Origin: Erythrobacter sp. QSSC1-22B
GTDB taxonomy: Bacteria; Pseudomonadota; Alphaproteobacteria; Sphingomonadales; Sphingomonadaceae
Direction of reading: 5' to 3'
Length of the DNA stretch: 64,000 bases
Assembly (NCBI RefSeq): GCF_001678665.1
Contig: NZ_LZRP01000002.1
Location: 124,001-188,000 of the forward strand
Shown: one piece after another, positions 1 to 64,000 of the stretch
Numbering within the stretch: the first letter of the stretch is position 1
Layout: every line of letters begins with the position of its first letter
Position numbers and translations under genes: made by a program
Notes under the pieces: model-generated
Told to the model about the DNA's origin: nothing
The model's database searches: none
What the model saw: only the letters and a program-made list of their open reading frames with translations

Positions 1-1596
1 AACAAACTTGCGCTAGGCGCGGCTGCGTTGGCCCTTTGCGTCGTGTCCGGTACCGCTTCGGCTTCGAGCCACCGGGAGGCTCCGGATATCACCGAGACTC
101 CCAAGATCGATAACACCGACTTTTACATGTTTCGCAGCTACGAAACCGGTCGCGAAGGCTTTGTTACAATCATCGCCAACTACCAGCCGATTCAGTTTCC
201 TGGGGGTGGACCCAATTATTTCACCATGGACCCGGATGCCAAATACGAAATTCACATCGACAGCAATGGTGATGCGAAAGAAGACCTGACGTTCTCGTTC
301 CAGTTCACCAATTCCCTGAGGAACGGCGGCATCGCACTGAACATTGGCGGCAAGAACGTAACGGTTCCCCTGCGCTACGTCGGGCCCGTGACCGGGGCGG
401 ACGATGCGGATCTCAACGAGACCGAAACCTATCAGGTCACGGCCGTCAAAGGTGACCGCCGCAGTGGCAGCCGGTCAAGCATTACACACAATGGGGGAGC
501 GACCTTCGTTAAACCTCTCGACAATGTCGGCAATAAAACTCTGCCGAATTACGATGGCTACGCCAATTCCCTGATTTACCCTGTGAACATCCCGGGATGT
601 GCAGCCGGTGGCCGCGTGTTCGTCGGTCAGCGTGAAGAGGCTTTCGCGGTCAATTTGGGCGAAACCTTCGATCTGGTGAACTATGTCCCAATCGAAGGTG
701 ACAGCGCGGCTTTTGCCGGTGACGGCGGCGGCTTTCCCGGTGGCATCACTCAGAGCCGTGCGAACGATTCTCTGGTAGGAGAATACAACGTCACCAGTAT
801 CGCGATGGAAGTGCCGATTGCATGCCTTACCGCAGGCGGCAACGGAGTGATTGGCGGGTGGGCTACGTCAAGCCTGCCGCAGGCACGCATCAATGATCCG
901 TCCCCGACGTATCAGAAGCCGACGTTCGACGGCGGTGCTTTCGTTCAGATGTCGCGTCTCGGTATGCCCCTGGTGAATGAATTGGTCATCGGGCTCGACA
1001 AGAAGGACGTTTTCAATCACGCCGAGCCTACGCAAGATGGCGCATTGGCGGATTTCGTGACAAATCCAACCTTCCCGGCGCTCCTCAACGCGCTTTTCCG
1101 TGCTCCGGTAAACGCCACGCTCGGGACAGATATTGCCGATCTGGCGCCGAGCAATTTTCCCCGCCAGGATTTGGTGGCGACGTTCCTCACCGGGATCAAG
1201 ACGCTCAACCAGCAGACGACGGTCACACCTTCGGAAATGACCCGGCTTAACACAGCCATCGCCCCGACCCCGCGGGCAACGCAAAGCCGCTTTGGCGTAG
1301 TGGGCGACGACCTCGCCGGCTTCCCGAACGGGCGTCGACCAGGTGACGATGTGGTCGACATCGTGTTGCGCGTGGCTATGGGCCGGCTTTGCCATCCGGT
1401 GCCGATCAATGGCCAAGCAACCGATTTGGGGCTTTGCAAACCTGCCGATGCACCGGTCGGACAAGTCGCGTTCACCGACGGTGCGCCGATTTCGGCACGC
1501 GATCTGCAAGGCCAGTTCCCCTATCTGAACTCGCCGATACCCGGATCGCCCAACTCCGCCCGTGATGCCCGCGCCGTGCGACCTGCGCAGCCATAA
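1..1596 (+). CDS. DUF4331 family secreted protein (5' end outside window)
   Basis: The reading frame is open from the first base, so the true start lies upstream. The first visible residues (ALGAAALALCVVSGTASA) are the back half of a signal peptide, followed by SSHREAPDIT, the N-terminal signature of DUF4331 proteins. More than 520 residues are visible, with family-like stretches such as DNTDFYMFRSYE. The protein is therefore exported to the periplasm or beyond; no enzymatic role is established for the family and none can be read here. A small lipoprotein follows 15 bp downstream and probably shares the transcript. The TTG at 28 is an internal codon, not the start. Confidence 0.85.
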   Translation, partial: NKLALGAAALALCVVSGTASASSHREAPDITETPKIDNTDFYMFRSYETGREGFVTIIANYQPIQFPGGGPNYFTMDPDAKYEIHIDSNGDAKEDLTFSFQFTNSLRNGGIALNIGGKNVTVPLRYVGPVTGADDADLNETETYQVTAVKGDRRSGSRSSITHNGGATFVKPLDNVGNKTLPNYDGYANSLIYPVNIPGCAAGGRVFVGQREEAFAVNLGETFDLVNYVPIEGDSAAFAGDGGGFPGGITQSRANDSLVGEYNVTSIAMEVPIACLTAGGNGVIGGWATSSLPQARINDPSPTYQKPTFDGGAFVQMSRLGMPLVNELVIGLDKKDVFNHAEPTQDGALADFVTNPTFPALLNALFRAPVNATLGTDIADLAPSNFPRQDLVATFLTGIKTLNQQTTVTPSEMTRLNTAIAPTPRATQSRFGVVGDDLAGFPNGRRPGDDVVDIVLRVAMGRLCHPVPINGQATDLGLCKPADAPVGQVAFTDGAPISARDLQGQFPYLNSPIPGSPNSARDARAVRPAQP

Positions 1597-1611
1597 GGGG
1601 AGATTAGAAAC

Positions 1612-1872
1612 ATGGCCTATAAGCAAATACTAAGGGCAAGCGCGTCGATCCTAATGCTGGGATCGGTCGCGGCCTGCGGGGATAACGATTCGGTCGATCC
1701 GATCGCTGAAGTCCCCGCACCGCCGCCCCCATCAGGTGGAACCTTCCAATCGCGGTTCGGATCTGCCTTCGCGGCGATTTTCGACCGTTCATGGACTGAA
1801 GATCCTGTCGATCCGCAGCCGGCCGACGTACCGCCGCTGGCTCCGTCAGACGACCCCAAGGACAACCTTTAG
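1612..1872 (+). CDS. small proline-rich lipoprotein
   Basis: An 86-residue protein with a signal peptide and a lipobox ending at Cys22 (GSVAAC), so it should be lipidated and membrane anchored. The mature part is short, rich in Pro and Asp (PAPPPPSGG, then PQPADVPPLAPSDDP), and shows no recognisable domain. A good ribosome site (aggggaga) lies about 8 bases before the ATG. It follows the DUF4331 gene by 15 bp and is convergent with gspK, so it is probably the last gene of the DUF4331 transcript. The function is unknown; it could accompany the secreted DUF4331 protein. Confidence 0.75.
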   Translation: MAYKQILRASASILMLGSVAACGDNDSVDPIAEVPAPPPPSGGTFQSRFGSAFAAIFDRSWTEDPVDPQPADVPPLAPSDDPKDNL

Positions 1873-1903
1873 GTCGTCGCTTCGGTCCCTAGTTTGATTG
1901 GGA

Positions 1904-2818
1904 CTATATCGCGTTAGGGAGGGGCGGCACCTGCATTGGAGCCGCCCCTCTCCATCGTTTCAGGACCAGCACCTGGGGACCGCCGCCCATTGTCCGGCGA
2001 TATAGCAAACTGGTCAGTTGCTGACTGGTGCCCCCAATATCGACCGTGCTGCGAGCCCAATAGTAGCTGGAGGTGACGCCGCTGCCCGGTGGCGGGAAAA
2101 TCCCGCTAAGCGCGAGGTCCTCGCGTGTCAGCCCGCCGCCCTTGCCACCGCCGGCAGTCCGGGCAGCCATCAGCTTGCGGGCCTGGCCGGGATTGTTCAG
2201 CAAAATGGCGGCAAGCATTTCGGGTGCCGTGTTGAGGTTCACATCGGTCGGTTCAGGCAGCACCGTTGCAAGCACGGCGAGGCGTCGTATTTCGGCCAAG
2301 GTCAGGCCCGCCCCCTGGAGATCGCCGAGCCCCACAATACCGCGGCTCGTCTGAACCAGATCCGCGATCTGCCCGGCCTTCTCGGGAGACAAATCGACAG
2401 CCGCCGCAAGCGCCGCGAAATAGTCATTGGTGACGGCATCGCCGCGCACCAGATTGTTGATATTGAACATGGCTTGGGCGTCAGACACATCAAAACTGAA
2501 ACGTCCGCCATCAATCGCTGCATCATCGTCTGCGATCGCTGCCCATTCATCCTTGCGCGAATCGCTGTCGGCTCCGCGTGCCAGGTCACGCCGCAACGCG
2601 GCAACAGCAGAAAGCTCCGCACCGCGGGCAACCGCGCTGGCTTGGGTTGCATTGCGCAGGCGCAAGCTGAGTTCGATATCGGTGTCGTCGCTGGCAATCA
2701 TCATCACCAAGATCGCCGTGGCCAGCATCACAATGACGAGCACGTTGATCAAAACCATTCCCTGCTCCCCGTCCGAAGCATTTTTGGTCGTTCGATCGGG
2801 ACTTGGAACCACCATCAA
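1904..2818 (-). CDS. gspK: type II secretion system minor pseudopilin GspK
   Basis: 304 residues. It has a prepilin-like N-terminus: a short basic leader, Gly20, then a hydrophobic helix (MVLINVLVIVMLATAILVMM). Position +5 after the Gly is Asn instead of Glu, as is usual for GspK, which caps the pseudopilus tip. The large following domain carries the GspK helix-hairpin-helix-like part (ADLVQTSRGIVGLGDLQGAG) and NLNTAPEMLAAIL. It overlaps gspJ by 4 bp (ATGA). It acts in the inner membrane/periplasm as tip subunit together with GspI and GspJ. Unusually, gspK-J are separated from gspG-H-I by about 7 kb. Confidence 0.92.
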   Translation of the reverse strand: MMVVPSPDRTTKNASDGEQGMVLINVLVIVMLATAILVMMIASDDTDIELSLRLRNATQASAVARGAELSAVAALRRDLARGADSDSRKDEWAAIADDDAAIDGGRFSFDVSDAQAMFNINNLVRGDAVTNDYFAALAAAVDLSPEKAGQIADLVQTSRGIVGLGDLQGAGLTLAEIRRLAVLATVLPEPTDVNLNTAPEMLAAILLNNPGQARKLMAARTAGGGKGGGLTREDLALSGIFPPPGSGVTSSYYWARSTVDIGGTSQQLTSLLYRRTMGGGPQVLVLKRWRGAAPMQVPPLPNAI

Positions 2819-3345
2819 ATTTCATCCGGCAATTCGATCAACCGACGTACCGGACCTGCGGTTTGACTCGGTTGCGGTGCCAACTCCAGTATCAGCTCAA
2901 CCGCCTCGGGACGGACTGGATCCTCTTGCGTGACCGGCGTAACAGTCCAGGCGCCATTTTTGTAGAACCGCAACCCCATCCCGGCCACTCCCATAAGTAT
3001 CGGCAACTCTGTATCGCCCGTCTGCCGGTAGAGCGCGCCATCCGCGAAGCGATAGACCACCGGGTAGTCGCCCACCGCGCTGCTGCGGGTGAACACCATC
3101 GTCCCTCCTTCGATTAGCGGTCCGGACGACAGTTGTTCGATGTCTGCGGTCACGAGATAAAGCACGCGCTGAAGCTCCGACAGGCGTTCGCTGCGTCCTT
3201 CGGTGCGCTGCTGCACGCCGATAACCGTTTCCACGAGGCCGACTCCAGCGAGCGAAATCAGCGCGAACAACAACAAGGAAACGAGCAGTTCGACCAGCGT
3301 GAACCCGCCGCTCTCGTCTGTCGGGTTAGGGACCGAAACGCTCAT
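2815..3345 (-). CDS. gspJ: type II secretion system minor pseudopilin GspJ
   Basis: 176 residues with a textbook type IV prepilin N-terminus: Gly14 followed by FTLVELLVSLLLFALI, with Glu at +5 (Glu19), to be cut and methylated by the prepilin peptidase. The rest fits GspJ: a region of beta strands ending with RPEAVELILEL. GspJ joins GspI and GspK in the pseudopilus tip. The gene overlaps the downstream gspK by 4 bp and is preceded, 30 bp upstream, by the LivK-like gene on the same strand, so the three could be one transcript. Confidence 0.92.
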   Translation of the reverse strand: MSVSVPNPTDESGGFTLVELLVSLLLFALISLAGVGLVETVIGVQQRTEGRSERLSELQRVLYLVTADIEQLSSGPLIEGGTMVFTRSSAVGDYPVVYRFADGALYRQTGDTELPILMGVAGMGLRFYKNGAWTVTPVTQEDPVRPEAVELILELAPQPSQTAGPVRRLIELPDEI

Positions 3346-3375
3346 CCTCGTACCTTGCTTATCGGTGCAGCCCGC

Positions 3376-4428
3376 TCATGCCGGCTGCGGCGCGGCGATC
3401 TTGCGAATACCGCCCGCTGCCAGTTCCAGGATCGTCAGGTTGCGCGCCGCGCTCCCGTCCTCACGAAACCGCACATGACCGCACACGCCGCTGAAACCAT
3501 TCGTCGCCAACACGGCAGACCGGTCCAGACCGCCACTCTGCCGCATCTGGTTGAGGATGCTAGATGCGTCGAAGGCAAGCGCCGCGATGATCCCGGGACG
3601 AGTGCCCATGCGCTGTTCGAACTGCCTGGCGAAATTCGCAAAGCCGGCCGGATCGGGAGCGGCCAGCCAGGTGCCTTCCAACTGCTGGAACATTTCACCG
3701 GGCAGGTCGAGCTCCGGAAGTGCGGCGAGCGGTTGGATACCTTTGGCGGCAAGTTGCGGCGCCAATTGTGCCAGCCCGGCGATGTCGGGCATAAGCACCG
3801 CGTCGGGCAGACCGTCCGCAGAGCCTGCAACATTGCCGGGAAGAGTGAAGAGATCGCCCGCGGGAAGCGGGTTGACCGTTAGCCCCAGCGCCGCACCTTC
3901 GACCTCGGCGGCCGCGCGAACCTGCGCGCCCCAGCCGCGATCCTCCCCGCCCACAGCCACGCGGCGGATGCCTCGGTCCGAAGCATATTGCAGGATCGCA
4001 CTGACGCTCTGACGGGCGGTAATGCCCAGCAGAAAGGCCCCGCTTTCGCGCAAATTCGCATCGTTGCTAAAGGAGATAACCGGCACCGTTCCGCCGGCGG
4101 CAGCGACCACTCCTGGCACCTCCACAGCCATAAGCGGGCCAAGGATCACGCCGGCGCGCTTCTTGAGCGCCAGGCGCGCTGCGGCGGCCGCACCTTCCGG
4201 TGTGCCACCTGTATCGTACACTGCCAGAGACAATTTGGCATTTGTCGCTTGCGCAAGCATGGCTGCGCGCTCCATGCTGCGGCCAAGTTCTGCATGGGGT
4301 CCAGTTTGTGGAACCAGCAATGCAGCCACTGGGCCAGCCTTGGCGGCGAAGACCGGCGCGACCAACAGGGGAAAAGACGATGCAAGCAGGATTGACGGCG
4401 AATATTGCAGCAGCTGACGTCGATCCAT
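3376..4428 (-). CDS. LivK/LpoA-like periplasmic binding protein in the T2SS cluster
   Basis: About 350 residues. A signal peptide (MDRRQLLQYSPSILLASSFP...VFAA) is followed by a type 1 periplasmic-binding fold of the branched-chain amino acid receptor/penicillin-binding-protein-activator class: VAALLVPQTGPHAELGRSME, then GVILGPLMAVEVPGV and VPVISFSNDANL. It is probably an exported ligand-binding or cell-wall-enzyme partner; the ligand is unknown. A GTG at 4434 has the better-spaced ribosome site (aggag 9 bases upstream), so the true start may be two codons earlier. The 5' end overlaps the divergent gspN start by about 50 bp. Its place inside a T2SS cluster suggests a role in passing the machine through peptidoglycan, but that is inference. 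Confidence 0.75.
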   Translation of the reverse strand: MDRRQLLQYSPSILLASSFPLLVAPVFAAKAGPVAALLVPQTGPHAELGRSMERAAMLAQATNAKLSLAVYDTGGTPEGAAAAARLALKKRAGVILGPLMAVEVPGVVAAAGGTVPVISFSNDANLRESGAFLLGITARQSVSAILQYASDRGIRRVAVGGEDRGWGAQVRAAAEVEGAALGLTVNPLPAGDLFTLPGNVAGSADGLPDAVLMPDIAGLAQLAPQLAAKGIQPLAALPELDLPGEMFQQLEGTWLAAPDPAGFANFARQFEQRMGTRPGIIAALAFDASSILNQMRQSGGLDRSAVLATNGFSGVCGHVRFREDGSAARNLTILELAAGGIRKIAAPQPA

Positions 4429-5141
4429 GGGCACAACAGAATACTCCTGTTGCGGCACACAAAGTCCGGCGCCGCACACTGATTTTCGGTTTCACCGCGG
4501 CGATAGCATATCTGATCGGCATGATCGCCATGATTCCGGCCGCGGCCGTGGTGGACGAAAATGACCGGCTGAGCGTCGGCGGAACGATCTGGGACGGTGA
4601 GGCGGTGGTTGATTCAACCGTTCGCGTCGTCTGGGACTTTTCCCCGATCTCGAGCCTGACCAAGCTGGCGTTTACCGCCCGCTGGCATTTGACGGGCAGC
4701 GCAAACGATCTGGCGGGCAGCGTATCACTGCGCGGCGATCAGCTCCATCTGGACGACGCATCCGGACAGGTCGACGGGGTGCTGTTGGACGCATTGTTTC
4801 CAAATCTGCCCCTGAGTTGCAGGTTCAATGCCGATGTCCGGCTGGCCTATCTGCATCTTGGCGGCAGCGGTCAGGGCGGCGCCGGGAGCCTGCGCACCGG
4901 GCCCGTCAACTGCAATGCAAAAGACCTTGCCGCCTTTCCCGTGGATTTACCCCAGATGGAGGCTGACCTTGCACCGGCAGGTGACGCAACCGCGGGAGCG
5001 CTGAAGACCGTCGAGAATGGCGCCCATCTGATCGAACTGCGGCTTTCTTCCGACGGCATGCTGAGCGTGTGGCCGACCCAGATGGCCGTTGCATTGACGC
5101 CGATGCTGGCTGGCAAGCGATACGATACCAAGATCGAATAG
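4380..5141 (+). CDS. gspN: type II secretion system protein GspN
   Basis: 253 residues from the ATG at 4380, which has a good ribosome site (aggggaaaa). The cytoplasmic N-terminus is short, followed by one membrane segment (TLIFGFTAAIAYLIGMIAMIPAAAVV) and a periplasmic domain typical of GspN: VGGTIWDGEAVV..., PISSLTKLAFTARWHLTG, LSCRFNADVRLAYLHLGG. GspN is a bitopic inner-membrane component present in some T2SS. It starts inside the 5' end of the divergent LivK-like gene and ends 3 bp from the 3' end of gspF (convergent). The longer in-frame extension to 4200 reads antisense to the neighbour and is not used. Confidence 0.85.
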   Translation: MQAGLTANIAAADVDPWAQQNTPVAAHKVRRRTLIFGFTAAIAYLIGMIAMIPAAAVVDENDRLSVGGTIWDGEAVVDSTVRVVWDFSPISSLTKLAFTARWHLTGSANDLAGSVSLRGDQLHLDDASGQVDGVLLDALFPNLPLSCRFNADVRLAYLHLGGSGQGGAGSLRTGPVNCNAKDLAAFPVDLPQMEADLAPAGDATAGALKTVENGAHLIELRLSSDGMLSVWPTQMAVALTPMLAGKRYDTKIE

Positions 5142-5144
5142 CGG

Positions 5145-6389
5145 TCAGGAAATCGCCAGATCATTGAGACCGATGATCGGCATCAGAATCGCCATCACCA
5201 TCAACAGCACCATCCCGCCCATAGCCAATAGCACCATCGGCTCGACCAGCGAGACGATGACCTGAAGTTGGGCATCCACCTCGCGATCCAGCTCGCCGGC
5301 AGCGCGTTCCAGCGCGGGGCCCAGCTTCCCGCTCGCCTCGCCGCTGGCCACGATGGCGACCAGCATACCCGGCAGGATATCGGCCTCGCGCATCGATCTG
5401 CTAACGCTGTCGCCCTCGCGTACTCGCAGCGCGACTTCCTCCATGCGTTTGCGGATGTGGCCATTGGGGATCACCGCAGCGGCCGCATTGAGCGCATCGA
5501 GCAGCGGCACCGCGCTTTGCACCAAGGTGGCAAGCGTTGCTGAGAAACGCGCAGCGTTCAATTGCCGACTGAAGCGGGCGAGCGGCTCACGCGTCGCGAC
5601 CAGCCGGTCGAAGGCCAGTCGCCGTTCGGGCCGGGCAAATTCACGCCGAGCGAGCAGCGCCCCGCCGACAAGCGCAACCAATATGACCAAACCGTAATTC
5701 GTGAGCAACGAACTCACTGCGATCAATATGCGAGTCAGCAACGGCAGGTCCGCACCGCGCGAGACAAACACCTGCACGATGTCGGGTACGACGTAGATCA
5801 TCATCAAGGCCATCATCAGCGCCGAGATTGTCGCCAACAGCGCGGGATAAAGCAGCGCGAGCTTAAGCTTGCGATTGGCCGCATGGCGCGAGTCGACGAA
5901 GTCAGCCAGATAGGCGAGCACGTCGGGCAAACGTCCCGACTGCTCCCCCGCATGGATCGAGGCAACGTAGTAGTTGGGAAATACCTTGGGGTGACGCGCC
6001 AAGGCCTGGGCGAAGCTCGAACCCTCCATCACCTTGCTGCGGACGTCGAGCAGCACTCCGGCCACGTTTGGCGCGTCACCCTGTCCCGAGACCAGCCGCA
6101 AGGCTTCCTCGATCCGGACATCGCTGCCGATGAGAGTGGAAAGCTGCCGCGTCGAGGTGGCCAAACTGCGGGATGAGACCGACCGACGACGGAACCGTTC
6201 GCGCAAGGGTTGCGGACCGCCCGAGGGTTCGTCGGTATTGCGCTCCGCCTTGTGGCTAGGAGAAACCGACACGGGCAGCAACGCCTGTTCTCGCAAGGCA
6301 TGGCGCGCAGCGGTCAGATTACCCGCCTCGATCACGCCCCTTTTCGTGCGCCCCGCCGGGTCGATGGCCTGATAGGAAAAGGCCGGCAT
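5145..6389 (-). CDS. gspF: type II secretion system inner-membrane platform protein GspF
   Basis: 414 residues, normal GspF length. It begins MPAFSYQAIDPAGRTKRGV and contains two homologous T2SSF domains (about 75-200 and 280-400), with membrane segments near 175-200, 230-250 and 385-408 (MVLLAMGGMVLLMVMAILMP). Family motifs seen: FPNYYVASIHAGEQSGRLP and GMLVAIVASGEASGKLG. It is the polytopic platform protein that couples the GspE ATPase to pseudopilus growth. It starts 1 bp from the end of gspE in the gspL-M-E-F transcript. Confidence 0.95.
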   Translation of the reverse strand: MPAFSYQAIDPAGRTKRGVIEAGNLTAARHALREQALLPVSVSPSHKAERNTDEPSGGPQPLRERFRRRSVSSRSLATSTRQLSTLIGSDVRIEEALRLVSGQGDAPNVAGVLLDVRSKVMEGSSFAQALARHPKVFPNYYVASIHAGEQSGRLPDVLAYLADFVDSRHAANRKLKLALLYPALLATISALMMALMMIYVVPDIVQVFVSRGADLPLLTRILIAVSSLLTNYGLVILVALVGGALLARREFARPERRLAFDRLVATREPLARFSRQLNAARFSATLATLVQSAVPLLDALNAAAAVIPNGHIRKRMEEVALRVREGDSVSRSMREADILPGMLVAIVASGEASGKLGPALERAAGELDREVDAQLQVIVSLVEPMVLLAMGGMVLLMVMAILMPIIGLNDLAIS

Positions 6390-6390
6390 G

Positions 6391-7962
6391 TCAGACCTCT
6401 TCGCGCACTACCCGCGCCACTTCGGCAACGCTGGTCAATCCCTCGCGAATTTTCAACACACCGTCGTCGAGCAGCGAGGGGCTCAGCCGACGAGCCTGTT
6501 CAGTCAGCACGGCTTCGGAAGCGCCGTCGTGAATTAATGCCTCCAGTGTCCGGTCGACCGGGATAACCTCGTGTATACCGGTGCGACCGCGATAGCCGTC
6601 GCCGTGGCAATGCTCGCAGCCAACCGGGAACCAGATCGTCTCCCCGGCTTCGATCGCACCTTCCAAGAGGGCCACGTCGGCTTCACCGGCCGGGCGCCTG
6701 TCTCGGCAATGTTGGCACAGTTTGCGCACGAGGCGCTGGGCCAGCAGGCCAATTACCATCGGCGCGAGCAGATAGCGTTCGACGCCGATATCGATCAGTC
6801 GGGTAATGCTGCCGATGGCCGAATTGGTGTGCAGGGTAGAGATGACCAAATGTCCGGTCATGCTGGCGCGTACGGCAACTTGGGCGGTTTCGCCGTCGCG
6901 GATTTCGCCCACCATGATCACGTCCGGATCCTGCCGCAGGATCGCGCGCAGTCCCCGAGCGAAGCTCATTTCCGTGCGGTGGTTGACCTGAGTCTGGGCA
7001 ATCCCCTCCAGCTCGTATTCGATCGGGTCCTCGACGGTCATGATGTTGCAGTTGCGATCGTTGAGGCGGGTCAGCGCGGCATAGAGGGTTGTGGTCTTGC
7101 CCGAACCGGTCGGTCCGCTGACGAAGATGATGCCGTTGGGCCGCTTGAGCAATCGATCGAGCAGTTCCGAATTGCGCGCATTCATCCCAAGGGTGGTCAG
7201 ATCGAGTTCTACCGAACCGCGATCAAGCAGCCGCATCACGACGCGCTCGCCATGCTGGGTTGGAATGGTCGATACGCGCACATCCACATCGTGCCCGCCG
7301 ATTCGCAAAGTCACTCGGCCATCCTGCGGCGTACGCTTTTCGGCGATGTCGAGCCGTGCCATAACCTTGATCCGGCTGACCAGCAGCGGGGCGAGCGCCC
7401 GCTTGGGCTCGATCATGTCGCGCAGCACTCCATCGATGCGGAAGCGCACGATCAATCGCCGTTCCTGCGTTTCGATATGAATGTCCGAAGCGCCTTCCTT
7501 GATCGCCTGCAGCAGCAATGCATTGATCAGGCGGATCACCGGCGAATCATCGCGATTGTCCAACAGGTCATCCACTTCGGCAGCGCTGTCGGCTAGCGTC
7601 GCGAGGTCGATCTCGTCGCCCGCCGTCACATCTGCGACGAGGCTGGCGCTTTCGCGATACACCGCTTGCAGGGCAGCGGAGAATTCGTCATCGTTAACGG
7701 GCCGCCACAGGATCGATCCGTAGAGCCGCTGCACTTCTAGGAGCGTCGAAAGGCTGGCAGTCGCGCGATGGAGGCAAACGAGCTTGTCTTCGTCATTGCG
7801 GACCAGAGCGCCGCGTTCGCGCGCGAAGCTGTAGGTAAGTTCCGCTGGCGGTGTCGCATCGGCCCGGTCTGGTTGCCGATCGACTTCGACAAGTGCCAAG
7901 GCCGAAGCTTCTGGCGGATCGGGAATGCCCGGTTCGTGATCGGCGCGATAATCGTCCATCAT
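6391..7962 (-). CDS. gspE: type II secretion system ATPase GspE
   Basis: 523 residues, full length. Walker A GPTGSGKTT lies at about 275-283, the Asp/His boxes follow, Walker B (DPDVIMVGEIRD) is near 350, and a tetracysteine zinc site lies at about 416-455 (LCQHCRDRR and CEHCHGDGYRGRTG). The N-terminal 150 residues form the GspL-binding part. It is the cytoplasmic hexameric ATPase that drives pseudopilus assembly through GspF and GspL. The 3' end of gspM overlaps its start by 4 bp. It is the only secretion ATPase in the window, so it would also have to serve the second locus at 16-20 kb if that locus needs one. Confidence 0.96.
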   Translation of the reverse strand: MMDDYRADHEPGIPDPPEASALALVEVDRQPDRADATPPAELTYSFARERGALVRNDEDKLVCLHRATASLSTLLEVQRLYGSILWRPVNDDEFSAALQAVYRESASLVADVTAGDEIDLATLADSAAEVDDLLDNRDDSPVIRLINALLLQAIKEGASDIHIETQERRLIVRFRIDGVLRDMIEPKRALAPLLVSRIKVMARLDIAEKRTPQDGRVTLRIGGHDVDVRVSTIPTQHGERVVMRLLDRGSVELDLTTLGMNARNSELLDRLLKRPNGIIFVSGPTGSGKTTTLYAALTRLNDRNCNIMTVEDPIEYELEGIAQTQVNHRTEMSFARGLRAILRQDPDVIMVGEIRDGETAQVAVRASMTGHLVISTLHTNSAIGSITRLIDIGVERYLLAPMVIGLLAQRLVRKLCQHCRDRRPAGEADVALLEGAIEAGETIWFPVGCEHCHGDGYRGRTGIHEVIPVDRTLEALIHDGASEAVLTEQARRLSPSLLDDGVLKIREGLTSVAEVARVVREEV

Positions 7963-8456
7963 TCACCCAATACGAAGGTCGCCGAGACGAATCCGGGCGC
8001 GCCCTGCCGATCGATATCGGCGCTGCGCACGCGCAGATTGCTGGTGCCTTCGACATCCGCAATCCAGGTGATGACGGTGTCGAACGGCGCATCCTGAAGG
8101 ACTACCCGCACGGCATCGCCTTGATCGTCGATCTGACCCACCTCCAACTGGGCCGCTGCCAAGCTGTTGGTCACGATGGCGGAAGGGGTGCCGCGGCGAA
8201 ACGTGCCCAACCGGGCCATCGATTCGCCGCCGCTGCGCAAACGGGCATCGAGCATCGCAGCGTTCCGAATGTCTGCCAACGAGTCCTGTCTGGCCTCGCG
8301 AATGGGAGCAAGGACGATCAGCAGCAGCCCCAGTATTCCAATCGCTGCCAGCGAGCCGAGCAATATCTGTTCGCGGACACTGCGCTCGCTCCACCACCCG
8401 CGGGTGCGTTGCCAGTAAGGGGCAAGGTAGTCCAGATCGAGGCGGTCACGGATCAT
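7959..8456 (-). CDS. gspM: type II secretion system protein GspM
   Basis: 165 residues: a short cytoplasmic N-terminus with the sequence YWQRTRGWWSERSVREQILL, one membrane segment (LGSLAAIGILGLLLIVLAPI), then a periplasmic ferredoxin-like domain. This is the standard GspM plan; GspM pairs with GspL in the inner-membrane platform. The gene sits between gspL and gspE with 4-bp overlaps at both ends, so translation is probably coupled. Confidence 0.88.
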   Translation of the reverse strand: MIRDRLDLDYLAPYWQRTRGWWSERSVREQILLGSLAAIGILGLLLIVLAPIREARQDSLADIRNAAMLDARLRSGGESMARLGTFRRGTPSAIVTNSLAAAQLEVGQIDDQGDAVRVVLQDAPFDTVITWIADVEGTSNLRVRSADIDRQGAPGFVSATFVLGE

Positions 8457-9613
8457 TGGGCACGTACCGCGAAACTGCCGATTGTCTCACCCGCTCCGGC
8501 GCCCTGGCCATTGCTCGCCGGACCCGGCGTTACCGCAAGCCCACTCGCCTTAAGTGCCGTGGAAGCGTCCCGCAGCGCGTTCAAATCCGCTGCCGCGACT
8601 TCGATCGATAAAGTCTGCGCGGCGCGGTCGAAACCGACGGAGCGCCATGTTATCGGGCTCTGCAAGCCGGCCAATGCGGTCCCTGCCCGAGCCAACAGCG
8701 GCACGAACTGGCCTGGCAGGTTTACCGGTCCGTCCGGTGTCATATCGGCAACCGTCACCGCCAGGTCGGGACCGAGGGGGAAAGGCGGTTGCATGTTCTC
8801 AGCCAGAAATCGCACCTCGGCCTCGCGCTCGTCAGCGATATCGCGCAGCGCCAGCGTTTCAGCGCCTGCGATAGCCGCATGGGCAAGCGCGCCGGTCGCA
8901 GCGACAATGGCAACGCGTTTCCAAAGTGCACTGACCGGGCGGCGGGGCGCGGCATAAAGGCCTTGCCGCAAATTGAGTGCGGGCACGATGAGGCGCTCGG
9001 CCAGCGGTTGATCTGGCAGTTCCAGCGTCGGAGCATGCATCTGTAGCGGCAGCGGGTCGCCATATGCGATGCAGTCCGGGTGGCCCGCTGCAATCCATGC
9101 CTGTTCAAGGAGGTGGACCGGAATCGCAAAGCCGGTACCGTCGGCGGTCCGCACGCTGACTCGGTCAGCTGCCAAATCGACTGCCCAGCTCCCGAGCCGG
9201 GGACGAGGCAGGGCAAGGGCATCGGGCACCAACGAGGCGTACTCGAGGCCGGTGGACTCAAGTCGGGCGACCCATTGCCGTATCAAATCGTGCCGGACGA
9301 CTCCTGCAAGATATATGTTGGGTGCGATTTCCTCACCCAAGGCGACATGGACTTGCTCAAGCGGTTCGGCGACCCGCTCCTCGATCGCGAATGGGAGCGC
9401 GGCGCGCCGTTTTGCAAGGCTGGCGATCGGTGGCAGTTCCACCGCCAGGACCAACACATGCTCGCTATGGACAAGGACGACCGCGGGCCCCTCGTCGAAA
9501 TCGACCACACTGGCCAGCCGGTCTCCCTCGAGACTCCATATTCCGCTCGAATTACGGTCGATTTTCCAATGATCCTCGCCCGGAATTGTCGTTTGTGATT
9601 GTGGGTTTTCCAT
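8453..9613 (-). CDS. gspL: type II secretion system protein GspL
   Basis: 386 residues: a cytoplasmic actin-like domain (about 1-225) containing LVHSEHVLVLAVELPPI and LAKRRAALPFAIEERVAEPL, a membrane segment around 235-258 (VAIVAATGALAHAAIAGAET), and a periplasmic ferredoxin-like domain. GspL recruits GspE to the membrane and binds GspM. It is first in the minus-strand gspL-M-E-F set and is divergent from gspG, whose upstream candidate start lies only 23 bp away. Confidence 0.9.
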   Translation of the reverse strand: MENPQSQTTIPGEDHWKIDRNSSGIWSLEGDRLASVVDFDEGPAVVLVHSEHVLVLAVELPPIASLAKRRAALPFAIEERVAEPLEQVHVALGEEIAPNIYLAGVVRHDLIRQWVARLESTGLEYASLVPDALALPRPRLGSWAVDLAADRVSVRTADGTGFAIPVHLLEQAWIAAGHPDCIAYGDPLPLQMHAPTLELPDQPLAERLIVPALNLRQGLYAAPRRPVSALWKRVAIVAATGALAHAAIAGAETLALRDIADEREAEVRFLAENMQPPFPLGPDLAVTVADMTPDGPVNLPGQFVPLLARAGTALAGLQSPITWRSVGFDRAAQTLSIEVAAADLNALRDASTALKASGLAVTPGPASNGQGAGAGETIGSFAVRAQ

Positions 9614-9636
9614 TTCTTGCCGATATAGTAGGCATT

Positions 9637-10149
9637 ATGCATCCCACCCGAAAGCCATATTCGCACGCACCAGCGGAAAGTGCGGCCTCCGCCGCGTTCG
9701 TTCCCGTGCATCCCGTCTCGATGCGGCCGATTGCGATGCGAGAGGCCGGACTGACCCTGATCGAAATTCTGGTTGTCCTCGCGATCATTGCGGTGATGGC
9801 TTACCTGATCGTGCCCAATGTCATCGGTCGACCGGATCAGGCGCGCGTTACCGTGGCGCAAACCGATTTGCGGACGATCTCGGCGGCTCTCAAAATGTAC
9901 CGGCTCGACAATGGCGACTATCCGACGACCGGTCAGGGATTGGCGGCACTGGTCGAGCGACCGACCTCGGGCCCGACGCCGGTCAACTGGTCTCCGAGCG
10001 GCTATCTCGGTCAGCTCCCGAAGGATCCTTGGGGAGCCGATTACGCTTACACGTCTGAAGCGAGTCGGTTCGCATTGATGACTCTGGGCAAGGATGGCTC
10101 GGTAGGCGGTGAAGGAGTTGATGCCGACATCGCCCTTGCCGGGCGATGA
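9637..10149 (+). CDS. gspG: type II secretion system major pseudopilin GspG
   Basis: The major pseudopilin: prepilin motif AG followed by LTLIEILVVLAIIAV (Glu at +5), then ARVTVAQTDLRTISAALKMY, DNGDYPTTGQGLAAL and LPKDPWGADY, all highly conserved in GspG, including the calcium-site region near the C-terminus. The ATG at 9637 gives 170 residues with a long 38-residue leader; the ATG at 9736 gives 137 residues with the usual short leader, which matches normal GspG size and would leave 122 bp for a divergent promoter. The start is therefore uncertain. It is first in gspG-H-I-C-D. Confidence 0.93.
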   Translation: MHPTRKPYSHAPAESAASAAFVPVHPVSMRPIAMREAGLTLIEILVVLAIIAVMAYLIVPNVIGRPDQARVTVAQTDLRTISAALKMYRLDNGDYPTTGQGLAALVERPTSGPTPVNWSPSGYLGQLPKDPWGADYAYTSEASRFALMTLGKDGSVGGEGVDADIALAGR

Positions 10150-10715
10150 CCGGTCGCGCGGCTGAAATCGGCACCCCATTGTTGTACCCACCACGCATAC
10201 TCGCGCCGGTACCGACACGCGAACTCGGCATGACGCTGGTGGAGATTTTGGTAGTGCTCGCGATCATTGCAGTGACGGCCTCGGCTGCTGTGCTGGCGCT
10301 GGGCGGCGAGAGCAATCTGCGTGGTATTACAGAAGCCAAACGAATCGAGGCGCGGCTCCAACTTGCCGCAGATCAGACGATGATCGAGAGCACGCCGCTC
10401 GCCATTTCGGTTACCCAAAGCGCATACAGTTTCCTCCAGTGGGATGCTAAAGAAGGGCAATGGGATCCGATGGTGGATAGCGTGTTGGAGGAAGAATTCG
10501 AATTGCCGAGCGACATGCAGCTGCGGACCGACGGCGCCGAAACCGTCTTTCCGCTCGGCGCCGACGGGGCAGGTCAGCCCTTCCTGCTCCATCTCGACTG
10601 GAAAGACTGGAGCTGGACCATCTCCTTCGATGGTATAACCGCCCGCATGGCCCAATCGGTGCCCGGAGCCGAAGGGTTCCCATCCGAAAATGCATTGCCT
10701 GTGCCGGCTACATGA
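10146..10715 (+). CDS. gspH: type II secretion system minor pseudopilin GspH
   Basis: 189 residues. The prepilin cleavage motif is LG followed by MTLVEILVVLAIIAVTASAA, with Glu at +5 (Glu33) and an unusual Met at +1. A long 28-residue leader precedes it unless an internal start is used. The C-terminal half has GspH-like beta structure. It overlaps gspG and gspI by 4 bp each, indicating coupled translation in the pseudopilin operon. Confidence 0.88.
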   Translation: MTGRAAEIGTPLLYPPRILAPVPTRELGMTLVEILVVLAIIAVTASAAVLALGGESNLRGITEAKRIEARLQLAADQTMIESTPLAISVTQSAYSFLQWDAKEGQWDPMVDSVLEEEFELPSDMQLRTDGAETVFPLGADGAGQPFLLHLDWKDWSWTISFDGITARMAQSVPGAEGFPSENALPVPAT

Positions 10716-11089
10716 ACAGGCGCACGAAAACGGCTGATGCGGGTTTCACGCTGATCGAATCGATGATCGCGCTGGTGATTCTGGGCGTAGCGGCGGTCGG
10801 CATCGTCCAGGCGGTCGAGGCGCACGTGGACCGCCTGCGCCAGCTCGACCAGCGCACCGCGGCGCTCTGGGTTGCCGAGAACGCCCTGGCCGAGGCGCGG
10901 CTGGGCGCCTCGCTTGTCGGCGTTGGCAACGTGCAGATGCTCCAGTATCGGTGGACCGTAACCACGCGCATGTCGGGTAGCGAAGATCCTGATCTAAACC
11001 TTGCGACCGTGGAGGTTGCTCCGCAAGGAACAGCCAGCCCGATGATTACGCTGCGCGGGTTCGTGGATAGCGGGAGAATTACGCCATGA
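10712..11089 (+). CDS. gspI: type II secretion system minor pseudopilin GspI
   Basis: 125 residues, typical GspI size. Prepilin motif: Gly11 then FTLIESMIALVILGVAAVGI with Glu16 at +5, followed by RTAALWVAENALAEARLG, the family's conserved A-x-x-V-A-x-N-x-L signature. GspI nucleates the GspI-J-K tip complex of the pseudopilus. It overlaps gspH and gspC by 4 bp. Confidence 0.92.
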   Translation: MNRRTKTADAGFTLIESMIALVILGVAAVGIVQAVEAHVDRLRQLDQRTAALWVAENALAEARLGASLVGVGNVQMLQYRWTVTTRMSGSEDPDLNLATVEVAPQGTASPMITLRGFVDSGRITP

Positions 11090-11955
11090 CGCCCAGACAC
11101 GCGCGGCTCGGGGTCGACGTCTTCACCGGACTCGTTGTCGCTTCGGTCGCGCTGGCGCTGGCCAGCCTGAGCTGGCGGCTGATGGGTTATGCGAGCGACG
11201 CACCGGTTGTCTCACCCTTGCCGCCGGGGTTATCCGGCGCCGGCAATATCGCTCCGCTCATCGCCCTGTCGCCATTCGGGACCGCCAGCGAAATGGCGGT
11301 CGAGGGGAGCGATAGCGCGTTGACGCTACGGGCGATCTTCGCCGCAATTCCGGCCAGCGAATCAGTCGCCTTGATCGCCGGTCCGGACGGACAGGTGATC
11401 CCCGTCAGCATCGGCGATGCGACTCCCGGGGGTATCGTGGAGGCTATCGAACCAGAGAAAGTGACCTTGCGCACCAGCACTGGGTTGCGCATTCTGGGCT
11501 TCGATCCCGCAGCGGGGGGCAGTGTCGCGAGCTCGGGCTTTGCGCCGGTCGTCCCGACCATGGATCCAGGAACGGGCAATGCCGCTGGCGCTAGCGCCAC
11601 CCGACCAACACCACTGCGCGGAGTGGACGCGATCCGGTCGCTCATCCCGCAATCGGACGTTCCAACAGGCCAGGCAACGGCTGCGCCACCCCCTGCCCCA
11701 CCCCCACCGGCGAGTGGCACGCCGCCACTTAGTACCGCGCCGGCAGCAGGATATCGGGTCGGTAGCCAGCTTCCGGAGCAGCTTCAGGCTGCGGGCATTC
11801 GGCCGGGCGATGTGATACGAGCGGTCAATGGTTCGCCGGTTAGCGGGAATGAAAGCCAGCAGGCACTGCTTGGCCGGGCGATGGTTGGAATTTCTGCACG
11901 GATTGAGTTGGTTCGCGACGGAAAGCGGGTTTCCCTCACTGTACCCATGCGCTAG
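11086..11955 (+). CDS. gspC: type II secretion system protein GspC (PDZ type)
   Basis: 289 residues: one N-terminal membrane segment (LVVASVALALASLSWRL), the periplasmic HR domain (about 50-140; LRAIFAAIPASESVALIAGP), a Pro/Ala-rich linker (about 200-220) and a C-terminal PDZ domain (GYRVGSQLPEQLQAAGIRPG, then DVIRAVNGSPVSG). GspC joins the inner-membrane platform to the GspD secretin and helps choose substrates. Its TAG stop shares one base with the GTG candidate start of gspD. Confidence 0.92.
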   Translation: MTPRHARLGVDVFTGLVVASVALALASLSWRLMGYASDAPVVSPLPPGLSGAGNIAPLIALSPFGTASEMAVEGSDSALTLRAIFAAIPASESVALIAGPDGQVIPVSIGDATPGGIVEAIEPEKVTLRTSTGLRILGFDPAAGGSVASSGFAPVVPTMDPGTGNAAGASATRPTPLRGVDAIRSLIPQSDVPTGQATAAPPPAPPPPASGTPPLSTAPAAGYRVGSQLPEQLQAAGIRPGDVIRAVNGSPVSGNESQQALLGRAMVGISARIELVRDGKRVSLTVPMR

Positions 11956-14042
11956 TGCGCTTGTCTATGAACGTCCTATCGCGCTGGATACTGGCCATCG
12001 CCATGGCGGTAGCTCTGGCCCAACCCCTTTCTGCGCAACAGGCTTCGAGTTCGCAAAGCGCGGATGTGGTGGTGAACATGCGCGACGTGGACATCGCGGA
12101 TGTCGCGCAACAGATATCCCGTATTACTGGCCGCACCATCATCCTTGATCCGGCGGTTCAGGGAACGATCAACGTCACGTCCGCCACACCGCTCAGCCCG
12201 TCCGGGGTATGGCAGTTATTCGTTACCGTGCTGCGGGGCCAGGGCTACGCCGTGGTGCGCAACGGGCGCGCATGGCGCGTCGTCCCGCAGGCAACCGCAG
12301 CGCGCGAACCGGCCAACGGTTCGGCAGAAGGACGCATCGTTACGCGCCTGATCCCGCTTCGCAGCCTTTCTCCTGAAGCCGCAGCGCGCATATTCAGACC
12401 GCTGGTGGCGACTTTCGGCAGCCTGGAACCGGTCACCAATCCCAACGCCATAGTGATCACGGATTATGCCGATAACGTCACCCGCATTGCCGAGCTTGCC
12501 AGAAGTCTCGACCGTGGCGGTGCAGCGACCGAAGTGGCAGGATTCGCATCGATTTCCCTTGGCGAGGGGGCGGCAGCCGATGTTGCCGCGGCGATCGAGG
12601 CAATCATGGGCGGCGAGGAGGGTGGGCCCCGAGCAGTCGCAGACGAACGGAGCAATATCGTGCTGGTACGCGGCACCAAGGCGGAAATCGCCGAGGCCCG
12701 ACGCATTGCCCGCACGCTCGACAAACCCAACGGGGAACCGACAGTCGTGCGCGTTATCCGCCTGCGCTACAATGATGCGGAAACGATCACGGATATCGTC
12801 GGTGGATTGATCGGCGGGGAAGCGCAGGCCAATAATCCCGTGGCCCGGACATTGGGCGGCGGCACCGGGGGCACCATCGGTGACAACCGCCTTGTGTCCG
12901 GGGCCAATCCGGTTCTGGAAACGACCGCTGCTGCGGGGGGACTTCCAACCCTCGGAAACAGTGCCGCATTCGTCGATGACCTGCGCCGACAAGCCGGCAG
13001 GCAAGCGGGTTTGGCATCGGCGAACGAACAAGCCCCGGGTTACTCCAGCGAAACGATGTCGATCCAGGCTGCGCCGGAACTTAACGCGATCGTCATTCGC
13101 GGCACCAAGTCCGAGGTCGCAACCATCGAAACGCTGATCAACGATCTCGACGTCCGCCGTCCGCAGGTCATGATAGAGGCAGCAATCGTCGAAATCACCG
13201 GCGACCAGTCGGAACAACTCGGGATCCAACTGGGACTTGGCGGCGCGGCAGATTTTCCGGTCAACGGCGGGGGCAGCTCGTTCAGCAATCTGGGAGTATC
13301 CCTACGCCAAGTGCTCGGCTTGATCGGCGCACCGGCCGCTGCGATTGTGGGTGAAGGACTGAGCGGTGCTGTCGGCAGCCGCGGCGATTTTGCCATCCTG
13401 ATCCAGGCGCTAAGCCAATCGACGGAGGCCAATCTTCTTTCCACCCCCAGCATCACGACGCTGGACAATCGCCCCGCAGAAATCGTGGTTGGCCAGAATG
13501 TCCCCTTTCGTACCGGTAGTTTCGTTTCGCAGGGTGTCACAACAACCCCTTTCACCACCATAGAACGGGCCGATGTGGGCATAACCCTGCGCGTGGTTCC
13601 CCGCATCCACGATGGCGATACGGTGCGGCTGGAAGTGAGCCAAGAGGTGTCTTCGCTGGTCGGAAGCGTGGCTGGTGCGGCCGATATCATTACCAATCGC
13701 CGGTCGATCCAGACCACGGTGCTCGCTGATGATGGGCAGACGATCGTATTGGGCGGATTGATCAGCGACGATCAAATCGAAACCCGCAGTCAGGTTCCCG
13801 TGCTGGGCGACATCCCGATCCTCGGCGAGCTGTTCAAAAGCCGCAGAAACACAAAAACCCGGCGGACGCTGTTCGTGTTTCTACGGCCCACTATCCTGCG
13901 GGATCCCGCTGCGGTCGCCGAGGCTTCGGCGGAAAAATACGGCCGGGTGCGCGAAGCGGAAGGCATGCTGGTCATCGACCGCAGCCTGTTGCTGGAACCG
14001 CCTCAGGCACGCCTCCCGGCCGAGATCGATGGGATCTACTGA
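11955..14042 (+). CDS. gspD: type II secretion system secretin GspD
   Basis: About 695 residues, normal length. A signal peptide (WILAIAMAVALAQPLSAQ) is followed by the N0 domain (VVVNMRDVDIADVAQQISRI), the repeated N1-N3 domains and the secretin domain, with signatures VPFRTGSFVSQG, VVPRIHDGDTVRLEVSQE and VPVLGDIPILGELF. It forms the outer-membrane channel. The GTG at 11955 or the ATG at 11967 could be the start; the ATG leaves a cleaner signal peptide. It is last in gspG-H-I-C-D. No T-rich terminator is evident after it. Confidence 0.95.
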   Translation: MRLSMNVLSRWILAIAMAVALAQPLSAQQASSSQSADVVVNMRDVDIADVAQQISRITGRTIILDPAVQGTINVTSATPLSPSGVWQLFVTVLRGQGYAVVRNGRAWRVVPQATAAREPANGSAEGRIVTRLIPLRSLSPEAAARIFRPLVATFGSLEPVTNPNAIVITDYADNVTRIAELARSLDRGGAATEVAGFASISLGEGAAADVAAAIEAIMGGEEGGPRAVADERSNIVLVRGTKAEIAEARRIARTLDKPNGEPTVVRVIRLRYNDAETITDIVGGLIGGEAQANNPVARTLGGGTGGTIGDNRLVSGANPVLETTAAAGGLPTLGNSAAFVDDLRRQAGRQAGLASANEQAPGYSSETMSIQAAPELNAIVIRGTKSEVATIETLINDLDVRRPQVMIEAAIVEITGDQSEQLGIQLGLGGAADFPVNGGGSSFSNLGVSLRQVLGLIGAPAAAIVGEGLSGAVGSRGDFAILIQALSQSTEANLLSTPSITTLDNRPAEIVVGQNVPFRTGSFVSQGVTTTPFTTIERADVGITLRVVPRIHDGDTVRLEVSQEVSSLVGSVAGAADIITNRRSIQTTVLADDGQTIVLGGLISDDQIETRSQVPVLGDIPILGELFKSRRNTKTRRTLFVFLRPTILRDPAAVAEASAEKYGRVREAEGMLVIDRSLLLEPPQARLPAEIDGIY

Positions 14043-14092
14043 CCGCAAGGCTGGGCATAGCCCGCGCCTCAAGCACGAGCCGTGCCTTCGGC

Positions 14093-14902
14093 CTAGTTGC
14101 TAGCGAAACTTAGGCTGGAAAAAGTGGTTCGATAATCCGCGAGGGGATTACCCCGCAATGGTTCGGCCCAGACCACATTCAACTGCCAATCGCCAGCGCG
14201 GGGGATCTTGAATGTCGTTTCCCCGCCCCGGCCAGTCCGCTGATTTGCCACCGGCTCGGCGTCATTGGCCAGATCGGTTAGCTTTACCAGTGCGCCGGCA
14301 AGCGGACGGCCGCGAAACAACACCTTTACCGGCAAGGTCCGGCCGCTTCCCAGCGCCTGCGGATGGCGAGCCGGGACGATTTCCAGATGGAGATTTACCG
14401 GCCTGGTTACGCGTTCGATGGATGCCGCGTCGATGGGGCCGACCTGGACGATGGCCTTGGCCCGGCGGCTGTAGGACTCCCGCCCCTCCGCGCGCTCCAG
14501 CCCGTTGCGCTTACGATATTCGGCGATCGGGGTAATTCCCTCGACAGCCACATAATCGTTGAACCGGACAGCGGGCAGGCTGCTTTGCGATGCTTTGGAT
14601 TGCAAGCCGAACACATAGGCGCCCGGCTTTTCCAACGGGATCCGGGCATCAAATTCGGAGCTGTCGAGCTGCAAAAGTGGGCGTCTGTCGATCAAGCCAT
14701 CAGGTCCGCGGGTCTTGAACATCATGACGTAATCGGACGGCACGTTCCATCTGCTGCGGTCCTTGCCGTGCCCCACGAACAGCGAGATTGGCATAGTGCC
14801 AGGCTCCGCCATCACGAAGCGCGCCGGTTGGATCCAGAAGTCATGCGCGACGGCGGGGCCGGCCAGCAACGCCAATGCGAGTACGGCAATGGTTTTCCGC
14901 AT
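14093..14902 (-). CDS. DUF4198 periplasmic protein
   Basis: 269 residues from the ATG at 14902, chosen because it begins the signal peptide MRKTIAVLALALLAGPAVA and has an aaagg ribosome site; an upstream in-frame start would add 19 improbable residues. The mature protein begins HDFWIQPARFVMAEPG, the hallmark of DUF4198 (formerly grouped with nickel/cobalt uptake periplasmic components), and ends with a beta-rich domain (TGRGGETTFKIPRAGDWQ). The N-terminal His could bind metal. It is divergent from the HupE-type gene with 77 bp between starts, so the pair likely shares a control region. Confidence 0.8.
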   Translation of the reverse strand: MRKTIAVLALALLAGPAVAHDFWIQPARFVMAEPGTMPISLFVGHGKDRSRWNVPSDYVMMFKTRGPDGLIDRRPLLQLDSSEFDARIPLEKPGAYVFGLQSKASQSSLPAVRFNDYVAVEGITPIAEYRKRNGLERAEGRESYSRRAKAIVQVGPIDAASIERVTRPVNLHLEIVPARHPQALGSGRTLPVKVLFRGRPLAGALVKLTDLANDAEPVANQRTGRGGETTFKIPRAGDWQLNVVWAEPLRGNPLADYRTTFSSLSFASN

Positions 14903-14979
14903 TTTGTCTTGCCTTTCTAAAGGGATCGTTGCACTGCCCATACGGGACACCATCGCCACAATACAAGGGCGAACGCTTG

Positions 14980-15579
14980 ATGAGCTTACCGAATTGCCGG
15001 CTAACGGTCGCGCTTGGAGCAGCGCTGCTGGCCTGGCACTCCCCCGCGATGGCCCATGAATCCGATTCTCTTATGCTTGGGTTTGTGGGCGGATTCCTGC
15101 ATCCACTTGCCGGAGCCGATCATCTTCTGGCGATGGTCGCCGTGGGGATATGGGGCGCTTTCTTGGGCAGGCCGTTGGTCTATCTGCTGCCAATGGCGTT
15201 CCCCGTGATGATGGCCCTTGGCGGCGTTGCGGCAATGGCCGGGCTTCCCTTGCCGCCGGTCGAAATCGGAATCGCGCTGTCGGTGCTCGTCCTTGGCGCG
15301 GCAATCCTGTTTGCCTATCGCGCACCGGTGTGGCTGGCGGTTATTATCGTGGCCATATTCGGCCTTTTCCACGGCTATGCTCATGGCCTCGAGCTCCCAT
15401 CGATGGCCAATCCGATCAGTTTCAGCTTGGGCTTCGTGCTTTCCACCGGCTTGCTACACATTTGTGGCATCGCCCTGGGGTTGCTGCGCGGTAGCAGCGT
15501 CGGCAGTCGGCTACTCCGCGGGACCGGCGGCTTGATAGCGCTGGCGGGTTTTTGGTTCTTTTATTGGGCCGTGCGTTAG
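14980..15579 (+). CDS. HupE/UreJ family metal permease
   Basis: 199 residues from the ATG at 14980 (aagggcga upstream). A cleavable signal-like segment ends AMAHES, followed by six hydrophobic helices. The family motif HPLAGADH is present at the start of helix 1, with a further His-rich turn (FHGYAHGLE) between helices 4 and 5. HupE/UreJ proteins are inner-membrane nickel/cobalt permeases; the metal here cannot be told. With the divergent DUF4198 protein this makes a plausible metal acquisition pair. A longer ORF from 14875 would overlap the divergent gene's start and is not preferred. Confidence 0.85.
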   Translation: MSLPNCRLTVALGAALLAWHSPAMAHESDSLMLGFVGGFLHPLAGADHLLAMVAVGIWGAFLGRPLVYLLPMAFPVMMALGGVAAMAGLPLPPVEIGIALSVLVLGAAILFAYRAPVWLAVIIVAIFGLFHGYAHGLELPSMANPISFSLGFVLSTGLLHICGIALGLLRGSSVGSRLLRGTGGLIALAGFWFFYWAVR

Positions 15580-15580
15580 C

Positions 15581-16072
15581 TTGGCCGGGACTGACATTGC
15601 CGCCGGCTTGTTGCTGGCGGTGTTGGCCTGCGCGCTAGCCTTCCTGGGTCGGCGCGCCGCGTTTGCGGGCGCGGGAATTGCGGCCGCCGGCACTCTGACG
15701 GCAGCGCTGTTCATCGGGCCCGTCCCTGCGGATATTGCCTTGGCCGGGTGCTGGATCAGCGTGGCAATTGCCTCACTCGGCGTTTTTTGGCCACGATATC
15801 CGCAGCTTTTGGTGGCAGGATCGTTGCTGTTCAGCGCATTTGCGGGGCTATGCGCGGGCCTCGTTCTGGGGCAACCGGATGCTGGTAGCCATCCATTGAC
15901 GGTCTTGGCGATACTTCCGCTGGTGCTCGCTCCGGCGATGCTGTGTATCGGGCGAGGATGGGACATCGCACCGCGCATTCTCACCAGTTGGCTGCTGTCG
16001 GTGGCCATGCTGGTGGGAGCGATCCCCTATCTGGTCGACCATCCCGGCTACGTTCCCGATCACCGGATGTGA
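15581..16072 (+). CDS. hydrophobic membrane protein next to hupE
   Basis: 163 residues, almost entirely hydrophobic, with about five membrane helices (for example LLLAVLACALAFLGRRAAFA and LTVLAILPLVLAPAMLCIG). No family is recognised. It begins at a TTG one base after the hupE stop, so it is almost certainly co-translated with it and may act with the permease. A TTG start without its own ribosome site fits re-initiation. It is convergent with the gene at 16077. Confidence 0.6.
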   Translation: MAGTDIAAGLLLAVLACALAFLGRRAAFAGAGIAAAGTLTAALFIGPVPADIALAGCWISVAIASLGVFWPRYPQLLVAGSLLFSAFAGLCAGLVLGQPDAGSHPLTVLAILPLVLAPAMLCIGRGWDIAPRILTSWLLSVAMLVGAIPYLVDHPGYVPDHRM

Positions 16073-16076
16073 CAGC

Positions 16077-16532
16077 CTAGGGCAGCGGTCCCAAGGTCAG
16101 TATGATCTGCCTGCCACCGGCCGAAAACACTGCCCGGTCGGCCTGCGCGGAATCCAGCCGCCATTCGCCTGCATTCTCGCCCAACCCAATCGTGCGGGTC
16201 TGGCCATCGGACATTCGCAGCATCACTTCGACATCATCGGGTAGGCGACCCGCTATTCCAATGAGTTCGGGCTGGCTTTCGTCATACCCCGGCATTGTCC
16301 CGGGGATTTCTCGAGCGAAGAGCTCCGGCAATTCCTCTACGTCCACAGCACTCAACATTCCCGGGACCGTCCTTGTCGCCCTTCCTGGCATTGAACTCGT
16401 GGCCACCTCTGAAGCAATCTTTGGTTCCTCGGCAAATCCGAGAAGGGGCATTGGCGACAACATAAAAAAAGTTGCCGCCAAGATCGGGACGACGGCGAGC
16501 GATCGCGAGACAAGATGTCCTTGGCGGATCAC
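16077..16532 (-). CDS. GspC HR-domain-like protein (second secretion-like locus)
   Basis: 151 residues from the GTG at 16532, whose first bases overlap the preceding stop as GTGA. One N-terminal membrane segment (LAVVPILAATFFMLSPMPLLG) is followed by a periplasmic part. Its last 65 residues (PELIGIAGRLPDDVEVMLRM, then GENAGEWRLDSAQADRAVFS) resemble the homology region of GspC and PilP. No PDZ domain is present, so it is a short GspC-like protein. It is third in an overlapping operon with a GspL/M-like gene and a GspE-N/GspF-like fusion. The assignment rests on motif shape and context only. Confidence 0.5.
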   Translation of the reverse strand: MIRQGHLVSRSLAVVPILAATFFMLSPMPLLGFAEEPKIASEVATSSMPGRATRTVPGMLSAVDVEELPELFAREIPGTMPGYDESQPELIGIAGRLPDDVEVMLRMSDGQTRTIGLGENAGEWRLDSAQADRAVFSAGGRQIILTLGPLP

Positions 16533-17623
16533 TTCGGCTGCGCCCACGGCACTGTCAAGATCGCCGCCAGCCGAGTGCCCGCTGGATCGGGCGTGAATTC
16601 CCATTCGACAAAGCGCATGGGAGGGCGACCGCTTTCGATCATCTGCACAGCTGCCAACACGTTGTCCTGAGGGCCAACCAGTTCAATGGTCAACTCTAAT
16701 GATCCCGCGCCCTCTGGAACAGAGGAAAGCAATCCCAATTGCAGACCCTGTTGCGCGGTATAAGCAATGAGCGCTTGTTCCGCCTGCGCGATGGCCTCGC
16801 CGATATTTCGAGCGCTCAGCACTGCGATTTGAGCGGTGCCCCGATTTATTGCGAGCGGCGAACTCCCTGGTTCCAGACCATACGTCACGCGATAATTCCC
16901 GGCGCTGTCGCGTTGCTGGCCGAATTCACGATAACCGGAAAGAAGGCTCTGTTCGACGACGGTATCGCGCAAGATATCTGGGTCGGGAGCATTCAGTTCT
17001 ACCCTTAGACTGCCGTCGCGTTCGACCGCTACGCCTTTGAGCCACTCGGCCGGCAAGTTAGCGAAGGGTTGCCCGGCGATCGTTTCCAATACGCCAACAC
17101 GGAAAAACGCCGGGTCCGCTACGACTTCATCGGTTCGCGTTGTGGTGAGCCTGTCAGACGGGCCGCCGCGCGAGGGCAGAGCGACCAGTATCCCGGCACT
17201 GATGACGAGGCTGACAAGCCACGCCCCCATAGTGACGTGACGCGTTCGCCGCGTTGCTGGCGAAGCATACAGGAACGATAGCCTGTCGTGCTGGGTTCGC
17301 GCTTCCAGCATGCACCCGCGCTCCCGCTCCAACCCTCCGACATACCGATCAAGCCAGTCTCGCCGGACCACCGTAATCCGTGCTGTACCCGAAGGGAGTG
17401 CAACAGGGTTCGTCCAGACCAGATGCCGTGGTAAGAGAGGCGCGTGATCTGCCAGCATGCGAGACAGATCGCGCCGCCCGGCGGGCATGCGGGGCAATAG
17501 GATCTCCAGACATCTAGAGGCCGGAATCAACGCGATGCCAAGCAAATGGGCGAACTCGTCCCCATCGAGTTCGACCGCAGGTGCGGGTTCGCTGATCAAC
17601 AACGGCGCTTCGGACACAATCAT
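16529..17623 (-). CDS. GspL/GspM-like bitopic protein (second secretion-like locus)
   Basis: 364 residues from the ATG at 17623, which overlaps the upstream stop as ATGA; the open frame extends further upstream but only antisense to nothing useful. A cytoplasmic part of about 150 residues is followed by one membrane segment (VTMGAWLVSLVISAGILVAL) and a periplasmic part of about 190 residues. The architecture matches GspL, and the C-terminus (AAVQMIESGRPPMRFVEWEF) resembles the last strands of GspM/PilO ferredoxin-like domains, so it may cover both roles. Sequence similarity to the main gspL is not obvious by eye. Confidence 0.5.
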   Translation of the reverse strand: MIVSEAPLLISEPAPAVELDGDEFAHLLGIALIPASRCLEILLPRMPAGRRDLSRMLADHAPLLPRHLVWTNPVALPSGTARITVVRRDWLDRYVGGLERERGCMLEARTQHDRLSFLYASPATRRTRHVTMGAWLVSLVISAGILVALPSRGGPSDRLTTTRTDEVVADPAFFRVGVLETIAGQPFANLPAEWLKGVAVERDGSLRVELNAPDPDILRDTVVEQSLLSGYREFGQQRDSAGNYRVTYGLEPGSSPLAINRGTAQIAVLSARNIGEAIAQAEQALIAYTAQQGLQLGLLSSVPEGAGSLELTIELVGPQDNVLAAVQMIESGRPPMRFVEWEFTPDPAGTRLAAILTVPWAQPK

Positions 17624-18798
17624 TGGGCGACCAAAAGAACCAATGCGGTACCAAAAAGACCGGCTGCTGTCGTTCTCACCAGCCAGCGGGCTCGGTCGAG
17701 TTGGGCAATTCTGCGCTCCTCGTAAAGCGTTTCCAGCCGCGCCGATGATGCAGCCAGCCCCCCCTTCATCAGGACCGCCCTTGACACCGGCGGCAGCGCA
17801 AGAGCATCGGCCAGTCCTTTGCGCGTATCCGGCAGCATCCCCCATGTTGGATAGGCAGCATCGAGGCTGGCCGTGGCGATACGAACCGATGCGGATGGAG
17901 GCAGTTCGAATTCCGACGCCAAATGAACCATTCCGAAAATGCGCCCACGGATCGTATCCGAACGACGGTCTGAAGCAGTCAGGCTGCGCAGCCAGAAAAA
18001 CCCCGCTGAAGCCAGCGCGGCGAACGCCATTCCTGCGCCGTTTTCTATTGAATACCAAGCCAGCACGACTGGCAACCAGAGCATCGCCGCTTCGAGGCGT
18101 ACTGCCCTTGCTTCCCCTGACCTAGCTACGATCGTCCTTTCAAAGGCGCTAAAGCAAATGAGTGCCGCCGCTTGACCGGCTTCGTTGGGGATCGCGGCAA
18201 GGGACAAGCGGAGCCATCGCGGGATCAGGTCATTGTCTGTAACCGCCTCACCTAACGAAACACCGTCAGCCAGGCGCCCGGCAAGCTCGATCAAGACAGG
18301 ATCAAGGGCCGGGGCGAGATGATCGGGTCGGAGTAGTACATCACCCGCTTCCTTTGGGCTGTAGCCAGCCTCGAGCAACTCGGAAAGTGGCGCCCAAGCT
18401 GCAGGGGATGGCGCCGCAAGGCTTTGCAGGAATGCGCCTGCCAAGTCGGTCAGACTGTGTTGGCTTTTCCGGTCGTGAGGGAGTGGAACCTGCTCCTGGC
18501 GAGTTTCCGGCTTTCCATGAGAGTTCCTTGGCGAACCGTGCAGACTGAACGTCGGGCTTCCAAATTTCGCCAGACACGCGTCGATCTCTTCGGCATGCAT
18601 ATGGTGAGTCTGAATTTGAAGGCCTGTGGCGAACTCCAGCGCAATACGGTGTTCGTCTGGCAGCACACTGGTGCAACCGACTGTAAGCCGATCGCTAGTC
18701 TGGTCTAGCAACACAATCCTGCGGGCATGGAGAAATGCCGGGCTCAATCTCCCGACGCGTACAGCAGCTTCGCAGACTGTGAGTCCCGGGTCTGACAT
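17620..18798 (-). CDS. fusion of a GspE N-terminal (MshEN-like) domain to a degenerate GspF-like domain
   Basis: 392 residues from the ATG at 18798. Residues about 8-80 read like the N-terminal domain of GspE/PilB ATPases (AAVRVGRLSPAFLHARRIVL, then FATGLQIQTHHMHAEEIDAC). After a Lys/His-rich linker (about 85-115), residues 115-392 read like GspF: LSELLEAGYSPKEAGDVLLR, LADGVSLGEAV, a membrane pair around 225-260, and a last membrane helix at the C-terminus (TTAAGLFGTALVLLVAQ). No Walker A or B is present. So the ATPase docking module is covalently joined to the platform protein, without the motor. First gene of the three-gene overlapping operon. Confidence 0.55.
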   Translation of the reverse strand: MSDPGLTVCEAAVRVGRLSPAFLHARRIVLLDQTSDRLTVGCTSVLPDEHRIALEFATGLQIQTHHMHAEEIDACLAKFGSPTFSLHGSPRNSHGKPETRQEQVPLPHDRKSQHSLTDLAGAFLQSLAAPSPAAWAPLSELLEAGYSPKEAGDVLLRPDHLAPALDPVLIELAGRLADGVSLGEAVTDNDLIPRWLRLSLAAIPNEAGQAAALICFSAFERTIVARSGEARAVRLEAAMLWLPVVLAWYSIENGAGMAFAALASAGFFWLRSLTASDRRSDTIRGRIFGMVHLASEFELPPSASVRIATASLDAAYPTWGMLPDTRKGLADALALPPVSRAVLMKGGLAASSARLETLYEERRIAQLDRARWLVRTTAAGLFGTALVLLVAQ

Positions 18799-19223
18799 CA
18801 ATTGTCCATTCTCTTGTCAAACGGGAAGCATATGATCCGACGCCATAATCCAATTCACATATCGCACGAAGCAAAAGTTTAGTCTTGTTTGCAGAGCGGA
18901 GCCTCGGCCTCAAGGGCAGTGACGTCCAACCATTTTCGTAACCAATGCTCATTGATGCGCTGTTTCATGGGATGGCACGCTACGCCGCGGCGCCTCACGC
19001 CATGCGCTTGAAGGTAGTGGGCCGGCTCTTGTGCAGGCGCTGTGCGCAGCGGCTAGGCGACAGCTCGGAAGGCTCCCCATATCGGCGCAGGTCAATTCAA
19101 CCCTCGCAGTAATGAGATTTCACCGGTCACAATCATCGAGCATGCAGAGATATTTGCTCGCGCTGCTCACGTCGCTGCTGTCGATCTTCCTCGGAGAATC
19201 TGTTCCCGCCCCTCGCCATCGGT
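18799..19223. other. intergenic region, no supported gene
   Basis: 425 bp between the GspE-N/GspF-like gene and the prepilin peptidase. All frames are short or broken; the longest plus-strand frame reads antisense into the peptidase gene and has no family resemblance. A promoter for the minus-strand operon is expected near 18800-18900 (locally AT-richer) but no consensus box is convincing. Confidence 0.5.
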
Positions 19224-20006
19224 TCAGATCAAGGGTGGTTCTGCTCCGCGAAACGACACGAATACGAGCAGTCCAAGTGTGGCTATACAAAGATACGTGC
19301 CCAGTGGTAGCGCTAGAGTTCTCGCGTCAGCGCCTCCCCGCATGCGCAGACCGGCATCGACGAGACCTATCGCGCAGGCGATTGAAAGGACCAGAGGAAG
19401 ATCTAGCGCACCTACCCACAAACCGATGGCGCCGAACAACTTGGGGTCGCCACCACCAAGCCCATCTTTGTTCCGCACCCGGCGATATGTCGCCGCGACC
19501 AGCCAAAGTATGGCGAACCCTATCACACCGCCAAGCAACCGCAGCGCCATCGTCAAAAATTCGGTCGAGGGGGTCAGGACTGCAACACAAGCCAATGCCG
19601 CTAGCAGCGGGTTGGGAAGCCAAAGATGGCGGGCATCGAACCACGCCAGCAGGATCAGCAACCATGCCAACGGTGCCAGCCAGGCCATCCCAGTGCCGAA
19701 ACAATAAGCTCCCAATATCCCGCAAATGAGTTCGACCTGGCTGTGCCGCCAGCCGATCCGGTGGCCGCAAATACGGCACCTGCCGCGGGCAAGGACCGGC
19801 CCGAGCAGAGGTATCAGTTCGTACAAGCTCAAGCGACGTCCACATCCGTCGCAGCGCGAACGACCGCGGTTGGCGCTTTGCCCCCTCGGCCAGCGCCACA
19901 GAATTGTTGCGAAGTAGCTCCCGATCACCAATCCGAGGATAAGCCCCAGACCCATGCTGAAGCCCGGAGGCAATGACGACAGATCAGAGACGAGACGATC
20001 AACCAT
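19224..20006 (-). CDS. gspO: prepilin peptidase/N-methyltransferase (GspO/PilD type)
   Basis: About 260 residues from the ATG at 20006. The N-terminal membrane segment (GLGLILGLVIGSYFATILWRW) is followed by the two CXXC zinc motifs (CDGCGRR and CRICGHR), then the two catalytic aspartates of this aspartic peptidase: LAWFDARHLWLPN and DGLGGGDPKLFGAIG. It cleaves and methylates pseudopilins. The main T2SS cluster has no peptidase of its own, so this enzyme probably serves GspG-K. The open frame runs to 20093 (289 residues), and an ATG at 19955 is also possible; the 260-residue form matches family size best. Confidence 0.9.
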   Translation of the reverse strand: MVDRLVSDLSSLPPGFSMGLGLILGLVIGSYFATILWRWPRGQSANRGRSRCDGCGRRLSLYELIPLLGPVLARGRCRICGHRIGWRHSQVELICGILGAYCFGTGMAWLAPLAWLLILLAWFDARHLWLPNPLLAALACVAVLTPSTEFLTMALRLLGGVIGFAILWLVAATYRRVRNKDGLGGGDPKLFGAIGLWVGALDLPLVLSIACAIGLVDAGLRMRGGADARTLALPLGTYLCIATLGLLVFVSFRGAEPPLI

Positions 20007-20335
20007 CAACGGGTTCAAGCTGAAATGGCTGGCTGGGCCAACCTGCCACTGCAGAAAATTTTCACCTCGACTCTTAAGTAACTGTTTTTGCATAGATCGA
20101 AGAATTCATTTCCCCAAATCTAGGTTTGAAATGATGCGAGCTTGTCGCTGATCCAATGTGCGGGGAGCCGAGGTTGGCTGCAGGAGTGGGAACAATTACT
20201 CTCGCACTGGCATTGTAGCGATACCCTGAACAGCCGGTTTGAAGTGGCAGTCATTAACCCTTTGCAGATCAGATCAATCCTCCATCGGCGGATCCAACGG
20301 CCAACTTGTCGAGCGATGGATGATCGGGGAGGGGT
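20007..20335. other. divergent intergenic region
   Basis: 329 bp between the divergent prepilin peptidase and TonB-like genes. It could contain the 5' extension of the peptidase (to 20093) and promoters for both genes. No clear operator or RNA gene is seen. Confidence 0.4.
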
Positions 20336-21070
20336 ATGAGCTATCGTTACGAGGATCGAAGTCTCGCAAGGCGTGGCCTTGTAGCAACGCTAACCGTGGC
20401 AGGGCACGGTTTGGTGATTGTGTTATTCCTTCTGGCTACGTCACCTGGCGAGCCGGTGGATGAGGTACCGACTGTGGCAACCTTCGACGTTGATCAGCCA
20501 GGCCCGATTTCTCCGGAACCGCCAAAACCCAAAGAGGTCGAAACGCCTCCGTTGCCACCGGAACCCGTGATCGTGCCGGTAGCGGAAGTCGTGCTTCCTA
20601 CCGATAATCCGTTGCCGGTTTCTGCGCTGGAGCAGGTCGCATCGGAGGCGTCGGGAGGCGGATGCGATTTGACCGACCCGATCCAGCGCGCCTTGCAGAC
20701 GGACGTTCGCGTCAATCTGGAACTGCCCTCGGTTGCCCCCGACCGCCGCTCGGTTGCTAACGCTCTTGCCTTGTGGAACGGTGTCTGGATCGAACCGGAC
20801 CGCCAATTTCCAGAACCGGCTCTGGCCTCAATCAAAGACACGGTTCGCCTGACGGTGGCCGCCGCCTCGGATGCATGTCGCTTGCAAGTCCAGCGCGGAC
20901 CGCGCCTCATCTATCTTCCTATTCGGAACAGAACGACCGTGCTGGCCTTGGGTTCGGGCGAATGGACCTGGCAACAGGTTGTCGATAGCTCCAACATGGA
21001 GCCCGATGGTCCCTGCATTACTTGGCCGTGGCCAAAGCCTCGCAATTCGGGCCAGCTTCAGTGCGACTAA
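20336..21070 (+). CDS. TonB-like proline-rich bitopic protein
   Basis: 244 residues with a strong ribosome site (ggggaggggt) just before the ATG. The N-terminus has one membrane helix (LVATLTVAGHGLVIVLFLLA), followed by a periplasmic Pro/Glu-rich rod (about 45-85, PEPPKPKEVETPPLPPEPV), the layout of TonB and GspC/GspB-like proteins. The C-terminal domain (SVANALALWNGVWIEPD, CRLQVQRGPRLIYLP, TVLALGSGEWTWQQVV) is not a TonB domain; I do not recognise a named family although it looks like a conserved sphingomonad protein. It may span the periplasm as part of the neighbouring secretion locus. Confidence 0.55.
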   Translation: MSYRYEDRSLARRGLVATLTVAGHGLVIVLFLLATSPGEPVDEVPTVATFDVDQPGPISPEPPKPKEVETPPLPPEPVIVPVAEVVLPTDNPLPVSALEQVASEASGGGCDLTDPIQRALQTDVRVNLELPSVAPDRRSVANALALWNGVWIEPDRQFPEPALASIKDTVRLTVAAASDACRLQVQRGPRLIYLPIRNRTTVLALGSGEWTWQQVVDSSNMEPDGPCITWPWPKPRNSGQLQCD

Positions 21071-21082
21071 GACCGAATAACG

Positions 21083-21106
21083 GTACTGTCGTACTGTCGT
21101 ACTGTC
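21083..21106. repeat. three tandem copies of an 8-bp repeat (GTACTGTC)
   Basis: GTACTGTC occurs three times in a row; the third copy is also the outer end of the terminal inverted repeat of the adjacent IS6-like remnant. IS6 elements make 8-bp target duplications, so the repeat could reflect repeated insertion or slippage at the element's edge. Confidence 0.7.
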
Positions 21107-21476
21107 AGTCTTATCGCAACTTATCTCCGATTGAAAAAATTCTCCCCTCCCCCAGCCTGGCTTAAGTCATAAAGTTTCGCCACTCGGCCAGTGTGGCCGA
21201 GCGGCGGGTCTTGTAGGTCTGTCGATCAATCAGGTGGCGGTCGGAGCAGAAGTGGTTTTGGACGTCGGCATGGACGGAGCCGAACTTCAGTAACAGCACT
21301 GTCAGAGCTAAAGCACCGCTGTTTCCCATATAGGGTAGACAGATATCCTGCGCTCTTGGAAGCTCGATTTGTTCCTGATCTGGGCTGCCGTTGGTTCGCA
21401 AAGAGAGGCGCTCGAGTTAGCTCTACTTAGAGGATTTGAACGGCCACGAACCAAAGTGCGGTTAGTCTGACAGTAC
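21099..21476 (-). mobile_element. internally deleted IS6-like element with terminal inverted repeats
   Basis: The ends are inverted repeats: the left end reads GTACTGTCAGTCTTATCGCA and the right end, on the other strand, GTACTGTCAGACTAACCGCA (10 identical bases, then 19 of 24 overall). Inside, the minus strand encodes the C-terminal tail of an IS6-like transposase (VHADVQNHFCSDRHLIDRQT followed by YKTRRSATLAEWRNF), preceded by unrelated sequence, so most of the gene including the DDE core is missing. The 378-bp remnant can only move if a transposase is supplied in trans. Family assignment is from the remembered tail signature. Confidence 0.55.
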
Positions 21477-21639
21477 GCTCCAAAACCCCCACGGACCGGG
21501 GCTATTGACGAGCGACCGCTCCGGCACATTCGATCCCACAAGGAGACGTTCTGCTTCCGGCCCAAAAACAGTCAGTCATTTCCCGCGGCTGTGGCCTGCA
21601 GGATTAAGCCGATAACACGAATGGCGAGGCACTTGTTTA

Positions 21640-22258
21640 TTGAATGTCCTCCGGCCGATGCGGCCCGCTACCGGTGACGGTCGCATCCCGAAAGGTGCAC
21701 GCCTCTGCCTGCAGGTGCTTGCGGCGCAACTCGATGTCGTAAAGCGCCAGATTCTCGAGAACGACCGACGCGTGCTCGCCAGCGCGCGGCGAAAGGAACT
21801 CGGGCGCAGGCTCATGGAGATTCCCGGCGTCTGTCCGCTCCTGGCGAGCGCCTTCGTCGCCTCGGTCGCCGATCCGACCGTGTTCAGGACCGGGCGCGAT
21901 CTAGCCGCCCGGATCGGCCGGGTACCCAAGCAGAACTCGTCCGGCGGGAAGGACCGGATCGGCAGCATAACGCGCGAAGAGAACCGATATCTCAGACAGA
22001 TGCTCGTTGTCGGCGCGATGGCGGTGATCCGATATGCTCAGCGGAACGGAACGAGGCGACCTTGGCTGGTTCAACTGCTCGCGCGTCGCCCTGGCGGTGG
22101 CGCTGGCCAACAAGAACGCGCGGATGGTCTGGGCGCTGATGACCAGCGGCGAGCGCTATCGCGAACCGCTGCCAACGGCGGCGTCAGAGCTTCGCGCGGG
22201 CTACCGCGCTGAAGATGTTGGAAAGGGCAAAGAAGAGTTGATGCACAAAGCCGGTTGA
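21640..22258 (+). pseudogene. IS110-family transposase, truncated and frameshifted
   Basis: Residues matching the C-terminal Transposase_20 half of IS110 transposases are visible: LGRRLMEIPGVCPLLASAFV, then AARIGRVPKQNSSGGKDRIG and NRYLRQMLVVGAMAVIRYA. Around 22070-22090 the frame shifts, and the family's tail (VALANKNARMVWALMTSGER) continues in a different frame to 22258. The N-terminal DEDD catalytic half is absent. So this is a dead remnant of an IS110 element whose ends cannot be identified. Confidence 0.8.
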
Positions 22259-23089
22259 AACCGCCGGATCGAGAAAACCCATTTTCGGCCGTGGCGCTTC
22301 GAGCGCGTGCTTTAAGTCAGGACCCGGTTCGCGCAAACGGCATCATGGCCAGCGGCGTATGACAATGCCGCATCGAAAGGCCGGACACATGGCCGCCTCG
22401 ACCAGCGCAGAGCGGAACTCTAATAATTCCTTGCCAACGGAGGGCCGTCCACACACGGACCAATTCCCGCTCCTAAGCTGTTGTTGATTGAATGACAGCT
22501 TTCGGGAAACGGACTTTTTGTCGCGAACGTCGCAAACTGGGCCGTGACCTGTCTGGCACCTTTTGTCGTTCCAAACGCCACTGCGGACATTCAATGGATT
22601 GGCTGACTGGGTCCGGATTCCGCAGTTCCATGCCCGGAACCCGCCAGTCAACAAACGGCATCGAATGCGCGATAGGCGTGACCGCGCGAAAGAAGTCGCA
22701 AGTGGCAGAAGACTTGAGGCAAAGGGTTGTGCGGACCGATTAGTACGGCCGCTTGTGCCGCGAGCGCAAGCCGCTCAAGGAGCAATTGCTTCGTCTCCTA
22801 TTGGCCATTCGTCTGAGTAATTGCATCTCTCCAAGCTTCATAGGCCGCTCTGTTATGGGAGACTTTGTCACATGCTACCTGAGTAGGATGCTCTGTCTTT
22901 CGCTGAACCAGGCGAACTCAAGCACCAGATTCGGTGATTACCGGGTGATTGCCAGATTCAGTGCCATCACCCTCGAATTACAAAATTCGATATAAAATAC
23001 AGTTCTTTAGAACTAAAGATCCACGACATCTGGTACTTCCGCTTCCGCCGCAAATAGGCGCCGGCGCGCAAATCGCGTCGCGCCGACCG
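22259..23089. other. IS-scar intergenic region, no supported gene
   Basis: 831 bp without a credible coding frame between the IS110 remnant and maeB. It holds a 12-bp direct repeat with one mismatch (CCAGATTCGGTG at 22925, CCAGATTCAGTG at 22952), an inverted GGTGAT...ATCACC pair near 22944-22972 resembling the multi-repeat ends of some IS elements, and a small perfect palindrome (AGTTCTTTAGAACT at 23001-23014) close to the maeB stop. The AT content rises towards 22980-23020. Confidence 0.5.
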
Positions 23090-25354
23090 CTACCCCACCA
23101 CTCCGGCGCTCGCCAGCACCGCCAGCGTGAGCATGTCGGGGGCGATCGCGGTCATCGGCGCGATCTGGACCGGCTTTTCCATCCCGATCATCATCGGGCC
23201 GATGGTCGCCTCGCCGCCCAGCTCGCGCAGCAGCTTGGCCGAGAGGTTGGCCGACTGCAGCCCGGGCATGATCAGCACATTGGCTGGGCCCGAGAGGCGG
23301 CTGAAGGGATAGAGCTTCATCACCTTGGGGTTGAGCGCGGCGTCGGGCGCCATCTCGCCCTCGTATTCGAAGCCCGGCTCCTGCTTGTCGAGCAGCGCCA
23401 CCGCCGCGCGGATATTGTCCAGCCACTGGCCGGAAGGGTTGCCGAAGGTCGAATACGAGAGGAACGCGACCCGCGGTTCGTGACCCATCCGGCGCGCCAC
23501 CGAAGCGGTCTCGGTGGCGATATGCGCCAGCTCTTCGGCGGTGGGGCGTTCGTTGATGGTGGTGTCGGCAAGGAAGGTGGTGTGGTTCTTGCCGATCATC
23601 ATGTGGATGCCGAACGGGGTTGCACCCGGCTTGGGATCGAGCACCCGGCCCACTTCGCGCGCGCTCTGGCTGAAGGTCCGGGTGAGCCCGGTGATCATGC
23701 CGTCGCCATGTCCCAGCGCCACCAGCAGCGCGGCAAAGACGTTGCGTTCCTGATTGACCATCCGGGCGACATCGCGCTCGGTATAGCCGCGCCGCTGCAA
23801 CCGCTTGTAGAGATATTCGTTCATCGCCGGGACCTTGTCCGACAGCGCCGAATTCTCGATGATGTAGCTGTCCGGATCGTCGACCGCGAGCTCGACCAGC
23901 TTCTCGCGCACCTTCTCGGTGCGGCCGACCAGGATCGGTTCGCCATAGCCGAAATCGCGGAACTGGATCGCGGCGCGCAACGCCACTTCCTCTTCCGCCT
24001 CGGCGAAAACCATCCGGCTGGGGTTGGCCTTGGCGAGGCTGTAGATGTTGGTCAGCGCGGCGGTGGTCGGGTTGAGCCGGGATTTGAGGCGATGCGCGTA
24101 TTCCTCGAAATCCTCGATGTGCTTGAGCGCCACGCCCGAATCCATCGCCGCCTTCGCGACCGCGCTCGAGACGACCTCGATCAGCCGCGGGTCGAACGGC
24201 GCGGGGATGATGTAGTCGCGCCCGAACTGGTGGTTGACGCCGTAAGCCGCGGCGACCTCCTCGGGCACCCGCTCGCGCGCCAGCCGGGCGATCGCTTCGG
24301 CGGCGGCGATCTTCATTTCCTCGTTGATCGTGGTCGCCTGGACATCCAGCGCGCCGCGGAAAATGAAGGGGAAGCCAAGCACGTTGTTGACCTGGTTGGG
24401 ATAGTCGCTGCGCCCGGTGGCAATGATCGCATCGGGGCGCACGGCCTTGGCCTCTTCCGGCATGATCTCGGGGATCGGGTTGGCCATCGCGAAGATGATC
24501 GGCTGATCGCCCATATGCGCGATCCATTCGGGCTTGAGCGCACCGGCGGCCGAAAGGCCGAGAAAGATGTTCGCGCCGACCAGCGCCTCTTCGAGGCTGC
24601 GCGCGTCGGTGTCGACCGCATGCGCGCTCTTCCACTGGTCCATGCTTTCCTCGCGGCCGCGATAGATCGGGCCGTCGCGGTCGCAGACGATCACGTTTTC
24701 GTGCGGCATCCCCATCGCCTTGACCAGCGCGGTGCAGGCGAGTGCGGCGGCACCGGCACCGGCGACCACCATCTTGCAGTCCTTGAGCGGGCGTCCGGTC
24801 AGCTCGCATGCATTGATCAGCCCCGCGACCGCGATGATCGCGGTGCCGTGCTGGTCGTCATGCATCACCGGGATGTTCATCTTGTCGCGCAGCGCGGCCT
24901 CGATGATGAAGCATTCGGGCGCCTTGATGTCTTCCAGATTGATCCCGCCGAAGGTCGGCTCCATCAGCGCGACTGCGTTGATGAAGGCCTCGGGATCCTC
25001 GGTATCGAGCTCGATATCGATCGCATCGACATCGGCGAAGCGCTTGAACAGCACCGCCTTGCCTTCCATCACCGGCTTTGCCGCCAGCGCGCCGAGATTG
25101 CCCATGCCGAGGATCGCGGTGCCGTTGGTGATGACCGCAACGAGGTTGGAGCGCGCGGTGTAGCGCGCGGCGTTGGCGGGATCGTCGGCGATCGCCTGGA
25201 CGGGGTGCGCGACGCCGGGCGAATAGGCGAGGCTGAGGTCGCGCTGGGTCGCCATCGGCTTGGAAGCGACGATCTCGATCTTACCCGGACGGATCGTCTC
25301 GTGGTAGAACAGGGCCTCGCGCTCGGTAAAACCGGTCTGCTTCTCTTCGGCCAT
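23090..25354 (-). CDS. maeB: NADP-dependent malic enzyme (MaeB type)
   Basis: 754 residues from the ATG at 25354, with ggag 8 bases upstream. The N-terminal malic enzyme part (about 1-430) carries the Tyr/Lys active-site region and substrate-binding stretches (SLAYSPGVAHPVQAIADDP, then AVITNGTAILGMGNLGALA and MHDDQHGTAIIAVAGLINA) and a nucleotide-binding fold (VVAGAGAAALACTALV). The C-terminal part (about 430-754) is the phosphotransacetylase-like regulatory domain (AEAEEEVALRAAIQFRDFGY). It decarboxylates malate to pyruvate with NADP, feeding gluconeogenesis and NADPH supply. The longer frame to 25516 overlaps mutS and is not used. Divergent from mutS. Confidence 0.95.
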   Translation of the reverse strand: MAEEKQTGFTEREALFYHETIRPGKIEIVASKPMATQRDLSLAYSPGVAHPVQAIADDPANAARYTARSNLVAVITNGTAILGMGNLGALAAKPVMEGKAVLFKRFADVDAIDIELDTEDPEAFINAVALMEPTFGGINLEDIKAPECFIIEAALRDKMNIPVMHDDQHGTAIIAVAGLINACELTGRPLKDCKMVVAGAGAAALACTALVKAMGMPHENVIVCDRDGPIYRGREESMDQWKSAHAVDTDARSLEEALVGANIFLGLSAAGALKPEWIAHMGDQPIIFAMANPIPEIMPEEAKAVRPDAIIATGRSDYPNQVNNVLGFPFIFRGALDVQATTINEEMKIAAAEAIARLARERVPEEVAAAYGVNHQFGRDYIIPAPFDPRLIEVVSSAVAKAAMDSGVALKHIEDFEEYAHRLKSRLNPTTAALTNIYSLAKANPSRMVFAEAEEEVALRAAIQFRDFGYGEPILVGRTEKVREKLVELAVDDPDSYIIENSALSDKVPAMNEYLYKRLQRRGYTERDVARMVNQERNVFAALLVALGHGDGMITGLTRTFSQSAREVGRVLDPKPGATPFGIHMMIGKNHTTFLADTTINERPTAEELAHIATETASVARRMGHEPRVAFLSYSTFGNPSGQWLDNIRAAVALLDKQEPGFEYEGEMAPDAALNPKVMKLYPFSRLSGPANVLIMPGLQSANLSAKLLRELGGEATIGPMMIGMEKPVQIAPMTAIAPDMLTLAVLASAGVVG

Positions 25355-25469
25355 CGTCGCATCTCCATTCGCTTGCTGGGCCGCCCTAACCCTCCGTCCG
25401 GCCAAGCGATAGGGGAAAGGCCGGGTCTGCGCGCTTCCCGAATCGGCTGGCACTTGGCACTCGGGCGCA

Positions 25470-28076
25470 ATGGCCGGCGGCGACACCCCGATGATGCAGC
25501 AATACCACGCGCTCAAGGAGCAGGCGGGGGATGCGCTGCTGTTCTACCGGATGGGCGATTTTTTCGAGCTGTTCTTCGAGGACGCGAGGGTGGCCGCTGG
25601 CATTCTCGACATCGCGCTGACCAGCCGGGGCGCGCATGATGGCGAGCCGGTGCCGATGTGCGGGGTGCCGGTGCATGCCGCGGAAGGCTATCTCGCGCGG
25701 TTGATCCGCGGCGGTTGCCGGGTGGCGATCGCCGAACAGGTCGAGACGCCGGAAGAGGCCAAACAGCGCGGCGGCTCGAAGGCGCTGGTGGCGCGCGACA
25801 TCGTCCGCTTCGTCACCGCGGGCACGCTGACCGAGGATGCGCTGCTCGATCCGCGCCGTGCCAATCTGCTGGTCGCGATCGCGCCCTTGCGCGACGCGGT
25901 CGGGATCGCCGCCTGCGATATCTCGACCGGGCGGATGGAGCTGGAAGAATGCGCCCCCGAGGCGCTCGAGGCGGCGCTGGCACGGCTGGGCGCGAGCGAG
26001 CTGGTGGTGCCCGACGATTTCGAACCCGCCCCCGACAACGCGACCCCCCGCCCGCGCGGCGAGTTCCGCAGCGAGGCGGGCGAGGCGCGGCTGAAAGAGC
26101 TTCACGGGCTCGCCACGCTCGATGGCCTGGGCGATTTTACCCGCCCCATGCTGGCGGCGGCGGGCGGGTTGCTGGCCTATCTCGACCATGCCGGGCGCGG
26201 CGAGATGCCATTCCTGCTACCGCCGCGGGCGCGCGGGGCCACGGCGCATCTGGCGATGGATGCGGCGACAAGGTCGAGCCTCGAGATCCTCGCCGCGCAA
26301 GCCGGCGGGCGCGAAGGCAGCCTGCTGGCGACGTTGGATCGCTGCGTCACCGGCGCGGGCGCGCGGCTGCTCGCCGAGGATCTCGCCGCACCGCTGGCCG
26401 AGCGTACCGCGATCGAGGCGCGGCTGGCGGCGGTGCGCCATTTCCAGTCCGATCCGCTGCTGCGCGCCGATCTGCGCGGCCTGCTGCGCGGGGCGCCCGA
26501 TATCGGCCGCGCGCTGGGCCGCGTGGTTGCGGGGCGCGGCAGCCCGCGCGATCTCGGGCAGGTGCGCGACGGATTGTCCGAAGCGCGGCGGATCCGCGAC
26601 CTGCTGCAGGGCGGCACGGACCTCCCCGAACTGCTCGGGCGGACCAGTGCGGCGCTGGGCGGGCATGCCGAGCTGGTCGATCATCTCGATCTCGCGTTGG
26701 TACCCTCGCCCCCGACCGAGCGCGGCCAGGGCGGTTTCATCGCCGCGGGCTACGACCACGCGCTCGACGCGCTGCGCGAAACCAGCGGCAATGCCCGCCG
26801 CGCCATCGCCGCGCTCGAGGCGAAATATCGCGACGAGACCGGCACGCCCTCGCTCAAGATCAAGCACAACAAGGTGCTGGGCTATTTCATCGAGGTTCCC
26901 GCCAAGCATGCCGACCGGCTGATGGCGGCTGACAGCGGGTTCAGCCATCGCCAGACCATGGCGGGCGCGGTGCGGTTCAATTCGCTGGGGCTCCACGAAG
27001 AGGCGACCCGTATCGCCGAAGCGGGCGGACACGCGCTCGCCGCCGAAGACGCGCATTTCGAGGCGCTGGTGGACGAGGTGGTCGCGCGGCGCGAAGCGAT
27101 CGCCGCCACCGCCGAGGCGCTGGCTCGGATCGATGTCGCAGCCGGGCTGGCCGAACGCGCGGTCGAGGGTGGCTGGTGCAAGCCAGACCTGGTCGACGAA
27201 CCCTGTCTCGCGATCGAGGCGGGGCGCCATCCGGTGGTCGAGCAGGCATTGTCGCGCGGTAACGAGCGGTTCGTCGCCAACGACTGCATGCTTTCGCCCG
27301 ACGACCGGCTGTGGCTAATCGGCGGGCCCAATATGGGCGGCAAATCGACGTTTCTGCGCCAGAACGCGCTGATCCTGCTGCTGGCGCAGGCGGGCAGCTT
27401 CGTCCCCGCCACCAGCGCGAGGGTGGGCATCGCCGACCGGTTGTTCAGCCGGGTCGGCGCCTCGGACAATCTGGCGCGCGGGCGTTCGACCTTCATGGTC
27501 GAGATGGTCGAGACCGCCGCGATCCTCGCGCAGGCAACCGAGCGCAGCTTTGTGATCCTCGACGAGGTCGGGCGCGGGACCTCGACCTATGACGGGATGG
27601 CGCTGGCCTGGGCGGTGGTCGAGGCGGTCCACGAGACGCTGCGCTGTCGCTGCCTGTTCGCGACGCATTACCACGAGCTGTCGCGGCTGGCGGAGACCTG
27701 CGATTCGCTCAGCCTCCACCATGTCCGCGCGCGCGAATGGAAAGGCGATCTGGTGCTGCTCCACGAGCTTGCCGAGGGCGCTGCGGATCGCAGCTATGGG
27801 CTCGCGGTAGCGCGGCTGGCGGGGGTCCCGCCACCCGTGCTCAAGCGCGCCAAGGCAGTCCTCGACAAACTCGAAAAGGGCCGCGCCGCAACCGGCGGAC
27901 TGGCCGCAGGCCTCGGCGAACTACCGTTATTCGCGGCCAGCGTCGCGGCGGCCGAGGAACGACAAAGCGACCCCTTACGCGATCAGCTCGACGCGCTCGA
28001 TATCGACCGGCTCAGCCCGCGAGAAGCGCTCGAATTGCTCTACGAGCTCAAGCGGGACGCGGGCGAGCCCGGCTGA
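25470..28076 (+). CDS. mutS: DNA mismatch repair protein MutS
   Basis: 868 residues, full length. The N-terminal mismatch-binding domain carries the Phe-X-Glu clamp (MGDFFELFFEDA) and begins QQYHALKEQAGDALLFYRMG. Core and clamp domains follow (KIKHNKVLGYFIEVP), then the ABC-type ATPase: Walker A GPNMGGKST at about 620, Walker B/signature region FVILDEVGRGTSTYDGMALA and FATHYHEL. It recognises mispaired bases and recruits MutL. It is convergent with the small gene at 28077, the two stops being adjacent. Confidence 0.97.
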   Translation: MAGGDTPMMQQYHALKEQAGDALLFYRMGDFFELFFEDARVAAGILDIALTSRGAHDGEPVPMCGVPVHAAEGYLARLIRGGCRVAIAEQVETPEEAKQRGGSKALVARDIVRFVTAGTLTEDALLDPRRANLLVAIAPLRDAVGIAACDISTGRMELEECAPEALEAALARLGASELVVPDDFEPAPDNATPRPRGEFRSEAGEARLKELHGLATLDGLGDFTRPMLAAAGGLLAYLDHAGRGEMPFLLPPRARGATAHLAMDAATRSSLEILAAQAGGREGSLLATLDRCVTGAGARLLAEDLAAPLAERTAIEARLAAVRHFQSDPLLRADLRGLLRGAPDIGRALGRVVAGRGSPRDLGQVRDGLSEARRIRDLLQGGTDLPELLGRTSAALGGHAELVDHLDLALVPSPPTERGQGGFIAAGYDHALDALRETSGNARRAIAALEAKYRDETGTPSLKIKHNKVLGYFIEVPAKHADRLMAADSGFSHRQTMAGAVRFNSLGLHEEATRIAEAGGHALAAEDAHFEALVDEVVARREAIAATAEALARIDVAAGLAERAVEGGWCKPDLVDEPCLAIEAGRHPVVEQALSRGNERFVANDCMLSPDDRLWLIGGPNMGGKSTFLRQNALILLLAQAGSFVPATSARVGIADRLFSRVGASDNLARGRSTFMVEMVETAAILAQATERSFVILDEVGRGTSTYDGMALAWAVVEAVHETLRCRCLFATHYHELSRLAETCDSLSLHHVRAREWKGDLVLLHELAEGAADRSYGLAVARLAGVPPPVLKRAKAVLDKLEKGRAATGGLAAGLGELPLFAASVAAAEERQSDPLRDQLDALDIDRLSPREALELLYELKRDAGEPG

Positions 28077-28451
28077 TCAAGTTCCGTCGCCGCGCAAGCC
28101 ATCGGGCTTGTGGCCCTTGCCGTACTTGTCGACATTGTCGTCGTGATTGGGTTCGCCCTTGAAGGCATCCATATCGACCCGGCCCGAACTTTCCATGTCG
28201 CGCATGTGATCGACCAGATCCTGGGTCGAATCGTTCATCAGACCAGACTTGTTGTCGCTTTTGACGCTTTCGGTGGGCGAACCGGTCTTGGGCGTCAGCT
28301 GCTGCGCCTCGGTGGCGACCTGCTGCGCCTGGTTGCGGTGATCGTCCTGCTCGTCATTGTGCAGCTCGGGGGCCTGATCGGCCATCCGCACCTCCTTGCT
28401 CTCGCCGCCGTCGGTTTTGCTGTCGGGCTTCGTGTTTTTCGCATCGCTCAT
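28077..28451 (-). CDS. small hydrophilic protein of unknown function
   Basis: 124 residues, no membrane segment or signal, very rich in Asp, Lys, Asn, Gln and Ser (for example DKYGKGHKPDGLRGDG at the end). The composition suggests a disordered, hydrophilin-like cytoplasmic protein; no family is recognised. It stands alone, 61 bp after the 3' end of the 3-hydroxyacyl-CoA dehydrogenase gene on the other side. A ribosome site (aggag, about 10 bases) precedes the ATG. Confidence 0.6.
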   Translation of the reverse strand: MSDAKNTKPDSKTDGGESKEVRMADQAPELHNDEQDDHRNQAQQVATEAQQLTPKTGSPTESVKSDNKSGLMNDSTQDLVDHMRDMESSGRVDMDAFKGEPNHDDNVDKYGKGHKPDGLRGDGT

Positions 28452-28512
28452 TTCATAAACTCCTTTGGAGTGTGAACGAGCGGCGCGGGCGGGCGGTTCC
28501 GCCTAGCGTGGG

Positions 28513-29397
28513 CTAGCGTGTCGGCACCGGCTCCTCGCCGGTGTAATCGTAGAAGCCACGCCCGGTCTTGCGCCCCAGCCAGCCCGCCTCGACATATTTC
28601 ACCAGCAGCGGCGCGGGGCGATATTTGGAATCGCGGGTGGTCTTGTAGAGCACCATCAGGATATCGAGACAGGTGTCGAGCCCGACGAAATCGGCGAGCT
28701 GCAGCGGCCCCATCGGATGGTTGAGCCCGAGCCGGCAACCCTTGTCGATATCGGCGATCCCCGCGGTCGCCTGGCCGAGCAGGAACACCGCCTCGTTGAT
28801 CATCGGAAGCAAGATGCGGTTGACCACGAAGCCCGGCTCGTCCTGGCTCAGCACCACTTCCTTGCCCAACCCCTCGGCGAAAGCCACCGTGGCCTGGGTG
28901 GTCGCCTCGCTGGTGGCGAGCCCGGGAATCACCTCGATCAGCTTCATCACCGGCACCGGATTGAAGAAGTGCAGCCCGATGAAGCGCTCGGGATCGGGCG
29001 AGAAATTGGCCATCCTTGTGATCGGGATGGAACTGGTGTTGGATGCCAGGATCGCCTCGGCGCCGAGCACCTTGCCCGCCTTCTCGAAGATCGCCTGCTT
29101 GATCTGCTCACGCTCGGTGGCAGCCTCGATGATCAGCTTCGCTTCGGCCATGGGCGCGTAATCGCCGACCGGGGTAATCCGCGCGAGCGTCGCCTCGGCA
29201 TCGGCGATTTCCAGCTTGCCCCTGCCCACGAGCTTGCCCAGCGCGGCATCGATGCCCGCGACCGAGGCCTGCGCGGTGGCGAGGTCGACATCGGCGAGCA
29301 GCACCTGCGTGCCATGCATCGCAACGGTCTGGGCGATGCCCGAACCCATCTGGCCCGCGCCGATCACGGCCACGGTATCGGTCATCGGCTTGGTCAT
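28513..29397 (-). CDS. 3-hydroxybutyryl-CoA dehydrogenase
   Basis: 294 residues, a single-function short 3-hydroxyacyl-CoA dehydrogenase. The N-terminal Rossmann motif is [15 protein letters not shown], the catalytic His/Glu region is [20 protein letters not shown], and the C-terminal domain has [13 protein letters not shown] and [20 protein letters not shown]. It oxidises (S)-3-hydroxybutyryl-CoA with NAD, in beta-oxidation or polyhydroxybutyrate/butyrate metabolism. A second ATG (29385) is possible. It lies 59 bp after the adenosyltransferase gene on the same strand, so the two may be co-transcribed. Confidence 0.92.
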
Positions 29398-29456
29398 CGA
29401 AATTTCCTTCGCACTTGCAGCAAAAAGCGGCTGTTATCGACGTTCGAAGGTCTTGG

Positions 29457-30035
29457 CTAGCGGTTCGCGCCCGGTACCCACTTCACATCATCAGCGCCAT
29501 CGGCGTTGGCGACGCGTGCCAGCACGAAGAGATAGTCCGACAATCGGTTGATATAGGCGAGCGCCTGCGGGTTGGTCGGCGCGGTGCCGGCGAGCGCGGT
29601 CATCGACCGTTCCGCACGACGGGACGAGGCGCGCGCCAGATGCAGCCGCGCCGCTGCCTCGCTGCCGCCGGGCAGGACGAAGCTGGTCAGCGGTTGGAGC
29701 CTGGCGTTGGCCTCGTCGATCCGCGCCTCGAGCCAGTCGACCTGCGCCGCGACGATCCGCAGCACCATCTGCGAGGGCGCGAAATCGTCGCCTTGCTCGG
29801 CCGGGGTGGCGATATCGGCGCCGAGATCGAAGAGATCGTTCTGGATCCGGAACAGCGCATCGGCGTGTTCGCCCTTGTCGAGCGCCAGCGCGGCAAAGCC
29901 GAGCATGGAATTGGCCTCGTCCACCGCGCCGATCGCTTCCATGCGCAGGGCGTGTTTTTCCAGCCGCGAGCCGTCGACCAGCCCGGTGGTACCATCGTCG
30001 CCGGTGCGCGTGTAGATCTTGTTGAGCTTGACCAT
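29457..30035 (-). CDS. cob(I)yrinic acid a,c-diamide adenosyltransferase (PduO type)
   Basis: 192 residues. The PduO-type signature is clear: IYTRTGDDGTTGLVDGSR at the N-terminus (ATP binding), VDEANSMLGFA, then RASSRRAERSM and INRLSDYLFVLAR. It transfers adenosyl from ATP to cob(I)alamin, making coenzyme B12 for mutases or reductases. It lies upstream of the 3-hydroxybutyryl-CoA dehydrogenase gene and about 110 bp downstream of the HIG1 gene, an arrangement usual in sphingomonads. Confidence 0.93.
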   Translation of the reverse strand: MVKLNKIYTRTGDDGTTGLVDGSRLEKHALRMEAIGAVDEANSMLGFAALALDKGEHADALFRIQNDLFDLGADIATPAEQGDDFAPSQMVLRIVAAQVDWLEARIDEANARLQPLTSFVLPGGSEAAARLHLARASSRRAERSMTALAGTAPTNPQALAYINRLSDYLFVLARVANADGADDVKWVPGANR

Positions 30036-30145
30036 CGTCCATCCCTGTCTGCGAATACCGGATTACCGGCCTATCGGCGAATACAGGGACGTCCCTCGAT
30101 CATGTGATGCGTGAAAGCAACCGGGCGCGAACGCCTGCGGGGAAA

Positions 30146-30376
30146 CTAGCGGGCGACGCTCAGCATAACCGCGACCACGAACACCGCCAGCGCCTGATAC
30201 TTGATGCGCGCGAACATCATCTTGTTCTGCATCGTCTGCATTTCGGTGACGGTTTCTCCCTCGCCCGTCTCCAGATCGATTTTGGTGGTCTTCATGAAGG
30301 CCACAATCCCGCGTACCAGCGAGATCACGACGAAAAGACACAGGAGGGCGAGGAGGATGATGAGAAAGGTGTTCAT
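30146..30376 (-). CDS. HIG1-domain twin-transmembrane protein
   Basis: 76 residues with two membrane helices (IILLALLCLFVVISLVRGIV and LAVFVVAVMLSVA) joined by a polar loop containing MQNKMMFARIKYQALAV, the HIG1-domain signature. Homologues in mitochondria and alphaproteobacteria are linked to cytochrome oxidase assembly or supercomplexes; the role here is inferred from family only. It sits 12 bp downstream of gluQRS and may be co-transcribed with it. Confidence 0.8.
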   Translation of the reverse strand: MNTFLIILLALLCLFVVISLVRGIVAFMKTTKIDLETGEGETVTEMQTMQNKMMFARIKYQALAVFVVAVMLSVAR

Positions 30377-30388
30377 AGCCCAAACAAT

Positions 30389-31246
30389 CTAGGGGGTGCC
30401 GAGCGAAATACCATCAGGAAATCGCTGCAAGCGCAGTTGCGCGGCAAGCAAGAGACCATCTTCGCCGCCTGCGCGCCGGTCTTCCAGCGAGGGCGAATTG
30501 CGCCGCTTGGCGAGCTTTTTGCCAGCCGCGTCGAGCAGCAGCGGGTGGTGGTGCCAGCGCGGTTCGGGCAGGCCGAGCAGTGCCTGCAGCAGCCGGTGGA
30601 CATGGCTGGCGGTGAACAGATCCTGCCCGCGGGTGACCAGCGTGACGCCATCGGCAGCATCGTCGAGCGTGGCGGCGAGGTGATAGCTCGCGGGCTCGTC
30701 CTTGCGGACCAGCACGACATCGCCGAGCAGTTCGGGCCGCGCCGGTTGTTCGCCCGCGAGCGCATCGGTCCAGGTCAGCGGTCCGGTGCGCGCGATCGCC
30801 CTGGCGGTATCCAGCCGCCAGGCCACAGCGCGCCCCGCCACCGGCCCATCGCGTCGGCAGCGCCCGCCATAGACCGGCCCTTCGGGTGCGGTGCTGGCCG
30901 ATCCAATGCTGGCCGCATCCTCGGCGATTTCCGCGCGGGTGCAGCTACATCGATAGAGCAGGCCCTCGTCGCGCAACCAATCCGCCGCGCGCGCATACTC
31001 CGCCAGCCGCGTCGACTGCGCCGGGACCTCGTCCCATTCCAGCCCCAGCCAAGCCAGATCGCGCCGGAACATATCCGCCAGCCCGGCCCGCGAGCGAGCG
31101 CCATCGATATCCTCGATCCGCAGCAGGAAACGCCCCCCGGCGTCTCGCGCCAGATCATGTGCCAGATCATGCGCGACCAGCGCCGAATAGGCATGCCCGA
31201 GATGCAGCGGACCATTGGGGCTGGGAGCGAAGCGGGTGATGGGCAA
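30389..31246 (-). CDS. gluQRS: glutamyl-Q tRNA(Asp) synthetase
   Basis: 285 residues, the size of GluQ-RS, which lacks the anticodon-binding part of glutamyl-tRNA synthetase. The N-terminal RFAPSPNGPLHLGHAYSAL contains the HIGH box (HLGH), YRCSCTRAEI is part of the zinc site, and KKLAKR is the KMSKS-like loop. It attaches glutamate to the queuosine in the tRNA(Asp) anticodon. The window also carries queC, which makes the queuosine precursor. It is divergent from the HNH gene. Confidence 0.93.
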   Translation of the reverse strand: MPITRFAPSPNGPLHLGHAYSALVAHDLAHDLARDAGGRFLLRIEDIDGARSRAGLADMFRRDLAWLGLEWDEVPAQSTRLAEYARAADWLRDEGLLYRCSCTRAEIAEDAASIGSASTAPEGPVYGGRCRRDGPVAGRAVAWRLDTARAIARTGPLTWTDALAGEQPARPELLGDVVLVRKDEPASYHLAATLDDAADGVTLVTRGQDLFTASHVHRLLQALLGLPEPRWHHHPLLLDAAGKKLAKRRNSPSLEDRRAGGEDGLLLAAQLRLQRFPDGISLGTP

Positions 31247-31359
31247 GCGGGGCGTCCGGGGTTCGGCTTTGGGGAGAAGTTTGTGGATAGGCTGTCTGTA
31301 ACAGGCTTGACGCTTTTTCTTGCAAGTGCATTCTGGCTTTCATCGGAGGAACGCTCGAG

Positions 31360-31968
31360 GTGTTGAGAGCCGAACTGATCGAACGGGCCGCAAGGTTCCG
31401 CACCAGCGACGAGGACCCTTCGCGGGACCTGCAGTCCTGCCCCTCGCTGGTGCTCAACGCGGATTACACCCCGCTGTCCTATTACCCGCTCAGCCTGTGG
31501 CCGTGGCAGACCGCGATCAAGGCGATCTTCCTCGACCGGGTCGATGTCATCGAGAGCTACGAGCGCCACGTCCATTCGCCCTCGCTCGACATGAAGATCC
31601 CCAGCGTGATCGCGCTCAAGCAATATGTCCGGCCGAGCGAGTTTCCCGCCTTCACGCGGTTCAACCTGTTCCTGCGCGACCGGTTTTCCTGCCAGTTCTG
31701 CGGCAGCCAGAGCCATCTGACCTTCGACCACGTCCTGCCCCGCAGGCTCGGCGGCAAGACGACCTGGGAAAACATCGCCACCGCCTGCGCACCGTGCAAC
31801 ATGAAAAAGGGCGGCCGCACCCCCAAACAGGCGGGGATGCACCTCTACGCCGAACCGATCCGCCCGACGCATTGGCAATTGCAGCAGTACGGCAAGCAGT
31901 TCCCGCCCAACTATCTGCACGAGACGTGGCGCGACTGGCTCTACTGGGACATCGAGCTGGAGGCTTGA
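31360..31968 (+). CDS. HNH endonuclease family protein
   Basis: 202 residues from the GTG at 31360, which has a clear ggagga site 9 bases upstream. The HNH core lies at about 108-150: FSCQFCGSQSHLTFDHVLPR followed by TWENIATACAPCNMKKG, with two CXXC pairs for structural zinc and the His/Asn catalytic residues. This is the short alphaproteobacterial HNH protein found alone in many chromosomes, role unproven; it is not next to a methylase, so a restriction function is unlikely. Confidence 0.88.
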   Translation: MLRAELIERAARFRTSDEDPSRDLQSCPSLVLNADYTPLSYYPLSLWPWQTAIKAIFLDRVDVIESYERHVHSPSLDMKIPSVIALKQYVRPSEFPAFTRFNLFLRDRFSCQFCGSQSHLTFDHVLPRRLGGKTTWENIATACAPCNMKKGGRTPKQAGMHLYAEPIRPTHWQLQQYGKQFPPNYLHETWRDWLYWDIELEA

Positions 31969-32002
31969 CCGCTTAGGTTCGTACGTTTGGCGAGGCAGGG
32001 CG

Positions 32003-32100
32003 ATGGATTGCTTCGCTACGCTCGCAATGACGAGGGGGCTCATTTGCACGCACCCTCCCCTTCGTCATGGCGAGGAGCGTAGCGACGACGCCATCCACGG
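32003..32100. repeat. paired inverted palindromic repeat (copies A and B) beside the GIY-YIG gene
   Basis: Copy A (32003-32034, ATGGATTGCTTCGCTACGCT and on to CGCAATGACGAG) and copy B (32063-32100, CGTCATGGCGAGGAGCGTAG and on to GCCATCCACGG) are inverted versions of one ~35-bp unit. The 28-bp spacer continues the pairing (GAGGGGG with CCCTCCCC), so the whole can fold as a long hairpin. Copy B ends 1 bp from the stop codon of the GIY-YIG gene. Confidence 0.85.
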
Positions 32101-32101
32101 A

Positions 32102-32407
32102 CTACCGCTGCAGATCGAAGAACAGATCGCGCCATTCGGGGTTCGCCGCCTCGATCAGCGCGATTTTCCGCTTCCGCGAACCGGCCTTGAGCTGCTTCTC
32201 GCGGAGAATCGCATAATCCATCGTCGCGTGGAGCTCGAACCACACCAGATGTTTGCAGCCGTAGCGTTTCGAGAACCCCTCGACCTGACCTTCGCGGTGC
32301 TGCCAGGCACGCTTGGGCAGGTCCGAGGTTACCCCGCAGTAGAGCGTGCCGTTGCGGTGGCTGGCCATGAGGTAGACCGCGGGGTGGAAATGGCGGTGTT
32401 GGGCCAT
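32102..32407 (-). CDS. GIY-YIG nuclease-domain protein enclosed by repeats
   Basis: 101 residues from the ATG at 32407. It is a single-domain UvrC-like GIY-YIG protein: VYLMASHRNGTLYCGVTSDL is the GIY-YIG strand pair, followed by the catalytic Arg in LPKRAWQHREG and the metal-binding Glu in YAILREKQLK. Such proteins should be able to nick or cut DNA. The start codon lies in CCATGG, the inner edge of repeat copy C, and the stop is 1 bp from repeat copy B, so the gene fills exactly the space between two inverted copies. An earlier in-frame start (32431) would place eight residues inside the repeat. Substrate unknown; mobility of the unit is inference. Confidence 0.85.
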   Translation of the reverse strand: MAQHRHFHPAVYLMASHRNGTLYCGVTSDLPKRAWQHREGQVEGFSKRYGCKHLVWFELHATMDYAILREKQLKAGSRKRKIALIEAANPEWRDLFFDLQR

Positions 32408-32506
32408 GGATTGCTTCGCTTTCGCTCGCAATGACGAAGGTGGGTTGGGCAGTCCCTTACCACCCTTTCGTCATGGCGAGGAGCGCAGCGACGACGCCAT
32501 CCATGG
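32404..32506. repeat. paired inverted palindromic repeat (copies C and D) beside the GIY-YIG gene
   Basis: Copy C (32404-32437, CCATGGATTGCTTCGCTTTC and on to CGCAATGACG) and copy D (32469-32506, CGTCATGGCGAGGAGCGCAG and on to GCCATCCATGG) are inverted. The spacer again extends the stem (AAGGTGGG with CCACCCTT). Copy C supplies the start codon of the GIY-YIG gene on the minus strand. Confidence 0.85.
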
Positions 32507-32520
32507 CGGGTCGAGAGCCG

Positions 32521-33753
32521 CTAGGTTACCGCCGCCCGCTGCGAAAACTCCGGCCGCTGCCATTCGCCCGTCGCAAACACCTCGGCCAGATGCCGCGCCG
32601 CTTCAGCCATGTCGGCGAAGCGCAGATAGGCAGGCGCAAAGCCGAAGCGGAGGATATCGGGGTCGCGGAAATCGCCGATCACGCCGCGGGCGATCATTGC
32701 CTGGCTGAGCGCATAGGCCTCCGTGTGGCGGAAGGAGAGCTGACTGCCGCGCTTGGCCGGATCGGTCGGGCTGACGAGGTCCAGTTCGATCCCGCGTTCC
32801 AACAGGCACTCACGGAAGAATTCGGAGAGCGCCTTGGACTTTTCGTAAAGCCGCTCGACCCCGATTTCGGCGATGAGATCGACACCCACTTCGAGCGCCG
32901 CCAGCCCGAGGATCGGCGGAGTGCCGCACAGCAGCCTCTCGATGCCGGGCGCAGGCTCGTAATCGTCGCTGAAGGCGAACGGGGCCCGGTGGCCGAACCA
33001 GCCGGTCAAAGGCTGCCGGGTCGCATCCAGATGGCGCTCTGCCACATAGGCATAGGCGGGCGCACCGGGGCCACCGTTGAAATATTTGTAACCGCAGCCG
33101 ACCGCGAAATCCGCCTGGCAGGCATCGAGGCCCAGCGGCAGCGCACCGCCCGAATGCGACAGGTCCCAAAGCACCAGCGCGCCCGCTTCGTGCGCGGCGC
33201 GGGTCAGCGCGGCGATGTCGAACAATTCGCCGGTCTTGTAATGCGCGTGGGTGAGCATGAGCAGCGCGACATTGTCATCCAGCGCTTCGGCGATGCGCTC
33301 GCGCGGCGCCAGCCGCCGCTCGGCGAGCCCCTGCTGTTCCAGCCCTTCGATCATGTAGAGATCGGTGGGAAAATTGCCCGGTTCGGAGAGGATCACCTTT
33401 CGCTCCGGTCGCATCGCCAGCGCGGCGGAGATCAGCTTGAACAGGTTTACCGAGACGCTGTCGCAGGCGATCACTTCATGTGGCTGCGCGCCGATCAGTG
33501 GCGCGATCTTGCCGCCGACGCGTTGCGGCATCGAAATCCAGTCGGCGGTATTCCAGCTGCGGATCAGGTCCTCGCCCCATTCGCGGCCCACCACTTCGGC
33601 CAGTCGCGCCGGCGTCGCCTTGGGCAGACACCCCAGTGAATTGCCATCGAGATAGACCACCCCCTCGGGCAGGACGAAGCGGTCGCGATAGGCTGCGAGC
33701 GGATCGGCGGCATCGAATTCGCGGGCGCGCTCCTGCATGTCTGTCGGCATCAT
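32521..33753 (-). CDS. kynU: kynureninase
   Basis: 410 residues from the ATG at 33753, which overlaps the kynB stop (ATGA). PLP-dependent fold: VYLDGNSLGCLPKATPARLA, the substrate/cofactor loop LILWDLSHSG-like region (ALVLWDLSHSGGALPLGLDA), and the PLP lysine in GCGYKYFNGGPGAPAYAYV. It cleaves kynurenine or 3-hydroxykynurenine to anthranilate or 3-hydroxyanthranilate plus alanine. Last gene of kynA-kynB-kynU. Confidence 0.95.
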   Translation of the reverse strand: MMPTDMQERAREFDAADPLAAYRDRFVLPEGVVYLDGNSLGCLPKATPARLAEVVGREWGEDLIRSWNTADWISMPQRVGGKIAPLIGAQPHEVIACDSVSVNLFKLISAALAMRPERKVILSEPGNFPTDLYMIEGLEQQGLAERRLAPRERIAEALDDNVALLMLTHAHYKTGELFDIAALTRAAHEAGALVLWDLSHSGGALPLGLDACQADFAVGCGYKYFNGGPGAPAYAYVAERHLDATRQPLTGWFGHRAPFAFSDDYEPAPGIERLLCGTPPILGLAALEVGVDLIAEIGVERLYEKSKALSEFFRECLLERGIELDLVSPTDPAKRGSQLSFRHTEAYALSQAMIARGVIGDFRDPDILRFGFAPAYLRFADMAEAARHLAEVFATGEWQRPEFSQRAAVT

Positions 33754-34391
33754 GCGAGCTCCCTCAGCACTGCACGGCACAGGCCGGCGTCGCCACCGCC
33801 AACCTTGAGCGGCAGCGCGATCAGCTCGTAGCGGCCCTCGGACACGTCATCGAGCACCAGCCCTTCGAGTATGCGCATATCATGCTCCAGCACCGCTCTG
33901 TGCGCCGCCATGGTCTTGCTCTCCTGCGGGTCGACCGAGGGCGCGTCGGTGCCGATCAGCTTGACCCCCTGAAGCGCCAGCCATTCCACCGCCTCGGGCG
34001 AAATCGGCAGCCAGTCGCTGCGCCAGTGGTCGTGCGGGAAGGCATCCCAGGTCCGGAACAGCACGCGATCGACGCTGTCGATCGAGGGCAGGTCGGCGAC
34101 ATCGACCGCGCCGCGCACCCCGCGCGCATCCACCACCAGGCAAGTGCCGATATAGGGGTCGAGCTCCATCTGTGCGGCATCGAGCCCGTCTGCTGCGTAA
34201 TGCAGCGGCGCGTCGGCGTGGGTGCCCGAATGCGTGCTCATCGTTATCCGCCCGACATTGACCGGCGAGCCCTCTTCCATCTGCCAGGTCCGGGCAAAGC
34301 CGAACGATGTATCCCCCGGCCAGACCGGGAGCCCGGGGCGCAGCACCTGGCTGATGTCCCACAGGCGGCGCTCGGATTTCCAGCTGGTCAA
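33750..34391 (-). CDS. kynB: kynurenine formamidase (arylformamidase)
   Basis: 213 residues of the bacterial cyclase-type KynB. It begins LWDISQVLRPGLPVWPGDT and carries the metal-binding motif HSGTHADAPLH, then DDVSEGRYELIALPLKVGGG. It hydrolyses N-formylkynurenine, the product of KynA, to kynurenine. It overlaps kynA and kynU by 4 bp at both ends, so the three are translationally coupled. Confidence 0.95.
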   Translation of the reverse strand: MTSWKSERRLWDISQVLRPGLPVWPGDTSFGFARTWQMEEGSPVNVGRITMSTHSGTHADAPLHYAADGLDAAQMELDPYIGTCLVVDARGVRGAVDVADLPSIDSVDRVLFRTWDAFPHDHWRSDWLPISPEAVEWLALQGVKLIGTDAPSVDPQESKTMAAHRAVLEHDMRILEGLVLDDVSEGRYELIALPLKVGGGDAGLCRAVLRELA

Positions 34392-35179
34392 AGCGCGGTC
34401 CTGACGCTCAAGAGTTCGGGGAAGAAGGCCTGTTTGAGCACGCCCGCGAGATAGGGCACACCGGGAGTCCCGCCGGTGCCCTTCTTAAAGCCGATGATCC
34501 GTTCGACGGTCTTCAAATGGCCGAAGCGCCAGCGCTGGAAATGATATTCCAGATCGACCAGCTTTTCGGCCAGTTCATAGAGGTCCCAGCACTCCTCCGG
34601 GTTGCGGTAGATTTCGGCCCAGACCGCCTCAAGTGCATCGGAATGTTCCCAGGTCAGGCCGTGGTTGCGCTCCAGCACTTCGGGGGGAAGGTCGAAGCCG
34701 CGCCGTGCGAGCAGATGCACCACCGCGGCATAGATGCTCGGGCGTTCGAGCTCGGCGCGCAATTCCTCCGCCACCTGCGGCACCGCCTCGTGCATGGTGA
34801 TCATGTCGGGATTGCGCCCGCCGAGCAGGAATTCCATCATCCGGTATTGCGCCGACTGGAAGCCCGAGGAGCCGCCCAGATGCGGCCGGAGGGTCGAATA
34901 ATCATGCGGGGTCATGGTCGAGAGCACGTCCCAGCTCTGGATCAGCTGGCCTTGCGCCCGCGCGACGCGGGATAGCATCTTGAAGGCGGGGCGCAGATTG
35001 TCCGCAGCGATGCAATCGCGCGCGGCCTGCAGCTCGTGCAGGCACAGCTTGAGCCACAGCTCGCTCGCCTGGTGGACGATGATGAACAGCATCTCGTCAT
35101 GCGCATCGGAAGCGGGATGCTGCGCCGCGAGGATGCGGTCGAGATCGAGATAGGAGGCGTAGGTTATGTCTGCGGTCAT
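34388..35179 (-). CDS. kynA: tryptophan 2,3-dioxygenase
   Basis: 263 residues. Heme dioxygenase signature regions: ITYASYLDLDRILAAQHPAS, then LWLKLCLHELQAARD, GGSSGFQSAQYRMMEFLLG, and HLKTVERIIGFKKGTGGTPG near the end. It opens the indole ring of tryptophan to give N-formylkynurenine, the first step of the pathway completed by KynB and KynU. It is first in the operon; the 36 bp to the DUF4112 gene upstream leave little room for a promoter unless it lies within that gene. Confidence 0.95.
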   Translation of the reverse strand: MTADITYASYLDLDRILAAQHPASDAHDEMLFIIVHQASELWLKLCLHELQAARDCIAADNLRPAFKMLSRVARAQGQLIQSWDVLSTMTPHDYSTLRPHLGGSSGFQSAQYRMMEFLLGGRNPDMITMHEAVPQVAEELRAELERPSIYAAVVHLLARRGFDLPPEVLERNHGLTWEHSDALEAVWAEIYRNPEECWDLYELAEKLVDLEYHFQRWRFGHLKTVERIIGFKKGTGGTPGVPYLAGVLKQAFFPELLSVRTAL

Positions 35180-35215
35180 GCCGACTGCCCTAGCGCGAAG
35201 CTGGCGGGTGCGAAA

Positions 35216-35638
35216 CTACCCGTCGATCACCCGCGTCGCGGGATGATGCTTGTCGAGATGCTTGCGGATGATCCGCAAATTGCGGGTGTTGGAGCGGAAC
35301 ACCAGGTCGAAAGCGTCGCCCACCAGCGGCACCGCGCCCACCGCGGTGTCGAAGGCGACATTGCCCGCCATCCGCCACAGCTTCCATTTCGGCATGCCGA
35401 GGTTCTTGCCTTCCCAGACGATATAGGCGCCCATCGCGGCGGTGATCAGATCGCCGACCACGGGCACCAGCCCGACGATCGCATCGAGACCGACCGGATA
35501 GTTCACCCCCGGAATCCGGAAGCTGCGTTCGAGAACATGCTCGAGCGCCTCGACCCGGCGACGGATCGAGACCGGGTCGTTGCCGGTGGGCAGGTCCATT
35601 CCCATCGGGATCGGGCGCTTGGGATCGTGCGGTTGCAT
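35216..35638 (-). CDS. DUF4112 protein
   Basis: 140 residues from the ATG at 35638. The DUF4112 core is visible: VEALEHVLERSFRIPGVNYP, GLDAIVGLVPVVGDLITAAM and AVGAVPLVGDAFDLVFRSN, giving two hydrophobic hairpins that probably lie in the inner membrane. No function is known. It starts 5 bp after the stop of the solute-binding lipoprotein gene and is likely co-transcribed with it; it is followed by kynA on the same strand. Open reading upstream to 35893 is antisense noise. Confidence 0.8.
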   Translation of the reverse strand: MQPHDPKRPIPMGMDLPTGNDPVSIRRRVEALEHVLERSFRIPGVNYPVGLDAIVGLVPVVGDLITAAMGAYIVWEGKNLGMPKWKLWRMAGNVAFDTAVGAVPLVGDAFDLVFRSNTRNLRIIRKHLDKHHPATRVIDG

Positions 35639-35643
35639 CGGTT

Positions 35644-37134
35644 CTACATGGGCGCGCGCGAAAGCGGGAACAAGGGGTGGAAGTTCCATGGATTTTCGGA
35701 AAAGCCGGCGACCCCGGCGCGCGCCAGCGACCAGCGGATCGGTGCGCCGATGGGGATGTAGCCATTGACCGCGGCGAGCGCGGTTTCCGCTTCGGCCAGA
35801 TAGCTCGCCTGCTCCGCCGGATCGCGCGATTCGGCAGCCAGTCCGACCACGAAATCGACATCCGGCGAGCACAGGGCACGCGAGACCGCGCAATTGAACT
35901 GGTTGAGGAACCAGCGCGCACCGGCATAGCGCGCGACCCGGTCGCGCAATGCCAGATCGGCCTTGTCGCCCATCTCGACCCGCTCGAGCGCGACCCCGAT
36001 CTCGCCATACTGCTCCACAAGTGCATCGAACAATATGTCCGACCCCGGCCCTTCGGGCAGCGCGAGGCGTAGCGACACCTCGGCGTCGTTCTGCGCTTCC
36101 CAGGCCGCGACCCGCTGCATTGCCTCGGCCCGCCGCTCCTCGATCGTCAGCGCGATCCAGCGCTCGGGCACCGAACCATCATCGTTTGCCAGGCCGGGCG
36201 CGACCACCCGCGTGGTCGGAATCCAGCCGCCGATGTTGAACGGCTCGATCAACGCCGCGCGATCGAGCGCCATCGCCAGTGCCTCGCGATTGGCCGGAAC
36301 GCTCAGAAAGCCGCTGGCGCGCAGAACATCGAGGCCGAACAGCCCCTTGGTGGCATCGAGCCGGATGGTCCCGCGAGCCAGCGCACCGATATCCGCCAGC
36401 GGCAGGTCAACGAGCCGACCGTTGAGCACCAGATCGTAGCGGCCGGAGGAAAAGCCATCGGTCGCATTGCGGGCATCGACCGCGTAAATCCGCAACGGGT
36501 GCACCGTCTCGTCCCAGTCGGGTTGCTCGGGCAGGCCGCGTTGCTCGGGCCGCAGCGGAGTCAGTTCGGCAGCAGCGCCGTCGCGGGTGAGGCGCATCGG
36601 ACCGACCTCCGCCTCGCCCAGCGCCAGCCCCATCTCGGGCTGAGCGAGCAGCTGCAGCAGATCGGGCATCGGGCTGTGAAGGCGGATTTCCACGACCCGC
36701 CCGGTCATCGCCCGAACGTCGCGGATATTCGCAAGGTCGAGCCCCATGGTGGTGTCCTCGAGCAGCCCGAGGGTGCGGCTCAGCGAGGCCCGCACCGATT
36801 GCGCGGTCAGCCTCGTACCATCGGCAAAATCGAATTCGCGGATCCGGAAGATGTAGCTCTGACCATCGTCGGTCACGATCCAGCGTTCGGCGATGGCGGG
36901 CACGACCTGCCCCTGTTCGTCGAGCGCGACCAGCCCCTGCCGCGTCGCGGCGCGCAGATGCTGGGCTTCGAAGGGGAGACGCAGACCCTCGGTAAACATG
37001 CCCTGTTCGGTGCCGATGATCGCGACATCGGTAACGCCGTCCTGCTGGCTCGCGCTGCAGGCAGCCAGCGACATCAGGAGAGGCGCCATCAGGAGGGGCG
37101 CGAGCAGGAAAGGTGGTGCAGGAAGGGCGCGCAT
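35644..37134 (-). CDS. family 5 (peptide/nickel-type) solute-binding lipoprotein
   Basis: 496 residues. A signal peptide with lipobox at Cys26 (LMSLAAC) tethers it to a membrane. The SBP_bac_5 fold is visible: GLVALDEQGQVVPAIAERWI, SYIFRIREFDFADGTRLTAQ and the C-terminal NREALAMALDRAALIEPFNI. Family members bind oligopeptides, nickel complexes or other solutes for ABC importers. No permease or ATPase genes are nearby, so it is an orphan binding protein here; the ligand is unknown. Confidence 0.8.
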   Translation of the reverse strand: MRALPAPPFLLAPLLMAPLLMSLAACSASQQDGVTDVAIIGTEQGMFTEGLRLPFEAQHLRAATRQGLVALDEQGQVVPAIAERWIVTDDGQSYIFRIREFDFADGTRLTAQSVRASLSRTLGLLEDTTMGLDLANIRDVRAMTGRVVEIRLHSPMPDLLQLLAQPEMGLALGEAEVGPMRLTRDGAAAELTPLRPEQRGLPEQPDWDETVHPLRIYAVDARNATDGFSSGRYDLVLNGRLVDLPLADIGALARGTIRLDATKGLFGLDVLRASGFLSVPANREALAMALDRAALIEPFNIGGWIPTTRVVAPGLANDDGSVPERWIALTIEERRAEAMQRVAAWEAQNDAEVSLRLALPEGPGSDILFDALVEQYGEIGVALERVEMGDKADLALRDRVARYAGARWFLNQFNCAVSRALCSPDVDFVVGLAAESRDPAEQASYLAEAETALAAVNGYIPIGAPIRWSLARAGVAGFSENPWNFHPLFPLSRAPM

Positions 37135-37195
37135 GGTCGCGCCAAGGCCTAGCAGGTGGGCAGCAACGCGTCAGCAGGAAGCTGCCAACAGCCGC

Positions 37196-37570
37196 TCAAA
37201 TCCGTCGGAAGCTGTGTCCGGAGCCATCGAATTTTGGTGCATCGAGCGCCGGGCGGGCGAAGCTGGGGACCTCGGAGCCCTTGGTGCCAACCGGGGCCCG
37301 GGCGAGCTTGGGATCGATTTCCTTGTCGAAGGCCACCCCGATGCGCGAACCCTGAACCCAGGCGACATTGCCCTTTACCTTGCCGATATTGCGCAATTCG
37401 GCGGTGAGGCGGGTGCCGCGTTCGACCTCGAATTCGCCTTCGACCATCATGCCCCCGGCCGACAGATTGCGAACCTTGCCGCGCGCGGATTCGGCTCTCC
37501 CGTCGAAGGTGATCTGCGCCATCAGGAACAGGCTGTCGCGATCCAGATTTCGCGTATCGACAGCGGACAT
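37196..37570 (-). CDS. PilZ domain protein
   Basis: 124 residues from the ATG at 37570 (gaggaa site upstream). A PilZ-like core (about 20-90): RGKVRNLSAGGMMVEGEFEV contains the N/D-x-S-x-x-G half of the cyclic-di-GMP motif, with AWVQGSRIGVAFDKEIDP after it. The Arg-rich RxxxR half upstream is weak, reduced to the GRAESARGKVRN region, so nucleotide binding is plausible but not assured. It is a stand-alone adaptor; target unknown. Confidence 0.78.
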   Translation of the reverse strand: MSAVDTRNLDRDSLFLMAQITFDGRAESARGKVRNLSAGGMMVEGEFEVERGTRLTAELRNIGKVKGNVAWVQGSRIGVAFDKEIDPKLARAPVGTKGSEVPSFARPALDAPKFDGSGHSFRRI

Positions 37571-37742
37571 GATCGTGAATTCCTCTTGTGCACTTGCGCC
37601 GGCGAGTGATGCCCGTGCCATTTGTGCGACCGGGGTTCGAGCTAGCAAGAAAGGCTGAACAAAGAGTAAGCGGTGGCGCGATTGCGGGCCGTTGTGCAAG
37701 CCGTGTGAGCGCCTTGTCCGAGCCGGGCGTGCGGGCCGGGCT

Positions 37743-38210
37743 TCAATCGTCGCGGGAGATCTTCTCGCGGCGCTCGTGCGCCTCCTGCGCTTCCACCGTC
37801 ATCGTCGCCACCGGGCGCGCGATCAGGCGCTTCAGGCCGATCGGATCGCCGGTCACCTCGCAATAGCCATATTCGCCTTCGTCGATCCGGCGCAGCGCCG
37901 AGTCGATCTTGGCGGTGACCTTGCGTTGCCGGTCGCGGGTGCGCAGTTCGATGCCCCAGTCGGTTTCGCTCGATGCGCGATCGGCGAGATCGGGCTCGCG
38001 GATCGGACCGTCCTGAAGCGATTGCAGCGTCGATTCTGCAGAACTGCGGATCGATCGCTTCCATTCCAGCAACAGCATGCGGAAATAGTCGAGTTGGCGT
38101 TCGGACATATAGGGCTCGTCGTCACCGGGCACGTAGTCGATACCGACCGCCTGCCTGATCCGGACCAGCTCTTCCTTGTCTGCTGTTTCTGCGGACGCCG
38201 CCCCGACCAT
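37743..38210 (-). CDS. dksA: DksA-family RNA polymerase-binding regulator
   Basis: 155 residues from the ATG at 38210 (agaggtg site). The coiled-coil region (YFRMLLLEWKRSIRSSAEST, then ADRASSETDWGIELRTRDRQ) carries the DxxDxA-like tip, and the C-terminal globular part reads EGEYGYCEVTGDPIGLKRLI. Only the first of the four zinc cysteines of E. coli DksA is kept, as in other alphaproteobacterial DksA proteins. It should bind the RNA polymerase secondary channel and work with (p)ppGpp in starvation responses. Confidence 0.9.
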   Translation of the reverse strand: MVGAASAETADKEELVRIRQAVGIDYVPGDDEPYMSERQLDYFRMLLLEWKRSIRSSAESTLQSLQDGPIREPDLADRASSETDWGIELRTRDRQRKVTAKIDSALRRIDEGEYGYCEVTGDPIGLKRLIARPVATMTVEAQEAHERREKISRDD

Positions 38211-38514
38211 CGACACCTCTATCCCGTTGTTTAAACCCTTTAATCGTACCAGAAGACCACCGAACCGCTCGCCCCGGGTTTTCCCGGTAACACCATGGGC
38301 ATCCCTTGGGCGCGGCCTATAGGCTCGGCCCCGGTGCGGCACAAGCAGCAATGCCGGTACCGCCCCGCCCCGGCACCTCGCAGGGTGCGGTTTCGCCTGG
38401 CTCGCCACCCGGCCAGGCCAGCTTTCCAGCCGGGCGTTAACCTTTTCTTGACCACAAATTGGGAAGCATGGAGCGTCGGCTAAAGAGGGTGCCGGCGCAA
38501 ACAGGGGAAGTTCG
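38211..38514. other. divergent intergenic region between dksA and the Sel1 gene
   Basis: 304 bp with no supported gene. It contains GC-rich inverted stretches and, near 38435-38460, an AT-richer segment (gttaaccttttcttgacc) that could hold promoter elements for the Sel1 gene; aggggaa just before 38515 is its ribosome site. Confidence 0.4.
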
Positions 38515-38844
38515 ATGCAATTCAAGGCAATCGAAGGAGGGGGCGGAGAAATCGTCCAGGGCCGACAGGCCGATGCGCTGATCGCGGAATGCCTCGCGGC
38601 CTTCACCGGCGGCAGCGTGGATGCGCTCTACGATCTGGGGGTCGCGTTTTCGACCGGTAGCCACGGGGTGGTCTGCGACATGGTCGAGGCGCACAAATGG
38701 TTCAACATCGCCGCCTCGCGCGGTCATGACGAAGCGGCCTGGTGCCGCGCCGACATCTCGGACGAGATGACCGCGCGCGAAATCGCCGAAGCCCAGCGCC
38801 GGGCACGCGAATGGCTGGGGCTGGAAGGCCGCCGCGCCGCCTGA
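38515..38844 (+). CDS. Sel1-like repeat protein
   Basis: 109 residues. One Sel1-type helical repeat is clear: ALYDLGVAFSTGSHGVVCDM followed by VEAHKWFNIAASRGHDEAA, then a charged helix ending AREWLGLEG. Sel1 repeats form protein-binding scaffolds. The small size suggests an adaptor. It is convergent with the GNAT gene; partner unknown. Confidence 0.75.
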   Translation: MQFKAIEGGGGEIVQGRQADALIAECLAAFTGGSVDALYDLGVAFSTGSHGVVCDMVEAHKWFNIAASRGHDEAAWCRADISDEMTAREIAEAQRRAREWLGLEGRRAA

Positions 38845-38851
38845 TTTCGTG

Positions 38852-40006
38852 TCAGTCCGGGCTTTTGCGGAACGGAGTCCGCTCGCCCAGAAACATCCTG
38901 TCCTGCGCCACGCCCTCGCGCTCGCGCTCGAGGAAATCCGCCACCGCGGCGGCAAAGCCGCGATCGGCGATCCAGTGCGCCGAGACGGTGGTGACCGGTT
39001 CGTAGCCCCGCGCCAGCTTGTGCCCGCCCTGCGCGCCCGCCTCGACGCGGTTCAGGCCAAGCTCGATCGCCGCGTCGATCGCCTGATAATAGCACAGTTC
39101 GAAATGCAGGAAGCGGATGTCCTTCGTGCAGCCCCAGTAGCGCCCGTAGAGCGCGTCGCGACCGATGAAATTGAGCGCGCCCGCCACCGGCGCGCCATCC
39201 TCGAAAGCAAGCACCAGCAGCAGCGCATCGCCCATCCGTTGCTGGAACAGGTCGAAGGCTTCGCGGGTGAGGTAGGGCGTCCCCCATTTGCGCGCGCCGG
39301 TATCCTGATAGAAAATCCAGAACGCATCCCAATGCTCGGGACGAATGTCGTCGCCGCGCAGCCGCTGGATCGCGACCGACGCTTGCGCCGCGGCGCGCTC
39401 CTTGCGCAGATCCTTGCGCTTGCGCGAGGAGAGGTCGGCGAGAAAATCGTCGAAGCCGCCGTAATCGCGGTTGTGCCAGTGGAACTGGACGTCGTGGCGC
39501 AGCATCCAGCCTGCCTGCTCGAACCGCTTCTGCTGGCCGGTCTCGATGAAAGTCGCGTGGGCGGAGGAAAAGCCGTTCTGCGTGCAAAGTTGCTGTGCGG
39601 CTTCGAGCAGCGGGCGGGCGAGCGCCTCGTCGGCGAGCAGCAGCCGCGGACCGGTGGCGGGGGTGAAGGGCGCGGCGATCTGCAGCTTGGGATAATACCG
39701 CCCGCCCGCGCGCTGATAGGCATCGCCCCAGGCGTGGTCGAAGACATATTCGCCCTGGCTGTGGCCCTTGAGATAGGACGGCAATGCGGCGCGCAAGCGC
39801 CCCTCCTCGTCCTCGATGACGATCGGTGCCGATTGCCAGCCGGTGCCTTCACCGACGCTGCCCGAATCCTCGAGCGCGGTGAGGAAGGCATGGCTGACGA
39901 AGGGATTCCCCGAGGGGTTGAGCGCATCCCAGTCGGCGGCCGCGAAAGCGCCGACCGAGCCGCCGACCTTGGCCACCAGCGGGGCGTCGGGTGCGCCGTC
40001 GCTCAT
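38852..40006 (-). CDS. FemAB-like/GNAT acyltransferase (PF04339 type)
   Basis: 384 residues from the ATG at 40006, which overlaps the previous stop (ATGA). Family signatures: NPSGNPFVSHAFLTALEDSG, PSYLKGHSQGEYVFDHAWGD, KDLRKERAAAQ and ARGYEPVTTVSAHWIAD near the end. The family groups with peptidogalycan/GNAT acyltransferases of unproven substrate, common in alphaproteobacteria. Last gene of the five-gene minus-strand operon starting with DUF3572. Confidence 0.85.
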   Translation of the reverse strand: MSDGAPDAPLVAKVGGSVGAFAAADWDALNPSGNPFVSHAFLTALEDSGSVGEGTGWQSAPIVIEDEEGRLRAALPSYLKGHSQGEYVFDHAWGDAYQRAGGRYYPKLQIAAPFTPATGPRLLLADEALARPLLEAAQQLCTQNGFSSAHATFIETGQQKRFEQAGWMLRHDVQFHWHNRDYGGFDDFLADLSSRKRKDLRKERAAAQASVAIQRLRGDDIRPEHWDAFWIFYQDTGARKWGTPYLTREAFDLFQQRMGDALLLVLAFEDGAPVAGALNFIGRDALYGRYWGCTKDIRFLHFELCYYQAIDAAIELGLNRVEAGAQGGHKLARGYEPVTTVSAHWIADRGFAAAVADFLEREREGVAQDRMFLGERTPFRKSPD

Positions 40007-40776
40007 GCGAAGCCCTCGCCTTCGACGATCGGCGCGTCGGCGTGCAGGGCAGCGTGGCGCGCCTTGTCGGGCGTGTCGACGGTCCAGCTCGGCAGCGGAA
40101 AGCCCCGCTCGCGCAGGCTGGTCGCCAGCGGATTGGGCAGCGCGCGGATATCGTAGGCGACGAATTCGGGCTGCCCGTGCCACAGCGCCAGGTGGCGCTG
40201 CCAGCGGTGCGGGGTCGGCCCGTCAGCGGTTTCCTTGATCACCAGCCCTCGGAGCGCCGCAGGGGCGTGTTTGGCGAACCATTTCGGTACACGTGGATCG
40301 AAACTCATAACTGCAACCGCACCCTGGTAGCCTTCCAGCGCCCGCGCAACCGCGCGGCACGAGCGCTTGACGTCGTAGCCGCTGCGCGACTTGATCTCGA
40401 TCAGCACCGGCACCTGCCCCGCCACCAGATCGAGCAGATCGGCCAGCCGTGCGATGCGGTGTTCGGAATCGAGAAAGGCGATCTGCCCCAGCTCCTGCGC
40501 GCTGCGTGTCGCCAGCGGCCCGCTGATCCCGGTCAACCGCTCGAGCTCCCAGTCGTGGAGCAGCATCGCCTCGCCGTCGCGGCTGCGCTGGATGTCGCAT
40601 TCGATCCCGTAGCCCGCCGCCATGGCGCCCGCGAAGGCAGCGAGCGAGTTCTCGGGCACGCCGGGCGAATGGAGCCCGCGATGCGCATAGGTCCAGTCGC
40701 GTAGCCAGCCGACCCGCGCCGGGTCGGGGGCCGAGGTCAGCAGGCGATCAAGCGTCGCGAACGGCAAGGATGGCAT
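40003..40776 (-). CDS. glycerophosphodiester phosphodiesterase
   Basis: 257 residues from the ATG at 40776. GDPD TIM-barrel motifs: YAHRGLHSPGVPENSLAAF (catalytic His and Glu), GIECDIQRSRDGEAMLLHD (metal Glu/Asp and second His), and LIEIKSRSG. It hydrolyses glycerophosphodiesters to glycerol-3-phosphate and an alcohol. No signal peptide is seen, so it is cytoplasmic. Its start lies 29 bp inside the 3' end of the RidA gene. Confidence 0.9.
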   Translation of the reverse strand: MPSLPFATLDRLLTSAPDPARVGWLRDWTYAHRGLHSPGVPENSLAAFAGAMAAGYGIECDIQRSRDGEAMLLHDWELERLTGISGPLATRSAQELGQIAFLDSEHRIARLADLLDLVAGQVPVLIEIKSRSGYDVKRSCRAVARALEGYQGAVAVMSFDPRVPKWFAKHAPAALRGLVIKETADGPTPHRWQRHLALWHGQPEFVAYDIRALPNPLATSLRERGFPLPSWTVDTPDKARHAALHADAPIVEGEGFA

Positions 40777-41206
40777 CCACTTCGACCGCCGCATCGAGCG
40801 GCAGCACCGGCACGCCAACCGCGCTGCGCGCATGGCGGCCGCTCTCGCCGAACACTTCGAACATCAGGTCCGAGGCGCCGTTGACGACCTTGGGCTGGTC
40901 GGTGAAATCAGGCGTCGAGGCGACGAAGCCGCCCAGCTTGACGACCTGCGTCACCCGCTCGAGCAGACCCGCAGCATCGAGCTGCGCCAGGATCATCAAC
41001 CCGCAGGCGCGCGCCGCCTGCTGGCCGCGTTCGAGCGTCACATCCGCGCCCAGCTTGCCGGTCACCAGCGCGCCATCGACGAAGGGCAATTGCCCCGAGA
41101 CGAAGCACCAGCCGCCCTGCACCACCAGCGGTTGATAGCTGGCGACGGGTGCGGCCGGTTTGGGCAGGACGAGGCCAAGTTCCTCGAGACGGGCGGAGAT
41201 GCTCAT
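40748..41206 (-). CDS. RidA-family protein
   Basis: 152 residues of the longer YjgF/RidA subgroup: PVASYQPLVVQGGWCFVSGQ, LPFVDGALVTGKLGADVTLE, GFVASTPDFTDQPKVVNGAS and VGVPVLPLDAAVEVDAILAV. RidA proteins hydrolyse reactive enamine/imine intermediates; this subgroup lacks a proven substrate and the usual RidA arginine is not at the standard position. It overlaps the HAD gene by 4 bp and the phosphodiesterase gene by 29 bp. Confidence 0.88.
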   Translation of the reverse strand: MSISARLEELGLVLPKPAAPVASYQPLVVQGGWCFVSGQLPFVDGALVTGKLGADVTLERGQQAARACGLMILAQLDAAGLLERVTQVVKLGGFVASTPDFTDQPKVVNGASDLMFEVFGESGRHARSAVGVPVLPLDAAVEVDAILAVRDA

Positions 41207-41835
41207 GCGGGTTTTCCTTCGATACGGTCGAGCAGCCAGGGCAGCGCATTGGCCCAGTCGTCGATGCGGGCATCGGCGTGGCCGGCCTGATGCGCGCAGG
41301 CGATATGCGGTGCCAGCGCGGGTTCGCCGCACAGGTGCAACGTGGTGATCTCGGCGGCGAGCGTCTCGCGCGCCGACTGGTGATGCTGCGGGAGATCGTC
41401 GATGAAGATTGCCCGGCTGGGCTCGTATTCGGCGACGATGCGCTTCAGCGCCGGGCCCTTGGGGCCCTGATTGGTGTAGACCTTGGCGTTAACGCCGTGC
41501 TTTGCGAGCTGTTCGACGCGGTGCATCTGGCGCTCGTCGGTGAGATTGGTGAGAATCACCACATCGGCCTTTTCCGCCAGCGTGTTGATCCCCTCGATCG
41601 CCCCGGTGATGGGCAATTGGCGATCCATCTGGGTGTCGAAGAACTGGCCGAGATAGCGCCAGATTTCCTTTTGCTCGAGCGGTTCGCCGCTGTCGCGCCA
41701 GCGCATCGCGTTGCCGAAGTCGGCGCCATCCATCCTGAAATCGACCGGGGTTTCCTCGCCCAGCCAGTCGCGGAAATGCGCCACCATGTGCAGCAGCACC
41801 TCGTCGCAATCGGAAATTACCAGCGGGCGGTTCAT
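41203..41835 (-). CDS. HAD-superfamily hydrolase-like protein
   Basis: 210 residues from the ATG at 41835. HAD motif I is altered: LVISDCDEVLLHMV keeps the DxD pattern (DCD). Motif II is VVILTNLTDERQMHRVEQLA, and motif IV is RAIFIDDLPQHHQS. It is likely a small phosphatase; substrate unknown. It overlaps DUF3572 and RidA by 4 bp each. Confidence 0.78.
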   Translation of the reverse strand: MNRPLVISDCDEVLLHMVAHFRDWLGEETPVDFRMDGADFGNAMRWRDSGEPLEQKEIWRYLGQFFDTQMDRQLPITGAIEGINTLAEKADVVILTNLTDERQMHRVEQLAKHGVNAKVYTNQGPKGPALKRIVAEYEPSRAIFIDDLPQHHQSARETLAAEITTLHLCGEPALAPHIACAHQAGHADARIDDWANALPWLLDRIEGKPA

Positions 41836-42128
41836 GCGGAAAGACTCCGTTGCGCGGCGACGATCCGCTCGGGTGGGACGCCAAGCGCCGCGGCGGCGGC
41901 GAGCAGGTCGGGTTCGTGCGCGGCGAGGAAATCGAGCACCGCCGAGAGCACCGCGGTATCGGTCAGCCCGTCGCGCAACTGGTCGGGGGTGAGGCCAGAA
42001 AGCGTCAGCAGCCGTTCGGCGCGGCGCTCGTCCTCGAGCACCCACACCAGCGCGGCCAGCGCCAACGCTTCAGCGTCGCCCGAGCCCGCTCCAGTGCCCG
42101 TCGGGCCGGTCTGTCTGCGCTGAAGAAT
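41832..42128 (-). CDS. DUF3572 protein with a possible ATT start
   Basis: 77 residues from the first standard start (TTG at 42065), but the DUF3572-like sequence continues upstream (GSGDAEALALAALVWVLEDE), and no ATG, GTG or TTG exists in frame there. An ATT at 42126-42128 sits 6 bases after a near-perfect ribosome site (gggagg), giving 98 residues; this is the start I give. The body (ERRAERLLTLSGLTPDQLRD, FLAAHEPDLLAAAAALGVPP) is clearly DUF3572, all-helical, function unknown. First gene of the operon, divergent from divK. Confidence 0.7.
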   Translation of the reverse strand: MLQRRQTGPTGTGAGSGDAEALALAALVWVLEDERRAERLLTLSGLTPDQLRDGLTDTAVLSAVLDFLAAHEPDLLAAAAALGVPPERIVAAQRSLSA

Positions 42129-42185
42129 TGTCAGCCTCCCGTGAAAGCCCTAACGCCCGCACGATAGCGAGCAGGAGCGTGGTCC

Positions 42186-42554
42186 GTGGCAAAGAGAATC
42201 ATGGTTGTCGAGGACAACGACCTCAATCGTAAGCTGTTTTGTGACGTCCTGAAGGCCAATGGCTATGAAGTGGTGCCGGTGGCCGACGGACAGAACGTGC
42301 TGGAAACCGCGAAGAAATACGCGCCCCAGCTCGTCATCATGGATATCCAGCTGCCCAATGTCTCGGGGATCGACCTGATCGCGCAGCTCAAACAGGACGA
42401 TGCTTTCGCCGCCACTCCGGTGCTGGCGGTCACCGCCTATGCCGGCAAGGGCGACGAGGATCGCATCCGCGATGCCGGCGCCAGCGACTATCTCGCCAAG
42501 CCGGTCTCGATCGGCCCATTCATGGCGGCGGTCAGAGGGTTGCTGGGCGATTGA
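42186..42554 (+). CDS. divK: single-domain response regulator, DivK type
   Basis: 122 residues, a receiver domain alone. Acidic pocket Glu9/Asp10, phosphoacceptor Asp53 (VIMDIQLPNVSG), the Thr in VLAVTAYAGKGDED and Lys in YLAKPVSIG are all present. In alphaproteobacteria DivK controls the cell cycle through PleC/DivJ/DivL. The GTG start has aggag 8 bases upstream. In sphingomonads it commonly stands alone, as here; divergent from the DUF3572 operon with a 57-bp gap. Confidence 0.85.
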   Translation: MAKRIMVVEDNDLNRKLFCDVLKANGYEVVPVADGQNVLETAKKYAPQLVIMDIQLPNVSGIDLIAQLKQDDAFAATPVLAVTAYAGKGDEDRIRDAGASDYLAKPVSIGPFMAAVRGLLGD

Positions 42555-42690
42555 GCGTTTCGCAGGCCCCGTCCCGCACTCGCTCCGAAGCGGGGCGACG
42601 CTTGACAAACGACCGGTCGAACCGCTTTGGCCGAACCCATCCCGGCGCGGGCAACGCCCGCCGCCGACAGACAGAATTGGACCGCCGATA

Positions 42691-42960
42691 ATGGACAGAG
42701 CCGAAGTCGACAGCCGCATCCGTTCGCAGGTCGCGCCCTTCAACACCAAAGGGATCGCGATCGCGGAGGATACCTCGTTCCAGAACGATCTGGAGTTCGA
42801 CAGCCTGACCGTGATGGATTTCGTCGCCGCGATCGAGGACGATTTCGATATCATCATCTCGATGAACCAGCAGGCCGAAATCGAGCGCTGGAGCCAGCTG
42901 ATCGATGCGGTCCACAAGCTCGAGGCTGCCAGGGCTGCGGGCAAGGGCACGGGCGAATGA
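42691..42960 (+). CDS. acyl carrier protein of the sphingolipid operon
   Basis: 89 residues from the ATG at 42691. The phosphopantetheine site is Ser38 in LEFDSLTVMDFVAAIEDDFD, an acyl carrier protein with the usual acidic helix II. It overlaps the serine palmitoyltransferase gene by 4 bp (ATGA), so it most likely delivers the acyl chain to that enzyme, as reported for the dedicated ACPs of Sphingomonas and Caulobacter. The role as SPT donor is family knowledge plus context. Confidence 0.88.
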   Translation: MDRAEVDSRIRSQVAPFNTKGIAIAEDTSFQNDLEFDSLTVMDFVAAIEDDFDIIISMNQQAEIERWSQLIDAVHKLEAARAAGKGTGE

Positions 42961-44213
42961 GCGAGGGCATCATGGAAGCCGACCGTCCGCAGTCGCTCAC
43001 GGGCGATTCGCCCGATCTGCTCAGCAAGTTCGACGAGCTCATCGCGATGCGCCAGGGGCTGCTCGATACCGGAATCGAAGACCCCTACAACCTGGTGATG
43101 GAACAGGTGCTGTCGCCCACCCGCGCCATTTGCAACGGGCGCGAGACCATCCTGCTCGGTACCTACAATTACATGGGAATGACCTTCGATCCCGACGTGA
43201 TCGCGGCCGGCAAGCAGGCGCTGGCGGATTTCGGCACCGGCACCACCGGAAGCCGGGTTCTCAACGGAACCTACCAGGGCCACCGCGAATGCGAGGAAGC
43301 CTTGCGCGAATTCTACGCCATGGATCACGCGATGGTGTTCTCGACCGGCTACCAGGCCAATCTCGGGATCATCTCGACGCTTGCGGGCAAGGGCGATTAC
43401 ATCGTGCTCGATCTCGACAGCCACGCCTCGATCTGGGACGGCTGCGCGCTGGGCAATGCCGAGGTCGTGCCGTTCAAGCACAATGACGTCGAGGCGCTGG
43501 AGAAGCGGCTCAAGCGGATCCCGGCGGGCGCTGGCAAGCTGGTCATCCTCGAAGGCGTCTATTCGATGCTCGGGGATGTCGCCCCGCTCAAGGAGATGGT
43601 CCGCGTCGCCAAGGAAAACGGCGCGATGGTGCTGGTCGACGAGGCGCATTCGATGGGCTTCATCGGCGAGCACGGCCGCGGGGTCAGCGAGGACCAGGGC
43701 GTCATCGACGACGTGGATTTCATCGTCGGGACCTTCTCCAAGAGCGTCGGCACGGTCGGCGGTTTCTGCGTCTCCAACCACCCCAAGTTCGAGATCATGC
43801 GGCTGGTGTGCCGCCCCTATGTCTTCACCGCCAGCCTGCCCCCCAGCGTGGTCGCGACCGCCGCCACCAGCATCCGCAAGCTGATGCACGGCTCGAACAA
43901 GCGCGCGCATCTGTGGGAGAATTCGCGCACCCTCCACGCCGGCCTGCGCGGGCTGGGCTTCGAGCTCGGCACCCCCGAGGCGCAGAGCGCGATCATCGCG
44001 GTGATAATGCCCGATCTGCAGCAGGGCGCGATGATGTGGGAGGCGCTGCTCAAGGAGGGCCTCTACGTCAATCTCGCGCGCCCGCCCGCGACGCCGGCGA
44101 ACATGACGCTGCTGCGCTGCTCGCTGTGCGCCGAACACAGCGCAGAGGAAGTCGCGACGATCCTGCAGATCTTCGAACGCGCGGGCAAGGCAGTGGGAAT
44201 CATCCCCGCGTGA
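42957..44213 (+). CDS. spt: serine palmitoyltransferase
   Basis: 418 residues, an alpha-oxoamine synthase. Features: LLGTYNYMGMTFDPDVIAAG, GTTGSRVLNGTYQGH, VLDLDSHASIWDGCALG, the PLP-anchoring aspartate in VLVDEAHSMGFIGEHGRGVS, and the PLP lysine in GTFSKSVGTVGG. It condenses serine with an acyl thioester to 3-ketosphinganine, the first step in sphingolipid (glycosphingolipid) synthesis that replaces lipopolysaccharide in many sphingomonads. The ACP gene immediately upstream supports an acyl-ACP donor. Glycine/KBL alternatives are less likely given the ACP. Confidence 0.92.
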   Translation: MSEGIMEADRPQSLTGDSPDLLSKFDELIAMRQGLLDTGIEDPYNLVMEQVLSPTRAICNGRETILLGTYNYMGMTFDPDVIAAGKQALADFGTGTTGSRVLNGTYQGHRECEEALREFYAMDHAMVFSTGYQANLGIISTLAGKGDYIVLDLDSHASIWDGCALGNAEVVPFKHNDVEALEKRLKRIPAGAGKLVILEGVYSMLGDVAPLKEMVRVAKENGAMVLVDEAHSMGFIGEHGRGVSEDQGVIDDVDFIVGTFSKSVGTVGGFCVSNHPKFEIMRLVCRPYVFTASLPPSVVATAATSIRKLMHGSNKRAHLWENSRTLHAGLRGLGFELGTPEAQSAIIAVIMPDLQQGAMMWEALLKEGLYVNLARPPATPANMTLLRCSLCAEHSAEEVATILQIFERAGKAVGIIPA

Positions 44214-44217
44214 GCGA

Positions 44218-45894
44218 GTGAAGCCCGTTCTCGCATGGCTCGCGCGGACGGGCCTGCTCTACCTCCTGCTGTGCGCGGCCATCGCCTTCTTCATTTTCGC
44301 CTGGCCATCGCTCGGCGGGCAAATGTCGGGAGAGAACCTGCGGCAGGACGCGATGAGCGTCGAGGCGGTCCGCGGGCAGCTGGCCGACGACCGGCGCAGC
44401 GCCGAGGCAGCGCTGGCGGCTCGTGTCGAGCAGGCCGACACGCTCGGCAGCGAGGCGCTGGACGAGCGGCGCGCGGCGCTCGAGCGCGAGCGCGAGGCGG
44501 TGGATGCCGAGTTGGCGCAGGGCGCCGGGCTGCTCGATACGATCCGCCCTTCGCGGATTCTTGCAAGCAAGCGGCTCGAATTGCGCGGTGCCGCGATCGA
44601 CGCGGAACTGGCCGCGCACGCGGCGATGCAGGAAAGGAACGCGCGCGCCGCGGCCCTCGATGACGCGGGAGCCGCGCTGGCCCCCTATCGCCGCATCCCG
44701 ACCGCGCGCGCCGTCGCGCTCTCGCAGCAAGCCTGCAGCCGTGCCGACCAGGCGCTCGGGGCCTTCGACCGGCGCCCCGACCTCGACCGGGCCGCGCGCA
44801 ACGTCATACTCCAGCAGCGCGCCACTCTGCAGACGCAGCGCGACGAAATCTGCACCGCGGCCGAAAGCCGCGCGCAGCGCAGAGCGCGCGGCCTCGCGGC
44901 AGCCGAGGCGCTTGCGACGGCGCGCGAACGACTGGCCGCAGCGCAGGATTTCACCCTCGCCCGGCTGCCAGATCCGGTAGCAAACGTCTCCGGCACCACG
45001 CTGCGCGACATCGCCCTTTCCGCGCTGCTCGCCCTCCTCGCGATCCTGCTGGTGCCGCTCGCGATCCGGGTGCTGTTCTATTACCTGCTCGCCCCGCTGG
45101 TCGAACGCGGCCCGCCGATACGTCTCGCCATGCCAAGCGGGATAGGCACCCCGCTGGCTATCAGCGGCGGCTCGCGACCGACGCTGTCGGTCACGCTCGG
45201 CACCGGCGACGAGTTGCTGGTGCGGCAGAGCTATCTCCAGTCCAGCCCGGCCAAAGCCGACATGCGCACCCGATGGCTGCTGAGCTGGCGCAACCCGCTC
45301 ACCAGCCTGGCGAGCGGGATGGCCTTCCTCACCCGCGCCCGGGGAGCAGGCCTCGCCTTCGGCGTTTCCGCGCGCGACGATCCCTTTGCCGAGATCGCGC
45401 GGATCGACCTGCCCGCGGGCGGCGCCATGGTGATGCAGCCGCGCGCGCTCGCCGCCATCATCCAGCCGACCGGCCGGCCTATGGAAGTGCGCAGCCACTG
45501 GCGGTTGTTCAGTCTCCATGCCTGGCTGACCTTCCAGTTCCGCTATCTGGTCTTCCACGGGCCGGGATCGCTGGTGGTGAAAGGCGGTCGCGGGGTCCGG
45601 ATCGAACCGGCGCAAGGGGGCCGGCGCTTCGGGCAGGACCAGCTGATCGGTTTTTCCGCGCAGACTGCCTACACGGTCACGAGGTCCGAAACCTTCCTGC
45701 CCTATTTCTTCGGCCGCGAGCCGCTGTTCCGCGACCGGGTGGAGGATGGCCACGCCCACAGCAGCGGCGACGGTAACGCCCACAGCAACGGCGTGCTGGT
45801 GATCGAGGAAGCGCCGATGGCCGGTCGCCGCAGCGGGATCCGGGGCGGGCTCGAGGGCGGCTTCGACACCGTGCTCAAGGCGTTTGGTATCTGA
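44218..45894 (+). CDS. coiled-coil membrane protein with possible AIM24-like C-terminus
   Basis: 558 residues from the GTG at 44218, 4 bp after the spt stop. One N-terminal helix (LLYLLLCAAIAFFIFAW), then a long Ala/Glu/Arg-rich coiled coil (about 40-260, possibly periplasmic), a second membrane segment around 260-285 (IALSALLALLAILLVPLAIR), and a beta-rich C-terminal domain (FRYLVFHGPGSLVVKGGRG, DQLIGFSAQTAYTVTRSETF) that recalls AIM24/TIGR00266 proteins. It ends in a His/Ser/Asp-rich tail region (GHAHSSGDGNAHSNG). The operon position suggests a role in sphingolipid synthesis or transport, but no enzyme motif is seen. Confidence 0.6.
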   Translation: MKPVLAWLARTGLLYLLLCAAIAFFIFAWPSLGGQMSGENLRQDAMSVEAVRGQLADDRRSAEAALAARVEQADTLGSEALDERRAALEREREAVDAELAQGAGLLDTIRPSRILASKRLELRGAAIDAELAAHAAMQERNARAAALDDAGAALAPYRRIPTARAVALSQQACSRADQALGAFDRRPDLDRAARNVILQQRATLQTQRDEICTAAESRAQRRARGLAAAEALATARERLAAAQDFTLARLPDPVANVSGTTLRDIALSALLALLAILLVPLAIRVLFYYLLAPLVERGPPIRLAMPSGIGTPLAISGGSRPTLSVTLGTGDELLVRQSYLQSSPAKADMRTRWLLSWRNPLTSLASGMAFLTRARGAGLAFGVSARDDPFAEIARIDLPAGGAMVMQPRALAAIIQPTGRPMEVRSHWRLFSLHAWLTFQFRYLVFHGPGSLVVKGGRGVRIEPAQGGRRFGQDQLIGFSAQTAYTVTRSETFLPYFFGREPLFRDRVEDGHAHSSGDGNAHSNGVLVIEEAPMAGRRSGIRGGLEGGFDTVLKAFGI

Positions 45895-46027
45895 CCCTGC
45901 GCCGGGTCCTGCCGGGCAAGAGGGAGAGCCCGGGCAAGCCTGCCTGAATCCCAACGCCCACCAGAGTTCAGTATGGGTTCAAAGCGCGCGTGTATGATGA
46001 AACTCCGACAACACAGGAGCGGATTTC

Positions 46028-46522
46028 ATGTTTGTGACCCCCTTGCGCGCCGCAGTACTGGCGACCGCGGTCGTCGCGCTGGCCGGCTGTAGTTCCTACG
46101 GCGGCTATGGCGGCGGCCCCCGCTACGCCGGGGACTATTATGACGGCGGCTATTACGACGGCGGCTATTACAAGGGCGGCCACGGCCAGTCGGGCGGGCG
46201 CTACCAGCAGCCCTATTATGGCTGGAACGGCGATTATTATTATCCCGGCACCGGGGTCCATGTCTACGATCGCGACCGGCGCGCCTACCGCTGGAACAAT
46301 TCCCAGCAACGCTATTGGGAGGCGCGCCGCGAGATCCGCCGGGATCGCCGTGCAGCGCGTGCCGAATGGCGCGACTTCGAACGCCGCGAGATCCGTCGGG
46401 ACCGGCGCGAATACCGCCGCGACCGCCGCCGGGGACGCGATTACTCACGCCCCGGCCCGGATGATCGGCTGGCCTGCGCCGCGCCGCATCGGGGTGACGC
46501 CGTGACGGCTTCGGAACATTGA
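46028..46522 (+). CDS. Tyr/Gly-rich then Arg-rich lipoprotein
   Basis: 164 residues. A signal peptide with lipobox at Cys21 (VVALAGC) is followed by a Gly/Tyr-rich part with repeats (YDGGYYDGGYYKGG) and a strongly basic helix of alternating Arg/Glu (RREIRRDRRAARAEWRDF and a second similar run). It is a predicted outer-envelope lipoprotein; the charged helix could contact peptidoglycan, RNA or lipid, but no family is recognised. RBS aggag lies about 7 bases upstream. Confidence 0.65.
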   Translation: MFVTPLRAAVLATAVVALAGCSSYGGYGGGPRYAGDYYDGGYYDGGYYKGGHGQSGGRYQQPYYGWNGDYYYPGTGVHVYDRDRRAYRWNNSQQRYWEARREIRRDRRAARAEWRDFERREIRRDRREYRRDRRRGRDYSRPGPDDRLACAAPHRGDAVTASEH

Positions 46523-46563
46523 CCGTCGCCTTTCGTCTGACAGGATGAAAGGAGACCGCATTT

Positions 46564-46995
46564 ATGAAGACCACCAACACAGCGAGCGCCAGCTACGAGG
46601 GCCTCGGCAAGGACGGCAAGGGCCATATCTCGACCGGATCGGGCGCGTTTTCGGCGCAGCCCTATGGCTTCCAGACGCGATTCGAGGACAAGGCCGGGAC
46701 CAATCCCGAGGAATTGATCGCCGCGGCGCATGCGGCGTGCTTCACCATGGCGCTGTCGTTCAAGCTGGCCGAGGCCGGTTTCGAGGACGGCTCGGTCGCC
46801 ACCAGCGCGGAAGTGACGCTCGAAAAGGACGATGCCGGGTTCAAGGTAACCAAATCGGCACTATCGACCAAGGGCAAGGTCTCCGGTCTGGCACGCGATA
46901 AATTCGACGAGCTGGCGCAGGACGCCAAGCAGAATTGCCCGATCTCGAAGCTGCTCGACACCGAGATCACGCTGGATATCAAGTTCGAGGGCTAA
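46564..46995 (+). CDS. osmC: OsmC-family peroxiredoxin
   Basis: 143 residues, OsmC subfamily size. The two redox cysteines are seen in AAAHAACFTMALSFKLAEAG and DAKQNCPISKLL. OsmC reduces organic hydroperoxides with the two cysteines as catalytic thiols, and is part of osmotic and oxidative stress responses. It ends 16 bp before repeat copy E. Ribosome site gaaagga precedes the ATG. Confidence 0.93.
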   Translation: MKTTNTASASYEGLGKDGKGHISTGSGAFSAQPYGFQTRFEDKAGTNPEELIAAAHAACFTMALSFKLAEAGFEDGSVATSAEVTLEKDDAGFKVTKSALSTKGKVSGLARDKFDELAQDAKQNCPISKLLDTEITLDIKFEG

Positions 46996-47010
46996 GACGC
47001 CCCTCGCCCT

Positions 47011-47141
47011 CGTCATTGCGAGGCGTGTAGCGACGATGCAATCCATGGGCTGAGCCCGCTGACTGCCGCAACCGGCGTTGGCAGCCGACGGTTTGGGCCC
47101 TGGATTGCCGCGCCGCCTGCGGCGGCTCGCAATGACGATGG
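47011..47141. repeat. inverted repeat pair (copies E and F), same family as around the GIY-YIG gene
   Basis: Copy E (47011-47049, CGTCATTGCGAGGCGTGTAG and on to GCAATCCATGG) and copy F (47099-47141, CCTGGATTGCCGCGCCGCCT and on to CGCAATGACGATGG) face each other exactly as copies B and C do around the GIY-YIG gene, but only 49 bp separate them. The pair looks like an empty (gene-less) version of that unit. Copy F has an extra GC-rich internal hairpin (CCGCC/GGCGG). Confidence 0.8.
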
Positions 47142-47170
47142 TTGGGGCGGGTGCCCGCCCCGCCCCTGGC

Positions 47171-47815
47171 TCAGACCAGCGGATTGACGGTCGTCGCCTG
47201 TGAACAGGCGTCGGCCGTTCCGCCTTCTCCGCCGGTATCGATCAGCGTCAGCGCGAGGATCCCGCCGACCACCAACGCCACGAACAGCGTGGTCAGAAGC
47301 CCGAGATATTTGTCGATGAACAGCTTGATCGGCGCTCCGAACAGGCGGAACAACACCCCCACGGTCATGAAAATCAGCCCGCGGCCGACGATGCTGGCGA
47401 GCGTGAAGGTGACCAGATTCATCCCGATGAAGCCCGCGGTGATGGTCAGCAGCTTGAACGGCACCGGAGTGGCGCCGGCGATCAGGATCGCCTCGAAATC
47501 ATATTCGCGCAGGTGGCAGGCGGCCACCGGGAAGGCCTCGGTCAGCCCGAGCGCACCGATCAGCCAGGCGCCGATCGTATCGTAAAGTCCCCAGCCGATG
47601 AGATAGCCGAACAATCCGCCCAGCACCGAAGCCCCGGTGCAGACCGCGGCGAAACGGATCGCCTTTTTCGGATCGGCCAGACACATCAGCCCGAGCAGCG
47701 GGTGCGGCGGGATCGGGAAGAAGCTCGATTCGATGAAGCTGAAGGCGGCGAGCCACCACAGCGCATGCGGATGAGCGGCCTTTTCGAGCGTCCAATTGTA
47801 GAGACTGCGCAGCAT
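47171..47815 (-). CDS. YqaA/DedA-type membrane protein (VTT/SNARE-associated domain)
   Basis: 214 residues, five or so membrane helices. Family signatures: SFIESSFFPIPPHPLLGLMC, FGYLIGWGLYDTIG, and ILIAGATPVPFKLLTITAGF, the reentrant-loop pairs of the DedA/VTT fold. Members are thought to move lipids across membranes; the substrate is unknown. It stands alone, convergent with osmC. Confidence 0.85.
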   Translation of the reverse strand: MLRSLYNWTLEKAAHPHALWWLAAFSFIESSFFPIPPHPLLGLMCLADPKKAIRFAAVCTGASVLGGLFGYLIGWGLYDTIGAWLIGALGLTEAFPVAACHLREYDFEAILIAGATPVPFKLLTITAGFIGMNLVTFTLASIVGRGLIFMTVGVLFRLFGAPIKLFIDKYLGLLTTLFVALVVGGILALTLIDTGGEGGTADACSQATTVNPLV

Positions 47816-47935
47816 CTTACCCGACCTCTCATCCCCCGGCTTGCGCGCGCCGGTTAGGGCTTGTGCGGGAGACTGGCAAGCAGGATCGCCGGTAAGGGCG
47901 AGCGCAGCTTACGAACCCATATGGTTTTTAATGCT

Positions 47936-47964
47936 TGACATTGCGACAGTGTCTGGTTAATTCA
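47936..47964 (+). promoter_or_regulatory. possible sigma70-like promoter next to the IS1595 left end
   Basis: TTGACA (47936-47941) is followed after 17 bp by TAATTC (47959-47964), directly before the left end of the IS1595 element. This spacing fits a sigma70-like promoter that could drive the transposase gene. No transcription start can be confirmed. Confidence 0.4.
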
Positions 47965-49068
47965 GGGTGATTGCATACTTTACACACCCACGAGAATCCG
48001 CTAGATAATCTAGATAATGGGGTGTTAGGAGTAAGCGAACCATGTCGGTACTTTCAAGCCCCCATTTCCACGATGAAGCCAAGGCCTTCAAATATCTCGA
48101 AAGCATCGTGTGGGCCGGTGGAGTTGTCTGCCCGCATTGCGGCGTTGTCGATGGCCGAGTGTACGATCTGGCTGGTGTTCGCAGCAAGCCGAGCAAGAAG
48201 GCCCCGCAAGGCCAGCTTCGCCACGGCCTGAAAAAGTGTGGTGAGTGCCGCAAGCAGTTCACCGTTAAGGTTGGCACCGTGTTCGAACACGCGCGCATTC
48301 CCCTGCACAAGATGCTCAAGGCTGTGCACCTCATGGTGTCGAGCAAGAAGGGCATCAGCCCCCACCAGCTGCACCGCGTTCTCGAAATCACCTACAAGAG
48401 CGCGTGGTTCCTGCTGCACCGCATCCGTGAAGCCATGCGCTCCGGCGATCTGGCTCAGCCTTTCGGTAGCGAAGGTGGCGCGGTCGAGGTCGATGAAACC
48501 TATCTCGGCTTCAAGAAGGGCCGTCTCCACTCGCCGTGGCTGGGGCCACAAGAATGCCGTTCTGGCACTCGTTGATCGCGACAGCGGCAAGAGCCGGTGG
48601 TTCCACATCGACAACAGCCGCGCCGCTGACATTCACCCGATTGTTGCCACGAACATTAGCCGTGAAGCGCGTCTCATGACTGACGAAGCCAAGATTTACT
48701 GCAAGATTGGTCGCGACTTTGCCGAGCATGGCACCACCGCCCACGCCCGTTTGCAGTATGTGGACCCCATCGATCGCACCATGTACACCAACACGGTCGA
48801 AGGCGCGTTCTCGATCTTCATGCGCGGTATGCGCGGTGTGTACCAGCATTGCGCGGAACAGCATTTGCACCGCTACCTTGCGGAGTTCGAATTCCGCTAC
48901 AACGCGCGCGCTGCGAACGGCTTTGATGACAAGGCCCGTTCGGTTGAAGCGGTGAAGGGCATCATTGGTAAGCGAATCACCTACACAGGCTTGACCTCAA
49001 CGCCGAAGCCTAAGGACACGCCGCTAAAGCGGCGCTCTCGCTAGCGTGTGTAGCCCCGCAATTCAAGG
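47965..49068 (+). mobile_element. IS1595-family insertion sequence
   Basis: Left end GGGTGATTGCATACTTTACA and a degenerate right end (GTGTGTAGCCCCGCAATTCA on the plus strand) share the ATTGC and TACACAC blocks in inverted order, the kind of terminal repeat seen in IS1595 elements; the match is imperfect, so the right boundary is approximate and a larger element with the ORFs after 49295 is possible. A direct repeat CTAGATAAT (twice, about 48002-48018) lies in the leader. The transposase is frameshifted. Confidence 0.65.
48042..49044 (+). pseudogene. IS1595-family (ISXO2-like) transposase, frameshifted
   Basis: A zinc ribbon (CPHCGVVDG and KKCGECRKQF) precedes the catalytic core: first Asp in GAVEVDETYLGFKKG, second Asp in ARLMTDEAKIY, Asn/Glu in NTVEGAFSIFMRGMRGVYQH, then FEFRYNARAANGFDD. 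The first half is in one frame (to 48575); from about 48515-48535 the family sequence continues in another frame (GWGHKNAVLALVDRDSGKSR) to 49044. One base gained or lost there explains it; no slippery sequence is evident. Both halves are otherwise intact, so the damage is recent or a sequencing error. Confidence 0.85.
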
Positions 49069-49081
49069 ATTCACAAAGAAA

Positions 49082-49171
49082 GGCGGTGGTGCTATGAACA
49101 CCACCGCCCGGTTGTACAGATCGATCTGGCTCACTTGAGGCCACCGTCCCCTTCCCGCGATTGGTGGCCTC
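49082..49171. other. two strong hairpins after the IS1595 transposase
   Basis: GGCGGTGGTG/CACCACCGCC (49082-49091 with 49099-49108, 10 bp perfect, 7-nt loop) and GAGGCCACC/GGTGGCCTC (49137-49145 with 49163-49171, 9 bp perfect). Neither is followed by a T tract, so they are not classic terminators; they could protect a transcript or be element ends. Confidence 0.6.
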
Positions 49172-49294
49172 TCTCATTTAGCCCCTACCGTCACCGCGAG
49201 CGTGCGAACGGCATGAGCGGCCCTTCTGGCCATCACCGAATGACACATTGCGCACCTCCTTTCGAGTCGCAGATAGCCACAGGGGCAGGAGTGG

Positions 49295-49444
49295 ATGCGT
49301 AATCCGCTAGGTCGCGGTAAATCCATTCGCGTCCTTGCCACCGGGAAAATGGACAGCAAAGATATCGGAAAGCTAATCAAACTGCTCGAAGCGCAAAAGG
49401 CAATTTTGGACGATGACGAAGATCAAATCGACCCCCACGGATAA
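49295..49444 (+). CDS. small ORF downstream of the IS1595 transposase (49 aa)
   Basis: 49 residues with a good ribosome site (caggag, 4-5 bases before the ATG). The N-terminus is basic and the C-terminal half (KDIGKLIKLLEAQKAILDDD) looks like an amphipathic helix with an acidic tail. It overlaps the next small ORF by 32 bp. No family is recognised. I infer it is cargo or debris linked to the IS; similar short proteins are often seen after IS1595 transposases, from memory. Confidence 0.45.
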   Translation: MRNPLGRGKSIRVLATGKMDSKDIGKLIKLLEAQKAILDDDEDQIDPHG

Positions 49445-49574
49445 TCAGCCGCAGATCGACAAGTTCAAGGAAGCCGCACGCGAGCTTGAATGCGACGACA
49501 ACGAGCAGCGTTTTAAGGAGCGGTTGGGGAAGCTGGTGAAGCCAAAGGCCGGAACGAAAGGACAGTCGGAATGA
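49413..49574 (+). CDS. small acidic-basic ORF downstream of IS1595 (53 aa)
   Basis: 53 residues: NQPQIDKFKEAARELECDDN followed by EQRFKERLGKLVKP. The pattern D-K-F-K-E-A-A-R-E-L-E-C-D-D-(E) resembles small hypothetical proteins commonly encoded next to IS1595-family transposases (recalled, not checked). It starts within the preceding small ORF and its TGA overlaps an ATG as ATGA. Function unknown. Confidence 0.5.
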   Translation: MTKIKSTPTDNQPQIDKFKEAARELECDDNEQRFKERLGKLVKPKAGTKGQSE

Positions 49575-49599
49575 TCTGGTTTTTCTCGGCCTTGTGCTG

Positions 49600-49854
49600 A
49601 TGTTCTGCCTATTCATGTTTCAAATTGCTGCCGACGCGCGGCTTGGTCGAAGAGCGCTCGACCACCAGACCAATCGCATCATCGCGCGACTGGACGCCAT
49701 CGAAGAACGCTTGAGTTCCGGCGAGCGCGAGGACCGCCTCTTCGACTAGCTTATCGGAAAGGGCGACGGGCGCAAAGCGAAGCTGGAGTCCGGTATCATC
49801 GCATTCGTGCTGGCGGTGCCAGCGGGGTCTTGGATTGTGAAAACGCTGTTATCT
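49600..49854 (+). pseudogene. small membrane-anchored ORF interrupted by an in-frame TAG
   Basis: From about 49600 the frame encodes a hydrophobic helix (LMFCLFMFQIAADAR) and a charged helix (NRIIARLDAIEERLSSGERE), stopping at TAG 49747-49749. The same frame stays open past the stop and encodes a second membrane helix (IIAFVLAVPAGSWIVKTLLS) ending at TAA near 49865. This reads like one two-helix protein split by an amber codon. The real start is unclear (GTG 49594 or ATG 49600). It is third in the row of small ORFs after the IS. Confidence 0.4.
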
Positions 49855-49865
49855 CTAACAACCTA

Positions 49866-50038
49866 AACTAAAGCGGCGAGCCAACCACTACCTCGACGCG
49901 CTCTGACGCCCGCTGGGGCATAGGCTCAATATGAGGGTCGAGGCGTGCGCCGAATGGTCCATCCCGAATTGCGCGCCGCTCGCAGCGCGCTGATAACCGC
50001 ATCTTCTCGCGGCTTGAAGGCGGGGCCGCCGTTTACGA
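49866..50038. other. intergenic region, nothing recognised
   Basis: 173 bp between the broken membrane ORF and the stop of the minus-strand coiled-coil protein. No motif, repeat or RNA gene is recognised. Confidence 0.4.
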
Positions 50039-50515
50039 TCACACCCAGCCCCTAGCAGGTGAATTGCTCATACCCAAAACGGCAGGAGTGGAGACAATCC
50101 AACCGGCCTTTTGAAACGCCCGACCGATTGCGGCCGCAAATGCTGACGCATCTGGAGACGCCATGTTGGCAGCAACGCTTGCTTGGCCGGTTGAGTTCTG
50201 CACGGGCTCGGTGATCTTCTGAGCTTGTGCGGCGGTAAGACTTCTCGGTCGCAACAGTGCTATCTCGGATTCTAGGGCTTCGATCCGTGCCGCTGCTTCA
50301 ACTGGTGAAGCAGCCTCTGACTTCCGCCTGTAATCAGAAATTTCATCATCGCGCAGCGACAAGCGAGATTGAAGGTCACCGATCTGGTTAGCCTTCAAAG
50401 CGCGCACCAGCGCGAACATCAGCGCACCGATAAGGATGGCCCAAGTTAGCGCGGCAAACGAAGCATCGGCGATAACTTCGCCGTTATCTCTAAGTGAGGT
50501 AAGCAGATTCTCCAT
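50039..50515 (-). CDS. membrane-anchored coiled-coil protein
   Basis: 158 residues with gaggg ribosome site. One membrane helix near 20-40 (FAALTWAILIGALMFALVRA), then a coiled coil (LQSRLSLRDDEISDYRRKSE, EAAARIEALESEIALLRPRS) and an Ala/Gly-rich C-terminus. It resembles phage-lysis or plasmid accessory proteins in shape only; no family is recognised. It is flanked by mobile-element sequence on both sides, so it may be cargo. Confidence 0.55.
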   Translation of the reverse strand: MENLLTSLRDNGEVIADASFAALTWAILIGALMFALVRALKANQIGDLQSRLSLRDDEISDYRRKSEAASPVEAAARIEALESEIALLRPRSLTAAQAQKITEPVQNSTGQASVAANMASPDASAFAAAIGRAFQKAGWIVSTPAVLGMSNSPARGWV

Positions 50516-50540
50516 GACCCTCTCATATCAAACCACCCCT

Positions 50541-50624
50541 GGGTTTGTAAGAGACATAATCGCCAAGCTAACTCACCCATCTCTGCGGCTTATGGCCTTG
50601 GGCCTGTAAGAGACATAATAGCCT
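50541..50624. repeat. two 24-bp direct repeats (TGTAAGAGACATAAT core)
   Basis: TGGGTTTGTAAGAGACATAA (about 50540-50564 with its TCGCC end) and TGGGCCTGTAAGAGACATAA (about 50599-50623 with its TAGCC end) differ at 3 positions; the 15-bp core is identical and starts at 50546 and 50605, 59 bp apart. Repeats of this shape are seen at the ends of IS21-like elements, from memory. They lie just upstream of the coiled-coil gene's start (minus strand), so they could also be operator sites. Confidence 0.6.
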
Positions 50625-51007
50625 ATTTCATTCGCCTGTGGAGGGCGCGGCCGTGCGCCGGCTCGACACTGGGCAAATCTGCAACTATTCGAGCGGCTGG
50701 AGCAGGGCGGTGGAACCCGTCGAGCCAAGCGGCGGAACGACTGTCGACACCGAAGCACGCGCCGATCACTGCTCTGATAAGCGCTTTGCTACATTCAGGA
50801 ATTTTTCCTCCAGATTAGCGGGAACCACCACCGGACATCAGCGTTCCAATCGCCGGACGGACGGAATCCATCGCAATGTTTACGAGACAAGCCTTATCGC
50901 GGCATTCTTGCAACAGTTCCGGACAATGTCCGCTTGCCACCTCACCGGGTAAAAGTTAGATATCGCGCCACTCGGTGGCTTTAATTACGCAATAAGGGGA
51001 ATTTATA
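50625..51007. other. upstream region of the OmpA-like gene
   Basis: 383 bp with no supported gene. The last 50 bp are AT-richer and should hold the promoter; aaggggaa lies about 7 bases before the ATG of the porin gene. The remainder has no recognisable element. Confidence 0.4.
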
Positions 51008-52123
51008 ATGCGGAAACTCGTCATAGGAATGGCGATGGCTTCGACGGCTCTGGCCTCGCCGGCTCTCGCACGCGACGGACAATGGTACGTCGGCGTCGAA
51101 GGCGGTGCCATGATTGTCGAAGACACGGATTTCGATATCGGTGCGACCGGTGACACACTCGTTGTAGAGGCCGACAAGGGCTACGACGTCGGCGGTTTCG
51201 TCGGTTACGATTTCGGGGCGTTCCGTCTCGAAGCCGAAGCCAGCTATCGCGATGCCGACCTCGAGTCGATCACGGTCGGTACCACCGGCCTTGGCTTTGG
51301 TCCGTTCGTCGCAGCTCCCGGTGTCTACCCGGCAGCCGGCAATCTCGATGTCCTGAGCTTCATGCTCAACGGCATGTTCGACTTCGGTCCCGATGATGGC
51401 CTTCAGGGCTTCGTCGGTGGCGGTGTCGGCGTTGCCCGCACCGGCATGGAAGGCTTCGTCAGCCAGAGCCAGCCGGCTTCGTTCGACGATTCGGACAGCG
51501 GTTTCGCCTGGCAGGTTCTTGCGGGCGTTCGCGCTCCGCTGAGCGACAATGTCGATGTCGGCCTCAAGTATCGCATGTTCAACTCGGACAATGTCGAACT
51601 CACCGATGCGCTCGGTCGCACGCTGCAGGGCGATGTGCGTACGCACTCGATCCTCGGCACGCTGAGCTACAACTTCGGCGCTCCCGCTGCGGTCGTTCCG
51701 GTGGCTCCGCCGCCGCCCCCGCCGCCCCCGCCCCCGCCGCCTCCGCCGCCTCCGCCGCCTCCGGCTCAGGTTTGCGAGACGGGTCCGTACATTGTCTTCT
51801 TCAACTGGGACAAATCGGACATCACTCCGGAAGCAGCGACCATTCTGGACAACGCGGTCACGGCCTATGCCAACTGCGGCACGGCTTCGGTCATGCTGGC
51901 CGGTCACACCGACCTTTCGGGTACCGCCCAGTACAACATGGGTCTCGCCGAGCGTCGCAACTCTTCGGTCCGCGATTACCTGGGTGCACGTGGCATCCCG
52001 AACACTCGGATCAACAGCCAGGCATTCGGCGAAACGCAGCCGCGCGTCCCGACTGCCGATGGTGTTCGCGAACTGCAGAACCGTCGCGTCGAAGTGACCT
52101 ACGGTCCGGGTTCGGGCATGTAA
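51008..52123 (+). CDS. OmpA-family outer membrane protein with polyproline hinge
   Basis: 371 residues. Signal peptide ending ASPALA, an N-terminal eight-stranded-type beta barrel (WYVGVEGGAMIVEDTDFDIG, FRLEAEASYRDAD, FGLKYR-like strands, GTLSYNFG), a hinge of 19 consecutive prolines, and a C-terminal OmpA peptidoglycan-binding domain (FFNWDKSDITPEAATILDNA, AGHTDLSGTAQYNMGLAERR, RVPTADGVRELQNRRVEV). It anchors the outer membrane to peptidoglycan. It is strongly biased towards C-ending codons, as for an abundant protein, and has its own terminator. Confidence 0.95.
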   Translation: MRKLVIGMAMASTALASPALARDGQWYVGVEGGAMIVEDTDFDIGATGDTLVVEADKGYDVGGFVGYDFGAFRLEAEASYRDADLESITVGTTGLGFGPFVAAPGVYPAAGNLDVLSFMLNGMFDFGPDDGLQGFVGGGVGVARTGMEGFVSQSQPASFDDSDSGFAWQVLAGVRAPLSDNVDVGLKYRMFNSDNVELTDALGRTLQGDVRTHSILGTLSYNFGAPAAVVPVAPPPPPPPPPPPPPPPPPPPAQVCETGPYIVFFNWDKSDITPEAATILDNAVTAYANCGTASVMLAGHTDLSGTAQYNMGLAERRNSSVRDYLGARGIPNTRINSQAFGETQPRVPTADGVRELQNRRVEVTYGPGSGM

Positions 52124-52151
52124 GTCTGACGCCAAGCGTCAATAAGTTAGA

Positions 52152-52178
52152 GGGGCCGGAGCAATCCGGCCCCTTTTT
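52152..52178 (+). terminator. rho-independent terminator after the OmpA-like gene
   Basis: A perfect 9-bp stem (GGGGCCGGA/TCCGGCCCC) with a GCAA tetraloop is followed directly by TTTTT. This is a classic intrinsic terminator, 28 bp after the porin stop. Confidence 0.93.
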
Positions 52179-52225
52179 CGTTGGATGATCGAGTGCCGAC
52201 CCTTCAAACACAATGGGAGACAACG

Positions 52226-52780
52226 ATGTCCATCCGCTTTCCGATCATCCTTCTGGGCGCAACCGCGCTTTCAGCCTGCGCCACCGTCGACGATCTGGCG
52301 CAGAACGTCGCCAATGAACTGACCACCCAAGAGGTCGGCACGGCATCGCTGAATTTTGCGAATGGCCAGCCTGCGGGCACCGCCCGGCTGCTGTCCAACG
52401 GCGATCAACTATCGGTGGCAGTGACCGTCAACGGCATGGAAGCGGGTCCGACAGGCTTCCACCTGCACACCACCGGCGCATGCCGCGCCCCCGACTTCAC
52501 CAGCGCCGGCGGTCACCTCAACCCCTACGACCGCACCCACGGCACGCAGTCGCCCGGCGGCAGCCATCTGGGGGACTTGCCAAATCTGCAGGTCAACGCT
52601 TCTGGCAGCGCCACGGCCACGGTCGATGTCAGCGATAACCCGACATCCGCGCTCGAGGAAATCTTCGACACCGACGGGACCGCCGTAGTGGTGCACGCCG
52701 GAGCCGACGACTATCGCTCCGATCCCGCTGGCGATGCAGGCTCGCGCATTGCCTGCGGTGTCCTGCGCGCCAGCAGCTAG
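52226..52780 (+). CDS. Cu/Zn superoxide dismutase family lipoprotein
   Basis: 184 residues from the ATG at 52226 (ggaga site). Lipobox at Cys18 (TALSAC). The SodC core keeps the copper and zinc ligands: TGFHLHTTGACRAPDFTSAG with GGHLNP, then the SHLGDLPNL region, GTAVVVHAGADDYRSDP and GSRIACGVL with the disulfide cysteine and active-site Arg. It should dismutate superoxide in the periplasm; activity is not assured because the electrostatic loop is short. Convergent with the MFS gene. Confidence 0.85.
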   Translation: MSIRFPIILLGATALSACATVDDLAQNVANELTTQEVGTASLNFANGQPAGTARLLSNGDQLSVAVTVNGMEAGPTGFHLHTTGACRAPDFTSAGGHLNPYDRTHGTQSPGGSHLGDLPNLQVNASGSATATVDVSDNPTSALEEIFDTDGTAVVVHAGADDYRSDPAGDAGSRIACGVLRASS

Positions 52781-54396
52781 TCGACCGGCTCGCCGGCATC
52801 GCGTGCGCGATCAAGCAGGTTCACCATCGCTGGTGGAACCAGCTTGATCGCAGCGATCAGCAGGACCAGGCCTAGTGGTACGATCCACAGCGTGGAAAGC
52901 ACTCCGGCGCTAAGATCGCCGCCATTCGTGGCCGAAACATAGCCTGCCATATAGGGCCCGAGGGCCAAGCCGACCAAGGTTGTGGCGAGGAAGAAGGTGG
53001 CAGTCGCCAACCCTCGCATGCGGGGTAGGACAAGCGCCTGACTGGTTGCCGCTGCGGCACCGAGGGCGCTGGCCGCCAAGGCGCTGACCACCACGTTCAG
53101 GATCATGAACAGCGGAACGCTTTCGGTCGTGTACTGGACAATAGCGAACGGTACCGGTGAAAGCAGACCGAACAGGATCACCCAGACCCGACCAGAAAGA
53201 TGGCGAGTGTAGAGCGCGTCGGCCAAACGCCCGCCGAGAATGACTCCGAGGAAACCGCCTGCGGCACCGCCGCCGCCCAGCCAGAAGCCAAGCTCGCTCT
53301 TGGTCAGGTCGAACACCCGCTCGGCATATGGCGCGCCCCAATAGGACGCCGAATACGCCATGAAGGCCACCGTCCCATAACCGAGGATCGTGCACAGGAA
53401 TGCGGGCGATCCCCAGGTCAGGCGGAAGGTCGGTGGATCGCGCTGGCGCAATGCGCTGGCCCAGCAGAATACCGAATAATAGCCGATTGCGAGGAGGGTC
53501 CACTGATCCGTGATTGCCGTGAAGATCACGCCTTCGCCGGATTCGAGCAGGTTCGTCAGACCGTAGGCGACAACGAATGCAGCGATAAATACGGCGATAT
53601 TGATCACCAACGCCCTCATCCCGCGCTTGGCAGCACCCAAAAAGGTAAAGGGTGGAATTACCGTGTAGAGTTCGGCAACGAAACCGCGGAATGGGTGGGG
53701 ATCCTCCTTCGTCGGAAGGCCGTCGATCGCCCCGCGCACAGGCTCTTTCAGCGTCGCGACCCAGATCGCCAGCAGCAAGCCTGGCAGCCCCACGGCGATG
53801 AAAGCCGCCTGCCATCCAGCCAACCCAAACGTACCGCCATCGGGAAACGATTCGTTCCACTGGTCGACGACCAGGCCGCCAATGGCGAGCGAGATACCGC
53901 CGCCGATATAGATGCCGGATGAGTAGATCGCGAGCGCGGTGGCGCGCAGGCGGGCCGGAAACCAGTCGGAAATCAGCGAATAGGCGGAAGGGCTGGCGGT
54001 TGCTTCGCCGACGCCGACGCCAATGCGCGCGGCAGTCAGCGTGGCCGTATTCTGCGCAAAGCCCGAAACGGCTGTCATTGCCGACCAGAATGTCAATCCG
54101 ATCGTCATCAACCGGACGCGCTTCCAGCTATCGGCCAGCTTGCCAAGCGGGATGCCGAACAATGCGTAGAAAATCGCGAATGCGGTGCCGTAGAGGAACC
54201 CCAGATAGGCGTCGTCGACGCCCAGATCGGCCTTGATATCGTTGGCAAGGATCGAGAGGATCTGCCGGTCGATGAAGTTGAGCATATAGACCAGCACGAG
54301 CACGCTCAGCGCATACCAGCTGTACGCGGGGACCTTCGCGTCGGGGTCGATCGCTGAAGGATTCTCCGCTGGCGCGGTCTTCGTATGCTCGGTCAA
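52777..54396 (-). CDS. MFS transporter (Spinster-like)
   Basis: 539 residues, 12 membrane helices. MFS signature GIPLGKLADSWKRVRLMTIG (loop 2-3), RIGVGVGEATASPSAYSLIS (helix 4), and FLGVILGGRLADALYTRHLS. The N-terminal half resembles the Spinster-like group, which carries lipids, aromatic compounds or bile acids in different bacteria; the substrate here is unknown. It lies 14 bp downstream of... no partner gene in operon is evident; queC follows upstream on the same strand with 10 bp between. Confidence 0.88.
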   Translation of the reverse strand: MTEHTKTAPAENPSAIDPDAKVPAYSWYALSVLVLVYMLNFIDRQILSILANDIKADLGVDDAYLGFLYGTAFAIFYALFGIPLGKLADSWKRVRLMTIGLTFWSAMTAVSGFAQNTATLTAARIGVGVGEATASPSAYSLISDWFPARLRATALAIYSSGIYIGGGISLAIGGLVVDQWNESFPDGGTFGLAGWQAAFIAVGLPGLLLAIWVATLKEPVRGAIDGLPTKEDPHPFRGFVAELYTVIPPFTFLGAAKRGMRALVINIAVFIAAFVVAYGLTNLLESGEGVIFTAITDQWTLLAIGYYSVFCWASALRQRDPPTFRLTWGSPAFLCTILGYGTVAFMAYSASYWGAPYAERVFDLTKSELGFWLGGGGAAGGFLGVILGGRLADALYTRHLSGRVWVILFGLLSPVPFAIVQYTTESVPLFMILNVVVSALAASALGAAAATSQALVLPRMRGLATATFFLATTLVGLALGPYMAGYVSATNGGDLSAGVLSTLWIVPLGLVLLIAAIKLVPPAMVNLLDRARDAGEPVD

Positions 54397-54406
54397 TGTC
54401 AGCTCC

Positions 54407-55116
54407 CTATTCCCGGGTTATGTCCCGGTCGTAGCGGGTGGTATCGGCAAGCCCCGCTTCGGAAAAGCCTTTTCGCCGCAACCGGCAGGAATCGCAGGTG
54501 CCGCAGGCGAGACCGGCGGGCGTCGGATCATAGCAGGACCAGCTCCATGCGGGGTCGAGACCCAGCCGCGCGCATTCGCGGGCGATGTCGGCCTTGGTCA
54601 TGTGCTGGAGCGGCGCATGGATGGTGAAGGCACCGCCCTCGACGCCCTGCTTCGTACCCAACCGGGCGGTCTCGGCGAAGCTGGCGATGAATTCGGGGCG
54701 GCAGTCGGGATAGCCCGAATAGTCGAGCGCGTTGACCCCGATGAAGATGTCGCGAGACTCGACTGTCTCGGCAAAGGCCGTGGTCAGCGCGAGGAAAACC
54801 AGATTGCGCGCCGGGACATAGGTGACGGGGATCCCGTCCTCGACACCGGTCTTGGGAACGTCGATATCGTCGGTCAGCGCCGACCCGCCGAAACGGCGCA
54901 GATCGAGCGGCAGTTCGACATGGCGGGCCGCACCGAGCCGCTTGGCGATGGCCCGCGCCGATTCGATCTCGCGGACATGGCGTTGCCCGTAGTCGATCGT
55001 CAGCGCGTAAAGTGCGTGACCGGCTTCGAGTGCCAGCGCAGCGGTGACCATCGAATCGAGCCCGCCCGACAGCAGGACTACCGCAGGGCCGAGGTTGTTC
55101 TTTGCAGGATCGCTCA
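54407..55116 (-). CDS. queC: 7-cyano-7-deazaguanine synthase QueC
   Basis: 236 residues from the ATG at 55116. The PP-loop is VVLLSGGLDSMVTAA, the ExsB core continues ALTIDYGQRHVREIESARAI, and four zinc cysteines lie at the end (SWSCYDPTPAGLACGTCDSC). It makes preQ0 from 7-carboxy-7-deazaguanine in queuosine synthesis. It is the only queuosine gene here besides gluQRS, which acts on queuosine-tRNA(Asp). The MFS gene starts 10 bp downstream. Confidence 0.95.
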
Positions 55117-55156
55117 TCCGCGCCGCGCTAGGACGACGGCCGCAGCGACGCAAGCT

Positions 55157-55567
55157 TCAGCGGCAGACGCCCACGCGGCGCGCCTCGGCGGAGAACTGGA
55201 ACGGCCTGCCCCCGGATATGCCTTGGCTCTCGACCTGGGCAAGCGTCGCGCTTTCGCGGCGTACGCTGGTGCGGCCGTAGCCATTGCCGCGGCATGTGTA
55301 CTGCACCGTCACCTGGTTCGCGCTATTCTCAACCACCAAGCGATTGCAATTGGCGCCGCGGTGACGCAGCTGGATCAGCTCGGTGCCATCGCGGAGGCAT
55401 ATCCGCTGGCTGGGTTCGCCATCGCGAAACCGCAATTCCCATTGGCCGCGATCGAGCTCGCCGAACAAGGCGAGCTTGGCGTTCTGCGCGGCCGAAGGCG
55501 CCACAGCCATCGTCAACGCGCCGATGGTGGCGAAGCCTGCCAATGCCGTCAGGATAAATTTGCGCAT
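55157..55567 (-). CDS. small secreted protein of unknown family
   Basis: 136 residues with a signal peptide (FATIGALTMAVAPSAAQ). The mature part contains four cysteines (RICLRDGTELIQLRHRGANC, VQYTCRGNGYGRTS, GVCR at the end), so two disulfides are likely in the periplasm. It looks like the small DUF3617-type secreted proteins of sphingomonads, but I cannot confirm the family. It is 40 bp upstream of queC on the same strand. Confidence 0.6.
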   Translation of the reverse strand: MRKFILTALAGFATIGALTMAVAPSAAQNAKLALFGELDRGQWELRFRDGEPSQRICLRDGTELIQLRHRGANCNRLVVENSANQVTVQYTCRGNGYGRTSVRRESATLAQVESQGISGGRPFQFSAEARRVGVCR

Positions 55568-55658
55568 ATCACACCTCGATTGCGTGCCGAGACTAGCAGC
55601 GATGCCGCTGTCACCTTGCTTACCATAGATAGACCGTGCTTTGCCATCGATGAAACGA

Positions 55659-56561
55659 TCAAGCCGCGATCGGAAACTTGCGCGAACAGAAGGCGCAATC
55701 GACCACGATCATGCCATCCTCGTCGCGCATCTCCTGGCGCTCGGTTTCCGGAAACCGCGTCAGTACGGACTGGTAGTGTTCCGCAGTGCAGCGGCAGCCG
55801 CGCGATATCTCCGCCCCCCTGTCCACACGAACCTCCTCTTCCTCGTGGAACAGCCGCCAGACGATGGCCTCGAGCGAGAGTTCGGGATCGAGCAATTCAT
55901 CATGGCGCAGCGATCCCGCCATGACCGCGATATGCTCCCATTCGGGATGGTCGAGCCGGACATGCAGCCGCTCGCGGCCTTCCTCGCCATCGGCGAGATG
56001 CTGGACGAGCATTCCGGCGGCGCGCGAACCCTGCGGTCCGCTGGTCACCGAGGTGCGGATCAGCGTCGGCAGCTGTTCCGACTGGACGAAATAACCCTCG
56101 CAGGCGCGCGCCAGGCTGTCGCCCTCGAGCGGGACGATCCCCTGATAGCGGCCCCGACCATCGGTCATGTCGAAAGTCAGCGCGAGATAGGCCTTGCCGA
56201 ACAGCGCAAACAGGGTCGGATTGGCACCGAGTTCGGCCAACGCCTCGGCGTCGAAATCGACATAGCCGCGCAGCGCACCGGCGCGATAATCGCACACGAA
56301 CAGGTTCACCGCGCCGGTCTCGGTCTGCGCCTGCATGGTGACCTGCGAGCCGTCATCCTTGAGCAGGCTGCCGATCAGCGCGGTCAGCACCAGCGCTTCG
56401 GCGAGCAGATTGGCGATCGGCGGCGGATAGGCGTGGGCCGAGAGGATTTCATCGACGGTGCTGTCGAGCCGCACCAGCCGGCCGCGCGCGTCGCGCGAGG
56501 GAATGCTGAAGCCAAGCGTGCGCTCGGCATAGGTTTCTTCGGGGTCGATCATCCGCGCCAT
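55659..56561 (-). CDS. hslO: redox-regulated chaperone Hsp33
   Basis: 300 residues from the ATG at 56561 (or the second ATG nine bases on). The N-terminal domain begins TLGFSIPSRDARGRLVRLDS, and the C-terminal zinc switch is CRCTAEHYQ with CAFCSRKF (C-X-C ... C-X-X-C), as in Hsp33. Oxidation releases zinc and turns it into a holdase chaperone. It is last in argD-argF-hslO, 49 bp after argF. Confidence 0.95.
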   Translation of the reverse strand: MARMIDPEETYAERTLGFSIPSRDARGRLVRLDSTVDEILSAHAYPPPIANLLAEALVLTALIGSLLKDDGSQVTMQAQTETGAVNLFVCDYRAGALRGYVDFDAEALAELGANPTLFALFGKAYLALTFDMTDGRGRYQGIVPLEGDSLARACEGYFVQSEQLPTLIRTSVTSGPQGSRAAGMLVQHLADGEEGRERLHVRLDHPEWEHIAVMAGSLRHDELLDPELSLEAIVWRLFHEEEEVRVDRGAEISRGCRCTAEHYQSVLTRFPETERQEMRDEDGMIVVDCAFCSRKFPIAA

Positions 56562-56610
56562 ATGGGGCGCGGATGCTGCGCTTTTAAGGCCCTGTCGCGC
56601 CCGACCTGTC

Positions 56611-57579
56611 TCAGCCGGTCGCGAGCTTCCCGTGGCACCACAGCAGGATCGATTTCTGCGCGTGGATGCGGTTCTCGGCCTCGTCGAAGACGAGCGATTG
56701 CGCGCCTTCGAAGACCTCCTGCGAGACCTCCTCGCCGACATGGGCGGGCAGGCAATGCAGGAAACGCGCATCGGGCTTGGCCAGCGCCATCAGCGCCGCA
56801 TCGACCTGGAACGGCGCCATCGCCGCGAGCTTGGCATCGGCGTGGTCCTGACCCATCGAGACCCAGGTATCGGTGACCACCACATCCGCCCCGCGCGCGG
56901 CTTCGGCTGCATCGCGCGTCACCGTGACCCGGCAGCCGGCAGCCCGCGCCATGGCGAGGAATTCGTCTTCGGGATCGTAGCCTTCGGGGGCGCCGACACG
57001 GATGTTGAATTTCATCAGCGCGGCCGCCTCGATCAGCGAATGGAGGACATTGTTGCCATCGCCCAGCCAGGCGAGCTCGAGCCCGGGGAGCGGCTTGCCG
57101 TGTTCGATCACGGTCAGCAGATCGGCGACGATCTGGCAGGGGTGCGAGCGATCGGTGAGCCCATTGATCACCGGCACACTCGCGTGCTCGGCCAGCGCCT
57201 GCGCCTTGGCGTGATCGTCGGTGCGGATCATGATCGCATCGACCATCCGGCTGAGCACGCGCGCGGTGTCGGCGATGCTCTCGCCCCGGCCGAGCTGCGT
57301 GGTCGCGGCATCGAGGATCAGCGCCGAACCGCCGAGCTGGCGCATGGCGATATCGAAGCTGACGCGGGTGCGGGTCGAATTCTTCTCGAAGATCATCCCC
57401 AGCACATGCCCCGCCAGCGGCGCATCGGCATCGGCCCGACCCTTGGGCCAGCCCGCCCGCGCCGCCTTGCGGTCCTGCGCATCGCCGATCATCGCGGCGA
57501 TCGCATCCCCGCCCGCATCGGACAGGTCGAGGAAGCTCCGCACCGGCGAGGCTGCGCCAGAGGTGTCCCCGCCCGCCAT
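56611..57579 (-). CDS. argF: ornithine carbamoyltransferase
   Basis: 322 residues from the ATG at 57579. Carbamoyl phosphate binding STRTR ([19 protein letters not shown]), HPCQ ([13 protein letters not shown]), and the ornithine-binding MGQ and HCLPAH ([12 protein letters not shown]) motifs are all present. It makes citrulline in arginine synthesis. Its ATG overlaps the argD TGA as TGATG. ArgD in the same operon makes the ornithine precursor. Confidence 0.97.
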
Positions 57580-58772
57580 CAAGCGGGCTCGGGCATGGTG
57601 AAGCTGGCCGCGCCGGCGGACAGCTTGTCGAAGAATTCATCGAATTCGGCATCGCCCGCCACCAGCGGCGGCAGGATGCGCAGCGTCTGGTCGCCCGCGG
57701 CCACGGTCATCAAATGGTGATTGTCGCGCAGGTGGACGAAGAAGGGGCGGCTTTCGATCTTCATCCGCAGGCCGAGCATCAGCCCCATCCCGCGCACGCA
57801 GTCGAACAGTTCAGGGTAATTGCCGATGAACTGTTCGAGCCGGGCGCGCAGCCGGTCGCCCTTTTCGGTAACCTCGGCGAGGAACGCCTCGTTGGCCACG
57901 GCATCCATCACCGCGGTGCCCGCCGCCATGCCGAGCGGGTTGCCGCCATAGGTCGAGCCATGGGTGCCGAAGGTCATCCCGCGTGCGGCCTTTTCGGTCG
58001 CGAGGCAGGCGCCGAGCGGGAAGCCGCCGCCGATCCCCTTGGCGGTGGCGAGGACATCGGGATCGACGCCGTAATGTTCATGCGCGTAGAATTTGCCGGT
58101 GCGCGCGACGCCGCACTGGACCTCGTCCAGCACCAGCATCAGATCGTGCTCGTCGGCGAGATCGCGCAGACCCTGCATGAAGGCCTGGCTGGCGGGGCGG
58201 ATGCCGCCCTCGCCCTGGATCGGCTCGACCAGGAAGCCCGCAGTCCTGGGCCCGACCAGCGCGCGCACGGCCTCGAGATCGTCGAATTCGCAATAGACGA
58301 AGCCGGGCAGCAGCGGCTTGAAGCCCTTGTGCATCTTCTCCTGATTGGAGGCGCTGATCGTCGCCATGGTGCGCCCGTGGAAGGCGTTGGTGAAGGTGAT
58401 CAACTCGGTGCGGTTGGCATCGCCATCTTCGTGCTGGTGATAGGCGCGCGCGGTCTTGATCGCGGTCTCGACCGCCTCGGCGCCCGAATTGGTGAAGAAC
58501 ACCGTATCGGCGAAGGTGAAGTCCACCAGCCGCTGCGCCAGCGCCTCGCCCTGAGGGCTGCCGTAGAGGTTGGAGACATGCATCAGCGTCTCGGCCTGGT
58601 GCTGGATGGCGCCGATCAGGCCTGCGTGGCTGTGCCCCAGCAGATTGACTGCAATGCCGCTGGCGAAATCGAGATAGCGCGTGCCGTCCTCGTCGATCAG
58701 ATGGCAATGCTCGCCGCGCACGGGGCGGACACCGCAGCGGGGATAGACGGGCATCAGCGGTGTAATCGACAT
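57579..58772 (-). CDS. argD: acetylornithine/succinyldiaminopimelate aminotransferase
   Basis: 397 residues from the ATG at 58772, with ggagg just upstream. Class III aminotransferase: [37 protein letters not shown], the PLP lysine in [15 protein letters not shown], and [17 protein letters not shown]. It makes N-acetylornithine from the semialdehyde. Operon argD-argF-hslO. Confidence 0.95.
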
Positions 58773-58933
58773 GGGACCTCCGGAGCAAGCGGGCGCGTTG
58801 AACTGGGAAAATGGGGCGAAAGGAAGGGCGGGCAAATGCAAATGGCGGCCCCGTGAGGGAACCGCCATTCACGTGTCCTTCGGCGTCTATTGAGTCGCGC
58901 GCGCCCGGTCAAACCGTGGCGGCGCGGCTCGCC

Positions 58934-59701
58934 TCATTCCGGGGCCGGAACGAGGTTTACCGCCGAATACTTGCCTCGTCGATCGACCTCGAGGTCGAAC
59001 TCGTAACGCTGGCCTTCGTCGATCCCCGAAAGGCCCGAGCGTTCGACCGCGCTGATGTGAACGAAGGCGTCTGGCTGTCCGTCGTCGCGGGTGATGAAGC
59101 CGAAGCCCTTCATCGAGTTGAAGAACTTGACCGTCCCGCTCGCCTTGTCGCCGGTCAGCTCGCGCTTGGGCGGGCCGGCGTCGACCGGGGCTTCGACGAC
59201 ATCGCCGAGTATCTGGAGATCCTGCGCGGACACCTTGCCCCCGCGATCGACGAGGTTGAATTCCAGCTCCTGGCCTTCGCCAAGGCTTTCCAGCCCGGCA
59301 CGTTCGACCGCGCTGATGTGGACGAACACGTCCTCACCGCCGCTATCCTGCTGGATGAAGCCGAAGCCCTTCGCCGCGTTGAAGAATTTGACCTTGCCCT
59401 TGCCGGTACCGACGACCTGGGCAGGCATGCGGCTGAAGCCGCCCGCACCGCCGGCGCCAGCGCCGCCGCCCGGTCCGCCGCGGCTGGGAGGGCCGCCGCC
59501 ACCGCCGCCGCGGTAACCGCCGCCGGCGCCGCCCGAACCGCCGCGGTCATTGTTGAAGCCGCCCCGGTCACCACCGAAGCCGCCTCCAAAACCACCTGAC
59601 GATCCGAATCCTTCCGACGGGCCGCCCATGGGCTCGAAACCGTCTTCTCCAAATCCGTCGCGCTTGTCCCGTCCCCGACGGCGGCCTCTATCGTAACCCA
59701 T
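58934..59701 (-). CDS. two-domain cold-shock protein with Gly/Arg-rich N-terminus
   Basis: 255 residues. Residues 1-95 are a Gly/Arg/Phe-rich tail (RRRGRDKRDG, then repeated FGGGFGGDRGGF and GGGYRGGGGGG), an RGG-like low-complexity stretch. Two cold-shock domains follow: GKGKVKFFNAAKGFGFIQQD with DVFVHISAVERAG, and SGTVKFFNSMKGFGFITRDD with DAFVHISAVERSG. The FGFI and VFVHIS RNA-binding motifs (RNP1/RNP2) are intact in both, though the second carries Phe-Val-His-Ile. It should be an RNA chaperone; the tail may promote RNA binding or condensates. Confidence 0.9.
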   Translation of the reverse strand: MGYDRGRRRGRDKRDGFGEDGFEPMGGPSEGFGSSGGFGGGFGGDRGGFNNDRGGSGGAGGGYRGGGGGGPPSRGGPGGGAGAGGAGGFSRMPAQVVGTGKGKVKFFNAAKGFGFIQQDSGGEDVFVHISAVERAGLESLGEGQELEFNLVDRGGKVSAQDLQILGDVVEAPVDAGPPKRELTGDKASGTVKFFNSMKGFGFITRDDGQPDAFVHISAVERSGLSGIDEGQRYEFDLEVDRRGKYSAVNLVPAPE

Positions 59702-59975
59702 GATTCAAATCGTACCTTATCGCGCCGCCCCGCAGGTGAAACGCCGGATCGCGGGCCGCATGGCAATCCCGGCGCAAGCGGAATCCGATCATGATTCGTC
59801 GGAAAGTGCCGCCTATTACAACATCCTACATAGCCACAAATCGGCGGCCAAGCGAATGATTTAACGATAGGGGGTGGTTTGCCCTGCAGATATGACATTT
59901 TCGCATGCTGTTTCAGACGCGTATTCGCATCACGTTCATATTGCGAAATGCTTCGTGGCGCGGCAAAGGCGCGGG
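59702..59975. other. divergent intergenic region before the TerC gene and the cold-shock gene
   Basis: 274 bp with promoters expected for both genes. A cold-shock-type leader for the minus-strand gene (long 5' UTR) could lie in 59702-59900; no consensus is certain. The TerC ribosome site (gcgggA region) is weak. Confidence 0.4.
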
Positions 59976-60788
59976 ATGGACATACTCGCTCTGCTCTCCG
60001 ATCCGGCCGCCTGGCTGGCACTGCTCACCCTGATCGCGCTCGAGGTAGTGCTGGGGATCGACAATTTGATCTTCATCGCGATCCTGTCGAACAAGCTGCC
60101 AGTGCACCAGCAGCAGCGCGCGCGGCGGATCGGGCTGATTCTGGCGCTGGTTATGCGCATCGGCCTGCTGATGCTGATCGGCTGGCTGGTAACGCTGCAG
60201 ACCCCGCTGTTCGACCTCGGCATTCAGGGCCAGCCCGGCGCATACGGCGAGCCCAGCTTCGATACCGCCTTTTCCGGGCGCGACCTGATTCTGCTGACCG
60301 GCGGGCTGTTCCTGCTGTGGAAGGCGACCAAGGAAATCCACCATTCGATGGAGCCCGAAGACGATTCGGGCCATCTGCTCGACAAGACCCCCGGCGTTGC
60401 CAAGGCAGCGACCGCCACCTTCGGCGCGGTGATCGCACAGATCGTGGTGATCGACATGGTGTTCTCGGTCGATTCGATTCTCACCGCGGTGGGCATGACC
60501 GACCACATCCCGATCATGGTCACGGCGGTGGTTATCACCGTCGGCATCATGCTGGTGGCGGCCGATCCGCTGTCGCGCTTCATCGAGCACAATCCGACGC
60601 TGGTGATGCTGGCGCTGGCCTTCCTGGTGATGATCGGGGTGGTGCTGATTGCCGACGGCTTCGGCTTCCACGTACCCAAGGGCTATATCTACGCGGCGAT
60701 GGGCTTCTCGGTCGGGGTGGAAATCCTGAACATCGTCCAGCGCAACCGTCGGCAAAAAAAACGCGAAGCCATGGAGGCAAGCGCATGA
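59976..60788 (+). CDS. TerC family membrane protein
   Basis: 270 residues from the ATG at 59976, about seven membrane helices. Key TerC motifs: LIALEVVLGIDNLIFIAILS (first acidic/Asn pair), VIAQIVVIDMVFSVDSILTA (second), and DPLSRFIEHNPTLVMLALAF. TerC/Alx-type proteins are linked to manganese export and metalation of exported proteins. It overlaps the DUF442 gene by 4 bp (ATGA), so the two are co-translated. Confidence 0.9.
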   Translation: MDILALLSDPAAWLALLTLIALEVVLGIDNLIFIAILSNKLPVHQQQRARRIGLILALVMRIGLLMLIGWLVTLQTPLFDLGIQGQPGAYGEPSFDTAFSGRDLILLTGGLFLLWKATKEIHHSMEPEDDSGHLLDKTPGVAKAATATFGAVIAQIVVIDMVFSVDSILTAVGMTDHIPIMVTAVVITVGIMLVAADPLSRFIEHNPTLVMLALAFLVMIGVVLIADGFGFHVPKGYIYAAMGFSVGVEILNIVQRNRRQKKREAMEASA

Positions 60789-61225
60789 GCGAATTCAGGA
60801 CACTTTCGGACACGGTCTTTGCCGCAGGCCAGATCGCGCCCGAAGATATCGCCCGCGCCGAGACGCAGGGTGTGACGCTGATCGTCAACAACCGGCCCGA
60901 TGGCGAGGCCCCCGGTCAGCCGGACGGCGAATCGATCGAGGCCGCGGCGCGAGCCGCCGGGATCGACTATGTCGCGATTCCCGTCGATTCGTCGGGTTTC
61001 GACCAGGGTCGCATCGCGGCAATGCAGGCGGCGCTCGACAATGCGGAGGGCAAGGTGCTCGCCTATTGCCGCACGGGTACCCGTTCGACGCTGCTGTGGG
61101 CGCTGGCCGAAGCCCGCGGAGGACGCGACCCGGCGAGTATCGAGCGCGCCGCCGCCGGAGCGGGCTACGATCTCGCGCCGATCCACACCGCGCTGATCGA
61201 ACTCGCCGAGCAGGCGCAGAAATAG
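60785..61225 (+). CDS. DUF442 phosphatase/sulfurtransferase-like protein (TIGR01244)
   Basis: 146 residues. The catalytic loop is CRTGTRS with Cys95 (KVLAYCRTGTRSTLLWAL), the protein tyrosine phosphatase-like CX5R signature, in a small DUF442 domain. The start VTLIVNNRPDGEAPGQP carries the family's NNRPDGE motif. Such proteins are phosphatases or sulfur carriers fused or linked to beta-lactamase-like hydrolases; substrate unknown. Coupled to terC by ATGA. Confidence 0.88.
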   Translation: MSEFRTLSDTVFAAGQIAPEDIARAETQGVTLIVNNRPDGEAPGQPDGESIEAAARAAGIDYVAIPVDSSGFDQGRIAAMQAALDNAEGKVLAYCRTGTRSTLLWALAEARGGRDPASIERAAAGAGYDLAPIHTALIELAEQAQK

Positions 61226-61241
61226 GCTGGCAACGCCGCGC

Positions 61242-62678
61242 CTAGCGGCGAAAATCCAGCGGCGGGTCGCGATCCCCCAGCAACGAGCGGTAGACGTAGC
61301 CCGGCCCGCGCGAGGCATCGAATTCGGCCCGCGCCGCCTCACGCAGCTCCTCGTTCTGGAACAGCTCGACCGCCATCAGCGCCATCGATTTCGCCGCGAC
61401 CTGCGCGCCCTTGGCGCCGATCGAATGGCCGCTTGCCGCGACCGCCTGCCAGCTGTGTGCGCTGGTGCCGGGCACCCAGCCTGCCGCGGTGACCCCCACG
61501 GTGGGGGTTGCCCATGAGACATCGCCGACATCGGTCGAGCCATAGCCCAGCGTCGTCTCGTAGGGCTGGATCTGGCTGGCGCTTTCCAGCGGCCGGGCCC
61601 GATCGCCGAAGCTCACCGCGATCTCTTCCGCCCAAGCGCGTTCTTCGGCCGTGTAGCTGACACCGCCGACCTCGCGCAGCTTGGCATCCATCATCCGCGC
61701 CAGCGACTGGTTGACCAGCAGCGGATTGTTGCCGTGGATGATCTCCCAGCTCACCTCGGTTCCTGTGCCCAGCGCCGCGCCCTCGGCTGCGGCTTCGAGC
61801 CGCTCCCACAGCGCGCGCACCTCGTCGGCCTCCGAATGGCGGACGTAAGAGAACACTTCGGCGCTGTCGGGGATGACATTGGGCGCCGAGCCGCCCTCGG
61901 TGATGACGTAGTGGATACGGGTGTTCATGCTGGTGTGCTCGCGCATCATGTTGACCATCATGTTCATCGCCTCGACCCCGTCGAGCGCCGAGCGCCCGCG
62001 TTCTGGGGCAGCAGCAGCATGGGCCGAGACGCCCTTGAAGCGGAACTTGGCCGAACGATTGGCGAGGCCGGTTCGAGCAGCGGCGCTGTTCTCGTCGGCG
62101 GCGTGCCAGTGGATCGCAGTGTCGACATCGTCGAACAGCCCGGCGCGCGCCATATAGACCTTGCCCGAGCCACCTTCTTCCGCAGGTGTACCGTAGAGCC
62201 GGATACGACCGGGTGTGCCGGTCGCCTCGAGCCAGCGCTTCACCGCGATCGCCGCGGTCAGCGAGCCGGCGCCGAACAAATTGTGACCGCAGGCGTGGCC
62301 CGCGTGCTTGTCCGCAACCGGGTCGCGCGTTGGCGAGGCGGATTGCGAGATCCCCGGCAGCGCATCGAATTCGGCGAGGATCGCGATCACCGGACCGCCC
62401 TCGCCCCACTCGCCGATGAAGGCGGTGGGGATTTCGGCGACACCCGGGGTGATGCTGAAGCCTTCCGCCGCCAGCTCGTCCTGCAGCAGCCGGGTCGAGC
62501 GGGTCTCGAGATAACCCAGCTCCGCCCAGTCCCATATTTGCTGCGCGACGCGGGCAGTGCGTTCGGCTTCGCCATCGACGATCGCGACCGGGTCGGCGGC
62601 CTGCGCATAAACCGGCAGGGCCAGCATGGGCTGGACGGCGAACAGGGCAAGACCTGCGAGACTGACGGATGGTTTCAT
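61242..62678 (-). CDS. M20-family amidohydrolase (secreted)
   Basis: 478 residues from the ATG at 62678; a signal peptide (SLAGLALFAVQPMLALPVYA) directs it to the periplasm. M20D metallopeptidase/amidohydrolase features: the metal-binding HACGHNLFG, the catalytic glutamate region YGTPAEEGGSGKVY, and DTAIHWHAADENSAAARTG with the VSAHAAAAPERGRSALDG dimerisation part. It should hydrolyse an amide, such as p-aminobenzoyl-glutamate-like or N-acyl compounds (AbgB-like). Divergent from the next small membrane protein gene. Confidence 0.88.
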   Translation of the reverse strand: MKPSVSLAGLALFAVQPMLALPVYAQAADPVAIVDGEAERTARVAQQIWDWAELGYLETRSTRLLQDELAAEGFSITPGVAEIPTAFIGEWGEGGPVIAILAEFDALPGISQSASPTRDPVADKHAGHACGHNLFGAGSLTAAIAVKRWLEATGTPGRIRLYGTPAEEGGSGKVYMARAGLFDDVDTAIHWHAADENSAAARTGLANRSAKFRFKGVSAHAAAAPERGRSALDGVEAMNMMVNMMREHTSMNTRIHYVITEGGSAPNVIPDSAEVFSYVRHSEADEVRALWERLEAAAEGAALGTGTEVSWEIIHGNNPLLVNQSLARMMDAKLREVGGVSYTAEERAWAEEIAVSFGDRARPLESASQIQPYETTLGYGSTDVGDVSWATPTVGVTAAGWVPGTSAHSWQAVAASGHSIGAKGAQVAAKSMALMAVELFQNEELREAARAEFDASRGPGYVYRSLLGDRDPPLDFRR

Positions 62679-62745
62679 GGTTCGGTTTCCCCCTGATATC
62701 GCCCCTGCTTGCCGCAATCGGCGCGCCATGCCAATCCGTGCGGCG

Positions 62746-63153
62746 ATGGAAATTCCCCCGGCCCTGCTGCAGTTCGTCGGATCGCTTGCCGCGATCGTCG
62801 CTCTGGCGGCGCTGGCCTGGTGGCTCAAGCTGGGTCCGGCCAGGCGGCTGGAGAACGACGCCGACGCGCGCCGCGAAGCGAGTGAGGCGGTCGATGGCTT
62901 CGAGCCGGTCGAGATCGCAATCGACCGCGAAGGTCGCGCCGGGCTGTTGCGCGATGCCGGAGGGCAGATCTTGCTGCTGCGCCAGCACGGGACTCATTTC
63001 GCCGGGCGAGTGCTGACCCCGGCCGCGAGCGCGCGGATCGACACCGGCGCGCTGGTGGTCGATACTGCGGAAAAGCGCTATGGCGGGGTCCGGCTCGAGC
63101 TCGACGATCCATCGGTCTGGCTGCAGCATATCGAGAGTTTGAAGACCCACTGA
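62746..63153 (+). CDS. small bitopic membrane protein
   Basis: 135 residues from the ATG at 62746 (an upstream ATG at 62728 adds six residues; neither has a clear ribosome site). One N-terminal membrane helix (QFVGSLAAIVALAALAWWLK) is followed by a cytoplasmic-looking domain (ASEAVDGFEPVEIAIDREGR, ILLLRQHGTHFAGRVLT). It looks conserved in sphingomonads, function unknown. It is followed, 1 bp after its stop, by the fatty acid hydroxylase gene, so likely co-transcribed. Confidence 0.7.
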   Translation: MEIPPALLQFVGSLAAIVALAALAWWLKLGPARRLENDADARREASEAVDGFEPVEIAIDREGRAGLLRDAGGQILLLRQHGTHFAGRVLTPAASARIDTGALVVDTAEKRYGGVRLELDDPSVWLQHIESLKTH

Positions 63154-63154
63154 C

Positions 63155-64000
63155 ATGCCCGAATTCGATCCCGTCACCTACGCCGTCCCGGTCTTCGTCC
63201 TGCTCGTGCTGGCGGAGATGGTCTGGGCGCGGCGCCAGCGCCCCGATGCCTACGAACCGCGCGACACGCTCACCAGCCTCGCCTTCGGGCTGGGCAGCAC
63301 GGTTGCGGGCGTCGTCTTCGGCGGGGCGATCCTGGCCGCGGCGCTGTGGCTGTATGATTACCGGTTGTTCGATTTCGGCGACAGCTGGTGGGCGGTGTGG
63401 TGGGCCTGGCCGCTTGCCTTCGTGCTCGACGACCTGCTCTATTACGTGTTCCACCGCATGGCGCACCGGGTGCGCTGGTTCTGGGCGAGCCACGTCAACC
63501 ACCATTCCAGCCAGCACTACAATCTCAGCACCGCGCTGCGGCAGACCTGGACGGGTTTCTTCGCGCTGTCCTTCGCCTTCAGCCTGCCGCTGATCCTGCT
63601 CGGCTTCCACCCGGCGATGATCGCGATCGTTTCGGGGTTCAACCTGATCTACCAGTTCTGGATTCACACCGAGGCGATCGGCCAGATGCCGCGCTGGTTC
63701 GAGGCGGTAATGAACACCCCCAGCCACCACCGCGTCCACCACGCCACCAACCCACGCTATCTCGACCGCAATTACGCTGGCGTCTTCATCGTCTGGGACC
63801 GGATGTTCGGCACCTTCGAGCAGGAACGCCCCGAGGAGGAGGCGATTCGCTACGGCATCGTCAAGCAGCTGGGCAGTTTCAACCTGGTGTGGGCGGTGTT
63901 CCACGAATGGGTCGGGATCGCGCAGGACGTGTGGCGCGCGCCGTGGCAGCACAAATTGTCCTACCTGCTGCGCGAGCCCGGCTGGAGCCACGATGGCAGC
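63155..64000 (+). CDS. fatty acid hydroxylase/sterol desaturase family protein (3' end outside window)
   Basis: 282 codons visible from the ATG at 63155; the frame is open to the last base, so the protein continues outside. The three histidine clusters of the integral-membrane di-iron fold are seen: HRMAHRVRW, HVNHHSSQHYN and SHHRVHHATN. At least four membrane segments (VPVFVLLVLAEMVWA, AGVVFGGAILAAALWLYD). It should hydroxylate or desaturate a lipid; given the sphingolipid synthesis locus 19 kb away, a sphingoid or hopanoid substrate is possible but unproven. Confidence 0.88.
   Translation, partial: MPEFDPVTYAVPVFVLLVLAEMVWARRQRPDAYEPRDTLTSLAFGLGSTVAGVVFGGAILAAALWLYDYRLFDFGDSWWAVWWAWPLAFVLDDLLYYVFHRMAHRVRWFWASHVNHHSSQHYNLSTALRQTWTGFFALSFAFSLPLILLGFHPAMIAIVSGFNLIYQFWIHTEAIGQMPRWFEAVMNTPSHHRVHHATNPRYLDRNYAGVFIVWDRMFGTFEQERPEEEAIRYGIVKQLGSFNLVWAVFHEWVGIAQDVWRAPWQHKLSYLLREPGWSHDGS

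Follow-up and report, generated by a model that had tools for sequence, protein, structure and literature searches.

CGTC-tagged REPs are palindromic repeats defined by a CGTC end, a stem that begins with AT pairs and a CCA tail (PMC3733652). In the sections of that study drawn on here they are described as occurring mostly as inverted dimers, mainly in alphaproteobacteria, and as taking in neisserial dRS3 and rickettsial RPE-4 and RPE-6. These sections also state that the repeats 'apparently lack a dedicated transposase', report no tyrosine transposase gene flanked by CGTC repeats in the CGTC species examined, and mention the deletion of REPtrons in some species (PMC3733652). The study's intragenic set left out REPs inside hypothetical proteins of under 120 aa, which may be one reason why a partner of about 100 aa went unnoticed. 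In REPIN/RAYT systems (REPtrons), as set out in the part of PMC3116915 used here, class-matched palindromes flank a gene, inverted doublets serve as non-autonomous units, and gene and repeats co-diversify. The enzyme of these systems is an HUH tyrosine (Y1) transposase, their repeats have a GTAG head, and RAYTs are described as single-copy (PMC3116915).

We report here that the palindromes around a small GIY-YIG nuclease gene in a 64,000-nucleotide stretch of DNA (the window) appear from their sequence to fit the published CGTC-tagged REP superfamily, and that the link between the GIY-YIG family and CGTC-tagged REPs is strong and general. Our main reading, to which we assign a probability of roughly 0.6, is that the GIY-YIG protein is the cognate nuclease of these REPs and spreads them, in a REPIN/RAYT-like arrangement built on an unrelated enzyme. 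As the enzyme behind the spread of CGTC palindromes, the nuclease is a strong candidate. No paper linking GIY-YIG genes to REPs was found among the matches listed in a search of open-access PubMed Central papers.

The likeness to REPIN/RAYT extends to the flanking of the gene by class-matched REPs, to inverted doublets as putative non-autonomous units and to the co-diversification of gene and repeats. The enzyme here is a GIY-YIG protein rather than a Y1 transposase, the head of the window units is CGTC rather than GTAG, and the genome of the window has no PF01797 match. RAYTs are described as single-copy, whereas related copies of the gene-bearing unit are dispersed in two genomes. The GIY-YIG system would work in the manner of REPIN/RAYT without belonging to it, since neither the enzyme family nor the head motif of REPIN/RAYT was found here.

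Features of the nuclease locus and of a gene-less doublet in the window
Feature	Position	Strand	Basis
Copy A, CGTC unit, outer	32003..32036	minus	detector core 32004-32031
Copy B, CGTC unit TCGTCAT...ATCCACGG	32062..32100	plus	detector core 32064-32097
GIY-YIG nuclease gene	32102..32407	minus	ORF list and Pfam match; 101 codons plus TAG
Copy C, CGTC unit TCGTCAT...ATCCATGG (minus-strand reading)	32404..32437	minus	detector core 32407-32435
Copy D, CGTC unit TCGTCAT...ATCCATGG, outer	32466..32506	plus	detector core 32470-32503
Proposed gene-bearing unit, B and C inverted around the gene	32062..32437	minus	architecture; about 376 bp
Gene-less doublet, same class, inverted units	47012..47136		detector and core-motif matches

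We called oriented units with the pattern GTCA, stem, xxCCA. Copies A to D each read CGTCAT, stem, ATCCA, and all four carry TCGTCAT, which agrees with the unpaired CGTC (or TGTC or CCTC) head of the superfamily. Copies B and C both point their tails toward the gene and form the 3' and 5' ends, respectively, of the gene-bearing unit; copies A (CGTCAT head on the right, ATCCAT tail on the left) and D stand head to head with B and C, respectively. The motif GTCATNGCGAG has six matches in the window, four at 32003-32506 and two in the gene-less pair, against 0.29 expected, and none of 100 shuffles reached six; a chance origin of the window repeats is therefore excluded. The doublet consists of a plus-strand unit (47012-47045) and a minus-strand unit (47101-47136) with tails inward and a 55-bp spacer, and lies just past the end of an ORF.

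The superfamily stem is specified as 8-9 bp beginning with AT pairs, with a loop of 4-5 bp and a CCA tail. The window units have the ATCCA tail and the AT pair, and the stem of their class is longer and interrupted; for the four units taken singly, folding does not surpass that of shuffles (z -0.05 to -0.70). The short stem is seen at many other loci. As single strands, A+B and C+D form hairpins of about 100 bases with z scores of -5.2 and -6.6, and none of 200 shuffles did as well. Multiple copies and inverted dimers, the remaining marks of the superfamily, are also present, with 21 exact class-A units in the window's own genome and close pairs in its relatives. The 150 listed class-A units of relatives include 48 neighbouring pairs within 80 bp, and 46 of these pairs have their tails inward (one is head to head and one in tandem); 30 of the 46 tails-inward spacers measure 19-22 bp, most commonly 20 bp. 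In this light the gene-bearing unit resembles a doublet in which the gene takes the place of the spacer.

The start codon of the gene (32407-32405) lies within CCATGG (32404-32409), the inner edge of copy C, which thus includes the ATG; its TAG stop (32104-32102) is one base from the end of copy B at 32100. The initial annotation had described a 101-codon GIY-YIG gene amid four palindromic copies that exactly fills the space between B and C, with outer copies that extend the repeats into long hairpins. The first of these points is borne out by the sequence, the ORFs, the Pfam match and the oriented-unit detector, the second by the boundaries just given and the third by the folding of A+B and C+D. 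A further proposal, that the repeat supplies the start codon, holds at this locus and fails as a rule: 61 of the best 80 named homologues have an upstream unit, whose end lies anywhere from 0 to 197 bp ahead of the aligned start. That the ATG falls within the repeat here is an accident of the local spacing.

The encoded protein has 101 residues and a single GIY-YIG domain (PF01541, 3.2e-12). At least 167 of 170 aligned proteins retain each of Y12, Y23, R33, H37, E70 and N89, and for all of these except H37 the count is 167-169; we take the Tyr, Arg, Glu and Asn to be the GIY-YIG catalytic residues, on the strength of work on I-TevI. The predicted fold is confident (mean pLDDT 93.6). A structure search with it gave no match below E 0.001, the nearest solved structures being UPF0213 1zg2 (E 0.0013), the UvrC N-domain and Slx1, and the sequence search agreed on the nearest solved relatives. 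With the domain and the Tyr, Arg, Glu and Asn in place, the sequence and the modelled fold place the protein in the GIY-YIG nuclease superfamily. The stand-alone GIY-YIG proteins of UPF0213 (1zg2, 1ywl) are its closest solved relatives by both sequence and fold. A distant GIY-YIG gene of UPF0213-like appearance, L106 (G243, 2813-3083), has no CGTC unit beside it, whereas the window gene sits within units; L106 is possibly a non-mobile relative. Homologues, where annotated, are mostly called just GIY-YIG nuclease family protein.

Flanking by CGTC units is a general property of this family. In the best 80 named loci, which are those most like the window protein and in which class A is over-represented, an oriented unit was found within 250-300 bp of the gene in 73 and on both sides in 57, with seven loci having none. 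The best 30 loci of a phylum-wide sample gave a unit in 28, on both sides in 25 and none in two; once the six loci from the window's own family are removed, the counts are 22 and 19 of 24. Among 398 other ORFs of the family and named loci, taken as controls at a distance of 900 bp or more, 28 had a unit on either side and one on both, and a coarser control with approximate gene positions yielded 53 and 4 of 500, respectively. Elsewhere in the named loci the unit density was about 0.095 per 550 bp, and the same loci read backwards contained 5 units in 583,216 bp. The outcome that would have told against the initial proposal, most homologues lying outside repeats, was thus seen in neither sample. 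Nor is the system confined to alphaproteobacteria, as first suggested: by record title (with some names possibly wrong, since many records are metagenome bins), the best 80 named loci come from alpha-, beta-, gamma- and zetaproteobacteria, Bdellovibrionales, Nitrospiraceae, Elusimicrobia and others.

A search of the 199 genomes of the window's own family at E 0.001 or better detected a homologue in 140, with up to 11 matches per genome. A class-defining palindrome lies within 200 bp of 87 of 90 family genes and on both sides of 72, compared with any palindrome in 35 of 434 background windows and two or more in 3. The three genes without a class label are L047 and L074, which have variant palindromes in their flanks, and L106; three gene fragments with stops (L050, L079 and L088) lie outside the 90. 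With L106 left out, a relaxed detector found a unit at 68 of 89 genes and on both sides of 56. A strict detector applied to 73 genes found one upstream of 39, downstream of 38 and on both sides of 31, against 17 units in 500,944 bp elsewhere in the family loci. The nearest upstream unit points inward rather than outward by 37 to 24 in the best 80 named loci and 43 to 18 in the family, and the nearest downstream unit by 43 to 26 and 49 to 14, respectively.

Nine loci from a plasmid collection were inspected by eye, and CGTC-type flanks were seen in Sphingobium, Rhizobium CIAT894, Sinorhizobium, Novosphingobium, Neisseria and Shinella; in Rhizobium K1/93 the sole unit near the gene is a variant that lies about 0.2 kb downstream. 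We discarded a plasmid gene as an identity, with 33 matching records in that collection that are mostly large replicons, some of them chromosome-sized. A phage gene (no match in the phage collection) and a defence gene (no PADLOC match) were likewise set aside.

Two genomes, G427 and G315, contain three dispersed copies each of the gene-bearing unit, which are 87-91% and 75-87% identical, respectively. All six start at CTTCGTCAT and five end at ATGACGAAG; the right end of the L272 copy has diverged. Copies in genus g108 have terminal inverted repeats, as insertion sequences do, of about 67 bp and finishing at CTTCGTCAT. The flanks of the six copies are unrelated, apart from a left flank of about 130 bp common to L275 and L276. 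Pairwise omega among the six genes is 0.04-0.16, and the nuclease gene is under purifying selection; one copy, L277, lacks R33 and H37, which may be a sign of decay. The copies compared in other multi-copy genomes were more diverged. No target-site duplication was visible at the six dispersed copies or at the Sphingobium sites, three 50-kb stretches of Sphingobium having too few repeats for such a test, and no clean pre-insertion site was found at the dispersed-copy or genus orthologous sites compared.

Orthologous sites in related genomes exist in several states. At one such site in the genus of the dispersed copies, 28 readable genomes comprise 6 with the gene unit, 4 with a solo palindrome (called by eye) and 18 with neither; two further loci of the 30, L316 and L330, lack the left flank. 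A Sphingobium plasmid site has the gene region in seven records, in one of them in two pieces, and four records without the gene divide into two with a solo palindrome and two with neither. Gene-bearing and solo-palindrome states also occur at a Sinorhizobium site. A site in a third genus, which by eye we take to lie between rplT and pheS, has the gene in three of ten genomes, a gene-less doublet in one and no unit that we could see in six. The window site itself, between an HNH gene and a kynureninase gene, has the nuclease gene in its own genome and one other of its genus, according to a profile search of 30 loci (1.5 kb on each side where available) that also matched L106; there, L110 has a single unit without the gene, and L005, from another genus, has the gene. 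The predicted presence/absence variation between related genomes is therefore seen as gene unit, solo palindrome or neither at orthologous sites, and together with the flanking on both sides in 57 of the best 80 named loci it supports the initial analogy to REPs and RAYTs with a nuclease in place of the transposase. As for the mobility suggested at the outset, the dispersed copies in two genomes support it for the gene-bearing unit, and the part played by the enzyme stays an inference.

Gene-bearing units recur between what we take by eye from the flanking sequence to be sucB and lpd (L042, L046, L053, L055, L063, L064 and L065) and between sucC and sucD (L026, L031, L055 and L079), so named in the same way; gaps between TCA-cycle genes are an apparent preferred site. 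G530 and G432 (L309 and L308) each have a contig with two closely spaced nuclease genes, with 88% identity over 460 bp in the former and 70% over 339 bp in the latter.

The solo palindromes bear on a first alternative, in which the gene is of the homing type: the nuclease would cut a solo symmetric palindrome, the gene would be copied into the break, and the gene would be a parasite of REPs that spread by other means. At three sites the gene-less allele is indeed a symmetric palindrome, identical to the two flanking units' outer halves, and GIY-YIG domains are known from homing endonucleases, as the cited portion of PMC1564403 describes. The window protein shares its catalytic domain with those enzymes, and its gene is possibly selfish as theirs are. 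Homing endonuclease genes differ in being located in introns or inteins and in having a second DNA-binding domain; the window gene encodes a single 101-aa domain and lies in an intergenic unit between palindromes. The solo alleles fit homing, yet they are explained equally well by deletion between direct repeats of 8-10 bp, which arise from palindromic ends. Moreover, homology between dispersed copies stops at the CGTC ends in five of six copies and the DNA beyond is mostly unrelated, so the gene copies are not confined to one homologous site, and the abundance of the repeats tracks the gene (see below). We therefore regard a homing origin as unlikely. Cutting followed by repair or strand transfer at new sites and homing into solo palindromes are both routes that fit; dispersal to new sites is favoured because the copies have mostly unrelated flanks.

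The palindromes that accompany the gene differ in their stems between loci (TTGCGAG...GCAA; CCCGCG...; CCTGCG...; CCGGCG...; CCAGCG...; CTGAACTTG...; CCGGACTTG...), and the unit ends are alike across the stem classes, with heads and tails varying at some loci. Gene and stem class are specifically paired. Mapped on a protein tree that leaves out L106 and in which, with few columns, many forks are unresolved, stem class requires 18 changes against a mean of 56.1 after shuffling, and none of 200 shuffles was as low; class A forms one clade, with one change and a support of 97. Two genomes, G104 and G193, each have several nuclease genes with different palindrome classes, so the match between gene and palindrome is not merely a match to the common repeat of the genome.

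This pairing weighs against a second alternative, in which the nuclease serves the host or the element by resolving or trimming palindromes, through the processing of hairpins or cruciforms, and so limits the repeats instead of spreading them. The structural neighbours UPF0213, the UvrC N-domain and the branched-DNA nuclease Slx1 would suit such a role, and the solo palindromes resemble deletion products. A host factor is, however, not expected to sit inside the repeats, to be dispersed and to co-diversify with them, or to be present as several genes of differing class in a single genome, and we consider this explanation quite improbable.

Repeat numbers were compared with the presence of the gene. 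The 16 family genomes whose best match falls in the class-A clade (weaker matches were not all classified) contain 7-86 exact class-A units each, and at least 7 class-A repeats are present in 16/16 of these genomes against 23/183 others (p 2e-13). In 299 genomes of the phylum, at least 10 copies of CGTCATTN{14,44}AATCCAG were found in 19/75 genomes with the gene and 8/224 without (p 2e-7), and at least 50 copies in 13/75 and 3/224 (p 2e-6). With a third pattern in the family, at least 6 copies were counted in 32/140 genomes with any homologue and 3/59 without (p 0.002). All of these p-values are too small, because the thresholds were picked after the counts had been seen and the genomes are not independent by descent.

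The association has exceptions in both directions. No gene was detected in 8 of the 27 phylum-sample genomes with at least 10 CGTC repeats, and no class-A gene in 23 of the 39 family genomes with at least 7 class-A repeats; G108 has 113 class-A copies and no detected class-A gene. Loss of the gene after the repeats had spread is a possible explanation. Conversely, the single pattern used in the phylum sample occurs fewer than 10 times in 56 of its 75 gene-bearing genomes. In G362, which has 56 CGTC units and no detected nuclease gene, several of the 13 units listed have a palindrome nested in the stem.

CGTC-rich genomes without a detected gene, one of which (G108) has a Y1 transposase match, would suit a third alternative, that the gene is cargo captured by CGTC repeats that RAYT-type or other transposases move, but we judge this very unlikely, with a class-matched passenger across many genera being hard to explain and the tyrosine transposase genes of CGTC species not being CGTC-flanked, as far as the sections cited go (PMC3733652). 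A RAYT as the mover was rejected, PF01797 (Y1_Tnp) being present in 31/199 family genomes, absent from the window's own and unassociated with class-A repeats, which were found in 7/31 genomes with a Y1 transposase and 32/168 without (p 0.63).

The reading that we prefer, a nuclease that spreads its cognate REPs, can be put as a model. The mobile unit would consist of a CGTC palindrome, the gene and an inverted CGTC palindrome, the CGTC ends pointing outward and the ATCCA tails toward the gene, and the gene-less doublets with spacers of about 20 bp would be its non-autonomous relatives. We infer that the nuclease binds the palindromes of its own class, which it would probably recognise as a hairpin or cruciform, that it cuts them, and that cutting drives dispersal: repair of the break or strand transfer would spread both gene-bearing units and doublets, and joining of the strands by host repair is the simplest guess. 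To the stronger statement, that this protein is the long-missing dedicated enzyme of CGTC REPs and that a one-domain nuclease of about 100 residues, whose gene-bearing unit measures about 0.4-0.5 kb, drives the dispersal of a very widespread family of bacterial repeats, we give an even chance.

If true, this would be a class of mobile element with a chemistry not previously known for transposition, and the possible means of movement of miniature elements would come to include an enzyme that is not a transposase. CGTC REPs are widespread and, according to the sections of the 2013 account used here, were then without an enzyme (PMC3733652); none was found in that work, and the gene partner of about 100 aa described here, matched to them by class, makes their spread testable. 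A function would also be given to a large family annotated mostly just as GIY-YIG nuclease family protein.

Among the plasmid-collection loci inspected by eye, the homologues in Planktothrix and Spirosoma (L228 and L229) lie near related-looking repeats that start with GTCATTCTGAG or GTCATCCCGAG, which are possibly CGTC-like classes in Cyanobacteriota and Bacteroidota. The genome of the window also has a second, divergent GIY-YIG gene (L003, G000:C7:178965-182177) that lies between inverted copies of a different palindrome (CGTTCGTGTCGAGCGAAGTCGAGACACG), which suggests a second repeat type with the same architecture.
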